DNA from: Blastomonas fulva | GTDB taxonomy: Bacteria > Pseudomonadota > Alphaproteobacteria > Sphingomonadales > Sphingomonadaceae | Direction: 5' to 3' | DNA: 64,000 nt | Assembly: GCF_003431825.1 (NCBI RefSeq) | Contig: NZ_CP020083.1 | Span: forward strand, 372,001 to 436,000 | Part shown: piece by piece, positions 1 to 64,000 of the stretch | Position numbering within the stretch: the first letter of the stretch is position 1 | Layout: every line of letters begins with the position of its first letter | The notes under the pieces: model-generated | Told to the model about the DNA's origin: nothing | The model's database searches: none | Seen by the model: only the letters and a program-made list of their open reading frames with translations | Position numbers and translations under genes: made by a program

Positions 1-1
1 G

Positions 2-331
2 GGAACGGTCGGACACGTCACGATGCTGCGCCGCACGCAGGCGGGGCCGTTCACCCTGGCGGGGGCGATTTCACTGGACATTCTCGACCAAATCCGCCAT
101 GGCGCGGCCGCAGAAGACATAATCTTGCCATTCGAGGCAGGGCTGGACGACATCCCGGCTCTAGACCTCACACCCGATCAGGCAAGGCGGCTCCATATGG
201 GGCAGGTCGTGACCGGGATAGCCGCACACGATGGGCGATATTGGGCGCGGGGGAGTGATGGCACTCCACTCGCTCTGGTATCGCTTTCGGACCATGAGGT
301 TCGGGTGGTGCGCGGCTTCAACCTTGGATAG
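2..331 (+). CDS. truB: tRNA pseudouridine(55) synthase TruB, C-terminal end (partial)
   Basis: The open frame enters from the left edge of the window and stops at 331. The first visible residues read GTVGHVTMLRRTQAGPF, which matches the conserved C-terminal part of the TruB catalytic domain. It is followed by about 90 residues of PUA-like tail. TruB makes pseudouridine 55 in the T-loop of tRNAs. The catalytic aspartate lies upstream and is not visible. rpsO follows after 21 bp, the usual truB-rpsO-pnp order in proteobacteria. The call rests on the end motif and on this context. Confidence 0.85.
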   Translation, partial: GTVGHVTMLRRTQAGPFTLAGAISLDILDQIRHGAAAEDIILPFEAGLDDIPALDLTPDQARRLHMGQVVTGIAAHDGRYWARGSDGTPLALVSLSDHEVRVVRGFNLG

Positions 332-352
332 ATGTTCGAAGGACGAAGAAAC

Positions 353-622
353 ATGACGATCAGTGCAGAACGCAAAGAAGAAGTTATCAAGGAACATGCC
401 CGCGAAGCCGGTGATACCGGTTCGCCCGAGGTCCAGGTCGCGATCCTGACCGAGCGCATCAACAACCTGACCGACCACTTCAAGGCGCACCACAAGGACA
501 ACCACTCGCGTCGCGGCCTGCTGATGATGGTGAACAAGCGGCGCTCGCTGCTCGACTATCTGAAGAAGAAGGACGCCACCCGCTACAGCGACCTGATCGC
601 CAAGCTGGGTCTTCGCAAGTAA
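353..622 (+). CDS. rpsO: 30S ribosomal protein S15
   Basis: An 89-residue protein beginning [12 protein letters not shown], the standard length and sequence of bacterial S15. S15 binds 16S rRNA in the platform of the small subunit. Conserved parts visible are the GDTGSPEVQ stretch, the HxxDxxSRRGL segment and the C-terminal KLGLRK. An in-frame ATG at 332 would add seven residues, but the ATG at 353 fits the family length and has a GAAGGACGA ribosome-binding region just upstream. It lies between truB and pnp and is followed by a hairpin terminator. Confidence 0.97.
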
Positions 623-632
623 GAATTCTCGG

Positions 633-660
633 ACGGCCCCCAAGCGGGGCCGTTCGTTTA
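633..660 (+). terminator. Hairpin terminator after rpsO
   Basis: ACGGCCCC (633-640) pairs perfectly with GGGGCCGT (646-653) around a 5-nt loop, followed by a weak T-rich tail (TCGTTTA). It lies 10 bp after the rpsO stop, so it probably attenuates read-through into pnp. Confidence 0.7.
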
Positions 661-661
661 T

Positions 662-778
662 CCGCGCCCCTGAACATACCGGGCGCGGGACTCAACGGAC
701 CTTTTCCGCAATGAGGCGGACAAAGGCCAGCCGGGGCAGCAGAACAGCCCCGAACCGCGCCAGGCCGGTCAGCCTGGC
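662..778 (+). promoter_or_regulatory. Structured leader upstream of pnp
   Basis: Two clear stem-loops lie in the 211-bp rpsO-pnp gap: CCGCGCCC (662-669) with GGGCGCGG (681-688), and GCCAGGC (759-765) with GCCTGGC (772-778). In E. coli the pnp leader hairpin is cut by RNase III and mediates PNPase autoregulation. A similar role here is inference from position only. Confidence 0.4.
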
Positions 779-833
779 ACCAGAAGAGGCCCCGGTCCGC
801 AATAGGGCGCATCGGGTTCGATAAGGAAAATCC

Positions 834-3179
834 ATGTTTGACGTAAAGACTGTAGAAATCGAGTTGGGCGGTAAGACCCTCAAGCTCGAAACGGGCCGCA
901 TTGCCCGTCAGGCGGACGGCGCTGTGCTGGCCACCTATGGCGAAACCGTGGTGCTGTGCGCCGTGACCGCCGCAAAGTCCGTGAAGGAAGGCCAGGATTT
1001 CTTCCCGCTGACCGTTCACTACCAGGAAAAATTCTCCGCAGCAGGCCGCATCCCCGGCGGCTTCTTCAAGCGTGAGCGCGGCGCGACCGAAAAGGAAACG
1101 CTGACCAGCCGCCTGATCGACCGTCCCGTCCGCCCGCTGTTCCCCGAAGGTTTCTACAACGAAATCAACGTGATCGCGCAGGTTCTGTCGTTCGACGGGG
1201 AATCCGAGCCCGACATGGTGGCGATGATCGCAGCTTCCGCTGCGCTGACGCTCTCGGGCGTTCCCTTCATGGGCCCGATCGGCGCGTGCCGCGTCGGCTA
1301 CCAGGATGGCGAATACCAGCTCAACCCGTCGATGGATCAGGTCAAGGAAGGCGAGCTCGATCTCGTCGTCGCCGCCACCCAGGATGCCGTGATGATGGTC
1401 GAATCGGAAGCCAAGGAGCTTTCCGAGGAAATCATGCTCGGCGCTGTCGAGTTCGCCCATGATGCCTGCCGCCAGGTTGTGGCTGCGATCATCAAGCTGG
1501 CCGAGCAGGCTGCCAAGGATCCCTGGGAAATGGCTGCACAGGCCGATCTCTCGGCTGCCAAGCAGAAGCTGCGCGACCTGATCGGTTCGGACATTGCCGC
1601 AGCGTACAAGCTGACCGACAAGTCGGCCCGCTCGAACGCGCTCAACGAAGCCCGCGCCAAGGCCAAGGCAGCCTTTGCCGACGCTACGCCGCAGGACCAG
1701 ATGGCCGCCAACAAGCTGATGAAGAAGCTGGAAGCGGAAATCGTCCGCGGTGCCATCCTCAAGGACGGCAGCCGCATCGATGGCCGTACCACCACGCAGA
1801 TCCGTCCGATCGAAGCGATGGTCGGCTTCCTGCCCCGCACCCACGGTTCGGCGCTGTTCACACGTGGTGAAACGCAGTCGATCTGCACCACCACCTTGGG
1901 CACCAAGGACAGCGAGCAGATGATCGACGGCCTGACCGGCCTGTCCTATGAAAACTTCATGCTGCACTACAACTTCCCGCCCTATTCGGTCGGTGAAGTC
2001 GGTCGCTTCGGCGCGCCGGGCCGTCGTGAAGTGGGCCATGGCAAGCTGGCATGGCGTGCGCTGCACCCCGTGCTGCCCAGCAAGGACGAGTTCCCCTACA
2101 CGATCCGCGTTCTGTCCGACATTACCGAATCCAACGGCTCTTCGTCGATGGCAACGGTGTGCGGCGGTTCGCTCTCGATGATGGACGCAGGCGTTCCGCT
2201 CAAGCGTCCGGTGTCGGGCATCGCGATGGGCCTGATCCTCGAAGGCAGCGATTTCGCTGTCCTGTCGGACATCCTGGGTGATGAAGATCACCTCGGCGAC
2301 ATGGACTTCAAGGTGGCTGGCACGTCCGAAGGCATCACCACGATGCAGATGGACATCAAGATCGCCGGCATCACCCGCGAGATCATGGCGCAGGCACTGG
2401 CGCAGGCCAAGGAAGGCCGTGCGCACATCCTGGGCGAAATGGCCAAGGCGCTCGACAGCACCCGCACCGAGCTTTCGGCGCATGCTCCGCGTATCGAGAC
2501 GCTGCAGATCGACAAGTCGAAGATCCGTGAAGTCATCGGCACCGGCGGCAAGGTGATCCGCGAGATCGTCGCTGAAACCGGCGCCAAGGTCGACATCGAT
2601 GATGAAGGCCTGATCAAGATCAGCTCGTCCGACGTCAACCAGATCGAAGCCGCGCGCAAGTGGATCCTGGGCATTGTGGAAGAAGCCGAAGTCGGCAAGG
2701 TATACAACGGCAAGGTCGTGAACATGGTCGATTTCGGCGCGTTCGTGAACTTCATGGGCGGCAAGGACGGCCTGGTCCACGTGTCTGAAATCCGCAACGA
2801 GCGGGTCGAGAAGGTGACCGACGTCCTGACCGAAGGCCAGGAAGTGAAGGTCAAGGTTCTCGAGATCGATCCGCGCGGCAAGGTTCGCCTGTCGATGCGC
2901 GTCGTCGATCAGGAAACCGGTGAAGAGCTGGAAGACACCCGCCCTGCCCGCGAACCGCGCGAGCGCGGTGAACGTGGCGACCGTGGTGATCGCGGCGATC
3001 GTCGCCCCCGTCGCGACGGCGATGGCGGACGTGGCCGCGAAGGTGGCCGTGGTGGCGAACGTTCGGGCGGCGGTGATCGCGGCGGCGAGCGTTCCGGCGG
3101 TGGCCGTGGCCGCGGCCGTGCAGAAGGCGGCTCGGCCCCCGATGCGGGACTGCCCGACTTCATCACCGGCGACAACTGA
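834..3179 (+). CDS. pnp: Polyribonucleotide nucleotidyltransferase (PNPase)
   Basis: A 781-residue protein with the PNPase layout: a first RNase PH domain, a helical domain, a second RNase PH domain that includes FTRGETQ and [11 protein letters not shown], then a KH domain ([15 protein letters not shown]) and an S1 domain (VDFGAFVNF). It degrades RNA 3' to 5' by phosphorolysis and is a degradosome component. After S1, roughly the last 70 residues are an Arg/Gly/Asp-rich tail of [12 protein letters not shown] and GGGRGRGR type, longer and more repetitive than in E. coli. GATAAGGAAA precedes the ATG. A strong terminator follows. Confidence 0.98.
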
Positions 3180-3229
3180 GCTTAGCAGTTTGCTGCTAGT
3201 GTCGCGGGCTTGCTCGTGATGCGACAAAG

Positions 3230-3266
3230 ACCGGCTGGAAGCGTCATGCTTCCGGCCGGTTTTTTG
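3230..3266 (+). terminator. Rho-independent terminator of pnp
   Basis: ACCGGCTGGAAGC (3230-3242) pairs with GCTTCCGGCCGGT (3248-3260) with one bulge, around the loop GTCAT. Six T residues follow directly. This is a textbook intrinsic terminator 50 bp after the pnp stop. Confidence 0.93.
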
Positions 3267-3309
3267 TTGGGTGCGGCGGTAAGGCTCAGAGGGTCGCGCT
3301 ACGGACGCT

Positions 3310-3341
3310 CCCCTCCCTTCAAGGGAGGGGCTGGGGGTGGG
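3310..3341 (+). repeat. Palindromic repeat, left flank of DUF559 unit 1
   Basis: The element contains the palindrome CCCCTCCCTT/AAGGGAGGGG followed by CTGGGGGTGGG. Its reverse complement recurs at 3728-3760 with about three mismatches over 32 bp, so the two copies bracket the DUF559 gene in inverted orientation. Confidence 0.85.
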
Positions 3342-3378
3342 TAGGCGTCCAGATGAAACATCCGTAACATCCGGCTTC

Positions 3379-3798
3379 ATGGCCCAACGCGTCCCGCCAG
3401 CTATGACTCGCAACGCTCGCGAACTGCGCAACAATGCGACACTGCCCGAGCACAAGCTTTGGAGGCAGCTATCAGCCTATCGCCCAAGGTTCACACGGCA
3501 GCTCGTCATCGGACCCTATATCGCGGACCTCGCTAACCGCCGTGCCAGGCTGATCGTTGAAATTGATGGCGAGCAGCATCTCGACAATCCGAACGATGTC
3601 GTCCGAACAACCTATCTTGAGGCACGCGGATGGACGGTGATTAGGTTCTGGAACCATGAGGTGATGGAGAGCCCCGAAGCCGTCGCAGAGGAAGTGCTAG
3701 CGCGGACCGCCGAGTGCCTCGGCGGGACCCACCCCCAACCCCTCCCTTCCAGGGAGGGGCGCAAGAGACTGCCGCGCATCCGAACGGAAAAACCCTGA
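3379..3798 (+). CDS. DUF559 endonuclease-domain protein (Vsr-like fold), repeat-flanked copy 1
   Basis: About 139 residues. The core MTRNARELR, LIVEIDGEQH and GWTVIRFWNHEV is typical of DUF559, a small PD-(D/E)XK-fold family related to very-short-patch repair endonucleases. The Glu and Asp of VEIDG and the QH pair are the likely active-site positions. The start is uncertain: a GTG at 3337 lies inside the left repeat, and ATG at 3403 is as plausible as 3379. The last 25 or so residues (HPQPLPSREG onward) are encoded by the right repeat, so the frame has grown into it. The cellular substrate is unknown. The unit lies between the convergent pnp and sdhA genes. Confidence 0.85.
   Translation: MAQRVPPAMTRNARELRNNATLPEHKLWRQLSAYRPRFTRQLVIGPYIADLANRRARLIVEIDGEQHLDNPNDVVRTTYLEARGWTVIRFWNHEVMESPEAVAEEVLARTAECLGGTHPQPLPSREGRKRLPRIRTEKP
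3728..3760 (-). repeat. Palindromic repeat, right flank of DUF559 unit 1
   Basis: Inverted copy of the 3310-3341 repeat. It contains CCCACCCCCAACCCC followed by a CCCTCCCTTCCAGGGAGGGG palindrome. It lies inside the 3' end of the DUF559 reading frame. Confidence 0.85.
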
Positions 3799-3886
3799 CC
3801 CGAAAACAAATCGGGGCAGGATCACGCTTTAACAGCACGATCCCACCCCATTGGTATCATCCTTGCCAGACGGCAAAGCTATCCGA

Positions 3887-5689
3887 TCAATACACCCGCT
3901 TCTTGGGCTTGATGTACTCAATCTCGTCGCTCAGCGTGTATTCGTGCACCGGGCGGAAATCGAGGGTGACCTTACCTCCCTTGCCGCCCCAGCCTTCGAA
4001 CCAGCTGACGGTGTGCTTCATGAAGTTGGCATCGTCGCGCTCGGGGTAATCTTCGTGCATGTGCGCGCCGCGGCTTTCCTTGCGGCTGTGCGCGCTTTCG
4101 ATGGTGCAGACCGCCTGGCTGAGCAGGTTGTCGAGTTCCAGCGTCTCGATCAGGTCGGTGTTCCAGATCAGCGAGCGATCGGAAACGTGGACATCCTGCA
4201 TCCGCTGGTTGACCGTCTGCATCAGCGCGGTGCCTTCGGACAGCAGCTGCGTGTCGCGGAACACCGCCGCATGCTTCTGCATCGTCTTCTGCATTTCCAT
4301 GCGGATCTGTGCGGTGGGCGATCCACCCTTGGCGTTGCGGAAGTGGTCGAGACGCGCCAGCGACAGGTCTGCCGAATCCTTGGGCAGCGCCTTGTGCGAG
4401 CTGCCCGGCTTGATGGTGTCGCGCAGGTGGTGGCCGGTTGCGCGGCCGAACACGACCAGATCGATCAGCGAGTTCGAACCCAGGCGGTTGGCGCCGTGCA
4501 CCGACACGCACGCGGCTTCGCCCACGGCATACAGGCCAGGGACCACGGTGTCGGGGTCGCCATCCTTGATGGTGACGACCTGGCCGTGATAATTGCAGGG
4601 AATTCCGCCCATGTTGTAGTGGACAGTGGGCACCACCGGCAGAGGCTGGCGGGTCAAATCGACATTGGCGAAGATCTTGCCGGTCTCGGTGATGCCCGGC
4701 AGGCGCTCGGCCAGCACCTTCTCGTCGATGTGATCGAGATGCAGGTAGATATGGTCGTTTTCCTTGCCGACGCCGCGGCCTTCGCGGATTTCGGCAGCCA
4801 TCGAGCGGCTGACGACGTCACGGCTGGCCAGATCCTTGGCGGACGGAGCATAGCGCTCCATGAAGCGCTCGCCTTCGGAGTTGGTGAGGTATCCGCCCTC
4901 GCCGCGCGCGCCTTCGGTAATCAGCACACCCGCGCCATAGATGCCGGTCGGGTGGAACTGGACGAATTCCATGTCCTGCAGCGGCAGGCCCGCACGCAGC
5001 ACCATCGCCCCGCCGTCACCGGTGCAGGTGTGTGCCGAAGTGGCCGAGAAATAGCAGCGGCCCGAACCGCCGGTTGCCAGCACCACGGCGTGGCTGCGGA
5101 AGCGATGGATCGATCCGTCTTCCATGCACAAGGCGATCACGCCACGGCACGCGCCGTCTTCCATGATCAGGTCGATGGCGAAATATTCGATGAAGAAGTC
5201 GGAATCGTACTTCAACGACTGCTGGTACAGCGCGTGCAGCATGGCATGGCCGGTACGGTCGGCCGCGGCGCAGGTGCGCTGCACCGGCGGGCCTTCGCCC
5301 ATGTTCTGCATGTGGCCGCCGAACGGACGCTGGTAGATCGTGCCGTTGTCGTTGCGGCTGAACGGCACGCCTGCATGCTCGAGCTCGTAGACCGCAGCTG
5401 GTGCTTCGCGCACCATGTATTCGATCGCATCCTGGTCGCCCAGCCAGTCCGATCCCTTGACGGTATCGTACATGTGCCACGACCAGTGATCGGGCGAGTT
5501 GTTGCCCAGGCTCGCCGCGATGCCGCCCTGGGCCGCCACGGTGTGGCTGCGGGTGGGGAACACCTTGGTGATGCACGCGGTCTTCAGGCCCGCTTCGGCG
5601 CTGCCCATGGTGGCGCGCAGGCCCGATCCGCCTGCCCCGACGACAACCGTGTCGTATACATGGTCGATGATCTTGTAGGCTTCAGACAT
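3887..5689 (-). CDS. sdhA: Succinate dehydrogenase flavoprotein subunit
   Basis: A 600-residue protein with the FAD dinucleotide-binding motif VVVGAGGSG (16-24) and HTVAAQGG, whose His49 is the covalent FAD attachment site. Further family signatures are [31 protein letters not shown] and [11 protein letters not shown]. It oxidises succinate to fumarate and passes electrons to the SdhB iron-sulfur clusters and then to ubiquinone through SdhCD in the inner membrane. The ATG overlaps the sdhD stop (ATGA), so the two are translationally coupled. The usual sdhB is not next to it: the downstream space holds the DUF559 unit and then pnp. Confidence 0.98.
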
Positions 5690-6078
5690 CAGCTTGCGGC
5701 TCCGGCAAAGGCAATGCGTGCGACAGAAAAGATGCCGAGGGCAGCCCCGGCGATGGCATAGAAGTTGAGCAGCAGGATCACGCCGAACTTGGTGCCGTGA
5801 TCATGCACATAATCCTCGACTATTACCTGCAGGCCAAGGCGCAGGTGATAGAACACGGTGATCAGCAGCAGGATCATCGCGGTGGCGGCCAGCGGCGAGG
5901 ACAGCCAGGCGGTGACCGTTGCGTGATCGAGCGCGGGCAGGCTGACCAGCGACGCGATGAACCAGATCATCAGGATCAGGTTGCTGACCGCGGTGACGCG
6001 CGCCATGACCCAGTGGTGGGTCCCGGTTTTGGCGGATCCCAGTCCGCGTACTTTGCCAATTCTGGTGCCACTACCCAT
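5689..6078 (-). CDS. sdhD: Succinate dehydrogenase membrane anchor subunit
   Basis: A 129-residue protein with three hydrophobic segments (about 30-50, 60-80 and 98-122) and the conserved [18 protein letters not shown] region, which carries the heme-proximal His and the quinone-site Asp-Tyr. With SdhC it anchors succinate dehydrogenase in the membrane, binds heme b and forms the ubiquinone site. It lies between sdhC and sdhA and overlaps the start of sdhA by one base. Confidence 0.93.
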
Positions 6079-6135
6079 GGTCGCCTCCTCGCGCGGACAT
6101 CAATGGTCCTGCGCAGCGTAAAAATTCAAAAAGAC

Positions 6136-6525
6136 TCAGACGAAAAAGATGATCGTCCACAAGATCGCGGTCAGCGCGATCGCCAGCACGGGCAGCAGGG
6201 CCGACCAGCGGTTGTTGCCGTCGACCTCGTACCCCGCGCCGATATCCAGCACGAAATGCCGCAGACCCGAGCACATGTGCTGGAAGAAGGCCCAGCTCAG
6301 GCCGATCATCAGCAGATAGCCGATGGGGCTGGTGGCCCAGCCGACATACCAGGCATAGCCCTCTGGTCCGCTGGCAAGCGCCATCAGCCAGCCGACCAGC
6401 AGAACGCCGCCGATCACTGCCATGCCATCGCCGGTTGCGCGATGCAGGATGGAAACCAGCATGGCCGGTCCCCAGCGCCAGATTGACAGGTGCGGCGAGA
6501 GCGGCCTGCCCGATGGTTTGCCCAT
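6136..6525 (-). CDS. sdhC: Succinate dehydrogenase cytochrome b556 subunit
   Basis: About 129 residues with the family signatures RPLSPHLSIW, SILHRATG and HMCSGLRHFVLD; the histidine of the last is the heme b ligand. Three transmembrane helices are visible. An upstream in-frame ATG at 6549 exists, but the ATG at 6525 has a strong GGGGGA sequence five bases before it, while the longer start has none, so 6525 is chosen. It is first of sdhC-sdhD-sdhA and is transcribed away from the chemoreceptor gene. Confidence 0.93.
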   Translation of the reverse strand: MGKPSGRPLSPHLSIWRWGPAMLVSILHRATGDGMAVIGGVLLVGWLMALASGPEGYAWYVGWATSPIGYLLMIGLSWAFFQHMCSGLRHFVLDIGAGYEVDGNNRWSALLPVLAIALTAILWTIIFFV

Positions 6526-6579
6526 GGTATCCCCCGTAAAATCGATCATAATAACGACTGAAATGCGTCCCGCGCCTGT

Positions 6580-6695
6580 TTAACCGATTGCCCACATGAT
6601 GCAATTGCTGATTGCGGCGGCGCAGTTTCGGCAGGCGCACGCAACGGGCTCCATCCGCCCCGCTTCGCGCAGCATCCTAACTCCGCATTAACCAT
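6580..6695. promoter_or_regulatory. Two CtrA-like motifs between sdhC and the chemoreceptor gene
   Basis: TTAACC occurs at 6580-6585 (in TTAACCGAT) and TTAACCAT at 6688-6695, in a 215-bp divergent intergenic region. TTAACC with an 8-9 base context is the half-site of the alphaproteobacterial cell-cycle regulator CtrA, which controls motility and chemotaxis genes in many species. The 6688 copy is 46 bp before the chemoreceptor ATG. Binding is inferred from the motif only. Confidence 0.4.
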
Positions 6696-6740
6696 GTCGG
6701 CCTAAAGTCACTGGCATATCACCGCTTATGTGAGGACGGC

Positions 6741-8144
6741 ATGGCAGAGTTCAACCGCGATTCCGGCAGCCCGACCGATGCCCGGTCGCTGTACGCATTG
6801 GTCATGCACGACCTGTCGATCAGCGACCGCCTGACCGCGTTCGATCCCGATGGCAAGCTGCCCGGGCTTGCCCGTCAGGCGCGGGAGCATATGGAAGGCG
6901 ACGAAGACCTGATCGCCAACGCGTTCTGGGACTTTTACGTCGCCGCCAGTAACATCGCGTCGCGGGTCCGCGATCTGGACAAGGTGCGCGAATCCACTGT
7001 CCGTTCGGTGCGAGAATACACCGTTGAGAAATTCGTGCGGTTCGATGAACAGGGCTGGGTCGAGCAGGCGTTTGCCAACACGCTCAACGCCCGCGCCATG
7101 GGCATTCCGCTGTGGCAGGTTCTCGCCGCACAGACGCAGACCTATGATTTTGCCCTCAAGCGCATGCACAACAAGCTGAGCGATCAGCCGCTGCTGTATT
7201 TCAGCCTCGCAGGGGCCATGGCCAAGATGATGATGATCGAGGCCGAGATCATGTCGTTCGCGGTCAATGCGGTCAGCAGCCTCGAGGCGCAGCACACGCG
7301 CATGCAGCAGACCTCCAGTTTCAAGCAGACGGTCGATGGCGAGCTGCAGCAGGCATCGCATCTGGGAACCGGGCTGCAGGGCCAGGTGGTTGCCGCCTCA
7401 GAGGCCGCGCGCCAGATGCTGGGCCGCTCGTCCGAGGTCGCCGCTGCCGCCGAACAATCTGCCATCGCCATGCGCGAGGCGGCGCAGACCGCCGCAGGCC
7501 TGATCCGCGCGATCGAGGATGCCCGCTGCGAAGTGGAGGTTGCCGCCGACGTCGCCGAACGCGCCTCGCGCGAAGCGGGGCATGCGGTCGCCAGCACGCA
7601 GACGCTGTCGACCCATGCCGAGTCGATCGAATCGATCCTCAGCCTGATCCGCGATATCGCAGGCCAGACCAACCTGCTCGCGCTCAACGCAACGATCGAG
7701 GCCGCGCGCGCAGGCGATGCCGGACGCGGCTTTGCGGTGGTGGCGCAGGAGGTCAAGAGCCTCGCCAACCAGACCGCGCGCGCCACCGACGATATTGCGC
7801 ACAAGATCACCGCCATCCAGCAGGCGACGCGCGACACCGTCGCCTCGAACGATTCGGTCCGCGCCACGGTGAGCGAGGTGCAGACTTCGGCCGACCGGAT
7901 TCGCCAGGCGATGGAAATCCAGGCTCAGACCGTGACGATCATCACCGCCGCTGTCGACGAGACCGCGCTCGCCGCCGATTCGATGTCGAACACCATCGGT
8001 ACCATCCGCATGGATACCGAGGGGCTTGCCAGCGAGATGGACAAGGTGGGCGCGGGCTTCAGCCATCTGCAGTCGCAACTGACCCAACTCAAGCAGCGCT
8101 CCAACAGCTTTGCCGACGAAATCGGGCTCGCCAAGATCGCCTGA
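6741..8144 (+). CDS. Cytoplasmic methyl-accepting chemotaxis protein with globin-sensor-like N-terminus
   Basis: 467 residues with no transmembrane segment. Residues 1-180 look like a helical globin-coupled sensor (protoglobin) domain. Residues 215-455 are a chemoreceptor signalling coiled coil, with the hairpin tip [20 protein letters not shown] starting at 305, which docks CheA/CheW. HemAT-type receptors hold heme by a proximal His shortly before a Trp (H-x8-W type). Here the matching segment, [10 protein letters not shown] at 117-126, has no His, so heme binding is doubtful. AGGAC precedes the ATG, and a CtrA-like motif lies upstream. The MCP call is certain; the globin call is an inference from length and pattern. 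Confidence 0.85.
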
Positions 8145-8198
8145 CCGACCGATCGATTTTGCCGCGCGCGCCGATGGACCGCATCGCACGCGCGGGCT

Positions 8199-8957
8199 AT
8201 GCTGGCGCGCATGATCCATGTCGAACAGAACATCCTCGTCACCGGCTCCAGCCGCGGCATCGGCCGCGCGATCGCCGACACCCTGCATGAAGCCGGACAC
8301 CGGGTGGTGGGCCATGCCAGCCGCCCGTTTCCCGACGACAGCCCCGATGCCCCGGCCTGGGATCTGGTCGATGCCGATTTCGGTGATTTTCGCGGTCCCG
8401 GCAGCCTGTGGGCCGAAGCGCTTGACCTGCTCGACGGGCGGATCGACGTCCTGATCAACAACGCCGGCATCTTCGCTGCCAACCCGATCGATTCAGGCGA
8501 TGCCGAATGGCTTGCCGCGTGGGACGAGACGATGACGATCAACCTCACCGCCAGCGCGCAACTGTGCCGGCTTGCGGTGCTGCATTTTCAGGCAGGCGGG
8601 CAGGAAGGGCGCATCGTCAACATCGCCAGCCGCGCCGCCTATCGCGGCGACAGCCCGGCACACTGGCATTATGCGGCCTCCAAGGGCGGCATGGTGGCGA
8701 TGACCAAGTCGATCGCGCGCGCCTATGCGTCGCAAGGCATCTATGCCTTTGCGATCTGCCCGGGGTTCACGATGACCGGCATGGCGGAGGATTACCTTTC
8801 CAGTCGCGGCGGCGACAAATTGCTCGCCGACATTCCGCTGGGCCGAGTCGCCATGCCCGACGAGGTCGCCACCATGGCCGCTTTCTGCGCCCTCGACGCC
8901 CCGCCGTCGATGACTGGCGCGGTCCTCGACGTCAACGGCGCGAGCTATGTGCGGTAG
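8199..8957 (+). CDS. SDR-family oxidoreductase
   Basis: A 252-residue classical short-chain dehydrogenase/reductase. It has the NAD(P)-binding TGSSRGIG motif near residue 15, NNAG near 88, the catalytic Ser of NIASRAA, and YAASKGG carrying the Tyr and Lys. The C-terminal GAVLDVNG matches the usual end motif. The substrate cannot be told. An alternative start is the ATG at 8211, and neither has a strong ribosome-binding site. It stands alone, followed closely by a GIY-YIG gene. Confidence 0.88.
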   Translation: MLARMIHVEQNILVTGSSRGIGRAIADTLHEAGHRVVGHASRPFPDDSPDAPAWDLVDADFGDFRGPGSLWAEALDLLDGRIDVLINNAGIFAANPIDSGDAEWLAAWDETMTINLTASAQLCRLAVLHFQAGGQEGRIVNIASRAAYRGDSPAHWHYAASKGGMVAMTKSIARAYASQGIYAFAICPGFTMTGMAEDYLSSRGGDKLLADIPLGRVAMPDEVATMAAFCALDAPPSMTGAVLDVNGASYVR

Positions 8958-8969
8958 GATGCGAAGGCA

Positions 8970-9260
8970 GTGAAAGGCGGCTGGGTCTACATGATGGCGG
9001 ATCGCTATCGTGGTACGATCTACACCGGCGTTACTGCAGATATTGGCCGCCGGGTAGAGCAACATCGCAGCGAAGGCGGATCGCGATTTGCAAAGCGCTA
9101 CGGACTCTCACGCCTGGTCTATACAGAATGGCATGACGAGATCATATCAGCGATCGAGCGGGAAAAGGCGATCAAGAAATGGCGGCGACAGTGGAAGATT
9201 GATCTGGTTGAGGAAGCCAATCCGGAGTGGCTGGACCTGACGCCCCTCATGAATGCTTAG
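8970..9260 (+). CDS. GIY-YIG nuclease-family protein (UPF0213/YhbQ type)
   Basis: 96 residues starting at a GTG with GAAGG just upstream. Motifs follow the small GIY-YIG family: VYMM (GIY position), IYTG (YIG position), the catalytic Arg in IGRRVEQH, the metal-binding Glu in IEREKAIKKW, and NPEW near the end. All catalytic positions appear intact, unlike in the GIY-YIG domain at 63405. The family is annotated as structure-specific or repair nuclease, but the role of these stand-alone members is poorly defined. A pair of palindromic repeats follows directly. Confidence 0.85.
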   Translation: MKGGWVYMMADRYRGTIYTGVTADIGRRVEQHRSEGGSRFAKRYGLSRLVYTEWHDEIISAIEREKAIKKWRRQWKIDLVEEANPEWLDLTPLMNA

Positions 9261-9284
9261 ATGACATCTTGGCCTATCCATTTT

Positions 9285-9365
9285 CGTCACCCCCGCGGAC
9301 GCGGGGGTCCCGCTTTCTTGCCATGTGTGCGCAGTAGCGGGATTCCCGCGTCCGCGGGAATGACG
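9285..9365. repeat. Inverted pair of REP-like palindromes
   Basis: The left arm (from 9285, CGTCACCCCCGCGGACGCGG) is matched in inverted form by the right arm (9336-9365, ending CCGCGGGAATGACG). Each arm is itself palindromic around the GCGGACGC or GCGTCCGC core. The same family recurs at 10408, 36039 and 47601. Confidence 0.85.
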
Positions 9366-9446
9366 TAGGTGGCGTTTATCGATCTGTCGCGTTAGGTGGC
9401 TGGATCATATAGACCAAAGACCCAGACGCGACGAAGGACCCCCTCA

Positions 9447-10385
9447 TTGGACAACTGGAAAGTCACCATTCCCTGCACGCTGGCCGAGGCGCAGGCGGTT
9501 ACCGAAGCCGAGGATATCGACGAGGCCGCGTTCGGCAGTCCCAGCCTGGTGGCGAGCGAGGTCGATGCCTATGCCGACCCCCAGATGCCCGGAAGCTGGG
9601 CGATCCATGGCTATTTCACGCAGAAGCCCGATGCCCGGTGGATCCGCCGCCTGCGCGATCTGGTGCCCAGCGCCGATGGTCTGAGGCTGAAGCCCGAGCG
9701 GCTGCCCGAGGACGACTGGGTGACCATGAGCCAGTCCGGGCTGGAGCCGATCCGCGCCGGCCGCTTCTGCGTCCACACCCCCGAGATGCCCGCGTCGACC
9801 GAAGCCGGCATCACCAATTTCTGCATTCCGGCGAGCCTGGCGTTTGGCACCGGGCACCACAACACCACGCGCGGCTGTCTGATGATGCTCGATGCGATGA
9901 AGCGCCGCGGCCATGTCGTGCGCAGCCATATCGATATCGGCACGGGCACGGGCCTGCTCGCTTTTGCCGCAATGCACCTGTGGCCGCGCAGCTTTGCCAC
10001 CGCGAGCGACATCGATCCGGTCTGCGGCCCGGCGGTCGTCGATAATGCCGAGGCCAACGGCGTTGCGCTGGGCCAGCGCCCCGGCGCGCTTGCGATGTTC
10101 ATCGCCGAGGGGCTGGACGATGCCGATCTGCAGCGCCGCGCGCCCTATGACCTTGTCATCGCCAACATCCTGGCCGGGCCGCTGATCGAACTGGCGGGCG
10201 ATATCGCTGCGGTCACCGCGCCGCAGGGACAGGCGGTGCTCTCCGGCCTGCTGGGCACGCAGGCGGACGCGGTGTCGCGCGCCTATCGGATGGTCGGCTT
10301 TCGCCTTGCCGAGCGGCTGGACCTGGGCGACTGGACCGTGCTGCGCTTGCGCAAGCGGGGCGGACGATGGACGGGCAAGGCGTAA
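9447..10385 (+). CDS. prmA: Ribosomal protein L11 methyltransferase
   Basis: About 312 residues. The AdoMet-binding motif HIDIGTGTGLLAFAA, the preceding AFGTGHHNTTRGCL and the NILAGPL motif together identify PrmA, which trimethylates ribosomal protein L11. The start is taken as TTG at 9447 (LDNWKV...), with GAAGGA seven bases upstream. The open frame extends to a GTG at 9396, but that stretch does not look coding. Downstream is a REP-like pair and then a DUF2459 gene. Confidence 0.92.
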   Translation: MDNWKVTIPCTLAEAQAVTEAEDIDEAAFGSPSLVASEVDAYADPQMPGSWAIHGYFTQKPDARWIRRLRDLVPSADGLRLKPERLPEDDWVTMSQSGLEPIRAGRFCVHTPEMPASTEAGITNFCIPASLAFGTGHHNTTRGCLMMLDAMKRRGHVVRSHIDIGTGTGLLAFAAMHLWPRSFATASDIDPVCGPAVVDNAEANGVALGQRPGALAMFIAEGLDDADLQRRAPYDLVIANILAGPLIELAGDIAAVTAPQGQAVLSGLLGTQADAVSRAYRMVGFRLAERLDLGDWTVLRLRKRGGRWTGKA

Positions 10386-10407
10386 TCTCGCACCCGAGAG
10401 ATTTCCC

Positions 10408-10490
10408 CGTCACCCCCGCGCACGCGGGGGTCCCGCTTCTGCCACGGCTGGCGCTCGAAAAGCGGGATTTCCGCATTCGCGGGAATGACG
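10408..10490. repeat. Inverted pair of REP-like palindromes
   Basis: The left arm starts CGTCACCCCCGCGCACGCGG (10408) and the right arm ends CGCATTCGCGGGAATGACG (10490). It has the same family and spacing as the elements at 9285 and 47601. It lies 22 bp after the prmA stop and may serve as its transcript end. Confidence 0.85.
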
Positions 10491-10524
10491 GGATTAAAGT
10501 CAGCCCAGGCCGGAAATCGGGTTG

Positions 10525-11238
10525 GTGATACGGCGTCTTCGCTCCATCCTCGGCTGGCTGCTGCTCGTCGCGGGGCTTGCCTTTCTTGCGGGAGAAGCCG
10601 GGGGGCTGATCGGCACCAACCGCGACTGGCGCGAACCCGATGACGGCATCACCATCTATGTCGAGACCAACGGCTTCCACACCGGGTTCATCCTGCCCGC
10701 CCAGGCAGAAGGCATGGACTGGCACGCGCTGTTCCCGCCGACCGATCTTGGCGACATGCGCTACCACGCCACCGGCGCCACCGATCATGTCGCGATCAGC
10801 TGGGGCGAACGCGATTTCTATCTCGCCACCCCGCGCTGGCAGGACCTGGACCCTGCCACCATGGCGCGCGCCGCGATCGGCAGCGATGCGACGCTCGTCC
10901 ACATCTACCACATGACCCGCCCGCTCGAAGGGCGCTACGCCAGGCGGCTGGTGATCAGCCACGCGGCCTACCGCACGCTCGCCGCACGGCTGATGCAGGA
11001 TATCGCGCTGCCCGAAACAGGACCGCTCGAGCCTATCCCAGGCTATGGCGGCGACGATGTGTTCTATCGGGCGCGAGGCCGCTATTCGCTGGTCAACAGC
11101 TGCAACGTGTGGACAGGCGACCATCTGCGCGCCATCGGCGTGCGCGTCGGCGTATGGACCCCGGCGGAGCACCACGTCATGCGCTGGTTCCCGCAAGCCG
11201 CGCCTCGAGGTACAGCCGCTCGGCGCGCGGCGGATTGA
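10525..11238 (+). CDS. DUF2459 / TIGR02117 family protein
   Basis: About 237 residues with an N-terminal hydrophobic segment (about residues 8-30), probably a signal anchor, so the rest is likely periplasmic. The pattern VETNGFHTGFILP, ISWGERDFYLATP and NSCNVWTGDHLRAIGV matches the TIGR02117 family, which is found near urease or PHB genes elsewhere but has no proven activity. The conserved His, Cys and Asn suggest a hydrolase-like site, which is inference. The start is GTG 10525, or TTG one codon earlier. Its 3' end overlaps the convergent sigma-factor gene by 62 bp. Confidence 0.75.
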   Translation: MIRRLRSILGWLLLVAGLAFLAGEAGGLIGTNRDWREPDDGITIYVETNGFHTGFILPAQAEGMDWHALFPPTDLGDMRYHATGATDHVAISWGERDFYLATPRWQDLDPATMARAAIGSDATLVHIYHMTRPLEGRYARRLVISHAAYRTLAARLMQDIALPETGPLEPIPGYGGDDVFYRARGRYSLVNSCNVWTGDHLRAIGVRVGVWTPAEHHVMRWFPQAAPRGTAARRAAD

Positions 11239-12409
11239 GCGTGAGCGCCGCGCGGTAGCTCGCCTGTGCCGCGCCAAAATCGCCGGTCGCCGCCTGAAGA
11301 TGCGCGCGCGCGGCGTGCCAGGGCCGATAGGTCGCAAGCGCCGCCGCATCGAGTGCGTCGAGCGCAGCCAGCGCGGATTCGGCCCCTGCAAGCCTGCCGA
11401 GCGCAAGCGCGCGGTTGATCGCCACCACCGCCCCGGGCCGCATCGCCAGCAGCACATCATACAGCCGCACGATCGCCTGCCAGTCGGTGAAGCCTTCGTC
11501 GCGGCGACGGGCGTGCGTCAGATGGATCGCGGCCATGATCTGATAGGGGCCGCTGCGGCCCAGCGCCGCCGCCCGGTCCATCAGCCTGGCTGCAGATGCG
11601 ATCAGCGGGGCATCCCAGCGTGCTGCATCCTGTTCGCTCAGCGGCACCATGCAGCCGGTTTCATCCACGCGCGCGCCACGGCGCGATTCGGCGAGTTGCA
11701 CCAGCGCGGCAAGCCCCAGCACCTCGGGATCTCCCGGCACAAGTTCGGCCAGCATCCGCGCCAGCCGCAGCACCTCGGGCCCCAGATCCGCGGTCGGCTC
11801 GCTGCTGCCGGCATCCTGATAGGCCAGCGCATAGCCGATCTCCAGCGTCGCCAGCACCGCAGCCATCCGCTCTCCCCACAAATGCGGCTCCGGCGTTTCG
11901 AAGGGCACCTGTGCCTCGCGGATCTTGGCCTTGGCGCGTGTCAGTCGCTGGTACATCGCGGGCACCGCCATCAGGAAGGCCGCAGCGATCCGCTCGGTCG
12001 GCACGCCGCAGACCACGCGCAGCGTCAGCGCCGCCCGCGCATCGGGCGCGATGGCCGGGTGGCAGCAGATGAAGATCAGCCGCAGCCGCTCGTCGGGGAT
12101 CGGTTCACCCGGCAGCAGTTCCGGCTCTGCCGCCACGAACGCTTCCGAAGCCGATTGGCTGGCGACCAGCTTGGCGAGCCGCGCGTCGCGCCGCAGCCGA
12201 TCGATGATCCGCCGCCGCGCCGCAACGTGCAGCCATGCGGCCATGTTCGCAGGTAGCGGATCATCGCTGAACTGGCGCAGCGCGAGTTCGCTCGCATCGG
12301 CAAAGCCGTCTTCGGCCAGATCCAGATCGCGGAACCGCGCCGCCAGCGCGGCGACCACAACGGGGCGGGCCGCGATGATCGCCGCACCTGCCCCGCCCCG
12401 CGCGTCCAT
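11177..12409 (-). CDS. ECF-type RNA polymerase sigma factor with C-terminal TPR-like domain (ECF42 group)
   Basis: 410 residues from ATG 12409, much longer than a normal 180-residue ECF sigma. The N-terminal 170 residues hold sigma region 2 (ARRRIIDRLRRDARL) and region 4 (TLRVVCGVPTERIAAAFLMAVPAMYQRLTRAKAKIR). The rest is the DUF6596/TPR-like domain (FETPEPHLWGERM and AINRALALGRLAG). This layout with an adjacent YCII gene is the known ECF42 group, in which the C-terminal domain replaces an anti-sigma factor. The ATG overlaps the stop of the YCII gene (ATGA), so the two are coupled. The signal sensed is unknown. Confidence 0.88.
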   Translation of the reverse strand: MDARGGAGAAIIAARPVVVAALAARFRDLDLAEDGFADASELALRQFSDDPLPANMAAWLHVAARRRIIDRLRRDARLAKLVASQSASEAFVAAEPELLPGEPIPDERLRLIFICCHPAIAPDARAALTLRVVCGVPTERIAAAFLMAVPAMYQRLTRAKAKIREAQVPFETPEPHLWGERMAAVLATLEIGYALAYQDAGSSEPTADLGPEVLRLARMLAELVPGDPEVLGLAALVQLAESRRGARVDETGCMVPLSEQDAARWDAPLIASAARLMDRAAALGRSGPYQIMAAIHLTHARRRDEGFTDWQAIVRLYDVLLAMRPGAVVAINRALALGRLAGAESALAALDALDAAALATYRPWHAARAHLQAATGDFGAAQASYRAALTLNPPRAERLYLEARLAGTSA

Positions 12410-12777
12410 CAGCCCTCTGCGCCCATCGGCCAGATCGGTCGCACCTCGACCGATCCCTTGCCGGGCACGGGAATGCGCTTGGCCCATTCCAGCGCCTGAT
12501 CGAGATCATCGACGGTGATGATGTAGAAGCCGCCCAGTTCCTCGTGGCTTTCGGCAAAGGCGCCATCGTGGATCTGGTGGCTGCCATAATCCCAGCGGAT
12601 GGTGGTCGCGGTCGAAGCGGCCTTCAGCCGCTCGCCCGAAAACGGCACGCCCGCAGCCACCAGAGCCTCGGCCAGCGCCATATGCTTGGCCAGCGTGTCG
12701 GCGAGGATCGCCTCGCCATCCGGCCCGGCATAAACGCTTTCGTCTTCGTGGATCATCAGCATGTATTGCATCGTCAT
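12409..12777 (-). CDS. YCII-related (DGPF-type) protein
   Basis: 122 residues beginning MTMQYMLMIHEDE, with the YCII/DGPF-type stretch HDGAFAESHEELGGFYIITV and a C-terminal VEVRPIWPM. The start at 12777 has an AAGGAG ribosome-binding site six bases upstream. These small ferredoxin-like-fold proteins are the standard partner and frequent target of ECF42 sigma factors. The biochemical role is unknown. It is the first gene of a two-gene unit with the sigma factor. Confidence 0.87.
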   Translation of the reverse strand: MTMQYMLMIHEDESVYAGPDGEAILADTLAKHMALAEALVAAGVPFSGERLKAASTATTIRWDYGSHQIHDGAFAESHEELGGFYIITVDDLDQALEWAKRIPVPGKGSVEVRPIWPMGAEG

Positions 12778-12856
12778 GTCTCCTTGGATCGAACGCCCCG
12801 CCACCGGGATGTTCCAACCCCATGACGAACGGGCGCGCGCGGATTCGACACGCGGA

Positions 12857-16581
<3,725 letters not shown>

Positions 16582-16797
16582 GGGACGTGCTTTAGAACAT
16601 ACAGTGGACAGGTGGGAACAGCTTTTTGGAGCACAGCCCTGCAGGGATCGGCTGCATGGCGCAGCAGATTTGACGCGACGGTGATTGACTTGTCCTCGAT
16701 CCGCCCATAGCTCCCGAAAAACAGGGGCGGCACGTGCAAAGAAAGACAGCGCGAACATGATGACGTACCCTCACCGCGCATCCAGCGGATTCCTGAA

Positions 16798-17796
16798 ATG
16801 AGCCTTGCAGGCCTATCGCTGGCGTTCGTGCTCATCGGCACACCGCTGGCTCCCGATAGCGCGGACCTGCCGCAGATCGTCGCCATGGAACAGGCCAGCA
16901 CCGCTGCGCCGCAGCCCCTGGCACCTGTGCCGACCACGCTCCCGCCCTGCCCGCAGGGCGCCGCCTTGCCCTCTGCCTCGCCCGCACCCGGGGAACAGAC
17001 GCCCGTGCCGGCCGAGCAGGGCGCGATCGTTGTCACCGCACGCCCCGATTCGGAGCCGGGCGACCCGATGGTGCAGCTCAACGCGCAATCCTATGAGGTC
17101 GTGCAGGAGGTCGACGAGGCGCTCGTCGGGCCGGTCGCGATGGCGTACAAGGATGCGATCCCCAAGCCGATCCGGCACGGCCTGCGCAATTTCCTGCGCA
17201 ATCTCACCGAGCCGATCGTGGCGCTCAACTTCATGCTCCAGCTCAAGCCCGGCAAGGCGGCGGAAACCGTCGGACGGTTCGCGCTGAATACCACGCTGGG
17301 CATCGGCGGGCTGTTCGATGTCGCCAAGCGCGATCCCTTCAAGCTGCCCTACCGCCGCAACGGCTTTGCCAACACGCTTGGCTATTACGGCGTCAAGCCG
17401 GGCGCCTATCTGTTCCTTCCGCTGATCGGCCCGACCACGGTGCGCGATCTGGTGGGCGGCGCGATCGACGGGATGTTGCTGCCCTCGGTGGCGGGCGCAC
17501 CGTTCAACGACCCATATTTCACCCTGCCCGCCGCCACGCTGAGCGCGCTGCAGGGCCGGATCCAGATCGACGAACAACTGAACGCGCTGCGCACCTACAG
17601 CAACGACCCCTATGTCGACGCGCGCGATTTCTATCTGAAGCGGCGCCAGGCCGAAATCGACGCGCTGCGCGGACGAACGCAATATCCGGATGGCGAACTT
17701 CCGTTCGTCAACCCGGGCACCGGCGGCCCGGTGCCGATGACGCCGATCGTGCCAGTGACGCCTGGCGTGAATTGCGTGCCGGTGGGTGGGTACTGA
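16798..17796 (+). CDS. mlaA: MlaA/VacJ family phospholipid-asymmetry protein
   Basis: 332 residues. The core from about residue 85 (FLRNLTEPIVALNFMLQ, NTTLGIGGLFDVA, LGYYGVKPGAYLFLP and GPTTVRDLVGG) is diagnostic of MlaA, the outer-membrane component that removes misplaced phospholipids and hands them to MlaC. The N-terminal 20 residues are weakly hydrophobic and have no lipobox Cys, although E. coli MlaA is a lipoprotein; about 60 Pro/Ala-rich residues then precede the core. A C-terminal Pro-rich tail is also present. No other mla genes are adjacent. Confidence 0.9.
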   Translation: MSLAGLSLAFVLIGTPLAPDSADLPQIVAMEQASTAAPQPLAPVPTTLPPCPQGAALPSASPAPGEQTPVPAEQGAIVVTARPDSEPGDPMVQLNAQSYEVVQEVDEALVGPVAMAYKDAIPKPIRHGLRNFLRNLTEPIVALNFMLQLKPGKAAETVGRFALNTTLGIGGLFDVAKRDPFKLPYRRNGFANTLGYYGVKPGAYLFLPLIGPTTVRDLVGGAIDGMLLPSVAGAPFNDPYFTLPAATLSALQGRIQIDEQLNALRTYSNDPYVDARDFYLKRRQAEIDALRGRTQYPDGELPFVNPGTGGPVPMTPIVPVTPGVNCVPVGGY

Positions 17797-17880
17797 AGCG
17801 AGGGCTGCGGCGGGCATCCAATAAGCCCGTTCAGCCTGAGTGTGTCGGAGGTACGCGCCAAAGCTTGCCCCACACTCCAC

Positions 17881-17971
17881 CGTCATCCTGAACTTGTTTC
17901 AGGACCCATCGCGCCCCAAGGACCGAAGCCGCGTGGGGAGAAATGGGCCCTGAAACAAGTTCAGGGTGACG
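17881..17971. repeat. Inverted repeat pair, 29-bp arms
   Basis: The left arm 17881-17909 (CGTCATCCTGAACTTGTTTC onward) and the right arm 17943-17971 (ending CAAGTTCAGGGTGACG) are inverted copies with about two mismatches. Each arm contains its own smaller palindrome (CCTGAA...TTCAGG). It belongs to a different sequence family from the CCCCGCG elements. A further fragment (CTTCGACAGGCTCAGGCTGA) follows at about 18002. The pair sits between the mlaA and fumarase stops and may terminate both. Confidence 0.85.
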
Positions 17972-18071
17972 GGTTTTCAGTCACGGAAGGCAGTGCGGGG
18001 CCTTCGACAGGCTCAGGCTGAGCGGAGGTGGGGCGTCACTCGCGATTGCGCGATCTCCACCCCCTTCGCTC

Positions 18072-19601
18072 TCACGCCCCCTGCAACAGCCCTTCCTTTG
18101 CGATCCGCTCTTTCCACACGAGCGGCGCGAGCTGGTGGACATTGTTGCCTTCGCTATCCACCGCGACGGTCACCGGGAAATCGCTGACCTCGAACTCGTA
18201 GATCGCTTCCATGCCCAGATCGTGGAAGCCTACGACCTCCGAGCCCTTGATCGCGCGCGCGACCAGATAGGCCGCACCGCCGACCGCCATCAGATAGGCG
18301 CTCTTGTGATCGCGGATCGCCTCGACCGCTGCGGGTCCGCGTTCGGCCTTGCCGACCATCGCGAGCAGGCCCTGTTCGAGCATCATCCGGGTGAACTTGT
18401 CCATCCGCGTGGCGGTGGTGGGCCCTGCGGGGCCGACGATTTCCTCGCCCACCGGATCGACCGGGCCGACATAATAGATCACCCGGCCACGGAACTCGAC
18501 CGGAAGCGGCTCGCCCTTGCTGAGCATGTCCTGGATGCGCTTGTGCGCAGCATCGCGCCCGGTGAGCATCTTGCCGTTGAGCAGCAACCGGTCGCCCTGC
18601 TTCCAGCTCTGCACCACGTCTGGCGTCAGGTTATCGAGATCGACGCGGATCGCAGCCTTGTCCGGCGTCCAGTTGACGTCGGGCCATTCGGCAAGCTTGG
18701 GCGCTTCGAGATAGGCAGGCCCCGATCCGTCGAGCGAGAAGTGCGCGTGACGAGTCGCGGCGCAGTTGGGGATCATCGCCACCGGCTTGCCAGCGGCATG
18801 GCACGGCGCGTCCATGATCTTGACGTCGAGGATGGTGGAAAGCCCGCCCAGCCCCTGCGCGCCGATGCCCAGCGCGTTGACCTTGTCGAAGATCTCGATG
18901 CGCATCGCCTCGACGTCGCTCTTGGGCCCGCGTGCCTTCAACGGGCCCATGTCGATCGGGTCCATCAGCGCCTTCTTGGCGAGCAGCACCGCGTGCTCCG
19001 CCGTGCCGCCGATGCCGATTCCCAGCATGCCCGGCGGGCACCAGCCGGCGCCCATCTGCGGGATCATCTCGAGCACCCAGTCGACGATGTTGTCGCTGGG
19101 GTTCATCATCTTGAACTTCGACTTGTTCTCGCTGCCGCCGCCCTTGGCCGCGACATCGACGTGCACATGATGCCCCGGCACCATTTCGACGTGCAAAACA
19201 CAGGGAGTATTGTCCTTGGTGTTGCGGCGGGTGAAGGCGGGGTCGGCCAGTACCGACGCGCGCAGCTTGTTTTCGGGGTGCAGATAGGCGCGGCGCACGC
19301 CCTCGTCGACGATCTCCTGCAGCGACTTCGATGTCTCGTCCATGCGGCAGTCCATGCCCCATTTGACGAACACATTCACGATGCCGGTGTCCTGGCAGAT
19401 CGGGCGATGCCCCTCGGCGCACATCCGGCTGTTGGTGAGGATCTGCGCGATCGCATCCTTGGCCGCGGGCGACTGCTCGGCCTCGTACGCTTCGCCCAGC
19501 GCGCGGATATAATCCATCGGGTGGTAATAGCTGATGAACTGCAGCGCGTCGGCAACGCTCTCGATCAGATCGGCTGCGCGGATGGTAACGGTCATTGGCA
19601 T
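18072..19601 (-). CDS. fumA: Fumarate hydratase, class I (iron-sulfur)
   Basis: 509 residues in the single-chain class I layout, with the alpha region first and the beta region from about residue 310. Three cysteines in the expected context could hold the oxygen-sensitive [4Fe-4S] cluster: C69 in RPICQDTG, C188 in GWCPPG and C280 in IPNCAATRH. It interconverts fumarate and malate in the TCA cycle. It is a single gene, divergent from nrdA. Class II FumC is the alternative isoenzyme in many relatives, but this sequence is clearly not FumC. Confidence 0.95.
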   Translation of the reverse strand: MPMTVTIRAADLIESVADALQFISYYHPMDYIRALGEAYEAEQSPAAKDAIAQILTNSRMCAEGHRPICQDTGIVNVFVKWGMDCRMDETSKSLQEIVDEGVRRAYLHPENKLRASVLADPAFTRRNTKDNTPCVLHVEMVPGHHVHVDVAAKGGGSENKSKFKMMNPSDNIVDWVLEMIPQMGAGWCPPGMLGIGIGGTAEHAVLLAKKALMDPIDMGPLKARGPKSDVEAMRIEIFDKVNALGIGAQGLGGLSTILDVKIMDAPCHAAGKPVAMIPNCAATRHAHFSLDGSGPAYLEAPKLAEWPDVNWTPDKAAIRVDLDNLTPDVVQSWKQGDRLLLNGKMLTGRDAAHKRIQDMLSKGEPLPVEFRGRVIYYVGPVDPVGEEIVGPAGPTTATRMDKFTRMMLEQGLLAMVGKAERGPAAVEAIRDHKSAYLMAVGGAAYLVARAIKGSEVVGFHDLGMEAIYEFEVSDFPVTVAVDSEGNNVHQLAPLVWKERIAKEGLLQGA

Positions 19602-20176
19602 TCCCCCGGATACTGGCGGCGCGGCTGTGGCGCTGTCGGATGAAGTGCGACCGTCTCTATTGTGCAGATGATGCTATCGCAAGGTGGCCCCCAAGGGAAT
19701 GTGCGATGGCGATAGCCGGGCGATTCTCCCGCTTCGGTTTTCCACCCCCCAAAATTTGGCGTGCACAAGCCTGTGGAGAGGAAATTGTGGGGAAGCCGCA
19801 ATTGCCCCCTTGCACTTTTTCGGCGCGGCTTTGGAGCGCGCGTCGCACTGTCCGCAGCCCGTCCCGCCATCGACGAAACGAATCCCAGATACGACGAACC
19901 GTTATGCAAATTAACCATTTACCCTCTTGCGCGGGATTCAGGATGAGGCACTATAGGTAGTGGGGTACGCAGCTGGGGCATACCAATAGCAGTGGACACA
20001 GAAGCATCGCGGGGGCAGACAAGCGCCTTCGCGTCAAGGGTTTTTGACCCTGTTTCGGCCTTCTGTTGGGGATAAGTTTTCCCCCGCTGATCCCGACAAG
20101 ATGCTATACGGGACGCTTGCGCCCCGAGTCGAACATTAGCGGAACAAAGTGCCGCACAACAGATTATGGGGGCGTC
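19602..20176. other. 575-bp intergenic region between fumarase and nrdA
   Basis: No convincing gene is seen here. A 76-codon open frame near 19684 lacks a ribosome-binding site and coding character. TTAACCAT (19911-19918) resembles a CtrA half-site. Small hairpins are AGGGT/ACCCT (20037-20051) and GGGGA/TCCCC (20068-20084). The region must hold both divergent promoters and could hold NrdR boxes or a small RNA, but I could not identify either with confidence. Confidence 0.5.
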
Positions 20177-22195
20177 ATGGATTTCAGAGATACGGGCAAA
20201 GGCAACGCAGGCGATATGGGTGAATCAGATGTACTGGAAGCAGCCGAAAAGGCAGGAACCGCAACCGCTGCAGCAGCGCCGACCGGCGCGCTGGCGGCAG
20301 GCGAATCCAGCGCTGCCGAAATGGCGTTGATCGCGATGGCCGCGACTCAGGCAGCCGCAGCGCTGCCCGCCGACGTTCGCGACAGCAAGACCGTCGAAGC
20401 GCGCCGGTTTACCATTGTCAACGATACCAGCCGCGATGCGCTGCTCACCGATTTCGGCAAGGAAACGCTGGAAGACCGCTATCTGCTTCCCGGCGAGAAC
20501 TATCAGGACCTGTTCGCGCGCGTGGCCGATGCCTATGCCGACGATCAGGAACACGCGCAGCGGCTGTACGATTATATCTCCAAGCTGTGGTTCATGCCCG
20601 CAACCCCGGTGCTGTCGAACGGCGGCACGGGTCGCGGCCTGCCGATCAGCTGCTATCTCAACAGCGTCGACGACAGCCTTGAAGGCATCGTCAACACCTG
20701 GAACGAGAACGTCTGGCTCGCCTCGCGCGGCGGCGGCATCGGCACCTATTGGGGCAATGTCCGCGGCATCGGCGAACCGGTCGGCCTCAACGGCAAGACC
20801 TCAGGCATCATTCCGTTCGTCCGCGTGATGGATTCGCTGACGCTGGCGATCAGCCAGGGCTCGCTGCGGCGCGGTTCGGCAGCGTGCTATCTCGACGTCT
20901 CGCACCCCGAGATCGAGGAGTTCCTCGAGATCCGCAAGGCGTCCGGCGACTTCAACCGCAAGGCGCTCAACCTCCACCACGGCGTTCTGCTGACCGACAA
21001 GTTCATGGAAGCGGTGCGCGATGGCGCGGACTTCGACCTTGTCAGCCCCAAGGATGGCAGCGTCCGCAACACCGTCAACGCGCGCGCCTTGTTCCAGAAG
21101 CTGGTCGAGACGCGGCTGGCCACGGGTGAGCCGTACATCGTGTTCAACGATACCGTGAACCGGATGATGCCCGCGCACCATCGCGAGCTCGGCCTCAAGG
21201 TTTCGACCTCCAACCTGTGCAGCGAGATCACCTTGCCCACCGGCCGCGATCATCTGGGCAACGACCGCACCGCGGTGTGCTGCCTGTCGTCGCTCAACAT
21301 CGAGACCTGGGACCAGTGGCACGACGACAAATTGTTCATCGAGGACGTGATGCGCTTCCTCGACAATGTGCTGCAGGACTATATCGATCGCGCTCCGCCC
21401 GAAATGGCGCGCGCGCGCTATAGCGCGATGCGCGAGCGTTCGGTCGGCATGGGCGTGATGGGCTTCCACTCGTTCCTCCAGGCGCGCGGCCTCGGCTTTG
21501 AATCCGCGCTCGCCAAATCGTGGAACATGAAGATCTTCAAGCACATCGCGGCCAAGGCGTCCGAAGCCTCGATGATGCTGGCGCACGAACGCGGCCCCTG
21601 CCCTGATGCGGCCGACCAGGGCGTGATGGAGCGGTTCAGCTGCAAGATGGCGATCGCGCCGACCGCGTCGATCTCGATCATCTGCGGCGGCACCTCGGCG
21701 TGCATCGAGCCGATCCCGGCAAACATCTATACCCACAAGACGCTCTCGGGCAGCTTCGTGGTCAAGAACCCGTATCTGGAAAAGCTGCTCAAGGAAAAGT
21801 CGAAGGATTCGACCAATGTGTGGAACACGATCCTGGAAAAGGGCGGCTCGGTCCAGCATCTCGATTTCCTGAGCGCGGAAGAAAAGGACGCGTTCAAGAC
21901 CAGCTTCGAGATCGACCAGCGCTGGCTGCTCGAACTGGCAGCCGACCGCACGCCGTATATCGACCAGGCGCAGTCGCTGAACCTGTTCATCCCCGCCGAC
22001 GTCGACAAATGGGACCTCTTGATGCTGCACTTCCGCGCTTGGGAATTGGGCATCAAGTCGCTCTATTACCTGCGCTCGAAGTCGGTTCAGCGCGCAGGTT
22101 TTGCCGGCGGCGTCGAGGCCGACAACACCATCGAAGCGCCCAAGTTCGAACTGGGCGAGACGACGGACTACGACGAATGCCTGGCGTGTCAGTGA
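20177..22195 (+). CDS. nrdA: Ribonucleoside-diphosphate reductase, alpha subunit (class I)
   Basis: 672 residues from ATG 20177, preceded by GGGGG; the open frame upstream is not coding. The first 70 or so residues are Ala-rich and no ATP-cone is visible. The catalytic barrel carries ISCYLNSV and NLCSEI (active-site cysteines) and ends in YDECLACQ, the C-terminal cysteine pair that is re-reduced by thioredoxin. It converts ribonucleotides to deoxyribonucleotides together with NrdB. nrdB lies 555 bp downstream, with a repeat-flanked DUF559 gene between them. nrdR is at 62944. Confidence 0.96.
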   Translation: MDFRDTGKGNAGDMGESDVLEAAEKAGTATAAAAPTGALAAGESSAAEMALIAMAATQAAAALPADVRDSKTVEARRFTIVNDTSRDALLTDFGKETLEDRYLLPGENYQDLFARVADAYADDQEHAQRLYDYISKLWFMPATPVLSNGGTGRGLPISCYLNSVDDSLEGIVNTWNENVWLASRGGGIGTYWGNVRGIGEPVGLNGKTSGIIPFVRVMDSLTLAISQGSLRRGSAACYLDVSHPEIEEFLEIRKASGDFNRKALNLHHGVLLTDKFMEAVRDGADFDLVSPKDGSVRNTVNARALFQKLVETRLATGEPYIVFNDTVNRMMPAHHRELGLKVSTSNLCSEITLPTGRDHLGNDRTAVCCLSSLNIETWDQWHDDKLFIEDVMRFLDNVLQDYIDRAPPEMARARYSAMRERSVGMGVMGFHSFLQARGLGFESALAKSWNMKIFKHIAAKASEASMMLAHERGPCPDAADQGVMERFSCKMAIAPTASISIICGGTSACIEPIPANIYTHKTLSGSFVVKNPYLEKLLKEKSKDSTNVWNTILEKGGSVQHLDFLSAEEKDAFKTSFEIDQRWLLELAADRTPYIDQAQSLNLFIPADVDKWDLLMLHFRAWELGIKSLYYLRSKSVQRAGFAGGVEADNTIEAPKFELGETTDYDECLACQ

Positions 22196-22201
22196 TTCAA
22201 T

Positions 22202-22253
22202 CCCTCTCCCTGCGGGAGAGGGAGGGAGCCGCGCAGCGGCGGAAGGGTGAGGG
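22202..22253 (+). repeat. Palindromic repeat, left flank of DUF559 unit 2
   Basis: Contains a CCCTCTCCC...GGGAGAGGG palindrome followed by GCCGCGCAGCGGC and AAGGGTGAGGG. It starts seven bases after the nrdA stop. A related element in inverted orientation lies at 22680-22733. Confidence 0.85.
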
Positions 22254-22269
22254 CGACAAGGGGGCAATC

Positions 22270-22632
22270 ATGCGCACCTATCACCGCCAACCTTCCGGCA
22301 CCGTCTCCCGCGCCCGCCAGCTGCGCCGCGATGCCATCGATGCAGAGCGCGCACTTTGGTTGGCCCTGCGCGAGAATTTCCCGGCTGCGCGGTTTCGCAG
22401 ACAGGTACCGATCGGGCCGTACTACGCCGATTTCCTCAGCTTCCGCGCAAAGCTGGTGATTGAAGTGGATGGCGGCCAGCACGATCTACAGACCGAATAT
22501 GATGCCGCCCGGACGCGCTTTATCGAAGCGCAGGGCTATCGGGTCATCCGGTTCTGGAACAGCGACGTTCTTCCCGATCCGGAAGGTGTCGTGAACGAAA
22601 TATCCCTCTGCCTTGAGGCGGGGAAAGAATGA
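22270..22632 (+). CDS. DUF559 endonuclease-domain protein (Vsr-like fold), repeat-flanked copy 2
   Basis: 120 residues from MRTYHRQP. The family core is RARQLRRDAIDAERALW, PIGPYYADFLS, KLVIEVDGGQHD and GYRVIRFWNSDVL. The pattern is the same as in copy 1 at 3379, so the two are paralogues of one Vsr-like PD-(D/E)XK family, although the sequences have diverged clearly. No ribosome-binding site of note is seen. It is inserted between nrdA and nrdB in the same direction, bracketed by inverted palindromic repeats. The function is unknown; the arrangement suggests a mobile cassette. Confidence 0.88.
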   Translation: MRTYHRQPSGTVSRARQLRRDAIDAERALWLALRENFPAARFRRQVPIGPYYADFLSFRAKLVIEVDGGQHDLQTEYDAARTRFIEAQGYRVIRFWNSDVLPDPEGVVNEISLCLEAGKE

Positions 22633-22679
22633 CGAAGTCGCGGAAGGGCAAGGGTGACAACCTGAACTCAGCCGCATCA

Positions 22680-22733
22680 CCCTCACCCTCCCAGGCTATG
22701 CCTGGGCCCCTCCCTCTCCCGACGGGAGAGGGG
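22680..22733 (-). repeat. Palindromic repeat, right flank of DUF559 unit 2
   Basis: Reads CCCTCACCCTCCC, then a CCAGGC/GCCTGG hairpin, then CCCCTCCCTCTCCC, then a GGGAGAGGGG closing arm. It corresponds block by block to the reverse complement of 22202-22253. It ends 16 bp before the nrdB ATG. Confidence 0.85.
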
Positions 22734-22749
22734 TTCAAGGAGCAACCGC

Positions 22750-23802
22750 ATGTCCCTTCTCGAAGCCCGCACCCAGTACAAGCCCTTTGAATACCCCTGG
22801 GCTTATGATTTCTGGAAGCGCCAGCAGCAGATCCACTGGATGCCCGAGGAAGTGCCTCTGGGCGAGGATTGCCGCGACTGGGCGCAGAAGCTGACCGAGC
22901 ATGAGCGCACCTTGCTCACGCAGATCTTCCGGTTCTTCACCCAGGCCGATGTCGAGGTGCAGAACTGCTATCACGACAAATACGGCCGCGTGTTCAAGCC
23001 GACCGAAGTCAAGATGATGCTGACCGCGTTCAGCAACATGGAAACCGTGCACATCGCCGCGTACAGCCATCTGCTCGACACCATCGGCATGCCCGAAAGC
23101 GAGTACGGCATGTTCCTCGAATATGAGGAAATGAAGGCCAAGCACGATTACCTCGCCGAATTCGGCGTCGACAATGACGAGGATATCGCGCGCACGCTCG
23201 CGATGTTCGGCGGCTTCACCGAAGGCCTGCAGCTGTTTGCATCGTTCGCGATGCTGATGAACTTCCCGCGCTTCAACAAGATGAAGGGCATGGGCCAGAT
23301 CGTCAGCTGGTCGGTGCGCGATGAAAGCCTGCACTGCGAAGGCATCACCAAGCTGTTCCACGCCTTCTGCGCCGAGCGCAACTGCCTGACCAAGGCGGTG
23401 AAGGAGGACATCATCGACTGCTGCCAGAAGACCGTGCGGCTCGAAGATGCGTTCATCGATCTGGCGTTCCAGGACGGCCCCGTCCACGGCATGACCGCCA
23501 AGGAGATCAAGCGCTACATCCGCTACATCGCCGACTGGCGTCTGGGCCAATTGGGCTTTGCCCCGGTGTACATGATCGAGGACCACCCGCTGCCCTGGCT
23601 CGCACCTCTGCTCAACGGTGTCGAACACGCCAACTTCTTCGAAACCCGCTCCACCGAATATTCCAAGGGCGCGACCCGCGGCAACTGGAACGACGTCTGG
23701 AGCGCCTTCGACAAGCGCCAGAAGAAGGGCGCGGCGAACGAGGCCGCGGTCATCGACGACGGCGAGGACATGTTCAAGCAGGCAGGGATCGCTGCGGAGT
23801 AA
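22750..23802 (+). CDS. nrdB: Ribonucleoside-diphosphate reductase, beta subunit (class I, tyrosyl radical)
   Basis: 350 residues. The expected di-iron ligands are visible: D67 (TQADVEV), E98 and H101 (NMETVH), the Glu of FTEGLQLF, and the Glu and His of VRDESLHCEG. The tyrosine four residues after H101 (HIAAY) is the candidate radical site, so this looks like a normal tyrosyl-radical subunit. It generates the radical for NrdA. TTCAAGGAG precedes the ATG. It is separated from nrdA by the DUF559 unit, so expression may depend on read-through or on a new promoter. Confidence 0.96.
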   Translation: MSLLEARTQYKPFEYPWAYDFWKRQQQIHWMPEEVPLGEDCRDWAQKLTEHERTLLTQIFRFFTQADVEVQNCYHDKYGRVFKPTEVKMMLTAFSNMETVHIAAYSHLLDTIGMPESEYGMFLEYEEMKAKHDYLAEFGVDNDEDIARTLAMFGGFTEGLQLFASFAMLMNFPRFNKMKGMGQIVSWSVRDESLHCEGITKLFHAFCAERNCLTKAVKEDIIDCCQKTVRLEDAFIDLAFQDGPVHGMTAKEIKRYIRYIADWRLGQLGFAPVYMIEDHPLPWLAPLLNGVEHANFFETRSTEYSKGATRGNWNDVWSAFDKRQKKGAANEAAVIDDGEDMFKQAGIAAE

Positions 23803-23855
23803 ATACCGTTCTCAATCCCTTTCGATGGGGCGGCGCAGAGCCATGAGGTCGACCG

Positions 23856-24125
23856 ATGCCGATCATTTCGATGTTCTTCGGTATCGTCATCCGCATGTAT
23901 CATAATGATCATGCGCCGCCCCATTTCCACGCAAGCTATCAAGGGTTCGAGGCGCTGTTCCGTGTTGCCGATGGGTCGGTTTATGCCGGGGCACTCCCGT
24001 TAAAGGCGCAGCGGATCGTGCAGGAATGGGCAATTCGCCATCAGGACGAATTGCTCGCCAATTGGCAGCGCGGCGTCGATCTGCTACCAATGGAACTCGT
24101 TCCTGGAGCAGACTTCGATGATTAA
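23856..24125 (+). CDS. DUF4160 protein
   Basis: 89 residues with the DUF4160 pattern: MPIISMFFGIVIRMY, the HAPPHFHA histidine-rich motif, and QEWAIRHQDELLANW. Its 3' end overlaps the DUF2442 gene by 8 bp. DUF4160-DUF2442 pairs are widespread in bacterial accessory regions and have the form of a toxin-antitoxin-like module, but the function is not established, so any toxin assignment is inference. GAGG lies a few bases before the ATG. Confidence 0.85.
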   Translation: MPIISMFFGIVIRMYHNDHAPPHFHASYQGFEALFRVADGSVYAGALPLKAQRIVQEWAIRHQDELLANWQRGVDLLPMELVPGADFDD

Positions 24126-24384
24126 GATCACCAGCTGCAAAGCCGATGGCGACCTGCGCCTTCGCCTGACATTCTCGGATGGAAGCACCGGCATCTGGAA
24201 CGCCGCTCCCCTGCTGGCGAGCAAGGACACCCCTCTGACCATCCCGCTGCGCGAGCCGCAGGCATTCGCTCGCGCCTTTATCGACAACGGCGCGCTGGCA
24301 TGGCCCAACGGGTTAGAGCTTGCGCCGTGGACGCTGCATCAGGAAATGGAAACGGCGGGGTTGCTGTCGAAAGAGGCGGCATGA
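24118..24384 (+). CDS. DUF2442 protein
   Basis: 88 residues beginning MIKITSCKADGDLRLRLTFSDGS, followed by an ALAWPNGLELAPWTLHQ end, as in DUF2442. It is translationally coupled to the DUF4160 gene (8-bp overlap) and its stop overlaps the ATG of the next gene (ATGA), so the three genes form one unit. The molecular role is unknown; it is the probable partner of the DUF4160 protein. Confidence 0.85.
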   Translation: MIKITSCKADGDLRLRLTFSDGSTGIWNAAPLLASKDTPLTIPLREPQAFARAFIDNGALAWPNGLELAPWTLHQEMETAGLLSKEAA

Positions 24385-24692
24385 TCATGAAAAATCAGGA
24401 TTTTGCTAACGCGAGCTGGCTGAGCGCCGATGTGACGAATGCAGATCGCGCCAACTTGGCACTTTCTGCCATAGAAGATTTTGTCGCATCAACTGGGGTT
24501 GATTGCCCCCATGACGCCATTGCAGACCTGATAACGGACCTGCTCCATCTGGCGAGGGGAAGGAATCTTGACCCTGAAAAGCTATGTGCAGACGCGCTAG
24601 GTATGTTTAGGACTGAAACAAACTGTGACGCTGAGGGCGAGATGGCGCTGCTTCAAAGTCGCTTTCGGCAGATTCTACCGGACGTGGAATAA
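24381..24692 (+). CDS. Hypothetical protein, third gene of the DUF4160-DUF2442 unit
   Basis: 103 residues starting at ATG 24381, which overlaps the DUF2442 stop; ATG 24387 is an alternative. The sequence is acidic and helical (DLITDLLHLARGRNLDPEKLCADALGMF) with no signal peptide or membrane segment. I do not recognise a family for certain. Base composition falls here compared with the flanking genes, which suggests acquired DNA. Coupled translation implies a role linked to its two upstream neighbours. Confidence 0.65.
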   Translation: MIMKNQDFANASWLSADVTNADRANLALSAIEDFVASTGVDCPHDAIADLITDLLHLARGRNLDPEKLCADALGMFRTETNCDAEGEMALLQSRFRQILPDVE

Positions 24693-24731
24693 AGGATTCC
24701 CACCGACGCAGAAATCTGTAACTCCTTCACC

Positions 24732-25640
24732 ATGACCAAGGGAGTTCTCATATACAAAGCTGACTCGGATTATAACGACGATCCGACTTCGCAGTACCAG
24801 TTTCCTTCAAAGCTCTATCTTTCTCGAGCTACCACCCTGGTCGGCGATTGGGTTGTTTTTTTGGAATCGCGGCGTGGTGGCAAGCGCGGGTATTTTGCCG
24901 CCGCTCGAATCCAATCCCTAGCTCCGGATCCAAAGGACCCCACACGCCACCTTGCTGTTATTGAGCCTGGTAGCTTTGTTGAGTTCGACCAGCATGTCCC
25001 ATTCAGCGACACAGATGGCCCACTTGAGCGGGCTCTGCTAAGGCCTGACGGCACCCAATCTGGCGGCAAACAAGCGGCTGTCCGGCCCATCTCAGACGCC
25101 GATTTCAATCGCATTATCGAGCGAGGGTTAATCGACGGCGATGACCTTTTGCCAAGACATGGCGAGGCACTACCCGGCAGAATAGAAAATCATCTCAATG
25201 AGATCGCCACGCCGTTTTTACATGAAATTCCAAGGGCCCGGACAGAAATACTCTTATCGCGTGCAATTCGTGACCGAGCGTTCAGACGAAACGTGTTAGC
25301 AGCCTATGGCGAACGATGCGCGCTTTCAGGGCTGAAACTGCTGAACGGCGGCGGCCGCGCCGAGGTTGAAGCAGCACACATCAAGCCGGTCCAGCATGGA
25401 GGGCCAGATGCAGTCGCCAACGGATTAGCCTTGTCAGGCACAGCCCATTGGATGTTTGACCGTGGATTGATAGCCCTTGGGGATGATCATTCGATTGAGA
25501 TTTCTCGTTACGTGAATGATGTCGATAGTGTCGCAAAATTCCTACTGCCCAATCGAAGGGCTGCTGTGCCTTCAAACCCTGCGCACCGACCACACCCACA
25601 TTTTCTTGAGTGGCATCGACAAAACGTGTTCAAGTCTTAG
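24732..25640 (+). CDS. HNH endonuclease with N-terminal PUA-like (EVE/ASCH-type) domain
   Basis: 302 residues. The C-terminal HNH core shows C196 (CALSG), H216 (EAAHIKP), N230 (NGLALS) and H239 with FDRG, as in COG3440 predicted restriction endonucleases. Residues 1-95 (FPSKLYL, GDWVVFLESRRGGKRGYFAAARI) resemble a PUA-like modified-base reader. Such fusions usually act as modification-dependent nucleases against foreign DNA, so a stand-alone type IV-like defence role is plausible but inferred. No methylase is nearby. The AT content is visibly higher than in the surrounding genes, consistent with horizontal transfer. Confidence 0.8.
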   Translation: MTKGVLIYKADSDYNDDPTSQYQFPSKLYLSRATTLVGDWVVFLESRRGGKRGYFAAARIQSLAPDPKDPTRHLAVIEPGSFVEFDQHVPFSDTDGPLERALLRPDGTQSGGKQAAVRPISDADFNRIIERGLIDGDDLLPRHGEALPGRIENHLNEIATPFLHEIPRARTEILLSRAIRDRAFRRNVLAAYGERCALSGLKLLNGGGRAEVEAAHIKPVQHGGPDAVANGLALSGTAHWMFDRGLIALGDDHSIEISRYVNDVDSVAKFLLPNRRAAVPSNPAHRPHPHFLEWHRQNVFKS

Positions 25641-25697
25641 TTACTCCCCTAACCTCCCGGCACGGCGCTCGCGCCTTTGGGGGATGGACACACCAGC

Positions 25698-28600
25698 ATG
25701 AGCCTGCCGTCGGCGGCATTGTTCGGGCTTGCGATGATCGCGCTGCTTTTTGCGGTGGCAGCGGTGGTCGAGGGGCGTGCGGGGCTGGCGGTTCGGCGGC
25801 CCTGGCTGCGGCATGTTGCGTATACGCTGGCGCTGGGGGTCTATTGCTCGAGCTGGACCTTCTATGGCGCGGTGGGCAGCATCGTGCGCGATGGCTGGCA
25901 GTATCTGCCGATCTACCTCGCGCCGATCTGCCTGTTGCTGTTTGCGCCGCGCTTCTTGCGGCGGCTGGCCCATGCCGTGGCCGAAGAGCAGGCAACCACG
26001 GTGTCCGATTTCATCGCCGCGCGCTTTGGCCATGATGGCGGCGTCGCGCGGCTGGTGACGCTGATCGCGCTGGTTGGCACCATCCCTTATGTCGCGCTGC
26101 AGTTCCGCTCGATCGGCGGCGCGCTCGCCTTTGCCTCGGGCCAGTCAATCTCCGATGCGACGATGATCGGCGCGGCGGCGCTGCTGGCGCTGTTCGCGAT
26201 CCTGTTCGGCGCGCGGCGCTATGAACTCGCCGGGCGCAGCGAGGGGCTGGTCTATGCCATCGGCCTTGAATCGGTGATCAAGATCGTCGCGCTCACTGCG
26301 GTCGCGGGCGTCGCGGTGATGCTGCTGATCAACGCCGATGCCGCATCAGTCGACAGCGGGATGGCGCTGCTCGCCGCCAACTTCCGCCCCGAACGGCTGT
26401 CGGTCGACTTCGGCGTGATCTTCCTCATCTCGATCATGGCGATCATCGCCTTGCCGCGACAGTTCTATATGGGACTGGTCGAGGCGCAGGAGCCCGGATC
26501 GCTCGACCGCGCGCGCTTTGGCCTCGCCGCCTATCTTGCCGTCATGGCGCTGATGGCGCTGCCGATCGCGCTTGCCGGGGCCAGCCTGATGCAGCCGGGT
26601 GAGGGATCGGACCTCTATGTGCTCCAGGTTCCAGCCTTGGGCGACAGCGGCGCGGTGCTGGTGCTCGCGCTGATCGGCGGGATCAGCGCGGCGGCGTCGA
26701 TGGTGATCGTCGATTCGACTGCGCTCGCCACCATGGTCTCCAACGACCTCATCTTCCCCGCGCTGCTGCGATCCCGTCAGTCTGATGCAGCGGAAGGCGC
26801 GCTGGGCAAAAGGATGCTGCAGGTGCGGCGGCTGTCGATCCTGGGGATCGTGGTCGCCGCGCTCGCCTGGGCGCTGCTGATCCCCGCGAAAAACACTCTG
26901 GCATCGATCGGCCTGGTCGCCTTTGCCGCGATGGCGCAGTTCACTCCCCACCTGATCCTCGCGACGCAGGCGAGCGGGCGCGATGCGCTGGCGGCGCGCG
27001 TCAGCCTCAGCATCGGCTTTGCGCTGTGGCTCTACACGCTGGCGCTTCCGCCGATCCTGCCCGATATGGTCGCGCAGGTGCTGAGCGGCAGCCTGTTCGA
27101 TCCGCTGCGGCTGTTCGGCATCGGCAACGCCTCGCCTTTGGTGCACGGCGTTGCCTGGAGCCTGGGGTGCAACCTGCTCGCCTACAGCCTGGTCGCCGCG
27201 CGCAAGGTGCAGACGCCGCCGCTGCCGTGGACGCTGCGCGGCCAGCAGAAGATCAGCGATCTCGACGACCTTGCCCGGCTGACCGCGAGCTTTGTCGGAC
27301 AGGAGCGCGCGCGCGCCGAGTTTCCCGATGCCGCCCCCGGCGTACCTGTCACCCGCGCCGCCGCGCAGCGCGCGCGCGACCTGATCGCGCGCGTGGTCGG
27401 GGCATCCTCGGCGCGCGCATTGGTCGCATCGGCGCTGGCGGGGAGCCAGATGAGCCTCGCCGATGTGACGCGGCTGCTCGGCGAGCGCGGCCAGTCGCTA
27501 CGCTTCTCGCGCGAACTGCTCGCGGCGACCTTCGAGCATGTCGATGCCGGGATCAGCGTGGTCGATTCCGAGATGAACCTGGTCGCGTGGAACAGCCAGT
27601 ATCTCGACATTTTCGGCTACCCACCGGGGCTGGTCCGGGTCGGCACACCGATCGCCGATCTGATCCGCTACAACGCGCGGCTGGGCGATTTCGGCTCGGA
27701 GGACATCGAGCATCACGTCCGCAAGCGGCTCAATCACATGCGGCGCGGGCAGCCGCACAGCTTCGAGCGGCAGCGCAAGGATGGCCGGGTGATCAAGACC
27801 GTGGGCGGACCGATGCCCGGCGGCGGCTATGTCACCAGCTTTACCGATATCAGCGACGAGGCTGAGGTGCGCGACGAGCTGGAGCGCACGCTGGCGCAGC
27901 TCGAACAGCGCGTCGCCGAGCGCACCGGCGAGCTGAGCGCCGCCAATCGCCAGCTGGCCGAGGCGACGCGCGACAAGACGCGTTTTCTCGCCGCTGCCAG
28001 CCACGATCTGCTCCAGCCGCTGCACGCCGCGCGACTGTTCACCGCCGCGCTGGCGCGCGATGCCGCGCCCAACACGCAAATGCTCGCGGGCCGGGTGGAC
28101 AGCGCGATCAGCGCCGCCGACGGGCTGATCCGCGCGCTGCTCGACATCAGCCGGCTGGATGCAGGCGGGGTCGAGCCCAGCCCCGAGCCGGTCGCGCTTG
28201 CGCCGTTCCTCACCGATCTGGCGCAGAGCTTCATGCCGATGGCGGAGAGCAAGGGGTTGGCCTTGCGGATCGGCGCGCTGCCCGGAGACGTCCACACCGA
28301 TCCCGGACTGCTGCGCTCTGTCCTGCAGAACTTCCTCTCCAATGCGCTGCGCTATACGCAGGACGGCGGCGTTCTGATCGGCAGCCGTCGGCGCGGGAAC
28401 CGGGTGCGGATCGATGTCTACGACACCGGCGTCGGCATCGCGCCCGAGCAGATCCAGAGCATCTTTACCGAGTTCACCCGGCTGGGCGAGGTCGAGGCCG
28501 ACGGACTGGGGCTGGGCCTCGCTTTGGCCGAGCGGATCGCGCGGCTGCTGGGCGGCGAGATTTCGGTGCGATCGGTGCCTGGCAGGGGGAGCCGGTTCAG

Positions 28601-29036
28601 CCTGTCGCTGCCGCTGAGCGCGCCGCAGATGGCAGCACCGGTGCCTGCGCGCGCGGTTCCCACGCCGTCACCCACGCGGGCGCTGGACGTGCTGGTGATC
28701 GACAACGATGCGCTGATCGTCGAGGCAATGCTATCCTTGCTGACCAGCCTGGGGCACCGCGCGACAAGCGCGGCCGATCCGGTGCAGGCGCTGTCGGCTG
28801 CCGGGCCGTTCGATGCCGCGCTCGTCGATTTCCACCTCGGCACCGCGACCGACGGGCTGGCGCTGATCGCGGCGCTGCGGCTGCAGCACCCCGAGCTGCC
28901 TGCCGCTCTGGTGACCGCGCAGGGATCGCCCGATCTGGTGCGGCGCGCGGGCGCGCTGGGGGTACCGGTGATCGCCAAGCCCGCGGCGGCGGCGGACATC
29001 ACGGGGTTTCTGGCAGAGGCAGCGGGCACGCCCTGA
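25698..29036 (+). CDS. crbS: CrbS-type hybrid histidine kinase with sodium:solute-symporter domain
   Basis: About 1112 residues. Roughly the first 500 are a multi-helix transporter of the SSS family. A PAS-like domain follows (ATFEHVDAGISVVD), then a coiled coil, a HisKA domain with phospho-acceptor H769 (AAASHDLLQPLHA), an ATPase domain (NFLSNALRYT, DTGVGIAPE, GLGLGLALAERI) and a C-terminal receiver with D1044 (ALVDFHLG). This is the CrbS/CbrA architecture, in which transport or substrate sensing is linked to signalling; CrbS/CrbR controls acs in Vibrio and Pseudomonas. Its stop lies 7 bp from the convergent response regulator. The ATG at 25698 is preferred over a TTG at 25677. Confidence 0.93.
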   Translation: MSLPSAALFGLAMIALLFAVAAVVEGRAGLAVRRPWLRHVAYTLALGVYCSSWTFYGAVGSIVRDGWQYLPIYLAPICLLLFAPRFLRRLAHAVAEEQATTVSDFIAARFGHDGGVARLVTLIALVGTIPYVALQFRSIGGALAFASGQSISDATMIGAAALLALFAILFGARRYELAGRSEGLVYAIGLESVIKIVALTAVAGVAVMLLINADAASVDSGMALLAANFRPERLSVDFGVIFLISIMAIIALPRQFYMGLVEAQEPGSLDRARFGLAAYLAVMALMALPIALAGASLMQPGEGSDLYVLQVPALGDSGAVLVLALIGGISAAASMVIVDSTALATMVSNDLIFPALLRSRQSDAAEGALGKRMLQVRRLSILGIVVAALAWALLIPAKNTLASIGLVAFAAMAQFTPHLILATQASGRDALAARVSLSIGFALWLYTLALPPILPDMVAQVLSGSLFDPLRLFGIGNASPLVHGVAWSLGCNLLAYSLVAARKVQTPPLPWTLRGQQKISDLDDLARLTASFVGQERARAEFPDAAPGVPVTRAAAQRARDLIARVVGASSARALVASALAGSQMSLADVTRLLGERGQSLRFSRELLAATFEHVDAGISVVDSEMNLVAWNSQYLDIFGYPPGLVRVGTPIADLIRYNARLGDFGSEDIEHHVRKRLNHMRRGQPHSFERQRKDGRVIKTVGGPMPGGGYVTSFTDISDEAEVRDELERTLAQLEQRVAERTGELSAANRQLAEATRDKTRFLAAASHDLLQPLHAARLFTAALARDAAPNTQMLAGRVDSAISAADGLIRALLDISRLDAGGVEPSPEPVALAPFLTDLAQSFMPMAESKGLALRIGALPGDVHTDPGLLRSVLQNFLSNALRYTQDGGVLIGSRRRGNRVRIDVYDTGVGIAPEQIQSIFTEFTRLGEVEADGLGLGLALAERIARLLGGEISVRSVPGRGSRFSLSLPLSAPQMAAPVPARAVPTPSPTRALDVLVIDNDALIVEAMLSLLTSLGHRATSAADPVQALSAAGPFDAALVDFHLGTATDGLALIAALRLQHPELPAALVTAQGSPDLVRRAGALGVPVIAKPAAAADITGFLAEAAGTP

Positions 29037-29043
29037 ATGCGCT

Positions 29044-29660
29044 CTAATGCTTTAGGTTCAACCCCAGCGAGCGCGCGACCAAAGCCGCCTGGGTGCGGTT
29101 CTGCACGCCCAGCTTGCGCATGATCACGGTCATGTGCGCCTTCACCGTTGCTTCGCTCATCGCAAGATCGTGCGCGATCTGCTTGTTGAGCTTTCCGTCC
29201 AGCACCTCGAGCAACACCTTGAGCTGGGTCGGGGTGAGCGAGGCAATCTCCTGCTGCACCTCTTCCTGCGGGCCAGTGGGCACGGGCTTGGTGGCACGTC
29301 CCCCGAGCGCCCGCGCGATGGCCTGTTCGATCGTGTCGAGGTCGCTGTCCTTGGACAGAAACCCCACCGCGCCCAGCTGCCGCGCCTCGTCGGCGACGCC
29401 CGCCCCTTCGGCGCTCGAGACGACCAGGATCGGTACCTCGGGGCGTTCGGCATGCAGCAGCGCGATGCCGGAATAGCCCACCGCGCCGGGCATCTTGAGA
29501 TCAAGCAGGATCAGCCGCAGCCCTTCGGCTGTGCCTGCCGCGCGCGCCGCCGCGGCGAGCGTGCCACATTCCAGAATCTGTGCCTGCGGAGCCACCCTGC
29601 CGACCGCCAGGATCAGCGCCTGGCGGAACAGCGGGTGGTCGTCCGCGATCAGGATCGTCT

Positions 29661-29664
<4 letters not shown>
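29044..29664 (-). CDS. crbR: CrbR-type LuxR-family response regulator, non-canonical start
   Basis: About 206 residues: a receiver domain ([16 protein letters not shown]55 in [10 protein letters not shown], Lys in FLSKDSD) and a C-terminal LuxR/NarL helix-turn-helix ([30 protein letters not shown]). It is the partner of the adjacent CrbS kinase and the probable activator of acs. Oddly, no ATG, GTG or TTG exists in frame at the expected start. The candidates are ATA at 29664, which overlaps the acs stop (ATAG), or CTG at 29652, which would shorten beta strand 1. It is transcribed behind acs, so it would be co-induced with its target. Confidence 0.88.
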
Positions 29665-31616
<1,952 letters not shown>

Positions 31617-31704
31617 GATTGTCTCTCTCCTCGTCTGTATGCGTCTGCGGCGCATTGCTGGCAGCACGATAGCCCTGCGCGGCCGCCACCGGACCTTAGA
31701 CAAA

Positions 31705-31722
31705 GGTCGTAGGCCTACGACC
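31705..31722. promoter_or_regulatory. 18-bp perfect palindrome in the acs/porin divergent promoter
   Basis: GGTCGTAGGCCTACGACC is a perfect 18-bp inverted repeat, and further AAGGTCG copies lie on both sides (31702-31708 and 31723-31729). It is 89 bp before the acs ATG and 88 bp before the porin ATG. This is the likely operator for the acs-linked LuxR-type regulator; that assignment is inferred from symmetry and position. Confidence 0.65.
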
Positions 31723-31809
31723 AAGGTCGGGCTGGCGACCCAGCGGCATTGAGCGAACACTGCGTCCACTACCGGGAACAAGCCGGAGCGGGATATCAGG
31801 AGAGGTGAG

Positions 31810-33222
31810 ATGCCAAAGGCCAGGCGCCGTTCATGGCTGATATTGCTGGGAGCAAGCGCGCTGGTCGCGCCGAACCTGGCGCATGCCCAGAACGCCAAGA
31901 CCGCCACTGCCCGCGAACAGGCGCTCGAGGAGCGGCTGCTCAGGCTCGAAGCCGAGATGGCCGCACTGCGCGCCGATCTGGGCGCCGCGCGCAGCGAACA
32001 GGCGCAGACCGCTACCGCCGCCAGCCAGGCCGCCGCACGCAGCGAGGAGACCGCCACCAAGCTCGCCACGCTGGAAAGCAGACCCGCCGCGCCCGCAGAA
32101 GGTTTTCGTGTCGGTGGCACGACCTTCAAGCTCGGCGGCTTCGTCAAGGCGGTGGCCAGCGCGACTCGGTTCGACGACGGCATGCTCGCGGGCGGATCTT
32201 TGGGCAAGGAATTCTACCTGCCGCAGCAGATCCCGGTCGGCGCCGCTGCGACGCGTGATTTCATGGCCAATGCCCGCCAGACGCGGCTATTCTTTACCAG
32301 TTCCACCCCGTTGGGCGGCAAGGAGCTCAAGAGCCATATCGAGTTCGACTTTGCGCTGGCGACAGCGCCTGCAGGCGCGCAGCGCGCCACCAACGCCTAT
32401 ACGCCCACGCTGCGCCGCGCCTTCCTGACCTATGACCGGTTCCTGGTCGGGCAGGAATGGACCACCTTCCAGAACCCGGCGCTGCTGCCCGAAAGCACGG
32501 ATTTCGTCGGCCCGCTCGAAGGCACCGTGTTCGTTCGCCAGATGATCGTGCAGTACCGCCAGCCGCTGGGCCAGGGACTCGACCTGCTGCTCGCGCTGGA
32601 AAACCCGCAGACCGAGACGGTTACCACGATCAATCCGGTGCTGAGCGACAATGATCAGGACCGCGTGCCCGATCTGGTCGCCAAGCTGGTCTACAAGAAG
32701 CCCAACCTCGACCTGCATTTGGCCGGGCTGGTGCGCCAGCTCTCGGTGCATGACGGCGGCGCTGGCGACGATTCGCTTGGCTGGGGCCTATCTGCCGGCG
32801 GCAAGTTCGCCTTCGGCCCCGATGGCCGCCACGACATCCGGCTGAGCGCCACTTATGGCAACGGCATCGGCCGCTATCTGGGCCTGGGCTATGCGCCCGA
32901 TGCGGTGTTCGACCGCACCGCGCTGGGCAACCGGCTGCTCAATGTCGACAACATCGCAGGGTTCGCTTCGCTCAAGCTGGGCTGGACCGCCAATCTGCGC
33001 TCGACCTTCGCGGCGGGCTATCAGCACGCCGACTATCCCGATGGCATCGCGATCCCGGGGCTGGCCAATGTTTCGGCCTATTCGATTGCCGCCAATCTGT
33101 TCTGGTCTCCGGTCAAAAATCTCGACATCGGCATTGAGGTCCGCCACGCCGGACGCGAGGTGGCGAGCGGATTGAAGGGCCAGATGGACCGGTTCGAGAT
33201 GGCAGCGAAATACACGTTCTGA
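31810..33222 (+). CDS. Outer-membrane porin, DcaP-like
   Basis: 470 residues with a clear signal peptide ending LAHA before QNAK (near residue 26). A coiled coil of about 50 residues follows ([22 protein letters not shown]), and then a beta-barrel whose last residue is Phe (AAKYTF), the usual signal for outer-membrane insertion. The pattern FKLGGFVKA and SHIEFDFAL matches DcaP-like trimeric porins. Its place opposite acs and before an MFS carrier suggests uptake of short organic acids. GGAGAGGTGAG precedes the ATG. Confidence 0.85.
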
Positions 33223-33237
33223 AGACACCAAAAAGGA

Positions 33238-34917
33238 GTGGGGATGATGGCTACGGTTCCACAGGATGCGCTACCAAAGCATCACAAGGCGACACAGGGG
33301 GAGAAGATGGTCATCGCCGCTTCGTCCCTGGGCACGGTATTCGAATGGTATGATTTCTACCTGTACGGCCTGCTGGCGACCTATATCTCGGTGCAGTTCT
33401 TCTCCGGTGTCAACGAGACCACCGGGTTCATCTTCGCACTCGCCGCCTTTGCCGCGGGCTTTGCGGTCCGCCCCTTCGGCGCGCTGGTCTTCGGGCGGAT
33501 CGGCGATCTGGTCGGGCGCAAGAATACCTTTCTGGTGACCATGGGCATCATGGGGCTGTCGACCTTCGCGGTTGGGCTGCTTCCCAGCTACGCCTCGATC
33601 GGCGTGGCCGCGCCGATCATTCTGGTCGCGCTCAGGCTTGCCCAGGGACTGGCGCTGGGCGGCGAATATGGCGGCGCTGCCACCTATGTCGCCGAGCATG
33701 CGCCTGAGGGCAAGCGCGGGCTCTACACCAGCTGGATTCAGACCACGGCGACCTTCGGGCTGTTCGCAGCGCTGCTGGTGGTCATCGGCTTCCGCTTCGC
33801 ACTGGGTGAAGAGGCGTTCGCCGCCTGGGGATGGCGCCTGCCGTTCCTGATCTCGATCGTGCTGCTCGGCATCTCGATGTGGATCCGCATGCAGCTCAAC
33901 GAAAGCCCGGTCTTCCAGAAGATGAAGGACGAGGGCACGACCTCCAAGGCGCCGCTCACCGAAGCCTTCGCCAAATGGGGCAATCTGCGCTGGGTGATCA
34001 TTGCGCTGCTGGGTGCGGTGATGGGCCAGGCGGTGGTCTGGTATGCCGGGCAGTTCTACGCATTGTTCTTCCTCGAAAAGACCCTGCGCGTCGATGGCGC
34101 GACAGCCAATATCCTGATCGCCATCGCGCTTGCGCTCGCCACGCCGTTCTTCGTGTTCTTCGGCTGGCTGTCCGACAAGATCGGCCGCAAGCCGATCATC
34201 CTGGGCGGCTGCGCGCTGGCGGCGATGACCTACTTCCCGCTGTTCGGTGCGCTGACCCATGCTGCCAACCCGGCGCTCGCCGAAGCCCAGGCCGCTGCCC
34301 CGGTCACCATCGCCGCACATCAGGAGGAGTGCTCGTTCCAGTTCGATCCGATCGGCAAGAACACCTTCGATACCTCGAGCTGCGATATCGCCAAGACCTA
34401 TCTCGCGAAGGCCGGGGTCAGCTATGCCAATGTCGAGGCAACCCCGGGCAAGCCGGCCACGGTCAGCATCGGCCGTGCGGTGTTCACCGCGCCTGCCCCT
34501 GCCGGGATGACCCCCGAGGCGAAGAAGGCCGCGATCAAGACGTTCCAGGACGATCTCAAGGCGGAGCTGATCTCGGCGGGCTATCCCGAAAAGGCCGACA
34601 ATGCCCGGATCGACAAGGTGGCGGTTGTCGCCATCCTGTGGGCGTTGGCGATGCTGGTGACCATGGTCTACGGGCCGATCGCCGCGATGCTGGTGGAGCT
34701 TTTCCCCAGCCGCATCCGCTACACCTCGATGTCACTGCCCTATCACATCGGCAACGGCTGGTTCGGCGGCTTCCTGCCCACCACCGCGTTCGCGATGGTC
34801 GCTGCCACCGGCAACATCTATTACGGCCTGTGGTACCCGGTGGTGATCGCCGCAGCGACGGTGGTCATCGGGCTGCTGTTCCTGCCCGAGACCTTCCGCC
34901 GCAACATCGACGACTGA
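33238..34917 (+). CDS. MFS transporter, metabolite:H+ symporter (MHS) type with large extra loop
   Basis: 559 residues with 12 predicted helices. MHS-type signatures are FEWYDFYLYG, GRIGDLVGRK, RLAQGLALGGEYGGAATYVAEHAP and GWLSDKIGRK. Between helices 8 and 9 lies an insertion of about 120 residues (342-461), which is soluble in character and has two cysteines (C365, C382) that could form a disulfide in the periplasm. It follows the porin by 15 bp, so the two probably form an operon for uptake of acetate or a related monocarboxylate. AAAGGAG precedes the ATG; a second ATG at 33244 is possible. Confidence 0.88.
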   Translation: MGMMATVPQDALPKHHKATQGEKMVIAASSLGTVFEWYDFYLYGLLATYISVQFFSGVNETTGFIFALAAFAAGFAVRPFGALVFGRIGDLVGRKNTFLVTMGIMGLSTFAVGLLPSYASIGVAAPIILVALRLAQGLALGGEYGGAATYVAEHAPEGKRGLYTSWIQTTATFGLFAALLVVIGFRFALGEEAFAAWGWRLPFLISIVLLGISMWIRMQLNESPVFQKMKDEGTTSKAPLTEAFAKWGNLRWVIIALLGAVMGQAVVWYAGQFYALFFLEKTLRVDGATANILIAIALALATPFFVFFGWLSDKIGRKPIILGGCALAAMTYFPLFGALTHAANPALAEAQAAAPVTIAAHQEECSFQFDPIGKNTFDTSSCDIAKTYLAKAGVSYANVEATPGKPATVSIGRAVFTAPAPAGMTPEAKKAAIKTFQDDLKAELISAGYPEKADNARIDKVAVVAILWALAMLVTMVYGPIAAMLVELFPSRIRYTSMSLPYHIGNGWFGGFLPTTAFAMVAATGNIYYGLWYPVVIAAATVVIGLLFLPETFRRNIDD

Positions 34918-34947
34918 CCAAACAGCGCGAATCGCCCTGCCTCATCA

Positions 34948-34977
34948 GCGCCCCGCCCTCACCGGCGGGGCGCTTTT
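34948..34977 (+). terminator. Strong hairpin terminator between the MFS gene and queA
   Basis: GCGCCCCGCC (34948-34957) pairs perfectly with GGCGGGGCGC (34964-34973), with a 6-nt loop, followed by TTTT. It lies 30 bp after the MFS stop and ten bases before the convergent queA stop. Confidence 0.9.
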
Positions 34978-34987
34978 GCGTTCGGGA

Positions 34988-36019
34988 TCAGGGCAGCAGC
35001 AGCGAGGAATCGCCATAGGAATAGAAGCGATAGTCATGCGCGATGGCATGCGCATAGGCCGCACGCATAACATCGAGCCCCATCAGCGCCGAGACCAGCA
35101 TGAACAGCGTCGAGCGCGGCAGGTGGAAGTTGGTCATCAGCCCGTCGATTCCCCTGAAACGGTAGCCGGGGGTGATGAAGATCGCCGTATCGCCCTCGAA
35201 CGGTGCGATCACGCCATCCTCGCGCGCGGCGCTTTCGATCAGCCGCAGCACCGTGGTGCCCACCGCGATCACCCGGTTGCCGCGAGCGCGCACCGCGTTC
35301 AGACGATCGGCAGTAGCGGCATCGATGCGGCCCCATTCGGCGTGCATCTGGTGGTCGTTGGTGTCGTCGGCCTTGACCGGAAGAAAGGTGCCCGCGCCGA
35401 CATGCAGCGTCAGCATGGCATGTTCGATCCCCGCCGCGGCGAGCGCAGCCATCAGCTCGTCGGTGAAATGCAGCGAGGCCGTGGGCGCAGCAACAGCGCC
35501 GTCTTCCCTGGCGAAACGGGTCTGATAGTCCTCGCGGTCGGCCTCGTCGATGTCGCGCTTGGCAGCGATATAGGGCGGCAGCGGCATCGTACCCGCGCGT
35601 TCGAGCAGCAGCTCGACCGGCTCGGTCCCCTCAAACGCCAGCGTGATCGACCCGTCTGCGCCGCGCGCCTCGACCGTGGCGAAGACATCCGCGCCGAAAT
35701 CGATGACATCGCCCAGCCGCAGCCGCCGCGAGTTGCGGACAAAGGCCTGCCAGCGCCGCAGGTCGATCCGCTTGTGCAGCGTCGCGCCGATCCGCGCCTG
35801 CCCGCCCAGCTTCACGCCTTCCAGCTGCGCCGGGATGACACGGGTGTCGTTGAACACCAGGCAATCGCCGGGGTTCAGCAATCCGGGCAGGTCGCGGACC
35901 TGCGCATCGCGCATCGCGCTGCCGTACACGCACAGCATCTTTGCCGCATCGCGCGGGCGCACGGGGCGCAGCGCTATGCGTTCGGGGGGAAGTTCGAAAT
36001 CGAAATCGTCAACGCGCAT
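34988..36019 (-). CDS. queA: tRNA preQ1(34) S-adenosylmethionine ribosyltransferase-isomerase
   Basis: 343 residues with the QueA hallmarks: [16 protein letters not shown] at the start, [36 protein letters not shown] and [17 protein letters not shown]. It transfers the ribosyl moiety of AdoMet to preQ1 in tRNA, giving epoxyqueuosine. It is the last gene of the minus-strand run. The usual partner tgt does not follow here; the region downstream is a terminator and the convergent MFS gene. AAGGGCACC precedes the ATG. Confidence 0.96.
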
Positions 36020-36038
36020 GGTGCCCTTTGCCTAGCCT

Positions 36039-36071
36039 GATCGTCACCCCGCTTTCGCGGGAATGACGATC
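36039..36071. repeat. REP-like palindrome between the cyclophilin gene and queA
   Basis: A single near-perfect palindrome, GATCGTCACCCCGC / GCGGGAATGACGATC, around TTTC. It is one arm-pair of the same family seen at 9285, 10408 and 47601. It could weaken transcription into queA. Confidence 0.8.
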
Positions 36072-36094
36072 GATTGCAATGGGGCCCGGTCGGA

Positions 36095-37072
36095 TCAGTT
36101 GGTGATCGGCGCGTTCAGGTCGTCCACCGAGATCGCGCGATCGGCAGGCTGGCCGGCAGCGGCATAATTGGGCTCTGGCAGGTTCTGCGACTTGAGCGAG
36201 GCCTGCAGGATGCGCGCCGGTGTCGCGGGCGGCTCACCACGCGGAATGGAATCGACATGCTCCATGCCCGCAATCACCCGGCCGAAATTGGTGTAGCTGT
36301 TGTCGAGCGAGAAGCGCGGGTAGAAGACGATGAAGAACTGGCTATTGGCGCTGTTCGGGTCCTGCGCGCGCGCCATCGAGACGCTGCCGCGAAGATGCGG
36401 GAACTTGTTGAACTCCGCAGCGACATCGGGAAGATCCGATCCGCCGGTGCCGGTGCCTGTTGGGTCGCCGGTCTGCGCCATGAAGCCATCGATCACGCGG
36501 TGGAACACGATGCCGTTGTAGAAGCCCTGACGGGTCAGCGTCTTGATCCGCTCGACATGGTTGGGCGCGATTTCGGGATACAGCTGGATCGTCACCCGGC
36601 CGCCGGTCGACAGGTCGAGAAACAGGATGTTGTCGGGGTCGGCCTTGTCGGGCGTGGCGACCAGCGGCGCTGCAAGCACCGAGGCTTCGGCGGCGTTATT
36701 GTCGCGCTTATCCTGCGCGTCCTTTTCGGCATTGCGGGCGGCTTTGCGCGCTTGCTTGTCCTTGTCTTCAGACGCCTCGGCTTCGGCCTTCGCGGCCTTG
36801 CGCGCTTCCTTTTCGGCAGCCTTGGCCGCCTTGTCCTCTTCCTTCTGCGCTTCCTTGGCTGCCTTCTCGGCCTCCTCCTCCTGTTGCTTGCGAACCTTCG
36901 CCGCTTCCTTTTCGACTTCGCGAGCGGCGAGGCCAGCTGCCCTGTCAGCCTCAAGCTGGGACTGGCCGGTCGGCGTGGAGTCCTGCGCCTGGGCAGTGAT
37001 GGGGGCGAGCAGCATCGGGATGAACGACAGGGCAGCAAGCGATTTCAAGATATTGGGCATATAACCGGACAT
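36095..37072 (-). CDS. Secreted cyclophilin-type peptidyl-prolyl isomerase with Lys/Glu/Ala-rich segment
   Basis: 325 residues. A signal peptide ends near residue 29 (ITAQAQ). Residues 38-128 are an unusual highly charged stretch (EKAAKEAQKEEDKAAKAAEK), predicted to be a long helix or coiled coil. The cyclophilin domain is at 145-310, with FYNGIVFHRVIDGFMAQTGD, NSQFFIV and the TNFGRV motif. It catalyses prolyl isomerisation, presumably in the periplasm. The charged spacer is not part of ordinary PpiA/PpiB. ATG at 37060 is an alternative start. It lies between coaD and queA on the minus strand. Confidence 0.9.
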   Translation of the reverse strand: MSGYMPNILKSLAALSFIPMLLAPITAQAQDSTPTGQSQLEADRAAGLAAREVEKEAAKVRKQQEEEAEKAAKEAQKEEDKAAKAAEKEARKAAKAEAEASEDKDKQARKAARNAEKDAQDKRDNNAAEASVLAAPLVATPDKADPDNILFLDLSTGGRVTIQLYPEIAPNHVERIKTLTRQGFYNGIVFHRVIDGFMAQTGDPTGTGTGGSDLPDVAAEFNKFPHLRGSVSMARAQDPNSANSQFFIVFYPRFSLDNSYTNFGRVIAGMEHVDSIPRGEPPATPARILQASLKSQNLPEPNYAAAGQPADRAISVDDLNAPITN

Positions 37073-37188
37073 TCCTGTTCCATTCAGGCGGGACGGCAGG
37101 CTTGGCCCCGTCCCGTTTCGGGCATGGCTATAGCCAAAGCATCTGAGCGTGTCATGAATGAACTTGGGCGACGCGCAGCGCTGTGCGG

Positions 37189-37689
37189 TCAGTCACCCTT
37201 GAGGCCGATTTCGCGCACCCGCTTTTCGACATCGACCCGCACCGCGTCGGTGACGAAGCGGTTGATCTGCCCGCCATAGCTGGCGATTTCCTTGACCAGC
37301 CGCGAGGCGATGGGCTGGAGCGATACGTCCGCCATCAGGAACACGGTCTCGATGCGGTGGTTGAGCTGCTGGTTCATCCCCGCCATCTGGTATTCATATT
37401 CGAAATCAGCAACCGCGCGCAGCCCGCGAACGATCATGCTCGCGCCTTCGCGTTCGGCAAAGTCCATCAGCAGCGAGTTGAACGAGACGACGTGGATGGC
37501 ATCGCCCATGTCGGCGGTTTCACGGCGGACCATCGCCATGCGCTCTTCGACGCTGAACATCGGGTTCTTCGACGGGTTGGTGGTGACCCCCACCACCAGC
37601 CGGTCGACCAGCTTGGCTCCACGCCGCAGGATATCCATGTGCCCCAGGGTGATGGGATCGAAGGTCCCCGGATAAACGCCTACGCGCAT
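37189..37689 (-). CDS. coaD: Phosphopantetheine adenylyltransferase
   Basis: 166 residues starting MRVGVYPGTFDPITLGHMD, which holds the nucleotidyltransferase (T/H)xGH motif. Other conserved parts are MIVRGLRAVADFEYEYQMAG and the SRLVKEIA region. It adenylates 4'-phosphopantetheine to dephospho-CoA, the penultimate CoA step. The reading frame continues upstream, but the family start is unambiguous. It is downstream of ispA by 34 bp and probably in the same transcript. Confidence 0.95.
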   Translation of the reverse strand: MRVGVYPGTFDPITLGHMDILRRGAKLVDRLVVGVTTNPSKNPMFSVEERMAMVRRETADMGDAIHVVSFNSLLMDFAEREGASMIVRGLRAVADFEYEYQMAGMNQQLNHRIETVFLMADVSLQPIASRLVKEIASYGGQINRFVTDAVRVDVEKRVREIGLKGD

Positions 37690-37723
37690 GATGCTGCTTC
37701 CCCTTTTCGCGCCGCTTGTGCGG

Positions 37724-38638
37724 TCAATTGTCGCGTTCGACGATATAGCGCGCCAGCGCGCGCAGAAGATCGGCCTCGCGGCCATGGCTGGCGAGATGGC
37801 CGATCGCCTGATCGACCAGGAAGAAGGCCTGCTCGCGCGCACGCTCCAGACCCAAAAGCGACAGGAAGGTCTCCTTGCCCGCGGCGGCATCCTTGTGCAG
37901 CGCCTTGCCCGCCAGCGCCTCGTCGCCGACTTCGTCCATGATGTCGTCGGCGATCTGGAAGGCAAGGCCGATGTCGCGGGCATAGGCGCGCAGGGCCGTG
38001 CGCCCCTCGGCGGGCACATTGGCCAGGATCGCGCCCATCTCGACCGACGCCGCGATCAGCGCGCCCGTCTTAAGCCGCTGCAGCTTAGTGACGGTCGGCA
38101 GATCGAACTTGGCCTTTTCCGCCTCGAGATCCATCATCTGGCCGCCCGCCATGCCGTTGGGGCCGCTCGCCTCGGCCAAAGTCATGATGAGTTCTGCACG
38201 GATGAACGGGTCGGGATGCGACTGGCTGCCGGCGAGAATTTCGAACGCCAGCGCGTGCAGCGAATCGCCCGCCAGCACCGCCACCGCATCGTTGAAGGCC
38301 TTGTGCACCGTCGGCTTGCCGCGGCGCATGTCGTCGTCGTCCATGCAGGGCAGATCGTCATGGATCAGCGAATAGACATGGATCGCCTCGACCGCGCAGG
38401 CCACCCGCACCGACAGCGAACGGTCGACATTGAACATGCCCGCAGTTGCAGTCAGCAGCAGCGGGCGCACCCGCTTGCCCCCGCCGATCGCCGCATGACG
38501 CATCGCTTCGTACAGAACCGCGCGCGGATCATCGGGCACCACCAGCAGCGCATCGAAGCACGCATCGACATCGTTCGATATCTGGCGGAAGGCATCGGCA
38601 AGCGCAGCATCGCCTATCGCGGTGGTCATCGTCGTCAA
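37724..38638 (-). CDS. ispA: Polyprenyl (farnesyl) diphosphate synthase
   Basis: 304 residues with both aspartate-rich motifs of trans-prenyltransferases: DDLPCMD (94-100) and DDIMD near residue 237. GGKRVRP (53-59) and GGQMMDLEAE are also present. It condenses isopentenyl diphosphate with allylic diphosphates to give farnesyl diphosphate, the precursor of quinones, carotenoids and undecaprenyl lipids. The xseB-ispA order is conserved in many bacteria. Confidence 0.94.
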   Translation of the reverse strand: MTTMTTAIGDAALADAFRQISNDVDACFDALLVVPDDPRAVLYEAMRHAAIGGGKRVRPLLLTATAGMFNVDRSLSVRVACAVEAIHVYSLIHDDLPCMDDDDMRRGKPTVHKAFNDAVAVLAGDSLHALAFEILAGSQSHPDPFIRAELIMTLAEASGPNGMAGGQMMDLEAEKAKFDLPTVTKLQRLKTGALIAASVEMGAILANVPAEGRTALRAYARDIGLAFQIADDIMDEVGDEALAGKALHKDAAAGKETFLSLLGLERAREQAFFLVDQAIGHLASHGREADLLRALARYIVERDN

Positions 38639-38692
38639 TCCCCTGCCCCGGTCATGTCGCCGGTTTGACCCTGAATCATTGTCGTTGCGCCA

Positions 38693-38941
38693 TCAGTCCG
38701 CATCGAACGGAACGGTCCCTGCCGCCTGACCATCGGACCCGACGCGGATCTTCTCGATCCGCGCCTGCGCCACGTCGAGCCGCTTCTGGCAATGGCTGCG
38801 CAGCTGATCACCACGCTCGTAAAGGCTGATCGATGCATCGAGCGGGACATCCCCCGATTCGAGCTGGCGGACAATAACCTCCAGCTCCTTGAGGGCTTCT
38901 TCGAAAGACAGATCGGCGGAAATGGCTGCAGTTTCACTCAT
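38693..38941 (-). CDS. xseB: Exodeoxyribonuclease VII small subunit
   Basis: 82 residues beginning MSETAAISADLSFEEALKELEVIVRQLESGDVPLD, the standard XseB sequence, followed by SLYERGDQLRSHCQKRL. It forms a complex with XseA to degrade single-stranded DNA. The longer open frame (to 39019) is not conserved, so ATG 38941 is used. It is first in xseB-ispA-coaD-cyclophilin-queA. xseA is not in the window. Confidence 0.94.
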   Translation of the reverse strand: MSETAAISADLSFEEALKELEVIVRQLESGDVPLDASISLYERGDQLRSHCQKRLDVAQARIEKIRVGSDGQAAGTVPFDAD

Positions 38942-39039
38942 CGGCACAGCTTTGACCTGTGGCCCGCGCCCGGTCAAGGCGGTTGCTGCCCGCAGGGCGT
39001 TCTGGTAATTTGAAAGCACCGCAAGCCAAGGAGTTTCCG

Positions 39040-39294
39040 ATGGACGGCTTCAACCTGACCGACGCCGAAAAGAGCTTGAGCGAGCTGGTCGACCGGGCAG
39101 AGGCCGGCGAAACGATCGACATCCTGCGCGACGGAAAGCTGGTCGCGAAGCTGGTGCCGGCAGAGCAGCCGGTTTATACACCCAAGGGGCTCGTTGATAT
39201 CGAGGCTCTTCGACGGCATCTGGCGGAAATGCCCATGCAGCAGCAGGATGCTGGCGAGTTCATCCGGCATATGCGCGACACAGACCGCTATTGA
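39040..39294 (+). CDS. vapB: Antitoxin of a type II module (Phd/VapB type)
   Basis: 84 residues from ATG 39040, with AAGGAG six bases upstream. The pattern NLTDAEKSLSELVDRAEAGETIDILRDGKLVAKLVP is that of the Phd/YefM fold, a DNA-binding antitoxin; the C-terminal part would wrap the toxin. The stop overlaps the ATG of the PIN-domain gene (TGATG). Such antitoxins neutralise the toxin and repress their own operon. The module lies between xseB and purL. Confidence 0.87.
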   Translation: MDGFNLTDAEKSLSELVDRAEAGETIDILRDGKLVAKLVPAEQPVYTPKGLVDIEALRRHLAEMPMQQQDAGEFIRHMRDTDRY

Positions 39295-39716
39295 TGCAGT
39301 ATCTCGACACGTCCGTGCTGGTTGCGCTGCTGTGTCGCGAACCCCGAAGCGAGGATGTGCTGACTTGGCTTTACAGGCCTGAGACTGGTCCAGTTGCCAT
39401 CAGCAAGTGGACCTTGGTGGAATTTGCCAGCGCGTTGTCGTTGAAGCTCAGAACGCATTCAATCGCCGAAACGGACGCGGACAGGGCCAGAGCCATGCTC
39501 GGAAACATGCTGCAGAACATGCTCATGGTACTGCCGCTTACAGACCGTGACTTTCACGATGCTGCACAGTTCTGCGCTTTTTGGCATTTGAATTTGCGTG
39601 GTCCGGATGCGCTCCATCTCGCGATCGCCTCACGACTAAATCTTTCCCTCGCGACTTTTGACCGTGTTCAATTCGTCGCAGCCCAACACTTCGACATCCC
39701 CGCCACAATCCCCTGA
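39294..39716 (+). CDS. vapC: PIN-domain toxin, VapC type
   Basis: 140 residues. The acidic PIN residues are visible: Asp in YLDTSVLV near the start, Glu in [10 protein letters not shown], Asp in [11 protein letters not shown] and Asp in LATFDRVQ. VapC toxins are Mg-dependent ribonucleases, commonly cutting initiator tRNA or rRNA loops; the target here is unknown. It is coupled to its antitoxin by a TGATG overlap. No sign of decay is seen. Confidence 0.9.
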
Positions 39717-39762
39717 TTTGCCCCCTTCCCCGATCGCGCTGAGCCGCGTAAAGCGCGGGGCC

Positions 39763-41988
39763 ATGAGCGAGACCCAGACAGCACCCGTGGCAACCATCAC
39801 CCCGCAGATCGTCGCCGAACATGGCCTCAAGCCGGACGAATATGAGCGGATCCTTGCCGCTCTGGGGCGTGAGCCCAATCTGGTCGAGCTCGGCATCTTC
39901 TCGGTGATGTGGTCCGAGCATTGCAGCTACAAGAGCTCGCGCGTGCACCTGAAGACCTTGCCCACCACCGGACCGCAGGTGATCTGCGGACCCGGCGAGA
40001 ATGCGGGCGTGGTCGATATCGGCCCCGGCGCGGACGGCAAGCCACTCGCGGCGATCTTCAAGATGGAGAGCCACAACCACCCCAGCTATATCGAGCCCTA
40101 TCAAGGTGCTGCGACCGGTGTGGGCGGCATCCTGCGCGATGTGTTCACCATGGGCGCACGGCCCGTAGCGCTGATGAACGCGTTGCGCTTCGGGCGGCCC
40201 GATCACCCCAAGATGAAGCATCTGGTGCAGGGCGTGGTTGCAGGTATCGGCGGCTACGGCAACTGCGTCGGCGTCCCCACCGTGGGCGGCGAAACCAATT
40301 TCGACCCGGCCTATGACGGCAACATCCTGGTCAACGCGATGGCCGTGGGCATCGCCGAGCAGGACAAGATTTTCTACAGCGCAGCATCGGGCGCGGGCAA
40401 TTCCATCGTCTATGTCGGCTCCAAGACCGGCCGCGACGGCATCCACGGCGCGACCATGGCTTCGGCCGAGTTCGGCGAGGACAGCGAAGAAAAGCGCCCC
40501 ACCGTGCAGGTCGGCGATCCGTTCACCGAAAAGCTGCTGATCGAGGCCTGCCTCGAGCTGATGGCATCGGACGCGATCGTCGCGATCCAGGACATGGGCG
40601 CAGCGGGCCTCACCTCTTCCAGCGTAGAAATGGCGAGCAAGGGCGGCGTCGGCATCGAGCTGATCCTCGACAACGTGCCGCAGCGCGAAACCAACATGAC
40701 GGCGTACGAGATGATGCTGTCGGAATCGCAGGAGCGCATGCTGATGGTGCTCAAGCCCGGCCGCGAGGATTTTGCGCAGGCGATCTTCCGCAAATGGGAG
40801 CTTGATTTCGCGGTGATCGGCCATGTCACCGAGACCGGACACATGGTGCTCAAGCACAAGGGCGAGACGGTGTGCGACATTCCGCTCGGCCCGCTCGCCG
40901 ACGATGCGCCTGCCTATAACCGGCCCTATGTCACGACCGCCCCGCCCAAGGCGCTCACCAACGTGCCCAAGAGCGACGATCTGGCCGCAGACCTGACCGC
41001 GCTGATGGCGTCTCCTGCGCTCGCCAGCCGCAGCTGGATCTGGCAGCAGTACGATCACATGGTGATGGCCGACACGGTGCAGATCCCCGGTGGCGATGCC
41101 GGCGTGGTCCGCATCCACGGTACCAACCGTGGCCTTGCGATCACCACCGATTGCACCCCGCGCTATTGCTTTGCCGATCCGTTCGAGGGCGGCAAGCAGG
41201 CGATCGCAGAATGCTATCGCAACCTTGTCAGCACCGGCGCGCGCCCGCTGGCGACCACCGACTGCATGAACTTCGGCAATCCCGAGCGGCCCGAGATCAT
41301 GGGCCAGTTCGTCGGCTGCATCGAGGGCATGGGCAAGGCCTGCCAGGCGCTCGACATGCCGATCGTCAGCGGCAATGTCAGCCTCTACAACGAGACCACC
41401 GGCCCCGACGGCATCGCCCGCGCCATCCTGCCGACGCCTGCGATCGGCGCAATCGGCCTGATCGACGATCTGGCGACGATGACCACGCTGGCGTTCAAGT
41501 CAGCGGATGAGGCGATCATCCTCATCGGCGGCAATGACGCGCACGAGCTTGGCCAGACGCTGTGGCTCGACGTGCTCCATGGCCGCCTCGAAGGTGCGCC
41601 GCCTCAGGTCGATCTGCAGGCAGAGCTGGCGGCGGGCGGTGTCATCGCCGGGTTGATTGCCAGCGGTACGGTCAGCGCGGTGCACGACTGCTCGGACGGC
41701 GGCCTGGGCGTCGCGCTGGCCGAAATGGCACTGGCATCGGACATCGGCGCGATGCTGAACGCCGAAGGCGGCGCAGGGTTCTGGTTCGGCGAAGGCCAGG
41801 CGCGCTATGTCGTCACCGCAGGCGATGCCGATGCAGTGCTGGCGGCGGCGAAGGTAGCAGGCGTAAACGCTGCCGTGATCGGCACGACCGGCGGCGATGC
41901 CATTGCGTTTGGCAAGGGCAACAGCGTCGCCATCGCCGACCTGCGCGATGCCAATCACGCGTTCTTCAAGGACTGGATGGAAGGCTAA
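39763..41988 (+). CDS. purL: Phosphoribosylformylglycinamidine synthase, PurL subunit
   Basis: 741 residues from ATG 39763, the size of small PurL as opposed to the 1300-residue fused form. Motifs are [39 protein letters not shown] and [11 protein letters not shown]. It converts FGAR to FGAM in purine synthesis, with PurS and PurQ, which are not in the window. GCGGGGCC precedes the ATG. It stands alone between the VapBC module and the DUF3052 gene. Confidence 0.96.
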
Positions 41989-42144
41989 GGTTCGCGCGAG
42001 CGTCCCTTCATGTCGCTCGGGAGCGCGGAGAGGTTAGCGAGGGATTTTCGGTAAGCTTGTACTCCCGGACCGTTTTTCCTGAGCGAAGTCGAGGGACGCA
42101 TGCGCTTTGGTTAGCGTCAGCTCACGGCAAAAAGGTTGGCGTTC

Positions 42145-42552
42145 ATGACGACAGGGTATTCCGGCACGCCTTTAGCGCGCAAACTGGGACTGAAATCGGG
42201 CATGCCGGTGTGGTTCGATGCCATGCCTCAAGCCGTACGGACCGAGATTGACGCTGAGGTCGAAGGTATTGTGCCCGTCGCCTCCCCTGATGAGGGTTTT
42301 GCTGCCGCACATCTTTTCACCACCGAGCGCGCGGTGCTGGAGCGCGAGCTCCCAGTCCTGATGGCCGCGATGGACCGCGATGGCTTCATCTGGGTCAGCT
42401 GGCCCAAAAAGGCATCCAAGGTGCCCACCGACATTACAGAGGACACCATTCGCGAGATCGCGCTGCCGATCGGGCTGGTCGATGTGAAGGTGTGTGCGGT
42501 CGACACCATCTGGTCCGGCCTCAAACTGATGATCCGCAAGGAATTGAGATGA
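42145..42552 (+). CDS. DUF3052 protein
   Basis: 135 residues starting MTTGYSGTPLARKLGLKSGM, the characteristic DUF3052 beginning, with FIWVSWPKKASKVPTDITE in the middle. AAAAGG lies nine bases before ATG 42145. The function is unknown; the family is annotated as a small cytosolic protein. Its stop overlaps the ATG of the S1/P1 nuclease gene (ATGA), so the two are translated together. Confidence 0.8.
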   Translation: MTTGYSGTPLARKLGLKSGMPVWFDAMPQAVRTEIDAEVEGIVPVASPDEGFAAAHLFTTERAVLERELPVLMAAMDRDGFIWVSWPKKASKVPTDITEDTIREIALPIGLVDVKVCAVDTIWSGLKLMIRKELR

Positions 42553-43400
42553 CGATGCGCGTTTTTGCGGCATGGCTGGCGCTGCTGCTCGCCCTGCCCA
42601 CCCCCGCTCTGGCCTGGGGCGACTATGGCCACCGCACGATCGCCCAGATCGCCGAGGCCAACATTTCGCCCAAGGCAAAGGCGCGAATGAATGCGCTGTT
42701 CCGTGCCGAAAAGCTGCTGGCGACGCCGGATTGCCCGCTGCGCAACATCGGCGATGCCAGCGTCTGGGCGGACTGCGTCCGGCGCGACGATCTGCGCTGG
42801 GGCTACACCGCGCCGTGGCACTATATCAACATGGACATCTGCAAGCCGTTCGACATCAAGGCGAATTGCGCCAACGGCAACTGCGTCGGGGCGCAGGTGG
42901 CGCGCAACGAAAAGCTGCTTGCCGACAAGCGCCTGCCCGCGCATGTCCGGCTCGAGGCACTGGCGTGGCTGGTTCACACCATGGGCGACATGCACCAGCC
43001 GATGCACGGCGGCGACCGCGGTGACCTTGGCGGCAACCGGGTGAGCGCGGCCTACGGAATCGTCGAGGGTCGGATGAACCTGCACCGGCTGTGGGACACG
43101 CCGGTTGCCGAACGCGCGATCACCCAAGGCGAACCGATGGTGCGGCGCTATGCCGCCACCGAACGCAGCCCCTTTCTTACCGGGACGGTCGAGGACTGGG
43201 CGCTCGAAAGCTGGAGCATCGCGCGCGATATTGCCTATCCCACCGCGCAGCACGGCCCGGCCTGCGGCCCCGCGCTCAAGCCCGGCGAGCGCGCTCGGCA
43301 TGACGACAGCGACATCGAAACGCTCATTCCCGTCGTGCGCCAGCAGGTGCTGCGCGCCGGGCTGCGACTGGCCGATGCGCTGGAGCGCGCGCTGGGCTGA
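42549..43400 (+). CDS. S1/P1-type secreted nuclease
   Basis: About 283 residues with a signal peptide ending PALA before WGDYGHRTIAQIAE. A mature N-terminal Trp, followed by GDYGH, is the hallmark of zinc-dependent S1/P1 nucleases, where the Trp amino group binds zinc. Further zinc ligands lie in WHYINMD, LAWLVHTMGDMHQPMH, GDLGGN and NLHRLWD. It cleaves single-stranded DNA and RNA outside the cytoplasm, probably for nucleotide scavenging. It overlaps the DUF3052 gene; ATG 42555 is an alternative start. Confidence 0.92.
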   Translation: MTMRVFAAWLALLLALPTPALAWGDYGHRTIAQIAEANISPKAKARMNALFRAEKLLATPDCPLRNIGDASVWADCVRRDDLRWGYTAPWHYINMDICKPFDIKANCANGNCVGAQVARNEKLLADKRLPAHVRLEALAWLVHTMGDMHQPMHGGDRGDLGGNRVSAAYGIVEGRMNLHRLWDTPVAERAITQGEPMVRRYAATERSPFLTGTVEDWALESWSIARDIAYPTAQHGPACGPALKPGERARHDDSDIETLIPVVRQQVLRAGLRLADALERALG

Positions 43401-43452
43401 CACGATGATTTTGCACCCGAAACCCTAGCGGCAGCCGCCCGACGACAAGTCT

Positions 43453-43476
43453 TGCAATCGTTTGCATTGGATTGCA
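43453..43476. promoter_or_regulatory. Inverted repeat upstream of zwf
   Basis: TGCAATC (43453-43459) and GATTGCA (43470-43476) form a perfect 7-bp inverted repeat with a 10-bp spacer that itself contains TTGCATT. It lies 97 bp before the zwf ATG, close to a possible TATAC -10 element. It is a plausible operator for a sugar-responsive repressor of the ED operon. It does not match the HexR consensus. Confidence 0.45.
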
Positions 43477-43572
43477 TAGCTATACATCCGCAACAGCGGT
43501 GGACAGGCAGGCAGGCCATCCTTAACACGGGCCCGCAAGGCAGCCGCCAAGACTGATGGATAGGGAAAACTG

Positions 43573-45021
43573 ATGGCCAATGCGCAATCCCGGACGTTGC
43601 TGCTCTTCGGCGCGACGGGCGATCTGTCCAAGCGGATGCTGCTGCCCTCGCTGTTCGTGCTCCACGCCGACGGCCTGATTGCACCCGATCTCAAGATCAT
43701 GGGCACCGCACGCAGCGCGCTGGATGATGCCGCGTTTCGCGAAATGGTTGGCGAAGCGCTGAGCGAATTTCTGCCCGAACCGCGCAAGGACGATGCGCTG
43801 ATCGCCAGCTTCCTCGAGCGGATCAGCTACCAGCCGCTCGATGCCTCGACGGTCGAAGGCTTCGCCGCACTTGCAGAGCGCCTCGGCGACATTTCGGGCG
43901 GCATGTCGATCTTCCTCTCGACCGCGCCGTTCCTGTTCAAGCCGACGATTCAGGGGCTGAAATCCGCAGGTCTTGCAGGCGAAATGGTCCGCATCGGGCT
44001 CGAAAAGCCTTTGGGTAACGATCTGGCCTCATCGTGCGCGATCAACGATGCGGTCGCCGACGCCTTCCCCGAAAGCCGCACCTTCCGGATCGACCATTAT
44101 CTTGGCAAGGAAACCGTGCAGAACCTGATGGCGCTGCGCTTTGCCAACATGATGTTCGAGCCGCTGTGGAACGCCAACGGCATCGAGCACATCCAGATCA
44201 CCGTCTCGGAAACCGTGGGGCTTGAGGGCCGTCACGGCTTTTACGAGGACACCGGCGCGCTGCGCGACATGGTGCAGAACCACATGCTGCAATTGCTCGC
44301 GCTGATCGCGATGGAACCCCCTGCCGAGTTCGACGCGACCTCGATCCGCGACGAGAAGGTCAAGGTGCTGCGCTCGCTGCGCCCGGTCGCGCCAAACGAG
44401 ACGGTGCGCGGCCAGTACGGCGAAGGCGCGGTGGGTGGCAAATCGGTGCATTCCTATGCCGACGATCTGGGCAAGCCATCGGGAACCGAGACCTTCGTGG
44501 CGATCAAGGCGCATGTCGATAACTGGCGCTGGCAGGGCGTGCCGTTCTATCTGCGCACCGGCAAAAGGCTGTCCGAACGCCGCAGCGAAATCGTCATCCA
44601 GTTCAAGCCGGTACCGCACAACATCTTCGCCCAGCGCGGCGGCAAGCTGTCGGCCAACCGGCTGGTGATCCGGCTGCAGCCCGAGGAATATGTCCGCCTG
44701 CTGGTGATGGCCAAGGAGCCGGGACTTGACCGGGGTGGCCTTACCCTGCGCGAGGTGCCGCTCGACCTGTCGCTGACCGATGCCTTCTCCAAGTCGCAAC
44801 GCCGGATCGCCTATGAGCGTTTGCTGCTTGACCTCATCGACGGCGAGCCGACGCTGTTCGTCCGCCGCGACGAGGTGGAAGCACAGTGGCGCTGGGTGGA
44901 TGCCATCCGCAAGACCTGGGCGGACAACGCCATCGAACCGAAAAATTATGGTTCGGGCAGCTGGGGGCCGAGTGCGGCCATCGCGCTGACCGAACGCGAC
45001 GGAGTAAGCTGGAATGACTGA
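43573..45021 (+). CDS. zwf: Glucose-6-phosphate 1-dehydrogenase
   Basis: 482 residues. The N-terminal NADP-binding motif is GATGDLSKR, and the substrate-binding RIDHYLGKE carries the catalytic Asp-His region. PFYLRTGKRLSER is also conserved. It oxidises glucose 6-phosphate to 6-phosphogluconolactone and is the entry point of the Entner-Doudoroff pathway. AGGGAAA precedes the ATG. It overlaps pgl by 8 bp and heads zwf-pgl-edd-glk-eda. Confidence 0.97.
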   Translation: MANAQSRTLLLFGATGDLSKRMLLPSLFVLHADGLIAPDLKIMGTARSALDDAAFREMVGEALSEFLPEPRKDDALIASFLERISYQPLDASTVEGFAALAERLGDISGGMSIFLSTAPFLFKPTIQGLKSAGLAGEMVRIGLEKPLGNDLASSCAINDAVADAFPESRTFRIDHYLGKETVQNLMALRFANMMFEPLWNANGIEHIQITVSETVGLEGRHGFYEDTGALRDMVQNHMLQLLALIAMEPPAEFDATSIRDEKVKVLRSLRPVAPNETVRGQYGEGAVGGKSVHSYADDLGKPSGTETFVAIKAHVDNWRWQGVPFYLRTGKRLSERRSEIVIQFKPVPHNIFAQRGGKLSANRLVIRLQPEEYVRLLVMAKEPGLDRGGLTLREVPLDLSLTDAFSKSQRRIAYERLLLDLIDGEPTLFVRRDEVEAQWRWVDAIRKTWADNAIEPKNYGSGSWGPSAAIALTERDGVSWND

Positions 45022-45718
45022 GATTGAGTGGTGGGAATATGACGATGCCGCCGAAATGGCGGGCGCGCTGGCTGGCGACATCGGCTTCATCATCGAAAGC
45101 GCGATCGATGCGCGCGGCAGCGCGGTGATCGCGCTGGCAGGCGGCAGCACGCCGCTGGCCGCCTATGCCAAGCTTGCCGAGGCCAAGCTTAACTGGAAGA
45201 AGGTCACCATCATCCCGACCGATGACCGCATCGTGCCGATGGGCGATGCTCTGTCCAACGTGACGATGCTCGCCAAGACCTTCCTGCCCAAGGGCGCGCG
45301 CGTGATCCCGATCATCAGCGAAGCCGCCAGCGACTACAAGGCGTGCGGCAACGCCGCCAATGCCCGGCTCGCCGATTTCCACTGGCCGCTGGATCTGTGC
45401 CTGCTGGGCATGGGCGCGGACGGACACACCGCATCAATCTTCCCCGGCCCCGATCTGGAAGAGGCGCTGAGCGCGCCCGCCGACCGCCGCGCTTTGGGCG
45501 TTATGCCCGATCCGCTGCCCAAGGATGCACCGGTGGCACGCGTCACCCTGTCGCTTCCCGCTATCGCCTCTGCGCGCGCGCTGATGATCGCGGTCACTGG
45601 CAAGGACAAGAAGAAGGTGCTCGAAACCGCGATCAAGCAGGGCGAGGCTTCAGCCTATCCGATCGGCAAGGTGCTCGCTGCGGTCGAGCTGCCGGTCGAC
45701 ATCCACTGGGCCGGCTGA
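45014..45718 (+). CDS. pgl: 6-phosphogluconolactonase
   Basis: 234 residues of the DevB/Pgl family: [37 protein letters not shown] and the C-terminal PVDIHWAG. It hydrolyses 6-phosphogluconolactone to 6-phosphogluconate. It starts inside the zwf 3' end (8-bp overlap), so it is translationally coupled and made together with Zwf. Confidence 0.94.
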
Positions 45719-45755
45719 GCCCGGCCACCCGCCCCCCAACGAAAACGAGAATGCC

Positions 45756-47582
45756 ATGACCACCCTCCACCCCGAGCTTGAACGGATCACCCAGCGGATC
45801 ATCGAACGCTCGAGGCCCAGGCGTCAGGCGTATCTCGATTTCATCGCGCGCGAACGCGACAAGGGCGTGCACCGGCCGACATTGTCGTGCGGCAATCTGG
45901 CGCATGGCTTTGCCGCGTCGGGCGAGGACAAGCCCGCGATCCGATCGGGCAAGGCGATGAACATCGGCATCGTCACCGCGTACAACGACATGCTCTCGGC
46001 GCATCAGCCCTATGGCCGCTACCCCGAGCAGATCAAGATATTCGCCCGCGAAGTGGGGGCAACAGCGCAGGTCGCTGGCGGGGTCCCTGCGATGTGCGAC
46101 GGCGTGACCCAGGGCCAGCTCGGCATGGAGCTGTCGCTGTTCAGCCGCGACAACATCGCCATGGGAAGCGCGATTGCAATGAGTCACGGCATGTTCGAAG
46201 GCGCGCTGTTGCTGGGAATCTGCGACAAGATCGTCCCCGGGCTGTTCATCGCAGCGGCGCGGTTTGGCCATATCCCGGCGATCCTCGTGCCCGCAGGCCC
46301 GATGCCCTCGGGCCTCGCCAACAAGGAAAAGCAGCGCGTCCGCCAGCTCTATGCCGAGGGCAAGGTCGGGCGCGAGGAACTGCTTGAGGCAGAAGCTGCA
46401 AGCTATCACGGCGCAGGCACCTGCACCTTCTATGGCACCGCCAATTCCAACCAGATGATGATGGAAATGATGGGGCTGCATATCCCCGCATCCGCCTTCA
46501 TCAACCCCGGCACCAAGCTGCGGCAGGAACTGACCCGCGCCGCGACCCACCGTGTCGCGGAGATCGGCTGGGATGGCGATGATTACCGCCCGTTCGGCCA
46601 TTGCGTCGATGAAAAGGCGATCATCAACGCCTGCATCGGCCTGCTCGCCACCGGCGGATCGACCAACCACGCGATCCACCTGCCCGCGATGGCGCGCGCC
46701 GCAGGCATCCATATCGACTGGCACGATCTCAGCGAACTGTCTGCGATCATTCCCTTGCTTTCGCGCGTCTACCCCAATGGATCGGGCGACGTGAACCATT
46801 TCCATGCCGCCGGCGGCATCGGCTTCATCATCCGTGAGCTGGCGGCCAACGGCCTGCTGCACACCGACATCATGACCGTCGCTGGCGGCACCCTGCTCGA
46901 TTATGCAGTGGAGCCGGTGCTCGACGATGCCGACACGCTGGCGTTCGCCCCCGCGCCCGAAGTGTCGCGCGACGACAGCATGCTGCGCCCGGTCGCAACC
47001 GCGTTCCAGGCCGATGGCGGGATGCGGCTGGTCGAGGGCAATCTGGGGCGTGGCATCGTCAAGACCAGCGCGGTGGACCCGGCGCGGTGGGTGATCGAGG
47101 CGCCCGCACGGGTCTTCGACGATCAGGACGCGGTGATCGCGGCATTCAAGGCGGGTGAGCTCGACCACGACGTGGTGGTGGTCGTCCGCTTCCAGGGCCC
47201 GCGCGCCAACGGCATGCCCGAGTTGCACAAGCTTACCCCCTCGCTGGGGGTGCTCCAGGATCGCGGGTACAAGGTGGCCTTGGTCACCGATGGCCGGATG
47301 TCGGGCGCTTCGGGCAAGGTGCCTGCAGCAATCCATCTGTGGCCCGAGGCCTGCGACGGCGGCCCGCTCGCGCGGATCAGGAATGGTGATGTGGTCAGGC
47401 TGGATGCGGTCGCGGGCACGATCAGCGTGATGGTCGACAGCACCGACTGGGAATCGCGCCCCACCGCCACCCAGCCCGCCCAGCCCATGGGCACGGGCCG
47501 CGAGCTGTTCGCGATGATGCGTGCCACCAGCGACAATGCCGAAGCCGGCGCGTCCGCGATGCTGGCGATGGCGGGATTGTGA
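45756..47582 (+). CDS. edd: Phosphogluconate dehydratase
   Basis: 608 residues of the IlvD/Edd family. Conserved features are the Cys of [11 protein letters not shown] and of GICDKIVPG (cluster ligands), the [14 protein letters not shown] motif and [17 protein letters not shown] near the end. It dehydrates 6-phosphogluconate to 2-keto-3-deoxy-6-phosphogluconate. It follows pgl by 37 bp. A REP-like pair separates it from glk. Confidence 0.96.
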
Positions 47583-47600
47583 TGATGGTTCGCGCACTTC

Positions 47601-47683
47601 CGTCATTCCCGCGAACGCGGGAATCCCGCTATGTCGCAACGGTGGCGCAGAGAAGCGGGATCCCCGCGTTCGCGGGGATGACG
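47601..47683. repeat. Inverted pair of REP-like palindromes inside the ED operon
   Basis: The left arm begins CGTCATTCCCGCGAACGCGG (47601) and the right arm ends GCGTTCGCGGGGATGACG (47683), in inverted orientation. It lies between edd and glk, so it may act as a partial terminator or an RNA-stability element that lowers glk-eda relative to zwf-pgl-edd. Confidence 0.85.
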
Positions 47684-47710
47684 TTGAAGATGGTATCAGG
47701 ACGCTAAGCC

Positions 47711-48679
47711 ATGCAGATCGTCACAGCCGATATCGGTGGCACCCATGCACGCTTTGCGCTCGCGACCATCGAGGATGGCCGCGTCACCCATCTGGGCGAG
47801 CCAGTCACGCTCAAATGCGCCGAATACGCCAGCCTGCAGACCGCGTGGGAGGCATTTGGGGAAGCGATCGGGGAAACACTGCCGCGTGCCGCAGCGATTG
47901 CGCTCGCCACCCCGATCCGCGGCGACGTGCTCAAGATGACCAACAACCCGTGGGTCATCCGCCCGGCGCTGATCTGCGAAAAGCTGCACGTCGATTCCTA
48001 CACTCTGGTCAACGATTTCGGCGCGGTCGCGCATGCCGTGCAGCACTGCGATGCCGCCAGTTTCTCGCACCTGTGCGGGCCGCAAGGTGACCTGCCCGAA
48101 ACCGGCGTCATCACCGTCATCGGCCCCGGCACCGGGCTGGGTGTCGCCTATGTCGTGCGCGGGCCCGATGGCTATCGTGCGATCGAGACCGAGGGCGGGC
48201 ATATCGATTATTCCCCACTCGACACCACCGAAGACGCGATCCTCACCCGCCTGCGCCGCCAGCACCGCCGCGTATCGGTGGAACGCGTATGCTCGGGCCC
48301 CGGCCTGGCCGCGATCTACGAGACATTGGCCAGCATCGAGGGCCGCGCCGTCGTCAGCATGGAAGACAAGGTGCTGTGGCAGCTCGCGCTCTCGGGCGAG
48401 GACAGCCTCGCAGCCGCCGCATTCGACCGCTTCTGCCTTAGCCTTGGTGCTGCGGCGGGTGATTTTGCGCTGGCGCAGGGCGCGGGCGCAGTGGTAATCG
48501 CCGGCGGGCTTGGTCAACGGATCGCGTCGCGCCTGCCGCAATCGGGCTTCGAGGAGCGTTTTCTCGCCAAAGGCCGCTTCCAGCGGCTGATGGAGACAAT
48601 CCCGGTCAAGCTGATCGACCATCCCCAGCCCGGCCTGTTCGGCGCCGCCGCTGCCTTTGTCCAGGAGAACCCCGTATGA
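47711..48679 (+). CDS. glk: Glucokinase
   Basis: 322 residues of the bacterial glucokinase family (E. coli Glk type). The phosphate-binding motif ADIGGTHARFA is at residues 6-16, the catalytic Asp is in LVNDFGAVA, and IGPGTGLGVAYV and ETEGGHIDY follow. It phosphorylates glucose with ATP, feeding zwf in the same operon. Its stop overlaps the eda start by four bases. Confidence 0.95.
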   Translation: MQIVTADIGGTHARFALATIEDGRVTHLGEPVTLKCAEYASLQTAWEAFGEAIGETLPRAAAIALATPIRGDVLKMTNNPWVIRPALICEKLHVDSYTLVNDFGAVAHAVQHCDAASFSHLCGPQGDLPETGVITVIGPGTGLGVAYVVRGPDGYRAIETEGGHIDYSPLDTTEDAILTRLRRQHRRVSVERVCSGPGLAAIYETLASIEGRAVVSMEDKVLWQLALSGEDSLAAAAFDRFCLSLGAAAGDFALAQGAGAVVIAGGLGQRIASRLPQSGFEERFLAKGRFQRLMETIPVKLIDHPQPGLFGAAAAFVQENPV

Positions 48680-49296
48680 CCGCAGACCGCACTATCGAGA
48701 CCATCATGCGGACTGCGCCGGTCATCCCGGTGATCGTGATCAACGACGTCGCCGATGCGGTACCGATGGCGCAAGCTTTGGTCGCAGGCGGTCTCAAGGT
48801 GCTCGAAGTCACGCTTCGCACTCCCGCCGCGCTCGAAGCGATCAGCCTGATGAAGCAGGTCGAAGGCGCCATCGTCGGCGCTGGAACGGTCATCGATCCC
48901 GCCACGCTCGATGCCGCGCTCAAGGCCGGGTCTGAGTTCATCGTTTCGCCGGGCCTCACCGACAGGCTCGGCAAGGCGGCGATCGAAAGCGGTATCCCGT
49001 TCCTTCCCGGCACCGCCAATGCCGGCGACATCATGCGCGGACTCGACATGGGGCTCACCCATTTCAAGTTCTTCCCCGCGATGGCGGCAGGCGGCATCCC
49101 GGCGTTGAAGGCGCTGAGTGCACCCTTCGGTCAGTGCAAGTTCTGCCCCACCGGCGGCGTGACTCTGGAGACTGCGGGCAACTGGCTCGCGCTCGATCCG
49201 GTGCTGTGCGTCGGCGGCAGCTGGATGATTCCGGCGGGGCCGCTGGATGCCTCGGCGATCCAGCGCAATGCCTCTGCCGCGCACGCGCTCGCCTAA
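48676..49296 (+). CDS. eda: 2-keto-3-deoxy-6-phosphogluconate aldolase
   Basis: 206 residues of the KDPG/KHG aldolase family. The catalytic Glu is in LKVLEVTLRTPAA, and the Schiff-base Lys is in LTHFKFFPA. IVGAGTVIDPA and FCPTGGV are also conserved. It cleaves KDPG to pyruvate and glyceraldehyde 3-phosphate, completing the Entner-Doudoroff pathway. It overlaps glk (ATGA) and is last in the operon. Confidence 0.96.
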   Translation: MTADRTIETIMRTAPVIPVIVINDVADAVPMAQALVAGGLKVLEVTLRTPAALEAISLMKQVEGAIVGAGTVIDPATLDAALKAGSEFIVSPGLTDRLGKAAIESGIPFLPGTANAGDIMRGLDMGLTHFKFFPAMAAGGIPALKALSAPFGQCKFCPTGGVTLETAGNWLALDPVLCVGGSWMIPAGPLDASAIQRNASAAHALA

Positions 49297-49312
49297 ATTA
49301 AATCAGCCTGAA

Positions 49313-50539
49313 TCAGACGAGCAGCTCGGGGGCCTTGCCATGGCCCAGAAAATCCGCCGGGCTCGCTGTCGCACCATAGGCTCCGGCACAGAACACCGCG
49401 ACCAGATCGCCGACCTGCGCCTCTGGCAGCAGCGCCTTGTCCGCCAGCCGGTCGAGCGGGGTACACAGGCAGCCCACGACATTGGCCTCTTCCGAGGCTT
49501 GCGCATCGAAGCGGCTGGCGATCGCCACCGGATAGTTGCGCCGCACCACGGTACCGAAATTGCCGCTGGCGGCGAGCTGGTGGTGCAATCCGCCATCGGT
49601 GACCAGATACAGCTCGCCGTGACTGGTCTTCTTGTCGACGATGCGGGTCAGGTACACGCCCGCCTCACCCACCAGCCAGCGGCCAAGCTCCATCGCGAAA
49701 TGGGTGTCGGCCAGCACCGGGGGCAGATCGGCGAACCGCTCGGCCAGCGCCGCGCCGACCTTGGCGATATCGACCGGCACATCGCCCGGGAAATAGGGAA
49801 TCCCCATGCCGCCGCCGAGGTTGAGATGCTCAGGGCTGTGCCCGACCGCGTCGGACAGCTGGGCTGCCAGATCGAGCGTCTTGCCCTGCGTCTCGATGAT
49901 CGCATCGGCATCGAGCGCCTGCGATCCGGCAAAGATGTGGAATCCGCGCCAATGCGCGCCCGCAGCCAGGATGTGCTGCACCAGCGCGGGCACCCGCTCA
50001 GCATCGATCCCGAACGGCTTGGCGCCGCCGCCCATCCGCATCCCCGATCCGCGCAGATCGAAGTCCGGGTTCACCCGCACCGCCAGCCGTGGCTGCACCC
50101 CGATACGTTCGCCGATCCCCAGCGCGCGATCCGCTTCGCCTTCGGACTCGAGGTTGAGCGTGACACCGGCGGCGATCGCCGCTTCCAGATCGCGGTCGCG
50201 CTTGCCGGGTCCGGCGAAGCTGATGTTGGCAGGGTCCATGCCCGCTGAAGTCGCGAGCTTAAGCTCACCTGCAGACGCGATGTCGATGCCATCCACCAGA
50301 GAGGCCATAAGCGCCAGCACCGGCGCAAACGGGTTGGCCTTCATCGCGTAATGGATCGAAAGCCGATCGGGCATCACGGCGCGCAGCGAGGCGACCCGCG
50401 CGCGCAGCATGTCCGACGAATACACGAAGCACGGCGTATCGCCCGCACGTTCGACCAGCTCGCTCGCCGCGATGCCCTGCACCGCCAGTTCGCCATCGAC
50501 GCTCGCAAAGCCAGCGGGAATCGGGCCCAAAGGCTTCAT
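49313..50539 (-). CDS. PLP-dependent decarboxylase, exosortase A system-associated (TIGR03099-like)
   Basis: 408 residues of the fold III ornithine/diaminopimelate decarboxylase family. The PLP Lys is in IHYAMKANPFAPV. The glycine-rich phosphate loop is LNLGGGMGIPYF, and the C-terminal AVFCAGAYGATASPADFLGH carries the usual Tyr-Gly. It differs from LysA and SpeA and lies with the acyl-CoA ligase (4-bp overlap), so it belongs to the subgroup linked to PEP-CTERM/exosortase and exopolysaccharide loci. The substrate is unproven. The stop faces that of eda. Confidence 0.88.
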   Translation of the reverse strand: MKPLGPIPAGFASVDGELAVQGIAASELVERAGDTPCFVYSSDMLRARVASLRAVMPDRLSIHYAMKANPFAPVLALMASLVDGIDIASAGELKLATSAGMDPANISFAGPGKRDRDLEAAIAAGVTLNLESEGEADRALGIGERIGVQPRLAVRVNPDFDLRGSGMRMGGGAKPFGIDAERVPALVQHILAAGAHWRGFHIFAGSQALDADAIIETQGKTLDLAAQLSDAVGHSPEHLNLGGGMGIPYFPGDVPVDIAKVGAALAERFADLPPVLADTHFAMELGRWLVGEAGVYLTRIVDKKTSHGELYLVTDGGLHHQLAASGNFGTVVRRNYPVAIASRFDAQASEEANVVGCLCTPLDRLADKALLPEAQVGDLVAVFCAGAYGATASPADFLGHGKAPELLV

Positions 50540-52074
50540 GAAAAACGCTCCTCGATCTCGGCGACGAGCAACGCCCGGTCGATCTTGCCGTTGGGGTTCT
50601 TGGGGAAGGTCTCACGCAGTTCGACGATCTTGGGCAGCATGAACGCGGGCAGCTCCTTTTTCAGCGCGATGAGCAGGTCGTCGACCAGCGCCTCGGGGCG
50701 AGGCACCAGCGCCGGACGTGCCAGCAGCAGGATCGCCTGACCGAGCTGCGGATCGGGAATGCCCAGGGCAACCGCTTCGGCCACCAATCCGGTCGATGTC
50801 GCTGCATCCTCGATTTCCGCCGGGCTGATGCGGTTGCCCGAGGACTTGATCATCGCATCGCGTCGTCCGACGAAATACATAAGGCCCTCAGCATCGTGCC
50901 GCACCCGGTCGCCCGACCACACCGCCATCCCGCCATAATGAGAGAATGCAGGCGCGCGCTTGAACCGCTCGCGGGTGCGGGTCTCGTCCTGCCAATAGCC
51001 CTGAGCGACCAGCGGTCCTGCGTGGACCAGCTCGCCTTCCTCGCCATCGGCGGCATCCTGCCCGGCATCGTTGACCACCAGGATCTCCGCGAACGGGATC
51101 GCCTTGCCGATCGAGGTCGGGTTGTCGTCGATCAGATCGGGATCGAGATAGGTCGAGCGGAATGCCTCGGTCAGGCCATACATCGCGTATATGTCGGTGG
51201 AGGGGAAAATGCCGCGCAGCCGCTTGACCAGCGCCGGGCTGAGCGCTCCGCCGCTGTTGGTCAGCCGCCGCATGCTGGCGACGGCCTCTTCGGGCCAGGT
51301 GTAGTCGATGAGTTGCGTCCAGAGCGGCGGAACTGCCGCCAGCGTGGTAATGGCGTGCCGCGCGCACGACTTGATCACGTCGCGTGCCATCAGATAGTCG
51401 AGCGGCACCGCAGCGCCGCCCGCAGCCCATGTCGAAAGCAGCTGGTTTTGCCCGTAGTCGAAGCTCAAGGGCAGCACGCACAAGGTGCGGTCGGAGAATT
51501 TGAGCTTGAGATAATGCGCGACGCTCAGCGCCCCCAGCCACATGTTGGCGTGGGTCAGCATCACCCCCTTGGGCTTGCCGGTCGAGCCCGAAGTATAGAG
51601 GATCGCGGCGAGATCGGAGGGATCGCGGTGCGAGGGGTGCGCGCTCATCTCCCCCTCCTTCCACTTTTCCATCGCCTCCTCGTCTTCCATGACCAGGCAA
51701 TCCTCGGGCACGTCACCGGGCAGCAGCGAGTTCATGCGGGTGCGGTTGGTGATCAGCATCCGCGCGCCGCTATCGCCCAGGATATGCGCGACCTGCGCGC
51801 GCTTGAGCACCGGGTTGATCGGCACGTGGACCACACCCGCCCTTGCCGCCGCCAGCGGCATCAGGCAGGTGGTCTCATTCTTGGGCAGCCAGGTGGCGAT
51901 CCGGTCACCATGGGCCAGCCGAAACGCGGTTAACCAATGGGCAAGCAAACCGATACGCAAATTTAGGATGTCGTAGCTAAGTGTCTCCTCGCGCAGCACC
52001 AGGGCATCGGCCCGGCCGACGCCGCGCAGGACGAGATGATCAAGCGGTTGCGGAGTGGGATCGAGAGAAATCAC
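50536..52074 (-). CDS. Acyl-CoA ligase (AMP-forming), exosortase A system-associated (TIGR03098-like)
   Basis: 512 residues of the adenylate-forming family: [20 protein letters not shown] (AMP-binding), YGLTEAFRSTYL, WSGDRVRHDAEGLMYFVGR, and a C-terminal NPNGKIDRALL with the catalytic Lys. It probably activates an acyl or amino-acyl substrate for loading onto the nearby acyl carrier protein, which is inference from the cluster. It overlaps the decarboxylase gene and is transcribed divergently from the acyltransferase gene. Confidence 0.9.
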   Translation of the reverse strand: MISLDPTPQPLDHLVLRGVGRADALVLREETLSYDILNLRIGLLAHWLTAFRLAHGDRIATWLPKNETTCLMPLAAARAGVVHVPINPVLKRAQVAHILGDSGARMLITNRTRMNSLLPGDVPEDCLVMEDEEAMEKWKEGEMSAHPSHRDPSDLAAILYTSGSTGKPKGVMLTHANMWLGALSVAHYLKLKFSDRTLCVLPLSFDYGQNQLLSTWAAGGAAVPLDYLMARDVIKSCARHAITTLAAVPPLWTQLIDYTWPEEAVASMRRLTNSGGALSPALVKRLRGIFPSTDIYAMYGLTEAFRSTYLDPDLIDDNPTSIGKAIPFAEILVVNDAGQDAADGEEGELVHAGPLVAQGYWQDETRTRERFKRAPAFSHYGGMAVWSGDRVRHDAEGLMYFVGRRDAMIKSSGNRISPAEIEDAATSTGLVAEAVALGIPDPQLGQAILLLARPALVPRPEALVDDLLIALKKELPAFMLPKIVELRETFPKNPNGKIDRALLVAEIEERFS

Positions 52075-52107
52075 GAACGGCCTGGTTCAAGAGAGAGATG
52101 CAATATC

Positions 52108-53175
52108 ATGGGGTTCATGACTTTGAATGATGAATATCATGATAACCCGAAGCCCGGCATAGCGCACCGGGTTTCTGGAGGCTGTGATGCGGATCGCACC
52201 GGCCAGCGCACGGCCCGGCGCACCGGGCTGTTCGACCGCGCCTTGTGGTTCGACGGATTGCACCGCCACTGCCTCGCCGCGCAGGCACCGCACATCGCCT
52301 ATGCCGCCGAGGATGGCGACGCGGTAAAGCTCTACCTCATCGACAACGGCCGCGCCGGCATGCTGGCCATGGCCAACTGGTACAGTTTCATCTGGCGCCC
52401 GGTGTTTGGCGGCAACCCCGATGCGTCGCGCCGCCGCGCTCTGCTCGAGCGGACCGCGCGCCGCCTGCCGCGCGAAACGCATCGCATCGTCCTGTCGCCC
52501 GTACCCGACGAGGACAGCTCTGCCAGCCTGATCGCCGAGACCTTTGCCGCCGCCGGATGGCTGGTGAGCCAGACCCCCTGCGACGAGAACCATGTGCTGC
52601 ATGTGAACGGTCGCAGCTTCGACGAATACTGGGCAACCCGCCCCGGGCAATTGCGCTCCACCGTCAAGCGCAAGGGCAACAAGGGCGTGGTCGATCTGCG
52701 CATCGAGACCGTGTTCAACGCGGGCAGCTGGCTCGACTACGAGACGATCTATGCGCGCAGCTGGAAGCCCGAAGAGGGCAACCCCGATTTCCTGCGCTGG
52801 CTGGCGGCGCGCGAAGCGGAGGCAGGGCGGCTGCGCATGGGGATCGCCAGCATCGACGGGCAGGCGGTCGCGGCACAGTTCTGGACGGTCGAGAACGGCA
52901 CCGCCTATATCCATAAGCTGGCGCACGACGAACGGCACATCCAGGCCTCGCCCGGCACGCTGCTCACCCATGCGCTGTTTAGCCATGTGATCGACACCGA
53001 TCATGTCGATCTGGTCGATTTCGGCACCGGCAGCGACCCTTACAAGCGCGACTGGATGGAGGATGTCCGCCCGCGCTATCGCCTTGAAATGCTGTGGCCC
53101 AAGGCGCCTCTGGCGTGGCCCTATCTGGCGAAGCATCGCATGGCGGGACTTGCCGCCCGTTTTGGGAAGGACTAA
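52108..53175 (+). CDS. GNAT/FemAB-like acyltransferase of the exosortase A-associated cluster
   Basis: About 355 residues. The C-terminal half (ATRPGQLRSTVKRKGN, IDGQAVAAQFWTVENGTAYIHKLAHDE, SPGTLLTHALFSHVID and DFGTGSDPYKRDWM) matches the GNAT-fold, FemAB/BioF2-like acetyltransferases found in exosortase-linked loci. It probably transfers an acyl group to a polysaccharide or lipid intermediate. The start is uncertain: ATG 52108 is chosen because the frame upstream runs into the divergent ligase gene. It is followed by the ACP gene, probably in the same transcript. Confidence 0.83.
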   Translation: MGFMTLNDEYHDNPKPGIAHRVSGGCDADRTGQRTARRTGLFDRALWFDGLHRHCLAAQAPHIAYAAEDGDAVKLYLIDNGRAGMLAMANWYSFIWRPVFGGNPDASRRRALLERTARRLPRETHRIVLSPVPDEDSSASLIAETFAAAGWLVSQTPCDENHVLHVNGRSFDEYWATRPGQLRSTVKRKGNKGVVDLRIETVFNAGSWLDYETIYARSWKPEEGNPDFLRWLAAREAEAGRLRMGIASIDGQAVAAQFWTVENGTAYIHKLAHDERHIQASPGTLLTHALFSHVIDTDHVDLVDFGTGSDPYKRDWMEDVRPRYRLEMLWPKAPLAWPYLAKHRMAGLAARFGKD

Positions 53176-53229
53176 GGCCGCACACCAGCGGCCGGGGGAG
53201 CCGTGGGTTGCACGGCCAGCGAGGGACAT

Positions 53230-53514
53230 GTGAGCGATATCCAGACCAACGGTCAGAACGACGCCGTCGAGCGCGTGGTACGCAATGTGCTGCGCGACAT
53301 TTTGGGCCTGTCCGAAGACCAGGTGAGCGGGTTCGACCGCGATACCGAGCTGTTCGGCGCGCTGCCCGAGCTGGATTCGATGGCGGTGGCGGGGCTGCTC
53401 ACCGAAATGGAAGACCGACTCGACATCCTGATCGAGGATGACGAGGTCGATGGCGAGCTGTTCGAGAATTTCGGCAATCTCGTCGATTTCGCGCGGGCGA
53501 AGATCACCGCGTGA
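53230..53514 (+). CDS. Acyl carrier protein of the exosortase A-associated cluster
   Basis: 94 residues from GTG 53230, with GAGGGA just upstream; a GTG at 53203 would add nine residues. The protein is acidic and helical, and the phosphopantetheine attachment site is the Ser of ELDSMAVAGLL. It is distinct from the fatty-acid AcpP sequence. It would carry the substrate activated by the nearby AMP-forming ligase. Its stop overlaps the start of hydrolase 2 (GTGA). Confidence 0.88.
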   Translation: MSDIQTNGQNDAVERVVRNVLRDILGLSEDQVSGFDRDTELFGALPELDSMAVAGLLTEMEDRLDILIEDDEVDGELFENFGNLVDFARAKITA

Positions 53515-54206
53515 ACGCGAGCTATCGGTTCGACGGCAACGACGAACTGTGCCTGCGCTTCGGGCCGGATGACGCGCCGAGGCTGCTGATCCTGCCGCCG
53601 TTGTTCGACGAGGCCAACCGCGTGCGCCATCTGATGGTAGAATTCGGGCGGTTGCTCGGCGACCTTGGCATTGCCAGCCTGCTACCCGACCTGCCCGGCT
53701 GCAACGAAAGCCTGGTTCCGCTCGACACCGCCAGCATCAGTCTGTGGCAGGCGGCGCTGATCACCTGTGCCGAGCAGCTTGGCCCCGTCACCCACGTCGC
53801 GTCGTTGCGCGGCGGCGCGTTGCTTGACGGTGCTCTGGGCGATCTGCGCCGCTGGCGGCTGGCTCCGGTGAAGGGCGGGCAGCTATTGCGTACGATGCTG
53901 CGCACCCGCATCGCCTCCGACCGCGAGGCTGGGATCACCAGCAGCAGCGAGGCGCTGATGGAAACCGCGCGCGCATCGGGGATTGAACTGGCAGGCAACA
54001 GCCTCTCGCCGTGCATGATCCGCGAACTCGACAGCGCCGCGCCTTCGCAGAGCAGCGCGATCCGGCTGGTGCGCTTTGCCGACGATCCGCTCGATGCAGA
54101 TGGCCGCATAACAGGCGCGCCGCTGTGGCTTCGCGCCGAACCCGCGCATGATCCCGCGATGGCGGCGGCGATAGCACAGGACATAGCGGCGTGGATGCGC
54201 GGATGA
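53511..54206 (+). CDS. Exosortase A system-associated hydrolase 2 (TIGR03101-like)
   Basis: 231 residues with an alpha/beta-hydrolase-like layout (LLILPPLFDEANRVRHLMVEF, then SLLPDLPGCNES). The nucleophile-elbow position reads ASLRGGALLDG instead of GxSxG, a feature of this subgroup, so classical hydrolase activity is doubtful. It starts at a GTG that overlaps the ACP stop and ends overlapping hydrolase 1 by four bases. The name comes from the conserved gene order with the decarboxylase, ligase and ACP. Confidence 0.82.
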   Translation: MNASYRFDGNDELCLRFGPDDAPRLLILPPLFDEANRVRHLMVEFGRLLGDLGIASLLPDLPGCNESLVPLDTASISLWQAALITCAEQLGPVTHVASLRGGALLDGALGDLRRWRLAPVKGGQLLRTMLRTRIASDREAGITSSSEALMETARASGIELAGNSLSPCMIRELDSAAPSQSSAIRLVRFADDPLDADGRITGAPLWLRAEPAHDPAMAAAIAQDIAAWMRG

Positions 54207-55024
54207 GGCAGCATTTCACCTTCGATTGCGCAGGCGACACTCTTACCGCGACGCTCGACGGCGCCGACAGCACCACCGGGCTGCTGATCGTCAGCGGCGG
54301 CAACGAAATCCGCTCGGGCGCGCATGCCGGGATGGCGGCGCTGGCAGCAGCCATCGCGGCTGCGGGCCACCCGGTGATGCGCTACGACCGGCGCGGCATC
54401 GGCGACAGCACCGGCGAGAACGCCGGTTTCGAATCCACCTCCGACGATATCGCCGCCGCCGTGCAGGCGATGCGCACCCGCGTCCCGTCGCTCGCCCGGC
54501 TGGTGGCATTCGGCAATTGCGATGCTGCGAGCGCGCTGGCGCTTTACGGTCCGGCGGCGGGGATCGACGCGCTGGTGCTCGCCAACATGTGGACACTCGA
54601 GAGTGAGAGCGACGAGCCAGACGAGGCCGAAGCGGCCGCCACGATGACCGCAGGCGCAATCCGCAGCCGCTACCTCGCCAAGCTGAAAAACCCGCGCGAA
54701 CTGTGGCGGCTGGCAAGCGGCGGGGTCGACATCGGCAAGCTGGTGCGCGGGCTGCGTCAGGCCGCGGCGAAGACCGAGGTCACCGGGCTGGCAGCAAAGC
54801 TGGGACAAGCGCTGGCGGAGATGCCGGTCCCGGCGAAGCTGCTCGTCGCCGAACATGACCGCACCGCGATGTGGTTCCTCGAGCACTGGGACAGTGCCCC
54901 CTTCGCCGCCGCGCGCGCCAATGCCGGCATCACGATGGCGCGCCTCGACAGCGGCTCGCACAGCTTCGCGTCCGCCGGCGACAAGGCGTGGCTGCGCGAG
55001 CGGATCCTGGAAGCGTTGACCTAG
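54203..55024 (+). CDS. Exosortase A system-associated hydrolase 1 (TIGR03100-like)
   Basis: 273 residues with an alpha/beta-hydrolase fold: LIVSGGNEIRSGAHAG, PVMRYDRRGIGDSTGEN and a Cys in the nucleophile position (FGNCDAASAL) instead of Ser. The acid and His parts would be in VAEHDRTA and SGSHSFAS. It may act as a thioesterase-like enzyme on the ACP-bound intermediate, which is inference. ATG 54203 overlaps the hydrolase 2 stop. It is last of the acyltransferase-ACP-hydrolase 2-hydrolase 1 run. Confidence 0.85.
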   Translation: MRQHFTFDCAGDTLTATLDGADSTTGLLIVSGGNEIRSGAHAGMAALAAAIAAAGHPVMRYDRRGIGDSTGENAGFESTSDDIAAAVQAMRTRVPSLARLVAFGNCDAASALALYGPAAGIDALVLANMWTLESESDEPDEAEAAATMTAGAIRSRYLAKLKNPRELWRLASGGVDIGKLVRGLRQAAAKTEVTGLAAKLGQALAEMPVPAKLLVAEHDRTAMWFLEHWDSAPFAAARANAGITMARLDSGSHSFASAGDKAWLRERILEALT

Positions 55025-55087
55025 AAAACGCCGTTCATCCGGGTGCGTGATGCTCAGCCGCAGGCATAGCCATGGCAGTCAATCCGC

Positions 55088-56173
55088 CTATGCGCTCCGG
55101 CGGTGTTCCACCCTTTGGGACGGCGCCGGGAGCGGCGCGGAATCGAGCAGATCGCCAAAACTCAGGGGCCGATCGGTCAGGCTGGGGTGCGGCGAATACC
55201 CGTCGTGCCAGTATTTGGGGTCTATGATGTCCCGCGCGATGCTCATGCCGAAGATCCGCCGCGCGTGCGGCGACCGGTTGTCGGGCCCGGCATGGAGCAG
55301 ATCGCTGCGATAGAGAATGACCGTTCCCTTGCGCGGTGCGGTCTGCACCAGCGAGAACAGGTCATCGAGCGCCTGACGGTTGCGATACAGATTCCACACT
55401 CTGCGCGGACCGAGCATGCGAAGACTGAACTGGGAATTCTTCCCCAAGACGAAGCGCAACAGATTTGGCTGGTGCTGATCCCATTTGGTCGAAAACACCC
55501 GGTCGCGAAATTCGCCGGGGGCCAGAGCGGCCCGATCGGCCTTGCGCATGACCCACAGCTTTCTCAGATTGTGCCACAGGATCCGGTAATTGCATTGCGT
55601 CCGGAACAACTCCATCCACTCATAGGCCCTGCCATCATGGTTGTTGTCGGCACCGCCGTACATGTGGGTGCCGGGCACGAACACCGTTCCGCCCTGCTGC
55701 TCGGAGACATCTTCCACGGCAGCAAAAAGGCTGATCACGCCGGCCGGGTCGCGGTGGATATACTGATGCGATGAGCCCAGATAGCTGGTGAATGTCGCGA
55801 TTTCGAGGACCGGACGCGACCGACCACAATATTCCGAGACAACGCCCTCGACACGCTGGCACAATGTGGCGGCAAAGCTCGTGACACGCGGGGTCGAGGG
55901 TAGCGAGCAGAAGTCGCGGCGCAGATACCGGTTGTCCGTCTCGCTGGCGAAGGAGCACTGGCTGCGATCGGGATCCTCGATGGTCTGGCTGATCAGCTCG
56001 AGGCCGACATCCGCTTCGTCATCCGAAAGCAGGCCGGTCAGGATGACCAGGCCGTGCGTGTCCATGATCGTCACGGCCTGGCGGGCGCAATGATCCGCGA
56101 GCCTGCCATTTTCATCGAGAACCGCAGGGACTTCGAACGCGGACGTATCGTTGGAAACGCTGAATTCTTTCAT
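55088..56173 (-). CDS. Phytanoyl-CoA dioxygenase-family (PhyH) protein
   Basis: 361 residues of the Fe(II)/2-oxoglutarate dioxygenase superfamily. The metal-binding HxD is in QYIHRDPAGVIS, the distal His in SDLLHAGPDNRS, and an Arg some residues later would bind 2-oxoglutarate (PHARRIFGMSIAR). The substrate is unknown: PhyH members hydroxylate lipids and many secondary metabolites. It is convergent with the hydrolase cluster. Base composition is slightly lower in GC than in its neighbours. Confidence 0.82.
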   Translation of the reverse strand: MKEFSVSNDTSAFEVPAVLDENGRLADHCARQAVTIMDTHGLVILTGLLSDDEADVGLELISQTIEDPDRSQCSFASETDNRYLRRDFCSLPSTPRVTSFAATLCQRVEGVVSEYCGRSRPVLEIATFTSYLGSSHQYIHRDPAGVISLFAAVEDVSEQQGGTVFVPGTHMYGGADNNHDGRAYEWMELFRTQCNYRILWHNLRKLWVMRKADRAALAPGEFRDRVFSTKWDQHQPNLLRFVLGKNSQFSLRMLGPRRVWNLYRNRQALDDLFSLVQTAPRKGTVILYRSDLLHAGPDNRSPHARRIFGMSIARDIIDPKYWHDGYSPHPSLTDRPLSFGDLLDSAPLPAPSQRVEHRRSA

Positions 56174-56449
56174 GCGAGCCTGCCTTGCCTTGATCCCTGG
56201 TTCCCCGGATAGCCTTGCCGATCACATGCATGCTTGGCCGTTTTGGGGGATTTGGAGCCAGCTATTCTATGGGCGCACAAGCTTCTACATCTGGTTAAAC
56301 GGGTATGATCAGGCGGAATTTCCCACAGCGATGGATGCCATCCCGTTCCCGCCACCAGCCAATGTCGCCACCCTCGCGAAAGCGGGGGGTGACGCTCCTA
56401 CGCAACGGTATTGCACAAGCGGGATTCGGACGGCCGCAGGGAGAGCAGC

Positions 56450-57415
56450 TTACTCCGCCGCAATCGCCTCGAAGTCCGCTTCGGCCAGGAACCGTTCGAC
56501 ATCCAGCGCGGCCATGCAGCCGGTGCCGGCCGCGGTGACCGCCTGGCGGTAGACCTTGTCCATCACGTCGCCGCACGCGAAAACGCCGGGGACGCTGGTG
56601 AACGGCGTGCCCGGGGTCACTTCGATATAGCCGTCGCGGTCGAGCGGGAGATGGCCCTTGAACAGTTCGGTCGCAGGCGCGTGGCCGATTGCGACGAAGC
56701 CGCCGTCGACCGCGAGGTGCGAGGTCTCGCCGGTCACGGTGTCCTTCAGGTCAATGCCGACCAGCCCGTGCGGCTGGCCGCCGCCGACGAAGCGTTCGAC
56801 GCCCTTGTTCCACAGAACGCTAATCTTGGGGTTGGCGAACAACCGCTCCTGCAGGATCTTTTCCGCGCGCAGCGAATCGCGGCGGTGGATCAAGGTCACA
56901 TTGTCCGAATGGTTGGTGAGATACAGCGCCTCTTCGACCGCGGTGTTGCCGCCGCCGATCACCGCGACTTTCTTGCCGCGATAGAAGAAGCCATCACACG
57001 TTGCACACGCAGAAACGCCCTTGCCGCCCAGCTCCTGCTCGCCCGGGACGCCCAGCCACTTGGCCTGCGCGCCGGTGGCGATCACCAAAGTTTCCGCCTC
57101 GTACACGGTGCCGCCATCGCCGATCAGCCGGAACGGGCGGCGCGACAGGTCGACCGACACGACGGTGTCGTAGATCATCGTGGTGCCGACATGCTCGGCC
57201 TGCGCCTGCATCTCCTGCATCAGCCACGGCCCCTGCACCACGTCGCGGAAGCCGGGATAGTTCTCGACATCGGTGGTGATGGTGAGCTGCCCGCCCGGCT
57301 GCAGCCCCTGCACGACGATGGGCTTGAGCCCTGCGCGCGCGCCATAGATCGCGGCGGAGAGGCCGGCGGGGCCGGAGCCGAGGATCAGCATGCGGGTCTG
57401 GACGGTATTGGTCAT
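56450..57415 (-). CDS. trxB: Thioredoxin-disulfide reductase
   Basis: 321 residues from ATG 57415; the frame runs on upstream, but without homology. The FAD motif is GSGPAGLSAAIYGARAG, the redox-active pair is C137/C140 (ACATCDG), the NADPH motif is VIGGGNTAVEEAL, and the end motif is GVFACGDVMDKVYRQAVTAAGTG. It reduces thioredoxin with NADPH, which in turn supports ribonucleotide reductase. It is transcribed divergently from the polyketide synthase gene. Confidence 0.96.
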   Translation of the reverse strand: MTNTVQTRMLILGSGPAGLSAAIYGARAGLKPIVVQGLQPGGQLTITTDVENYPGFRDVVQGPWLMQEMQAQAEHVGTTMIYDTVVSVDLSRRPFRLIGDGGTVYEAETLVIATGAQAKWLGVPGEQELGGKGVSACATCDGFFYRGKKVAVIGGGNTAVEEALYLTNHSDNVTLIHRRDSLRAEKILQERLFANPKISVLWNKGVERFVGGGQPHGLVGIDLKDTVTGETSHLAVDGGFVAIGHAPATELFKGHLPLDRDGYIEVTPGTPFTSVPGVFACGDVMDKVYRQAVTAAGTGCMAALDVERFLAEADFEAIAAE

Positions 57416-57614
57416 GGCAAGAGCCTTCTGATGAATTGCGAGCCCGGCATGTGGCCTGCGGCTGCACCGGCCGCAAGAGGCACGGCGCCGGGCTGCCGCA
57501 CAAGAATATGTTGGACCGAGGCTAAAGCAATTTGCAGCGGCGATGCCAAGCATGATTCCGGTGCTGCCCATCAATTCGCTTGCCAAGGTGGCAGGCCGTG
57601 GCCACCTAGGCGCG

Positions 57615-58646
57615 ATGCTTCCCCGCATTCAGTCCATCGCCACGGGCGTCCCGTCCTTTGCCATCACCCAGCACCAGGTGCGCGATTTCGTCGCCAGCGC
57701 GCTGCCGCAAGGGCTGCCGCCGCGGATTGCGGCCATTTATGATAGCACCGGCGTCAACAGCCGCGCGATCGTGCAGGCGCCCGAAGAGTATCTCGGCCCA
57801 CCCGATTTCGGGGCGCGCAACGCGCTGTATCTCGCCGCCGGGCAGCAGTTGCTCGAAGAGGTAGCAAACGCCGCGCTGGCAAAGGCCGGGCTCGCCCCCG
57901 ACCAGATTGATGCCATCGTCTGCGTCTCGTCCACCGGCATTGCGACACCTTCGATGGCGAGCCAGATGCTGAACCCCATGGGGTTTCGCGCCGATGTGAT
58001 GTGCCTGCCGCTGTTCGGCTATGGCTGCGCGGGCGGTGTGCTGGGGCTGCAGGTCGCGGGCGATCTGGTGCGTGCGGAACCCAGGCGGCGAGTGCTGCTG
58101 CTGACGCTCGAACTGTGCTCGCTCGCCTTCCGCTTTGGCGATCTCACCAAGAAGGCCATCATCGCCTCGACCCTGTTCGCCGATGGTGCCAGCGCGATCG
58201 TGCTTACCGCCGATGGCGATGGCCCTGCGCTGGGGCATTTCGCCCAGCACACCTGGCCCGACAGCCGCGCGATGATGGGCTGGGATGTCGACACTCTGGG
58301 GCTGGGGCTGATCCTGTCGCGCGACCTGCCCGCGTTCGTCGCCAGCGAATTCGCGCCGGTGGTCGATGGCTTTCTCGCGCAGGCCGGGCTCGACAAGGCG
58401 ACACTGACCGAACCCGCGTGCCACCCCGGCGGACGCAAGGTGATTGATGCGCTCGAGGCGTATTTCGATGACCTGACGGGCGGGCTTGTCCAGACCCGCG
58501 CGGTGCTCGCCGATCACGGCAACATGTCCTCGCCCACGGTCCACTTCGTGCTCGAGCGCATCCTGGCCAAGGGCGAGTCCGGGCCGCTGCTTCTCACCGC
58601 GCTGGGACCGGGCTTTACCGGCGCGATGGGAGTGCTGCACCGATGA
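57615..58646 (+). CDS. Type III polyketide synthase
   Basis: 343 residues from ATG 57615; an ATG at 57543 is possible but not supported by homology. The full catalytic triad is visible: C138 (FGYGCAGGVLG), H270 (ACHPGGRKVI) and N303 (HGNMSSPTV). It is a chalcone-synthase-like enzyme that extends an acyl-CoA starter with malonyl-CoA, usually to pyrones, resorcinols or phloroglucinols. The methyltransferase gene overlaps its end by four bases, the frequent T3PKS-ICMT pairing that suggests a methylated phenolic lipid product. Confidence 0.93.
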   Translation: MLPRIQSIATGVPSFAITQHQVRDFVASALPQGLPPRIAAIYDSTGVNSRAIVQAPEEYLGPPDFGARNALYLAAGQQLLEEVANAALAKAGLAPDQIDAIVCVSSTGIATPSMASQMLNPMGFRADVMCLPLFGYGCAGGVLGLQVAGDLVRAEPRRRVLLLTLELCSLAFRFGDLTKKAIIASTLFADGASAIVLTADGDGPALGHFAQHTWPDSRAMMGWDVDTLGLGLILSRDLPAFVASEFAPVVDGFLAQAGLDKATLTEPACHPGGRKVIDALEAYFDDLTGGLVQTRAVLADHGNMSSPTVHFVLERILAKGESGPLLLTALGPGFTGAMGVLHR

Positions 58647-59200
58647 TGCAGATGAGCGAGCTTGCACCCTATATGTGGCAACCCGGCTGGGCCGCGGCCT
58701 GGGTCGTGCTCGCGCTGCTCACCGCGCAGCGCCTGCTCGAACTTGTCTATGCCCAGCACAACACCAAAAGGCTGCTCGCGCGTGGCGCGACTGAGCATGG
58801 CCGGTCGCATTATCCGCTGATGGTCGGCATCCACGCAAGCTTCCTGCTTGCTTTGTGGCTGAGCACCCCGCCCGATGCGCCAATGCTGTGGCCGCTGCTC
58901 ATCGTGTTTGCGCTGCTGCAGATCGCGCGGCTGTGGGTGCTGGCGACTCTCGGCCCCTATTGGACCACGCGGATCATCTCCTCTCCCGATTTCCCGCGCA
59001 TTTCCGGCGGTCCCTATCGCCTCGTCCGGCACCCCAATTACTGGGTGGTGACGCTCGAGATTCTGACCATTCCGCTGATCTTCGGCCATGTCCAGATCGC
59101 AGCGCTGTGGACCGTGCTCAACTTCGGCATCCTGTTCATCCGCATCCGCACCGAGAACGTCGCGCTGGCCCGCCGGGAGCCCCAAAAACCTGTCGCCTGA
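58643..59200 (+). CDS. Isoprenylcysteine carboxyl methyltransferase-family membrane protein
   Basis: 185 residues with four or five hydrophobic helices. The C-terminal catalytic stretch GGPYRLVRHPNYWVVTLEI matches the ICMT/phospholipid methyltransferase family, in which RHPNY binds AdoMet. Bacterial members do not act on isoprenylcysteine. Next to a type III PKS they are thought to O-methylate the alkylpyrone or alkylresorcinol product in the membrane. It overlaps the PKS stop by four bases. Confidence 0.9.
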   Translation: MMQMSELAPYMWQPGWAAAWVVLALLTAQRLLELVYAQHNTKRLLARGATEHGRSHYPLMVGIHASFLLALWLSTPPDAPMLWPLLIVFALLQIARLWVLATLGPYWTTRIISSPDFPRISGGPYRLVRHPNYWVVTLEILTIPLIFGHVQIAALWTVLNFGILFIRIRTENVALARREPQKPVA

Positions 59201-59255
59201 TCGCGACGATGCGCTTAGGATCGGGCGCTCGACGGATCGCGATGAGAGGGTTTTG

Positions 59256-60713
59256 ATGCGCCATATCACCGGCCTGCTGGCCAGTTGCGCCCTGTTGCTG
59301 AGCGCGTGCGGCGGTGGCGGCGGTAGCTCGCCCGCGCCCAGCCCGACTGCGGTCGCTGGCGCCCCCACCCCGACGCCCGCGCCCAGCCCCACCTGCTCGC
59401 TGGAAAACCGCCAGGCCTTCGCGCGCGACGTGCTCAACGAATGGTATCTGTTTCCCGAGCTGCTGGTGACCAGCGCCAACCCGGCCAGCTTCACCACGGT
59501 GCAAGGCTATATCGACGCGCTCACCGCCACCGCGCGCGCGCAGGGCAAGGACCGGTTCTTCACCTTCATCACCTCGATCGCCGAGGAAAACGCCTTCAAC
59601 ACCACCGGCGCGACCGCCGGGATCGGCATCCGCCTTTCGATCGACACCCCCGGGCGCCGCGTACTGATCAGCGAAAGCTTCGAAGGTGCGCCGGGGCTGA
59701 CCGCCGGAATTGATCGCGGCGACGAGATTCTCGCGATCGGCACAGCCAGCAGCAACCTGCGCAGCGTCAGCGACATCCTCGCGGCGGAAGGGTCCGGCGG
59801 AATCACCACCGCGCTGGGTCCCAGCACCGCAGGCACCACCCGGCTGCTGCGCGTGGCGCGCGGCGGGGTTTCGCGCGAGGTCAGCGTCACCAAGGCCGAT
59901 TTCGATCTGCCAGCAGTCTCCAGCCGCTATGGCGCGCGCATCATCCAGGACGGCGGCCGCCAGATCGGCTATCTCAACCTGCGCACCTTCATCTCGGCAG
60001 CCGACACGCCGCTGCGCGACGCGTTCCGCAGCTTCCGCGCGGCGGGTGTCACAGAGTTCATCGTCGACTTCCGCTACAATGGCGGCGGGCTGATCTCGAC
60101 CGCAGAGCTGCTGGGCGATCTGCTGGGCGGCAACCGCACCAGCGCCGAATTGTTCTCGGGCGTGCGCTTCCGCGCCTCCAAATCCTCGCGCAACGAAAAC
60201 ACCTTCTTCAATCCGCGGGCGGAATCGGTGAGCCCGGCCAAGATCGCGTTTATCGGCACCAGCGCCAGCGCGTCCGCCAGCGAACTGGTGATCAACAGCC
60301 TTGCGCCCTATTACAACCGCAACCTGGCGCTGATCGGCAGCAACACCTTCGGCAAACCGGTCGGCCAGATCGCGCTGGACCGCAGCGCCTGTGACGACCG
60401 GGTCCGCGTCGTGGCGTTCACCTCGGTCAATGTGCGCGGCGCAGGCGATTACTTCAACGGCCTTGCCAGCACGCTCGATGTCAGCTGCCAGGCGGCGGAC
60501 GACCTGACGCGGCCGCTGGGCGATCCGCAGGAAGCCTCGATCCGCGGCGCGCTCGATTTCCTCGCCGGGCGCAGTTGCACCGCGATCGGGCAGAGCAGCG
60601 CTGCCGGTGGGCTGACCGGCCAATCGCAAGGCGGCCAGATCACGTTCGAGCGCGAACTCCTGATCCCCGCCGCACCGACACCTGCGCAGCGCGAGGTGCC
60701 CGGGCTGTTTTGA
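59256..60713 (+). CDS. S41-family peptidase, lipoprotein
   Basis: 485 residues from ATG 59256, with GAGAGGG five bases upstream. The N-terminal lipobox LLSAC places the lipidated Cys at residue 18, followed by a Gly/Ser/Pro/Thr-rich linker. A PDZ-like segment is visible (FEGAPGLTAGIDRGDEILAI). The tail-specific protease core has GYLNLRTFIS, DFRYNGGGL and GTSASASASELV, which carries the catalytic Ser. It is a C-terminal-processing-type protease attached to a membrane. The physiological substrate is unknown. Confidence 0.9.
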   Translation: MRHITGLLASCALLLSACGGGGGSSPAPSPTAVAGAPTPTPAPSPTCSLENRQAFARDVLNEWYLFPELLVTSANPASFTTVQGYIDALTATARAQGKDRFFTFITSIAEENAFNTTGATAGIGIRLSIDTPGRRVLISESFEGAPGLTAGIDRGDEILAIGTASSNLRSVSDILAAEGSGGITTALGPSTAGTTRLLRVARGGVSREVSVTKADFDLPAVSSRYGARIIQDGGRQIGYLNLRTFISAADTPLRDAFRSFRAAGVTEFIVDFRYNGGGLISTAELLGDLLGGNRTSAELFSGVRFRASKSSRNENTFFNPRAESVSPAKIAFIGTSASASASELVINSLAPYYNRNLALIGSNTFGKPVGQIALDRSACDDRVRVVAFTSVNVRGAGDYFNGLASTLDVSCQAADDLTRPLGDPQEASIRGALDFLAGRSCTAIGQSSAAGGLTGQSQGGQITFERELLIPAAPTPAQREVPGLF

Positions 60714-60905
60714 CGCCCCTCTCCCCTAACGCACCCTCCCTGTTGGCTCCGCTGCGAGGACTGCAGGAAGACGATCGGCCTCCACACCCGTCATAAAACT
60801 GCCACGCAACCACAATCACTGGTGGCATCGTGCCGCACGCTCGCCTAGATAGCGGCCATCACGGGAATCGCCCCCATCACGCCTTGATCCGGATCGCACC
60901 TGAAG

Positions 60906-61352
60906 ATGACGCAAACGCCCCGCACTATCGCCCTCGCCTCCGATCATGCCGCCGTCGGCCTGAAGGCAGAGCTGGCCGCATGGCTCACCGAGCAGGGGCA
61001 CAGCGTGACCGATCTGGGGCCGGACACCGCCGACAGCGTCGATTATCCCGATTACGGCTTCAAGCTTGCCGATCACGTTGCCGCAGGCGGCTCCGAATTC
61101 GGCGTCGCCTTGTGCGGATCGGGCATCGGCATCTCGATCGCGGTCAATCGCAATCCAGGCTGCCGCTGCGCACTGGTCTCCGATCATCTTTCGGCCAGCC
61201 TGTCGCGCCAGCACAACAATGCCAATGTCATCGCGATGGGCGCGCGGCTGATCGGGATCGATACCGCCAAGGATTGTCTCGCCACCTTTCTTGCCACCCC
61301 GTTCGAAGGTGGCCGTCACGAACGCCGCGTCGCCAAGCTGACCCCGGCCTGA
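60906..61352 (+). CDS. rpiB: Ribose 5-phosphate isomerase B
   Basis: 148 residues of the RpiB/LacAB family. Visible are [12 protein letters not shown] near the start, [14 protein letters not shown]70 in [15 protein letters not shown] (the catalytic Cys) and [13 protein letters not shown]. It interconverts ribose 5-phosphate and ribulose 5-phosphate. It heads a run with glyA, a small membrane protein, nrdR and the last gene. A weak GAAG precedes the ATG. Confidence 0.95.
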
Positions 61353-61387
61353 TATACCCTCAATTCAAGTCCCCGATGGAGCCTGTC

Positions 61388-62698
61388 ATGTCCACCAACA
61401 CTGCGATCAACGAAATCCGATCCTCCGGCTTTTTCAGCGAAGGCCTTGCGCTCACCGATCCTGCCGTGGCCGCTGCCATCGCCAAGGAAGTGCGCCGCGA
61501 GAAGAAACAGATCGAGCTGATCGCATCGGAAAACATCGTCTCCAAGGCGGTGCTCGAGGCGCAAGGGTCGGTGTTCACCAACAAATACGCCGAAGGCTAT
61601 CCCGGCAAGCGTTACTATCAGGGCTGCGAGCCTTCGGACGATGTCGAGCGCCTGGCGATCGAGCGCGCCTGCAAATTGTTTGATTGCGCCTATGCCAACG
61701 TCCAGCCGCATTCGGGCGCGCAGGCCAATGGCGCGGTGCTGCTGGCGCTGATCAAGCCGGGTGATACCATCCTTGGCATGTCGCTCGACGCCGGCGGCCA
61801 TCTGACACACGGCGCGCGCGCCGCGATGTCCGGCAAGTGGTTCAACGCCGTCCAGTATGGCGTGACCCCCGACACGCACCTCATCGATTATGACGAAGTC
61901 CGCCGCCTGGCGCTCGAGCACAAGCCCAAGCTGATCTTCGCGGGGGGCTCGGCCTATCCGCGGCACATCGATTTCGCCAAGTTCCGCGCGATCGCCGACG
62001 AAGTGGGCGCGTTCTTCCAGGTCGACATGGCGCACTTTGCCGGCCTCGTCGCAGCAGGCGTGCACCCCTCGCCCTTCCCGCATGCGCATGTCGCCACCAC
62101 GACAACCCACAAGACGCTGCGCGGTCCGCGCGGCGGCATGATCCTCACCAATGACGAGGCGCTCGCCAAGAAGCTCAATTCGGCGGTGTTCCCGGGTCTG
62201 CAGGGCGGTCCGCTGATGCACGTGATCGCTGCCAAGGCGGTCGCGTTCGGCGAAGCGCTGACGCCTGAGTTCAAGAGCTATTCGCGCGCAGTGATCGACA
62301 ACGCCAAGGCGCTGGCGAGCCGCCTCAAGGAGCGCGGCGCGGACCTCGTCGCTGGCGGCACGGACACGCATCTGGCGCTCGTCGATCTGCGTCCGCTGGG
62401 CGTTACCGGCAAGGACGCCGACGAGGCGCTCGAGCGCGCAGGCATCACCTGCAACAAGAACGGCATCCCGTTCGATCCGCTGCCGCCGACCAAGACCAGC
62501 GGCATCCGCGTCGGCAGCCCTGCAGGCACGACGCGCGGCTTCGGCGTCGCCGAGTTCCGCGAGATCGGCGACATGATCGCCGACGTGCTCGATGGCCTGC
62601 GCCAGAAGGGTGAACATGGCGATCCCGAGGTCGAAGCTGCGGTGCGCATCCGCGTCGAAGCGCTGTGCGACCGTTTCCCCATCTATCCGGAGCTTTGA
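61388..62698 (+). CDS. glyA: Serine hydroxymethyltransferase
   Basis: 436 residues from ATG 61388. The PLP Lys is in [43 protein letters not shown] and QPHSGAQAN are classic GlyA motifs. It converts serine and tetrahydrofolate to glycine and 5,10-methylene-tetrahydrofolate, the main one-carbon source. An upstream open frame in phase reaches 60830 but overlaps rpiB and is not coding. It lies 35 bp after rpiB. Confidence 0.98.
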
Positions 62699-62701
62699 AC
62701 C

Positions 62702-62926
62702 ATGCAGAACCCTGACGATCCCAACAATGGTGGCGACCTGATCGCCGATGCCCGCGAGGAAATCGTCGGCATGGCCAAGCAGGGCATGGCGCACCCCTCG
62801 ACCAAGCCGGTGCTGACCGCGGGCGCTATCGGCGCGGTGGCGGGTGCGGTGCTTCCCGTAGTGAGCTGGCCGATCGGCCTGGTCGCCGGAGCGGGCTATA
62901 TGCTCTACAAGCGCCTGCGTCCCTGA
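62702..62926 (+). CDS. Small membrane protein of unknown function
   Basis: 74 residues. Residues 36-68 are a Gly/Ala-rich hydrophobic stretch (LTAGAIGAVAGAVLPVV and GLVAGAGYML), enough for one helix or a helical hairpin. It is preceded by an acidic N-terminus (DDPNNGGDLIADAREE) and ends in YKRLRP, so the C-terminus is probably cytoplasmic. No family is recognised with confidence. It starts four bases after the glyA stop and is followed by nrdR, so it is translated from the same transcript. Confidence 0.75.
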   Translation: MQNPDDPNNGGDLIADAREEIVGMAKQGMAHPSTKPVLTAGAIGAVAGAVLPVVSWPIGLVAGAGYMLYKRLRP

Positions 62927-62943
62927 AGGGCCTCGACTGACCG

Positions 62944-63405
62944 ATGAGATGCCCCTTTTGCGCGCACGAAAACAGCCAGGTCAAGGATAGCCGCCCCACC
63001 GAAGACGGGGCGGCTATCCGCCGTCGGCGGCAGTGCGAAAGCTGCGGCGCGCGGTTCACGACGTTCGAGCGCATCCAATTGCGCGACATCATGGTGGTCA
63101 AGAGCGAGAACCGCCGCGAGCCGTTCAACCGCGCCAAGATCGAGAAATCGGTCGCGGTCGCCTGCCGCAAGCGCGGGATCGACCAGGAGCGCATCGACCA
63201 GCTCGTCTCGGGCATCCAGCGCCAGATCGAGACATCGGGCGAGAACGAGGTGCATTCGCGCGATATCGGCGGGATGGTGATGGATGGGCTGCGCATGCTC
63301 GACAGCGTCGCCTATATCCGCTTCGCCTCGGTCTATCGCGATTTCAGCGAAGCCAAGGACTTCGAGGAATTCGCCAGCACCGTGAAAGATGTTGGCGGCG
63401 CCTGA
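62944..63405 (+). CDS. nrdR: Transcriptional repressor NrdR
   Basis: 153 residues. The N-terminal zinc ribbon has C3/C6 (CPFC) and C31/C34 (CESC), and an ATP-cone domain follows from about residue 49. NrdR senses dATP/ATP and represses ribonucleotide reductase genes; nrdA-nrdB at 20177-23802 are the obvious local targets. The stop shares a base with the ATG of the next gene (TGATG). The glyA-nrdR order is common in alphaproteobacteria. Confidence 0.96.
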
Positions 63406-64000
63406 TGCCCTATTTCACCTATATGCTGCGCTGCGGCGATGGATCGTATTTCGTCGGCCATGGCGAGAATCTGGACACCGATGTCGCCGCACATCAGGCA
63501 GGTGCCGTCCCCGGCTACACCAAGGCGCGCCAGCCGGTCGAATTGGTGTGGAGCGAAGATTTTGCCACCGCCGACAATGCGCAGGCAGTCGACAGGCAGA
63601 TCAAGGGCTGGAGCCGCGCCAAGAAGGAGGCGCTGATCCGGCAGGACTATGGCGCGCTGTCCGAACGCGCGCGCAAGATGCTGCTGGGCAAGGCGAAGGC
63701 GGCACGCAACCTGCAGTCTGCAAGGGACGCGGCGCCAGGCGACCTGCGCAAGCCCATCGTCATTCTGGTGCGTCCGCAACTGGGCGAGAACATCGGCAAA
63801 GCCGCGCGCGCGATGCTCAATTTCGGGCTCACCGAAATGCGGCTGGTCGCCCCGCGTGATGGCTGGCCTAATCCCAGCGCGGGCCCGGCGGCCTCTGGAG
63901 CGGACATCGTGCTCGAACAGGCGCAGGTGTTCGAGACGGTCGCCGACGCGGTCGCCGACTGCAACCATGTCTATGCGACCACCGTGCGCAAGCGCGGCGT
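63405..64000 (+). CDS. GIY-YIG domain fused to TrmJ-type tRNA/rRNA methyltransferase (partial, runs off the window)
   Basis: One open frame with no stop from ATG 63405 to the window end (198 codons seen). Residues 1-85 are a GIY-YIG domain (FTYMLRCGDGSYFVG, QIKGWSRAKKEALI). After a short linker, residues 116-198 are the start of a TrmH/SPOUT methyltransferase of TrmJ type (PIVILVRPQLGENIGKAARA, FGLTEMRLVAPRDGW, ADIVLEQA). In the GIY-YIG part the YIG Tyr is Phe, the catalytic Arg position is Asp (NLDTDVAAH) and the metal Glu appears as Asp (AVDRQIKGW), so nuclease activity is unlikely. No good internal start for a separate trmJ exists; ATG 63678 lacks a ribosome-binding site. Confidence 0.85.
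   Translation, partial: MPYFTYMLRCGDGSYFVGHGENLDTDVAAHQAGAVPGYTKARQPVELVWSEDFATADNAQAVDRQIKGWSRAKKEALIRQDYGALSERARKMLLGKAKAARNLQSARDAAPGDLRKPIVILVRPQLGENIGKAARAMLNFGLTEMRLVAPRDGWPNPSAGPAASGADIVLEQAQVFETVADAVADCNHVYATTVRKRG

What the first reader, a model, noticed from the sequence alone, without database searches (positions are those of the whole stretch)
63405..64000. In-frame fusion of a catalytically altered GIY-YIG domain to a TrmJ-type RNA methyltransferase
Seen directly: from ATG 63405 no stop occurs before the window end. The first 85 residues are a GIY-YIG domain and residues 116 onward are a TrmH/SPOUT methyltransferase start. In related bacteria these are normally two neighbouring genes. 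The Tyr of YIG, the catalytic Arg and the metal-binding Glu of the GIY-YIG part are replaced by Phe, Asp and Asp. Inference: the dead nuclease fold may have been kept as an RNA-binding module for the tRNA methyltransferase.
Basis: partly seen in the sequence, partly recalled or inferred. Interest (0 to 1): 0.7.

Follow-up and report, generated by a model that had tools for sequence, protein, structure and literature searches.

The report
Repeat-borne GIY-YIG domain fused to TrmJ
The fused protein is real, and its odd nuclease part looks like a tamed leftover of a tiny gene that lies between inverted repeats and has turned up again and again in front of the same tRNA-modifying gene, which points to GIY-YIG nucleases as partners of some abundant bacterial DNA repeats.

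Summary
Confirmed: ATG 63405 opens a 356-codon gene (stop past the window) with an N-terminal GIY-YIG domain (residues 3-74) and a TrmJ-type SPOUT domain (118 onward); Y16F, R26D and E63D are real. The fusion kind is not new: one case was printed in 2006/2007.

New here: (1) GIY-YIG between nrdR and trmJ is patchy (12 of 130 examined loci of an order-wide draw; 5 of 9 genomes of the genus) and changes at least 11-27 times on a TrmJ tree. (2) In 39 of 39 fused loci outside the window's clade a REP-like palindrome lies beside the GIY-YIG part, mostly encoding the linker. (3) Standalone GIY-YIG genes often lie between inverted repeats (24 of 28 in the genus, 16 of 45 class-wide; control genes 0 of 190), some of them CGTC-tagged REPs, which were said to lack a dedicated transposase; repeat numbers follow the cognate gene. 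(4) Of these groups only the window's clade lacks both repeats (0 of 5) and the catalytic set (0 of 5), yet its GIY-YIG part is under purifying selection (dN/dS about 0.1): a domesticated copy.

Mobility of the cassette and RNA binding by the domain are inferences.

The parts
62944..63405 (+). nrdR, the gene directly upstream; its stop overlaps the fusion's ATG
   Evidence: ORF; NCBIfam TIGR00244, 173 bits
63405..64000 (+). GIY-YIG-TrmJ fusion gene (continues past the window to G000:C1:436475, 356 aa)
63411..63626 (+). GIY-YIG domain, residues 3-74
   Evidence: Pfam PF01541, 33.6 bits; same place in the genome search
63450..63452 (+). F16 in place of the Tyr of YIG
63480..63482 (+). D26 in place of the catalytic Arg
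63591..63593 (+). D63 in place of the metal-binding Glu
63657..63749 (+). linker, residues 85-115, without the REP core found beside GIY-YIG in the 39 fused loci of other clades
63756..64000 (+). start of the SPOUT (SpoU_methylase) domain, residue 118 onward
   Evidence: Pfam PF00588, 81.5 bits over the whole gene; profile match to solved TrmJ 5gra

Best explanation
The gene makes one protein: an intact-looking TrmJ-type tRNA methyltransferase with an N-terminal GIY-YIG domain that has lost the residues needed to cut. The GIY-YIG part descends from a small cassette, a GIY-YIG gene between two inverted REP palindromes. Such cassettes have come to lie, many times independently, between nrdR and trmJ in the family Sphingomonadaceae; when the cassette's reading frame runs through its downstream REP it yields an in-frame fusion. 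In the window's clade an old copy has been domesticated: REPs gone, Arg and Glu (and mostly the second Tyr) replaced, sequence held by purifying selection. SHOWN: the fusion, its patchy and repeated occurrence, repeats beside the other fused copies and around many standalone genes, agreement of repeat type with GIY-YIG group and copy number within the genus, loss of repeats and catalytic residues in this clade, low dN/dS. INFERRED: that gain rather than loss explains most of the changes, that the GIY-YIG nuclease itself moves or copies the cassette and its REPs (as proposed for RAYT transposases), and that the kept dead domain helps TrmJ bind or choose RNA.
For: Patchiness: 27 changes on the TrmJ tree, 25/16/11 with branches under SH-aLRT 80/90/95 collapsed; near-identical neighbours with and without the insert; Sphingobium genes with TrmJ 92-95% alike carrying GIY-YIG parts 65-70% alike and different repeats. 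Repeats: REP core in linker or spacer in 39 of 39 other fused loci against 3 of 138 unfused junctions; inverted-repeat score of 18 or more in 24 of 28 genus and 16 of 45 class-wide standalone genes and 27 of 39 fused loci, against 0 of 20 UvrC, 0 of 170 unfused trmJ and 0 of 4500 dummy genes. Repeat number follows the cognate gene (5 types, 9 genomes, permutation p 1e-5). Domestication: repeats 0 of 5, Y/Y/R/E 0 of 5 against 39 of 39 other fused, GIY-YIG dN 0.060 and dS 0.642.
Against: No movement was observed; gain and loss cannot be told apart by change counts, and two loci hold partial GIY-YIG pieces that look like decay. 29 of 45 class-wide standalone genes and 12 of 39 fused loci fall below the inverted-repeat threshold. 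Type C repeats are more numerous in 2 of 7 genomes without the gene than in the window's genome, which has it, and type A differs little; the 9 genomes are related. The trmJ tree is a quick one, and transfer of trmJ itself was not excluded. No clean insertion ends or target duplications were seen. GIY-YIG genes of E. coli, B. subtilis, Rhizobium and Acidiphilium on plasmid-collection records showed no such flanks.
Confidence: 0.68

Rival explanations
1. Functional fusion selected for RNA work: GIY-YIG proteins of this kind are natural partners of RNA methyltransferases, the domain is an RNA-binding (here dead) module, and the repeats are bystanders.
For: Purifying selection on the dead domain; repeated choice of the same methyltransferase gene; B. 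subtilis yazA lies between a tRNA methyltransferase gene and rsmI; inner dead GIY-YIG domains kept in 21 of 21 two-domain relatives.
Against: Within one genus the same family of genes sits between REPs at many other places; repeat type differs between fused genes of close relatives; most examined relatives do without it (118 of 130 order loci not fused); the other 39 fused genes keep the cutting residues.
Confidence: 0.2
2. Repeats are moved by something else (a RAYT, replication or recombination), and GIY-YIG genes are merely cargo or a favoured landing place.
For: A Y1/RAYT-type transposase gene is present in 2 of 9 genus genomes; REP pairs nest in one another, so spaces between REPs are landing places.
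Against: No PF01797 match in 7 of 9 genomes, the window's included, which still have many repeats; same-type repeats on both sides and repeat number tied to the cognate gene.
Confidence: 0.2
3. Passenger in decay: the GIY-YIG part in this clade has no function and is carried only because it is in frame.
For: Three catalytic substitutions, repeats lost; pieces in decay elsewhere (L017, L175; L390 with an in-frame stop).
Against: dN/dS about 0.1 over five species (mean dN 0.060, dS 0.642), like intact copies.
Confidence: 0.15
4. No fused protein exists: TrmJ is made from an internal start.
For: Start sites were not tested by experiment; an in-frame Met lies at residue 92.
Against: Frame open through both parts in 5 of 5 clade species and linker conserved (mean dN 0.082, dS 0.557); start codon at or within a few bases of the nrdR stop.
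Confidence: 0.08

Closest known systems
GIY-YIG-SPOUT fusion of Erythrobacter litoralis, ELI_05635 / GI 61101200 (PMC1564403 and PMC1829167, passages read)
   Same: N-terminal GIY-YIG on a COG0565 (TrmJ-family) SPOUT domain, same order of bacteria.
   Different: Described as a single instance; no word on repeats, recurrence or a lost active site in the passages seen. Its sequence was not fetched here.
RAYT / REP systems (PMC2817692, abstract and passages read)
   Same: Gene between two REPs in inverted orientation, repeat and enzyme varying together, repeat number tied to gene presence, REP doublets.
   Different: The enzyme is a GIY-YIG nuclease, not a Y1 (PF01797) transposase; the repeats seen here are CGTC-tagged or of other kinds.
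CGTC-tagged REPs (PMC3733652, abstract, section 6 and passages read)
   Same: 15 of 74 standalone GIY-YIG genes have such palindromes on both sides.
   Different: That paper found no gene associated with them and says they apparently lack a dedicated transposase.
TrmJ of known structure (5gra) and UPF0213 GIY-YIG proteins (1zg2, 1ywl)
   Same: Profile of the family matches 5gra over residues 117-352 and 1zg2 over 1-80.
   Different: Each covers one half; none of the 19 PDB matches covers both halves.

Membership tests
TrmJ / COG0565 SPOUT methyltransferase | SpoU_methylase domain and family profile | tested here: inconclusive
   PF00588 81.5 bits, over cut-off; best NCBIfam TIGR00050 TrmJ/YjtD 158.1 bits, just under its 167.15 cut-off; alignment profile hits solved TrmJ 5gra, E 8e-137
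TrmJ / COG0565 SPOUT methyltransferase | conserved stretches NIGK.ARAM (with the Arg recalled as catalytic) and SLNLAQAV | tested here: met
   both present in the window protein; 117 and 120 of 120 homologues
TrmJ / COG0565 SPOUT methyltransferase | 2'-O-methylation of tRNA position 32 | not testable with these tools
   needs an assay
GIY-YIG nuclease | GIY-YIG fold family | tested here: met
   PF01541 33.6 bits against cut-off 22.6
GIY-YIG nuclease | catalytic Tyr, Tyr, Arg, Glu | tested here: not met
   Y, F, D, D in the window; 0 of 5 in its clade intact
REP-associated element like RAYT | gene between REPs in inverted orientation | tested here: met
   for standalone relatives 24 of 28 (genus) and 16 of 45 (class); the window gene itself does not meet it (0 of 5 in its clade)
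REP-associated element like RAYT | abundance of the cognate REP follows gene presence | tested here: met
   5 types x 9 genomes, permutation p 1e-5, genomes taken as independent; weak for types A and C
REP-associated element like RAYT | enzyme and REP vary together | tested here: met
   9 type A and 5 type B genes each form a supported group on the domain tree; only these two types compared
RAYT | Y1 tyrosine transposase (PF01797) | tested here: not met
   the gene is GIY-YIG; PF01797 in 2 of 9 genus genomes, none in the window's
CGTC-tagged REP | CGTC-like head, 7-10 bp stem starting with A, loop of 3-6, CCA-like tail, on both sides of the gene | tested here: met
   6 of 28 (genus) and 9 of 46 (class) standalone genes; UvrC 0 of 20, trmJ 0 of 170, dummy 0 of 3000; 0 of 39 fused loci, whose repeats are of other types

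The most novel reading that the evidence does not exclude
Small GIY-YIG nucleases are the missing dedicated enzymes of a large group of bacterial REPs (CGTC-tagged and sphingomonad types): a nuclease gene between inverted REPs is an autonomous element, dispersed REP pairs are its non-autonomous kin, and the GIY-YIG-TrmJ fusions are insertions of such elements, at least twice turned into a catalytically dead domain of a tRNA methyltransferase (the window's clade, and the inner domain of two-domain relatives).
Probability: 0.55. Interest if true: 0.88.

Novelty: new variant of a known kind. Interest (0 to 1): 0.74.

Why it matters
REPs are abundant repeats in many bacterial genomes. GTAG-headed REPs have RAYT transposases, but CGTC-tagged REPs, found mostly in Alphaproteobacteria, were described as apparently lacking a dedicated one (PMC3733652). 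The data here name a testable candidate, a GIY-YIG nuclease with another chemistry, and turn the question into a bench experiment. The fusions also give a natural series from repeat-flanked gene, through in-frame fusion, to a dead but conserved domain of an RNA-modifying enzyme.

Tried and rejected
Rejected: a sequencing error hiding a stop near codon 90 (the frame is open in 5 species of the clade, and in the 120 listed homologues). Rejected as a rule: neighbouring genes, though one such case exists. Judged unlikely: a single vertical fusion with agreeing histories (identities of the two halves over 43 fused genes correlate at 0.37 only). Left open: gain against loss, also in the window's genus, where the fused and the unfused species form sister groups.

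Led nowhere: clean insertion ends or target duplications in five fused/unfused pairs; the GIY-YIG-only tree, 82 columns, poorly resolved, where fused and standalone genes mix with at least 6 changes; plasmid records as evidence of transfer (the best hit carries glyA, nrdR and trmJ and is probably a piece of a split genome). GIY-YIG genes of Acidiphilium, Rhizobium, E. coli and B. subtilis on plasmid-collection records, and of S. paeninsulae, showed no matching inverted repeats; S. parapaucimobilis scored 16.5, under the threshold.

Limits: of 191 order genomes with a match 130 were examined, taken from the rows listed with the best scores plus 20 loci of other families, so fused genes may be over-represented. 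The 80 named loci are best matches, 29 of them fused. Of the class-wide GIY-YIG places outside UvrC about a dozen weaker ones were not fetched. Before the flank test 143 domain rows became 120 by dropping rows with the same flanks. The REP core motif was written after seeing the sequences. Dummy genes are random intervals, not called genes. Random mismatched pairs over all GIY-YIG sets reached the threshold in 71 of 1484 cases, since many share a repeat type. The window's genus is probably Blastomonas: inferred from B. natatoria locus L055, whose TrmJ stretch is identical to that of same-genus genome G197 (L121).

Full report
THE OBSERVATION. ATG 63405 opens a frame without a stop to the window end. 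The rest of the gene, taken from the same genome, gives 356 codons. Pfam finds GIY-YIG at residues 3-74 (33.6 bits) and SpoU_methylase at 118-265 (81.5 bits), both over cut-off. The start codon overlaps the nrdR stop as TGATG, a layout that suggests coupled translation (inference).

THE FUSION KIND IS KNOWN. 'Phylogenomic analysis of the GIY-YIG nuclease superfamily' (2006, PMC1564403, passages read) and 'Structural and evolutionary bioinformatics of the SPOUT superfamily of methyltransferases' (2007, PMC1829167, passages read) describe a GIY-YIG domain joined to a SPOUT domain in Erythrobacter litoralis; [quoted passage not shown] In today's protein collection the 120 listed homologues (8000 scored) all show both domains.

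DISTRIBUTION. I looked at the upstream side of 219 trmJ loci: 47 fused, 2 with a partial separate GIY-YIG piece, 170 with none found. Of 130 loci examined from an order-wide draw (191 genomes had a match; the better-scoring rows were taken), 12 are fused, 2 partial, 116 without; all 12, the window's own included, are among the 110 loci of its family, 0 of 20 come from other families. In the genus 5 of 9 genomes are fused. A nrdR match lies upstream on the same strand in 190 of 219 loci; in unfused loci with nrdR the median distance from the end of the nrdR match to the TrmJ domain is 23 bases (n = 142). So the GIY-YIG part sits in one tight junction. On a TrmJ tree of 215 rows the state changes at least 27 times (quick tree), and 25, 16 or 11 times if branches under SH-aLRT 80, 90 or 95 are collapsed. 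Very close TrmJ pairs differ in state. Sphingobium genes L041 and L053 against L048 and L062 have TrmJ 92-95% alike but GIY-YIG parts only 65-70% alike with different repeats beside them, and the linkers of L048 and L062 end in what looks like the tail of the other repeat type, as if one cassette had displaced another (inference). One intact-looking two-gene case exists, in Sphingomonas parapaucimobilis, where the GIY-YIG frame ends in repeat-encoded residues and overlaps trmJ by four bases.

THE REPEATS. In fused loci outside the window's clade, the DNA between GIY-YIG and trmJ, and often the spacer after nrdR too, holds palindromic repeats of the REP kind. A core motif, written after seeing them, occurs in linker or spacer in 39 of 39 (linker 36, both 29), against 3 of 138 unfused junctions and 0 of 5 in the window's clade. 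A motif-free test aligned 250 bases upstream with the reverse complement of 250 bases downstream of the domain. Scores of 18 or more: 24 of 28 standalone GIY-YIG genes of the genus, 16 of 45 from a class-wide draw of 58 genomes (46 collected, one flank too short; the 16 lie in 11 genomes, three of them in a genome of the window's own family), 27 of 39 fused loci, 0 of 5 in the window's clade, 0 of 2 partial pieces, 0 of 20 UvrC genes, 0 of 170 unfused trmJ genes, 28 of 2025 mismatched class pairs (1.4%) and 71 of 1484 mismatched pairs over all sets, many of which share a repeat type. Dummy genes near the same loci: 0 of 4500. The four genus genes that fail (L003, L262, L263, L269) have a similar surrounding with both palindromes behind the gene.

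TYPES AND COPY NUMBERS. Within the genus, different GIY-YIG groups have different repeats, the same on both sides. Nine type A genes fall together and five type B genes form a supported group on the domain tree. The repeats are dispersed: type A 24-56 matches per genome, B 3-55, C 0-56, D 1-98, F (CGTC kind) 3-27, with 0 for the reversed-pattern control throughout. With / without the cognate gene: A 26-56 / 24, 38; B 40-55 / 3-25; C 19, 56 / 0-26; D 98 / 1-21; F 13-27 / 3-13. Permutation p = 1e-5, genomes taken as independent although related; A and C are weak on their own, and L131 (type B with a diverged right copy) counted as 'without' by the automatic rule. Class-level flanks are often CGTC-tagged: 15 of 74 standalone genes meet a formal CGTC palindrome definition on both sides, heads outward; controls 0 of 190 genes and 0 of 3000 dummies for both sides (2 of 170 trmJ genes and 49 of 3000 dummies for one side). 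Several dispersed type A repeats come as inverted pairs with the same orientation as around the gene, about 55 bases apart, or about 165 when another pair is nested inside. A Y1/RAYT-type transposase match is absent from 7 of 9 genomes, the window's included.

PRIOR ART ON THE LINK. Searches of the open-access library: GIY-YIG with 'repetitive extragenic palindromic' 0 papers; with Sphingomonas and palindrom 0; two or more of GIY-YIG, RAYT, REPIN, 'REP elements' 34 papers, 20 listed, none of which by title and counts ties GIY-YIG to REPs; one of them, on Moraxella, has both words only in a list of clade-specific genes (passages); with MITE terms 301 papers, 20 listed, seen as a listing only; with 'palindromic element' 1, a fungal mitogenome; with 'REP sequences' and others 5. 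I saw no report of GIY-YIG genes tied to REPs. Subscription papers and preprints are not covered. PMC3733652 (abstract, section 6, passages; [quoted passage not shown] PMC2817692 (abstract and passages) gives the RAYT criteria used in the membership test.

THE WINDOW'S CLADE. Among the fetched loci only here are both repeats and active site gone: Y/Y/R/E is intact in 39 of 39 other fused, 28 of 29 close standalone and 57 of 61 distant standalone genes (the 4 exceptions only lack the first Tyr in the alignment), 0 of 5 in the clade. Among 99 single-domain listed proteins, 89 read YYRE; the clade's six (P0003-P0008) and P0119, P0043, P0070 and P0048 do not. Yet the GIY-YIG part has mean dN 0.060 and dS 0.642, the linker 0.082 and 0.557, TrmJ 0.021 and 0.453, ratios like those of intact copies (0.02-0.24). 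I read this as domestication: a cassette lost its repeats and its cutting residues but its fold is kept. A second, separate case: 21 of the 120 have two GIY-YIG domains; the outer keeps YYRE in 21 of 21, the inner has lost Arg in 21 of 21, as if a new cassette had landed before an older, tamed one (inference; no DNA of these was seen).

HOW IT MOST LIKELY WORKS. The TrmJ half keeps its conserved stretches and the family profile matches solved TrmJ (5gra), so it probably methylates tRNA position 32 (shown for E. coli TrmJ according to PMC1829167; not tested here). The dead GIY-YIG half, a relative of solved UPF0213 proteins (1zg2, 1ywl), most likely adds nucleic-acid binding. Where intact, the GIY-YIG nuclease most likely recognises its own REP hairpins and drives their spread, as RAYTs are proposed to do; this is the bold step and needs the bench. 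Against it stand the many standalone genes without detected flanks (29 of 45 class-wide), the unseen insertion ends and the chance that GIY-YIG genes are only landing places.

VERDICT. Observation confirmed; interpretation partly supported; the fusion kind is known; its origin from REP-flanked GIY-YIG cassettes and the GIY-YIG/REP link were not found in print in the searches named.

Noticed in passing
window 8979-9365: A second, standalone GIY-YIG gene (domain 8979-9200, stop 9258-9260; L003) with a CGTC-tagged palindrome pair directly behind it (9285 to about 9365).
   Followed up: partly
window 17826-18025: Nested repeats: a CGTC-type pair (17881-17904 and 17948-17971) inside a type A pair whose left copy is decayed (right copy 18001-18025).
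   Followed up: partly
G000:C1:436498-436577 (just past the window end): An inverted type A REP pair begins 23 bases behind the stop of the fusion gene; a similar pair lies behind it in G198.
   Followed up: no
L001 against L124, L126, L132: The type A GIY-YIG gene appears to sit between the same two convergent genes in four genomes but in the opposite orientation in the window's genome (read by eye from the flanks).
   Followed up: no
L017 and L175: nrdR, a partial GIY-YIG frame, then trmJ: probable decay of the same insertion in two other genomes.
   Followed up: partly
proteins P0009-P0029: 21 relatives carry two GIY-YIG domains in front of TrmJ; the inner one has lost its catalytic Arg in 21 of 21.
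   Followed up: partly
L390 1201-1572: In Sphingomonas paeninsulae a GIY-YIG frame with an in-frame stop lies between rnc and era, another RNA-related junction, without repeats around it.
   Followed up: no
L394 1183-2335: Bacillus subtilis yazA (GIY-YIG) overlaps a tRNA methyltransferase gene on one side and rsmI on the other, an independent link of this nuclease family with RNA methylation.
   Followed up: no
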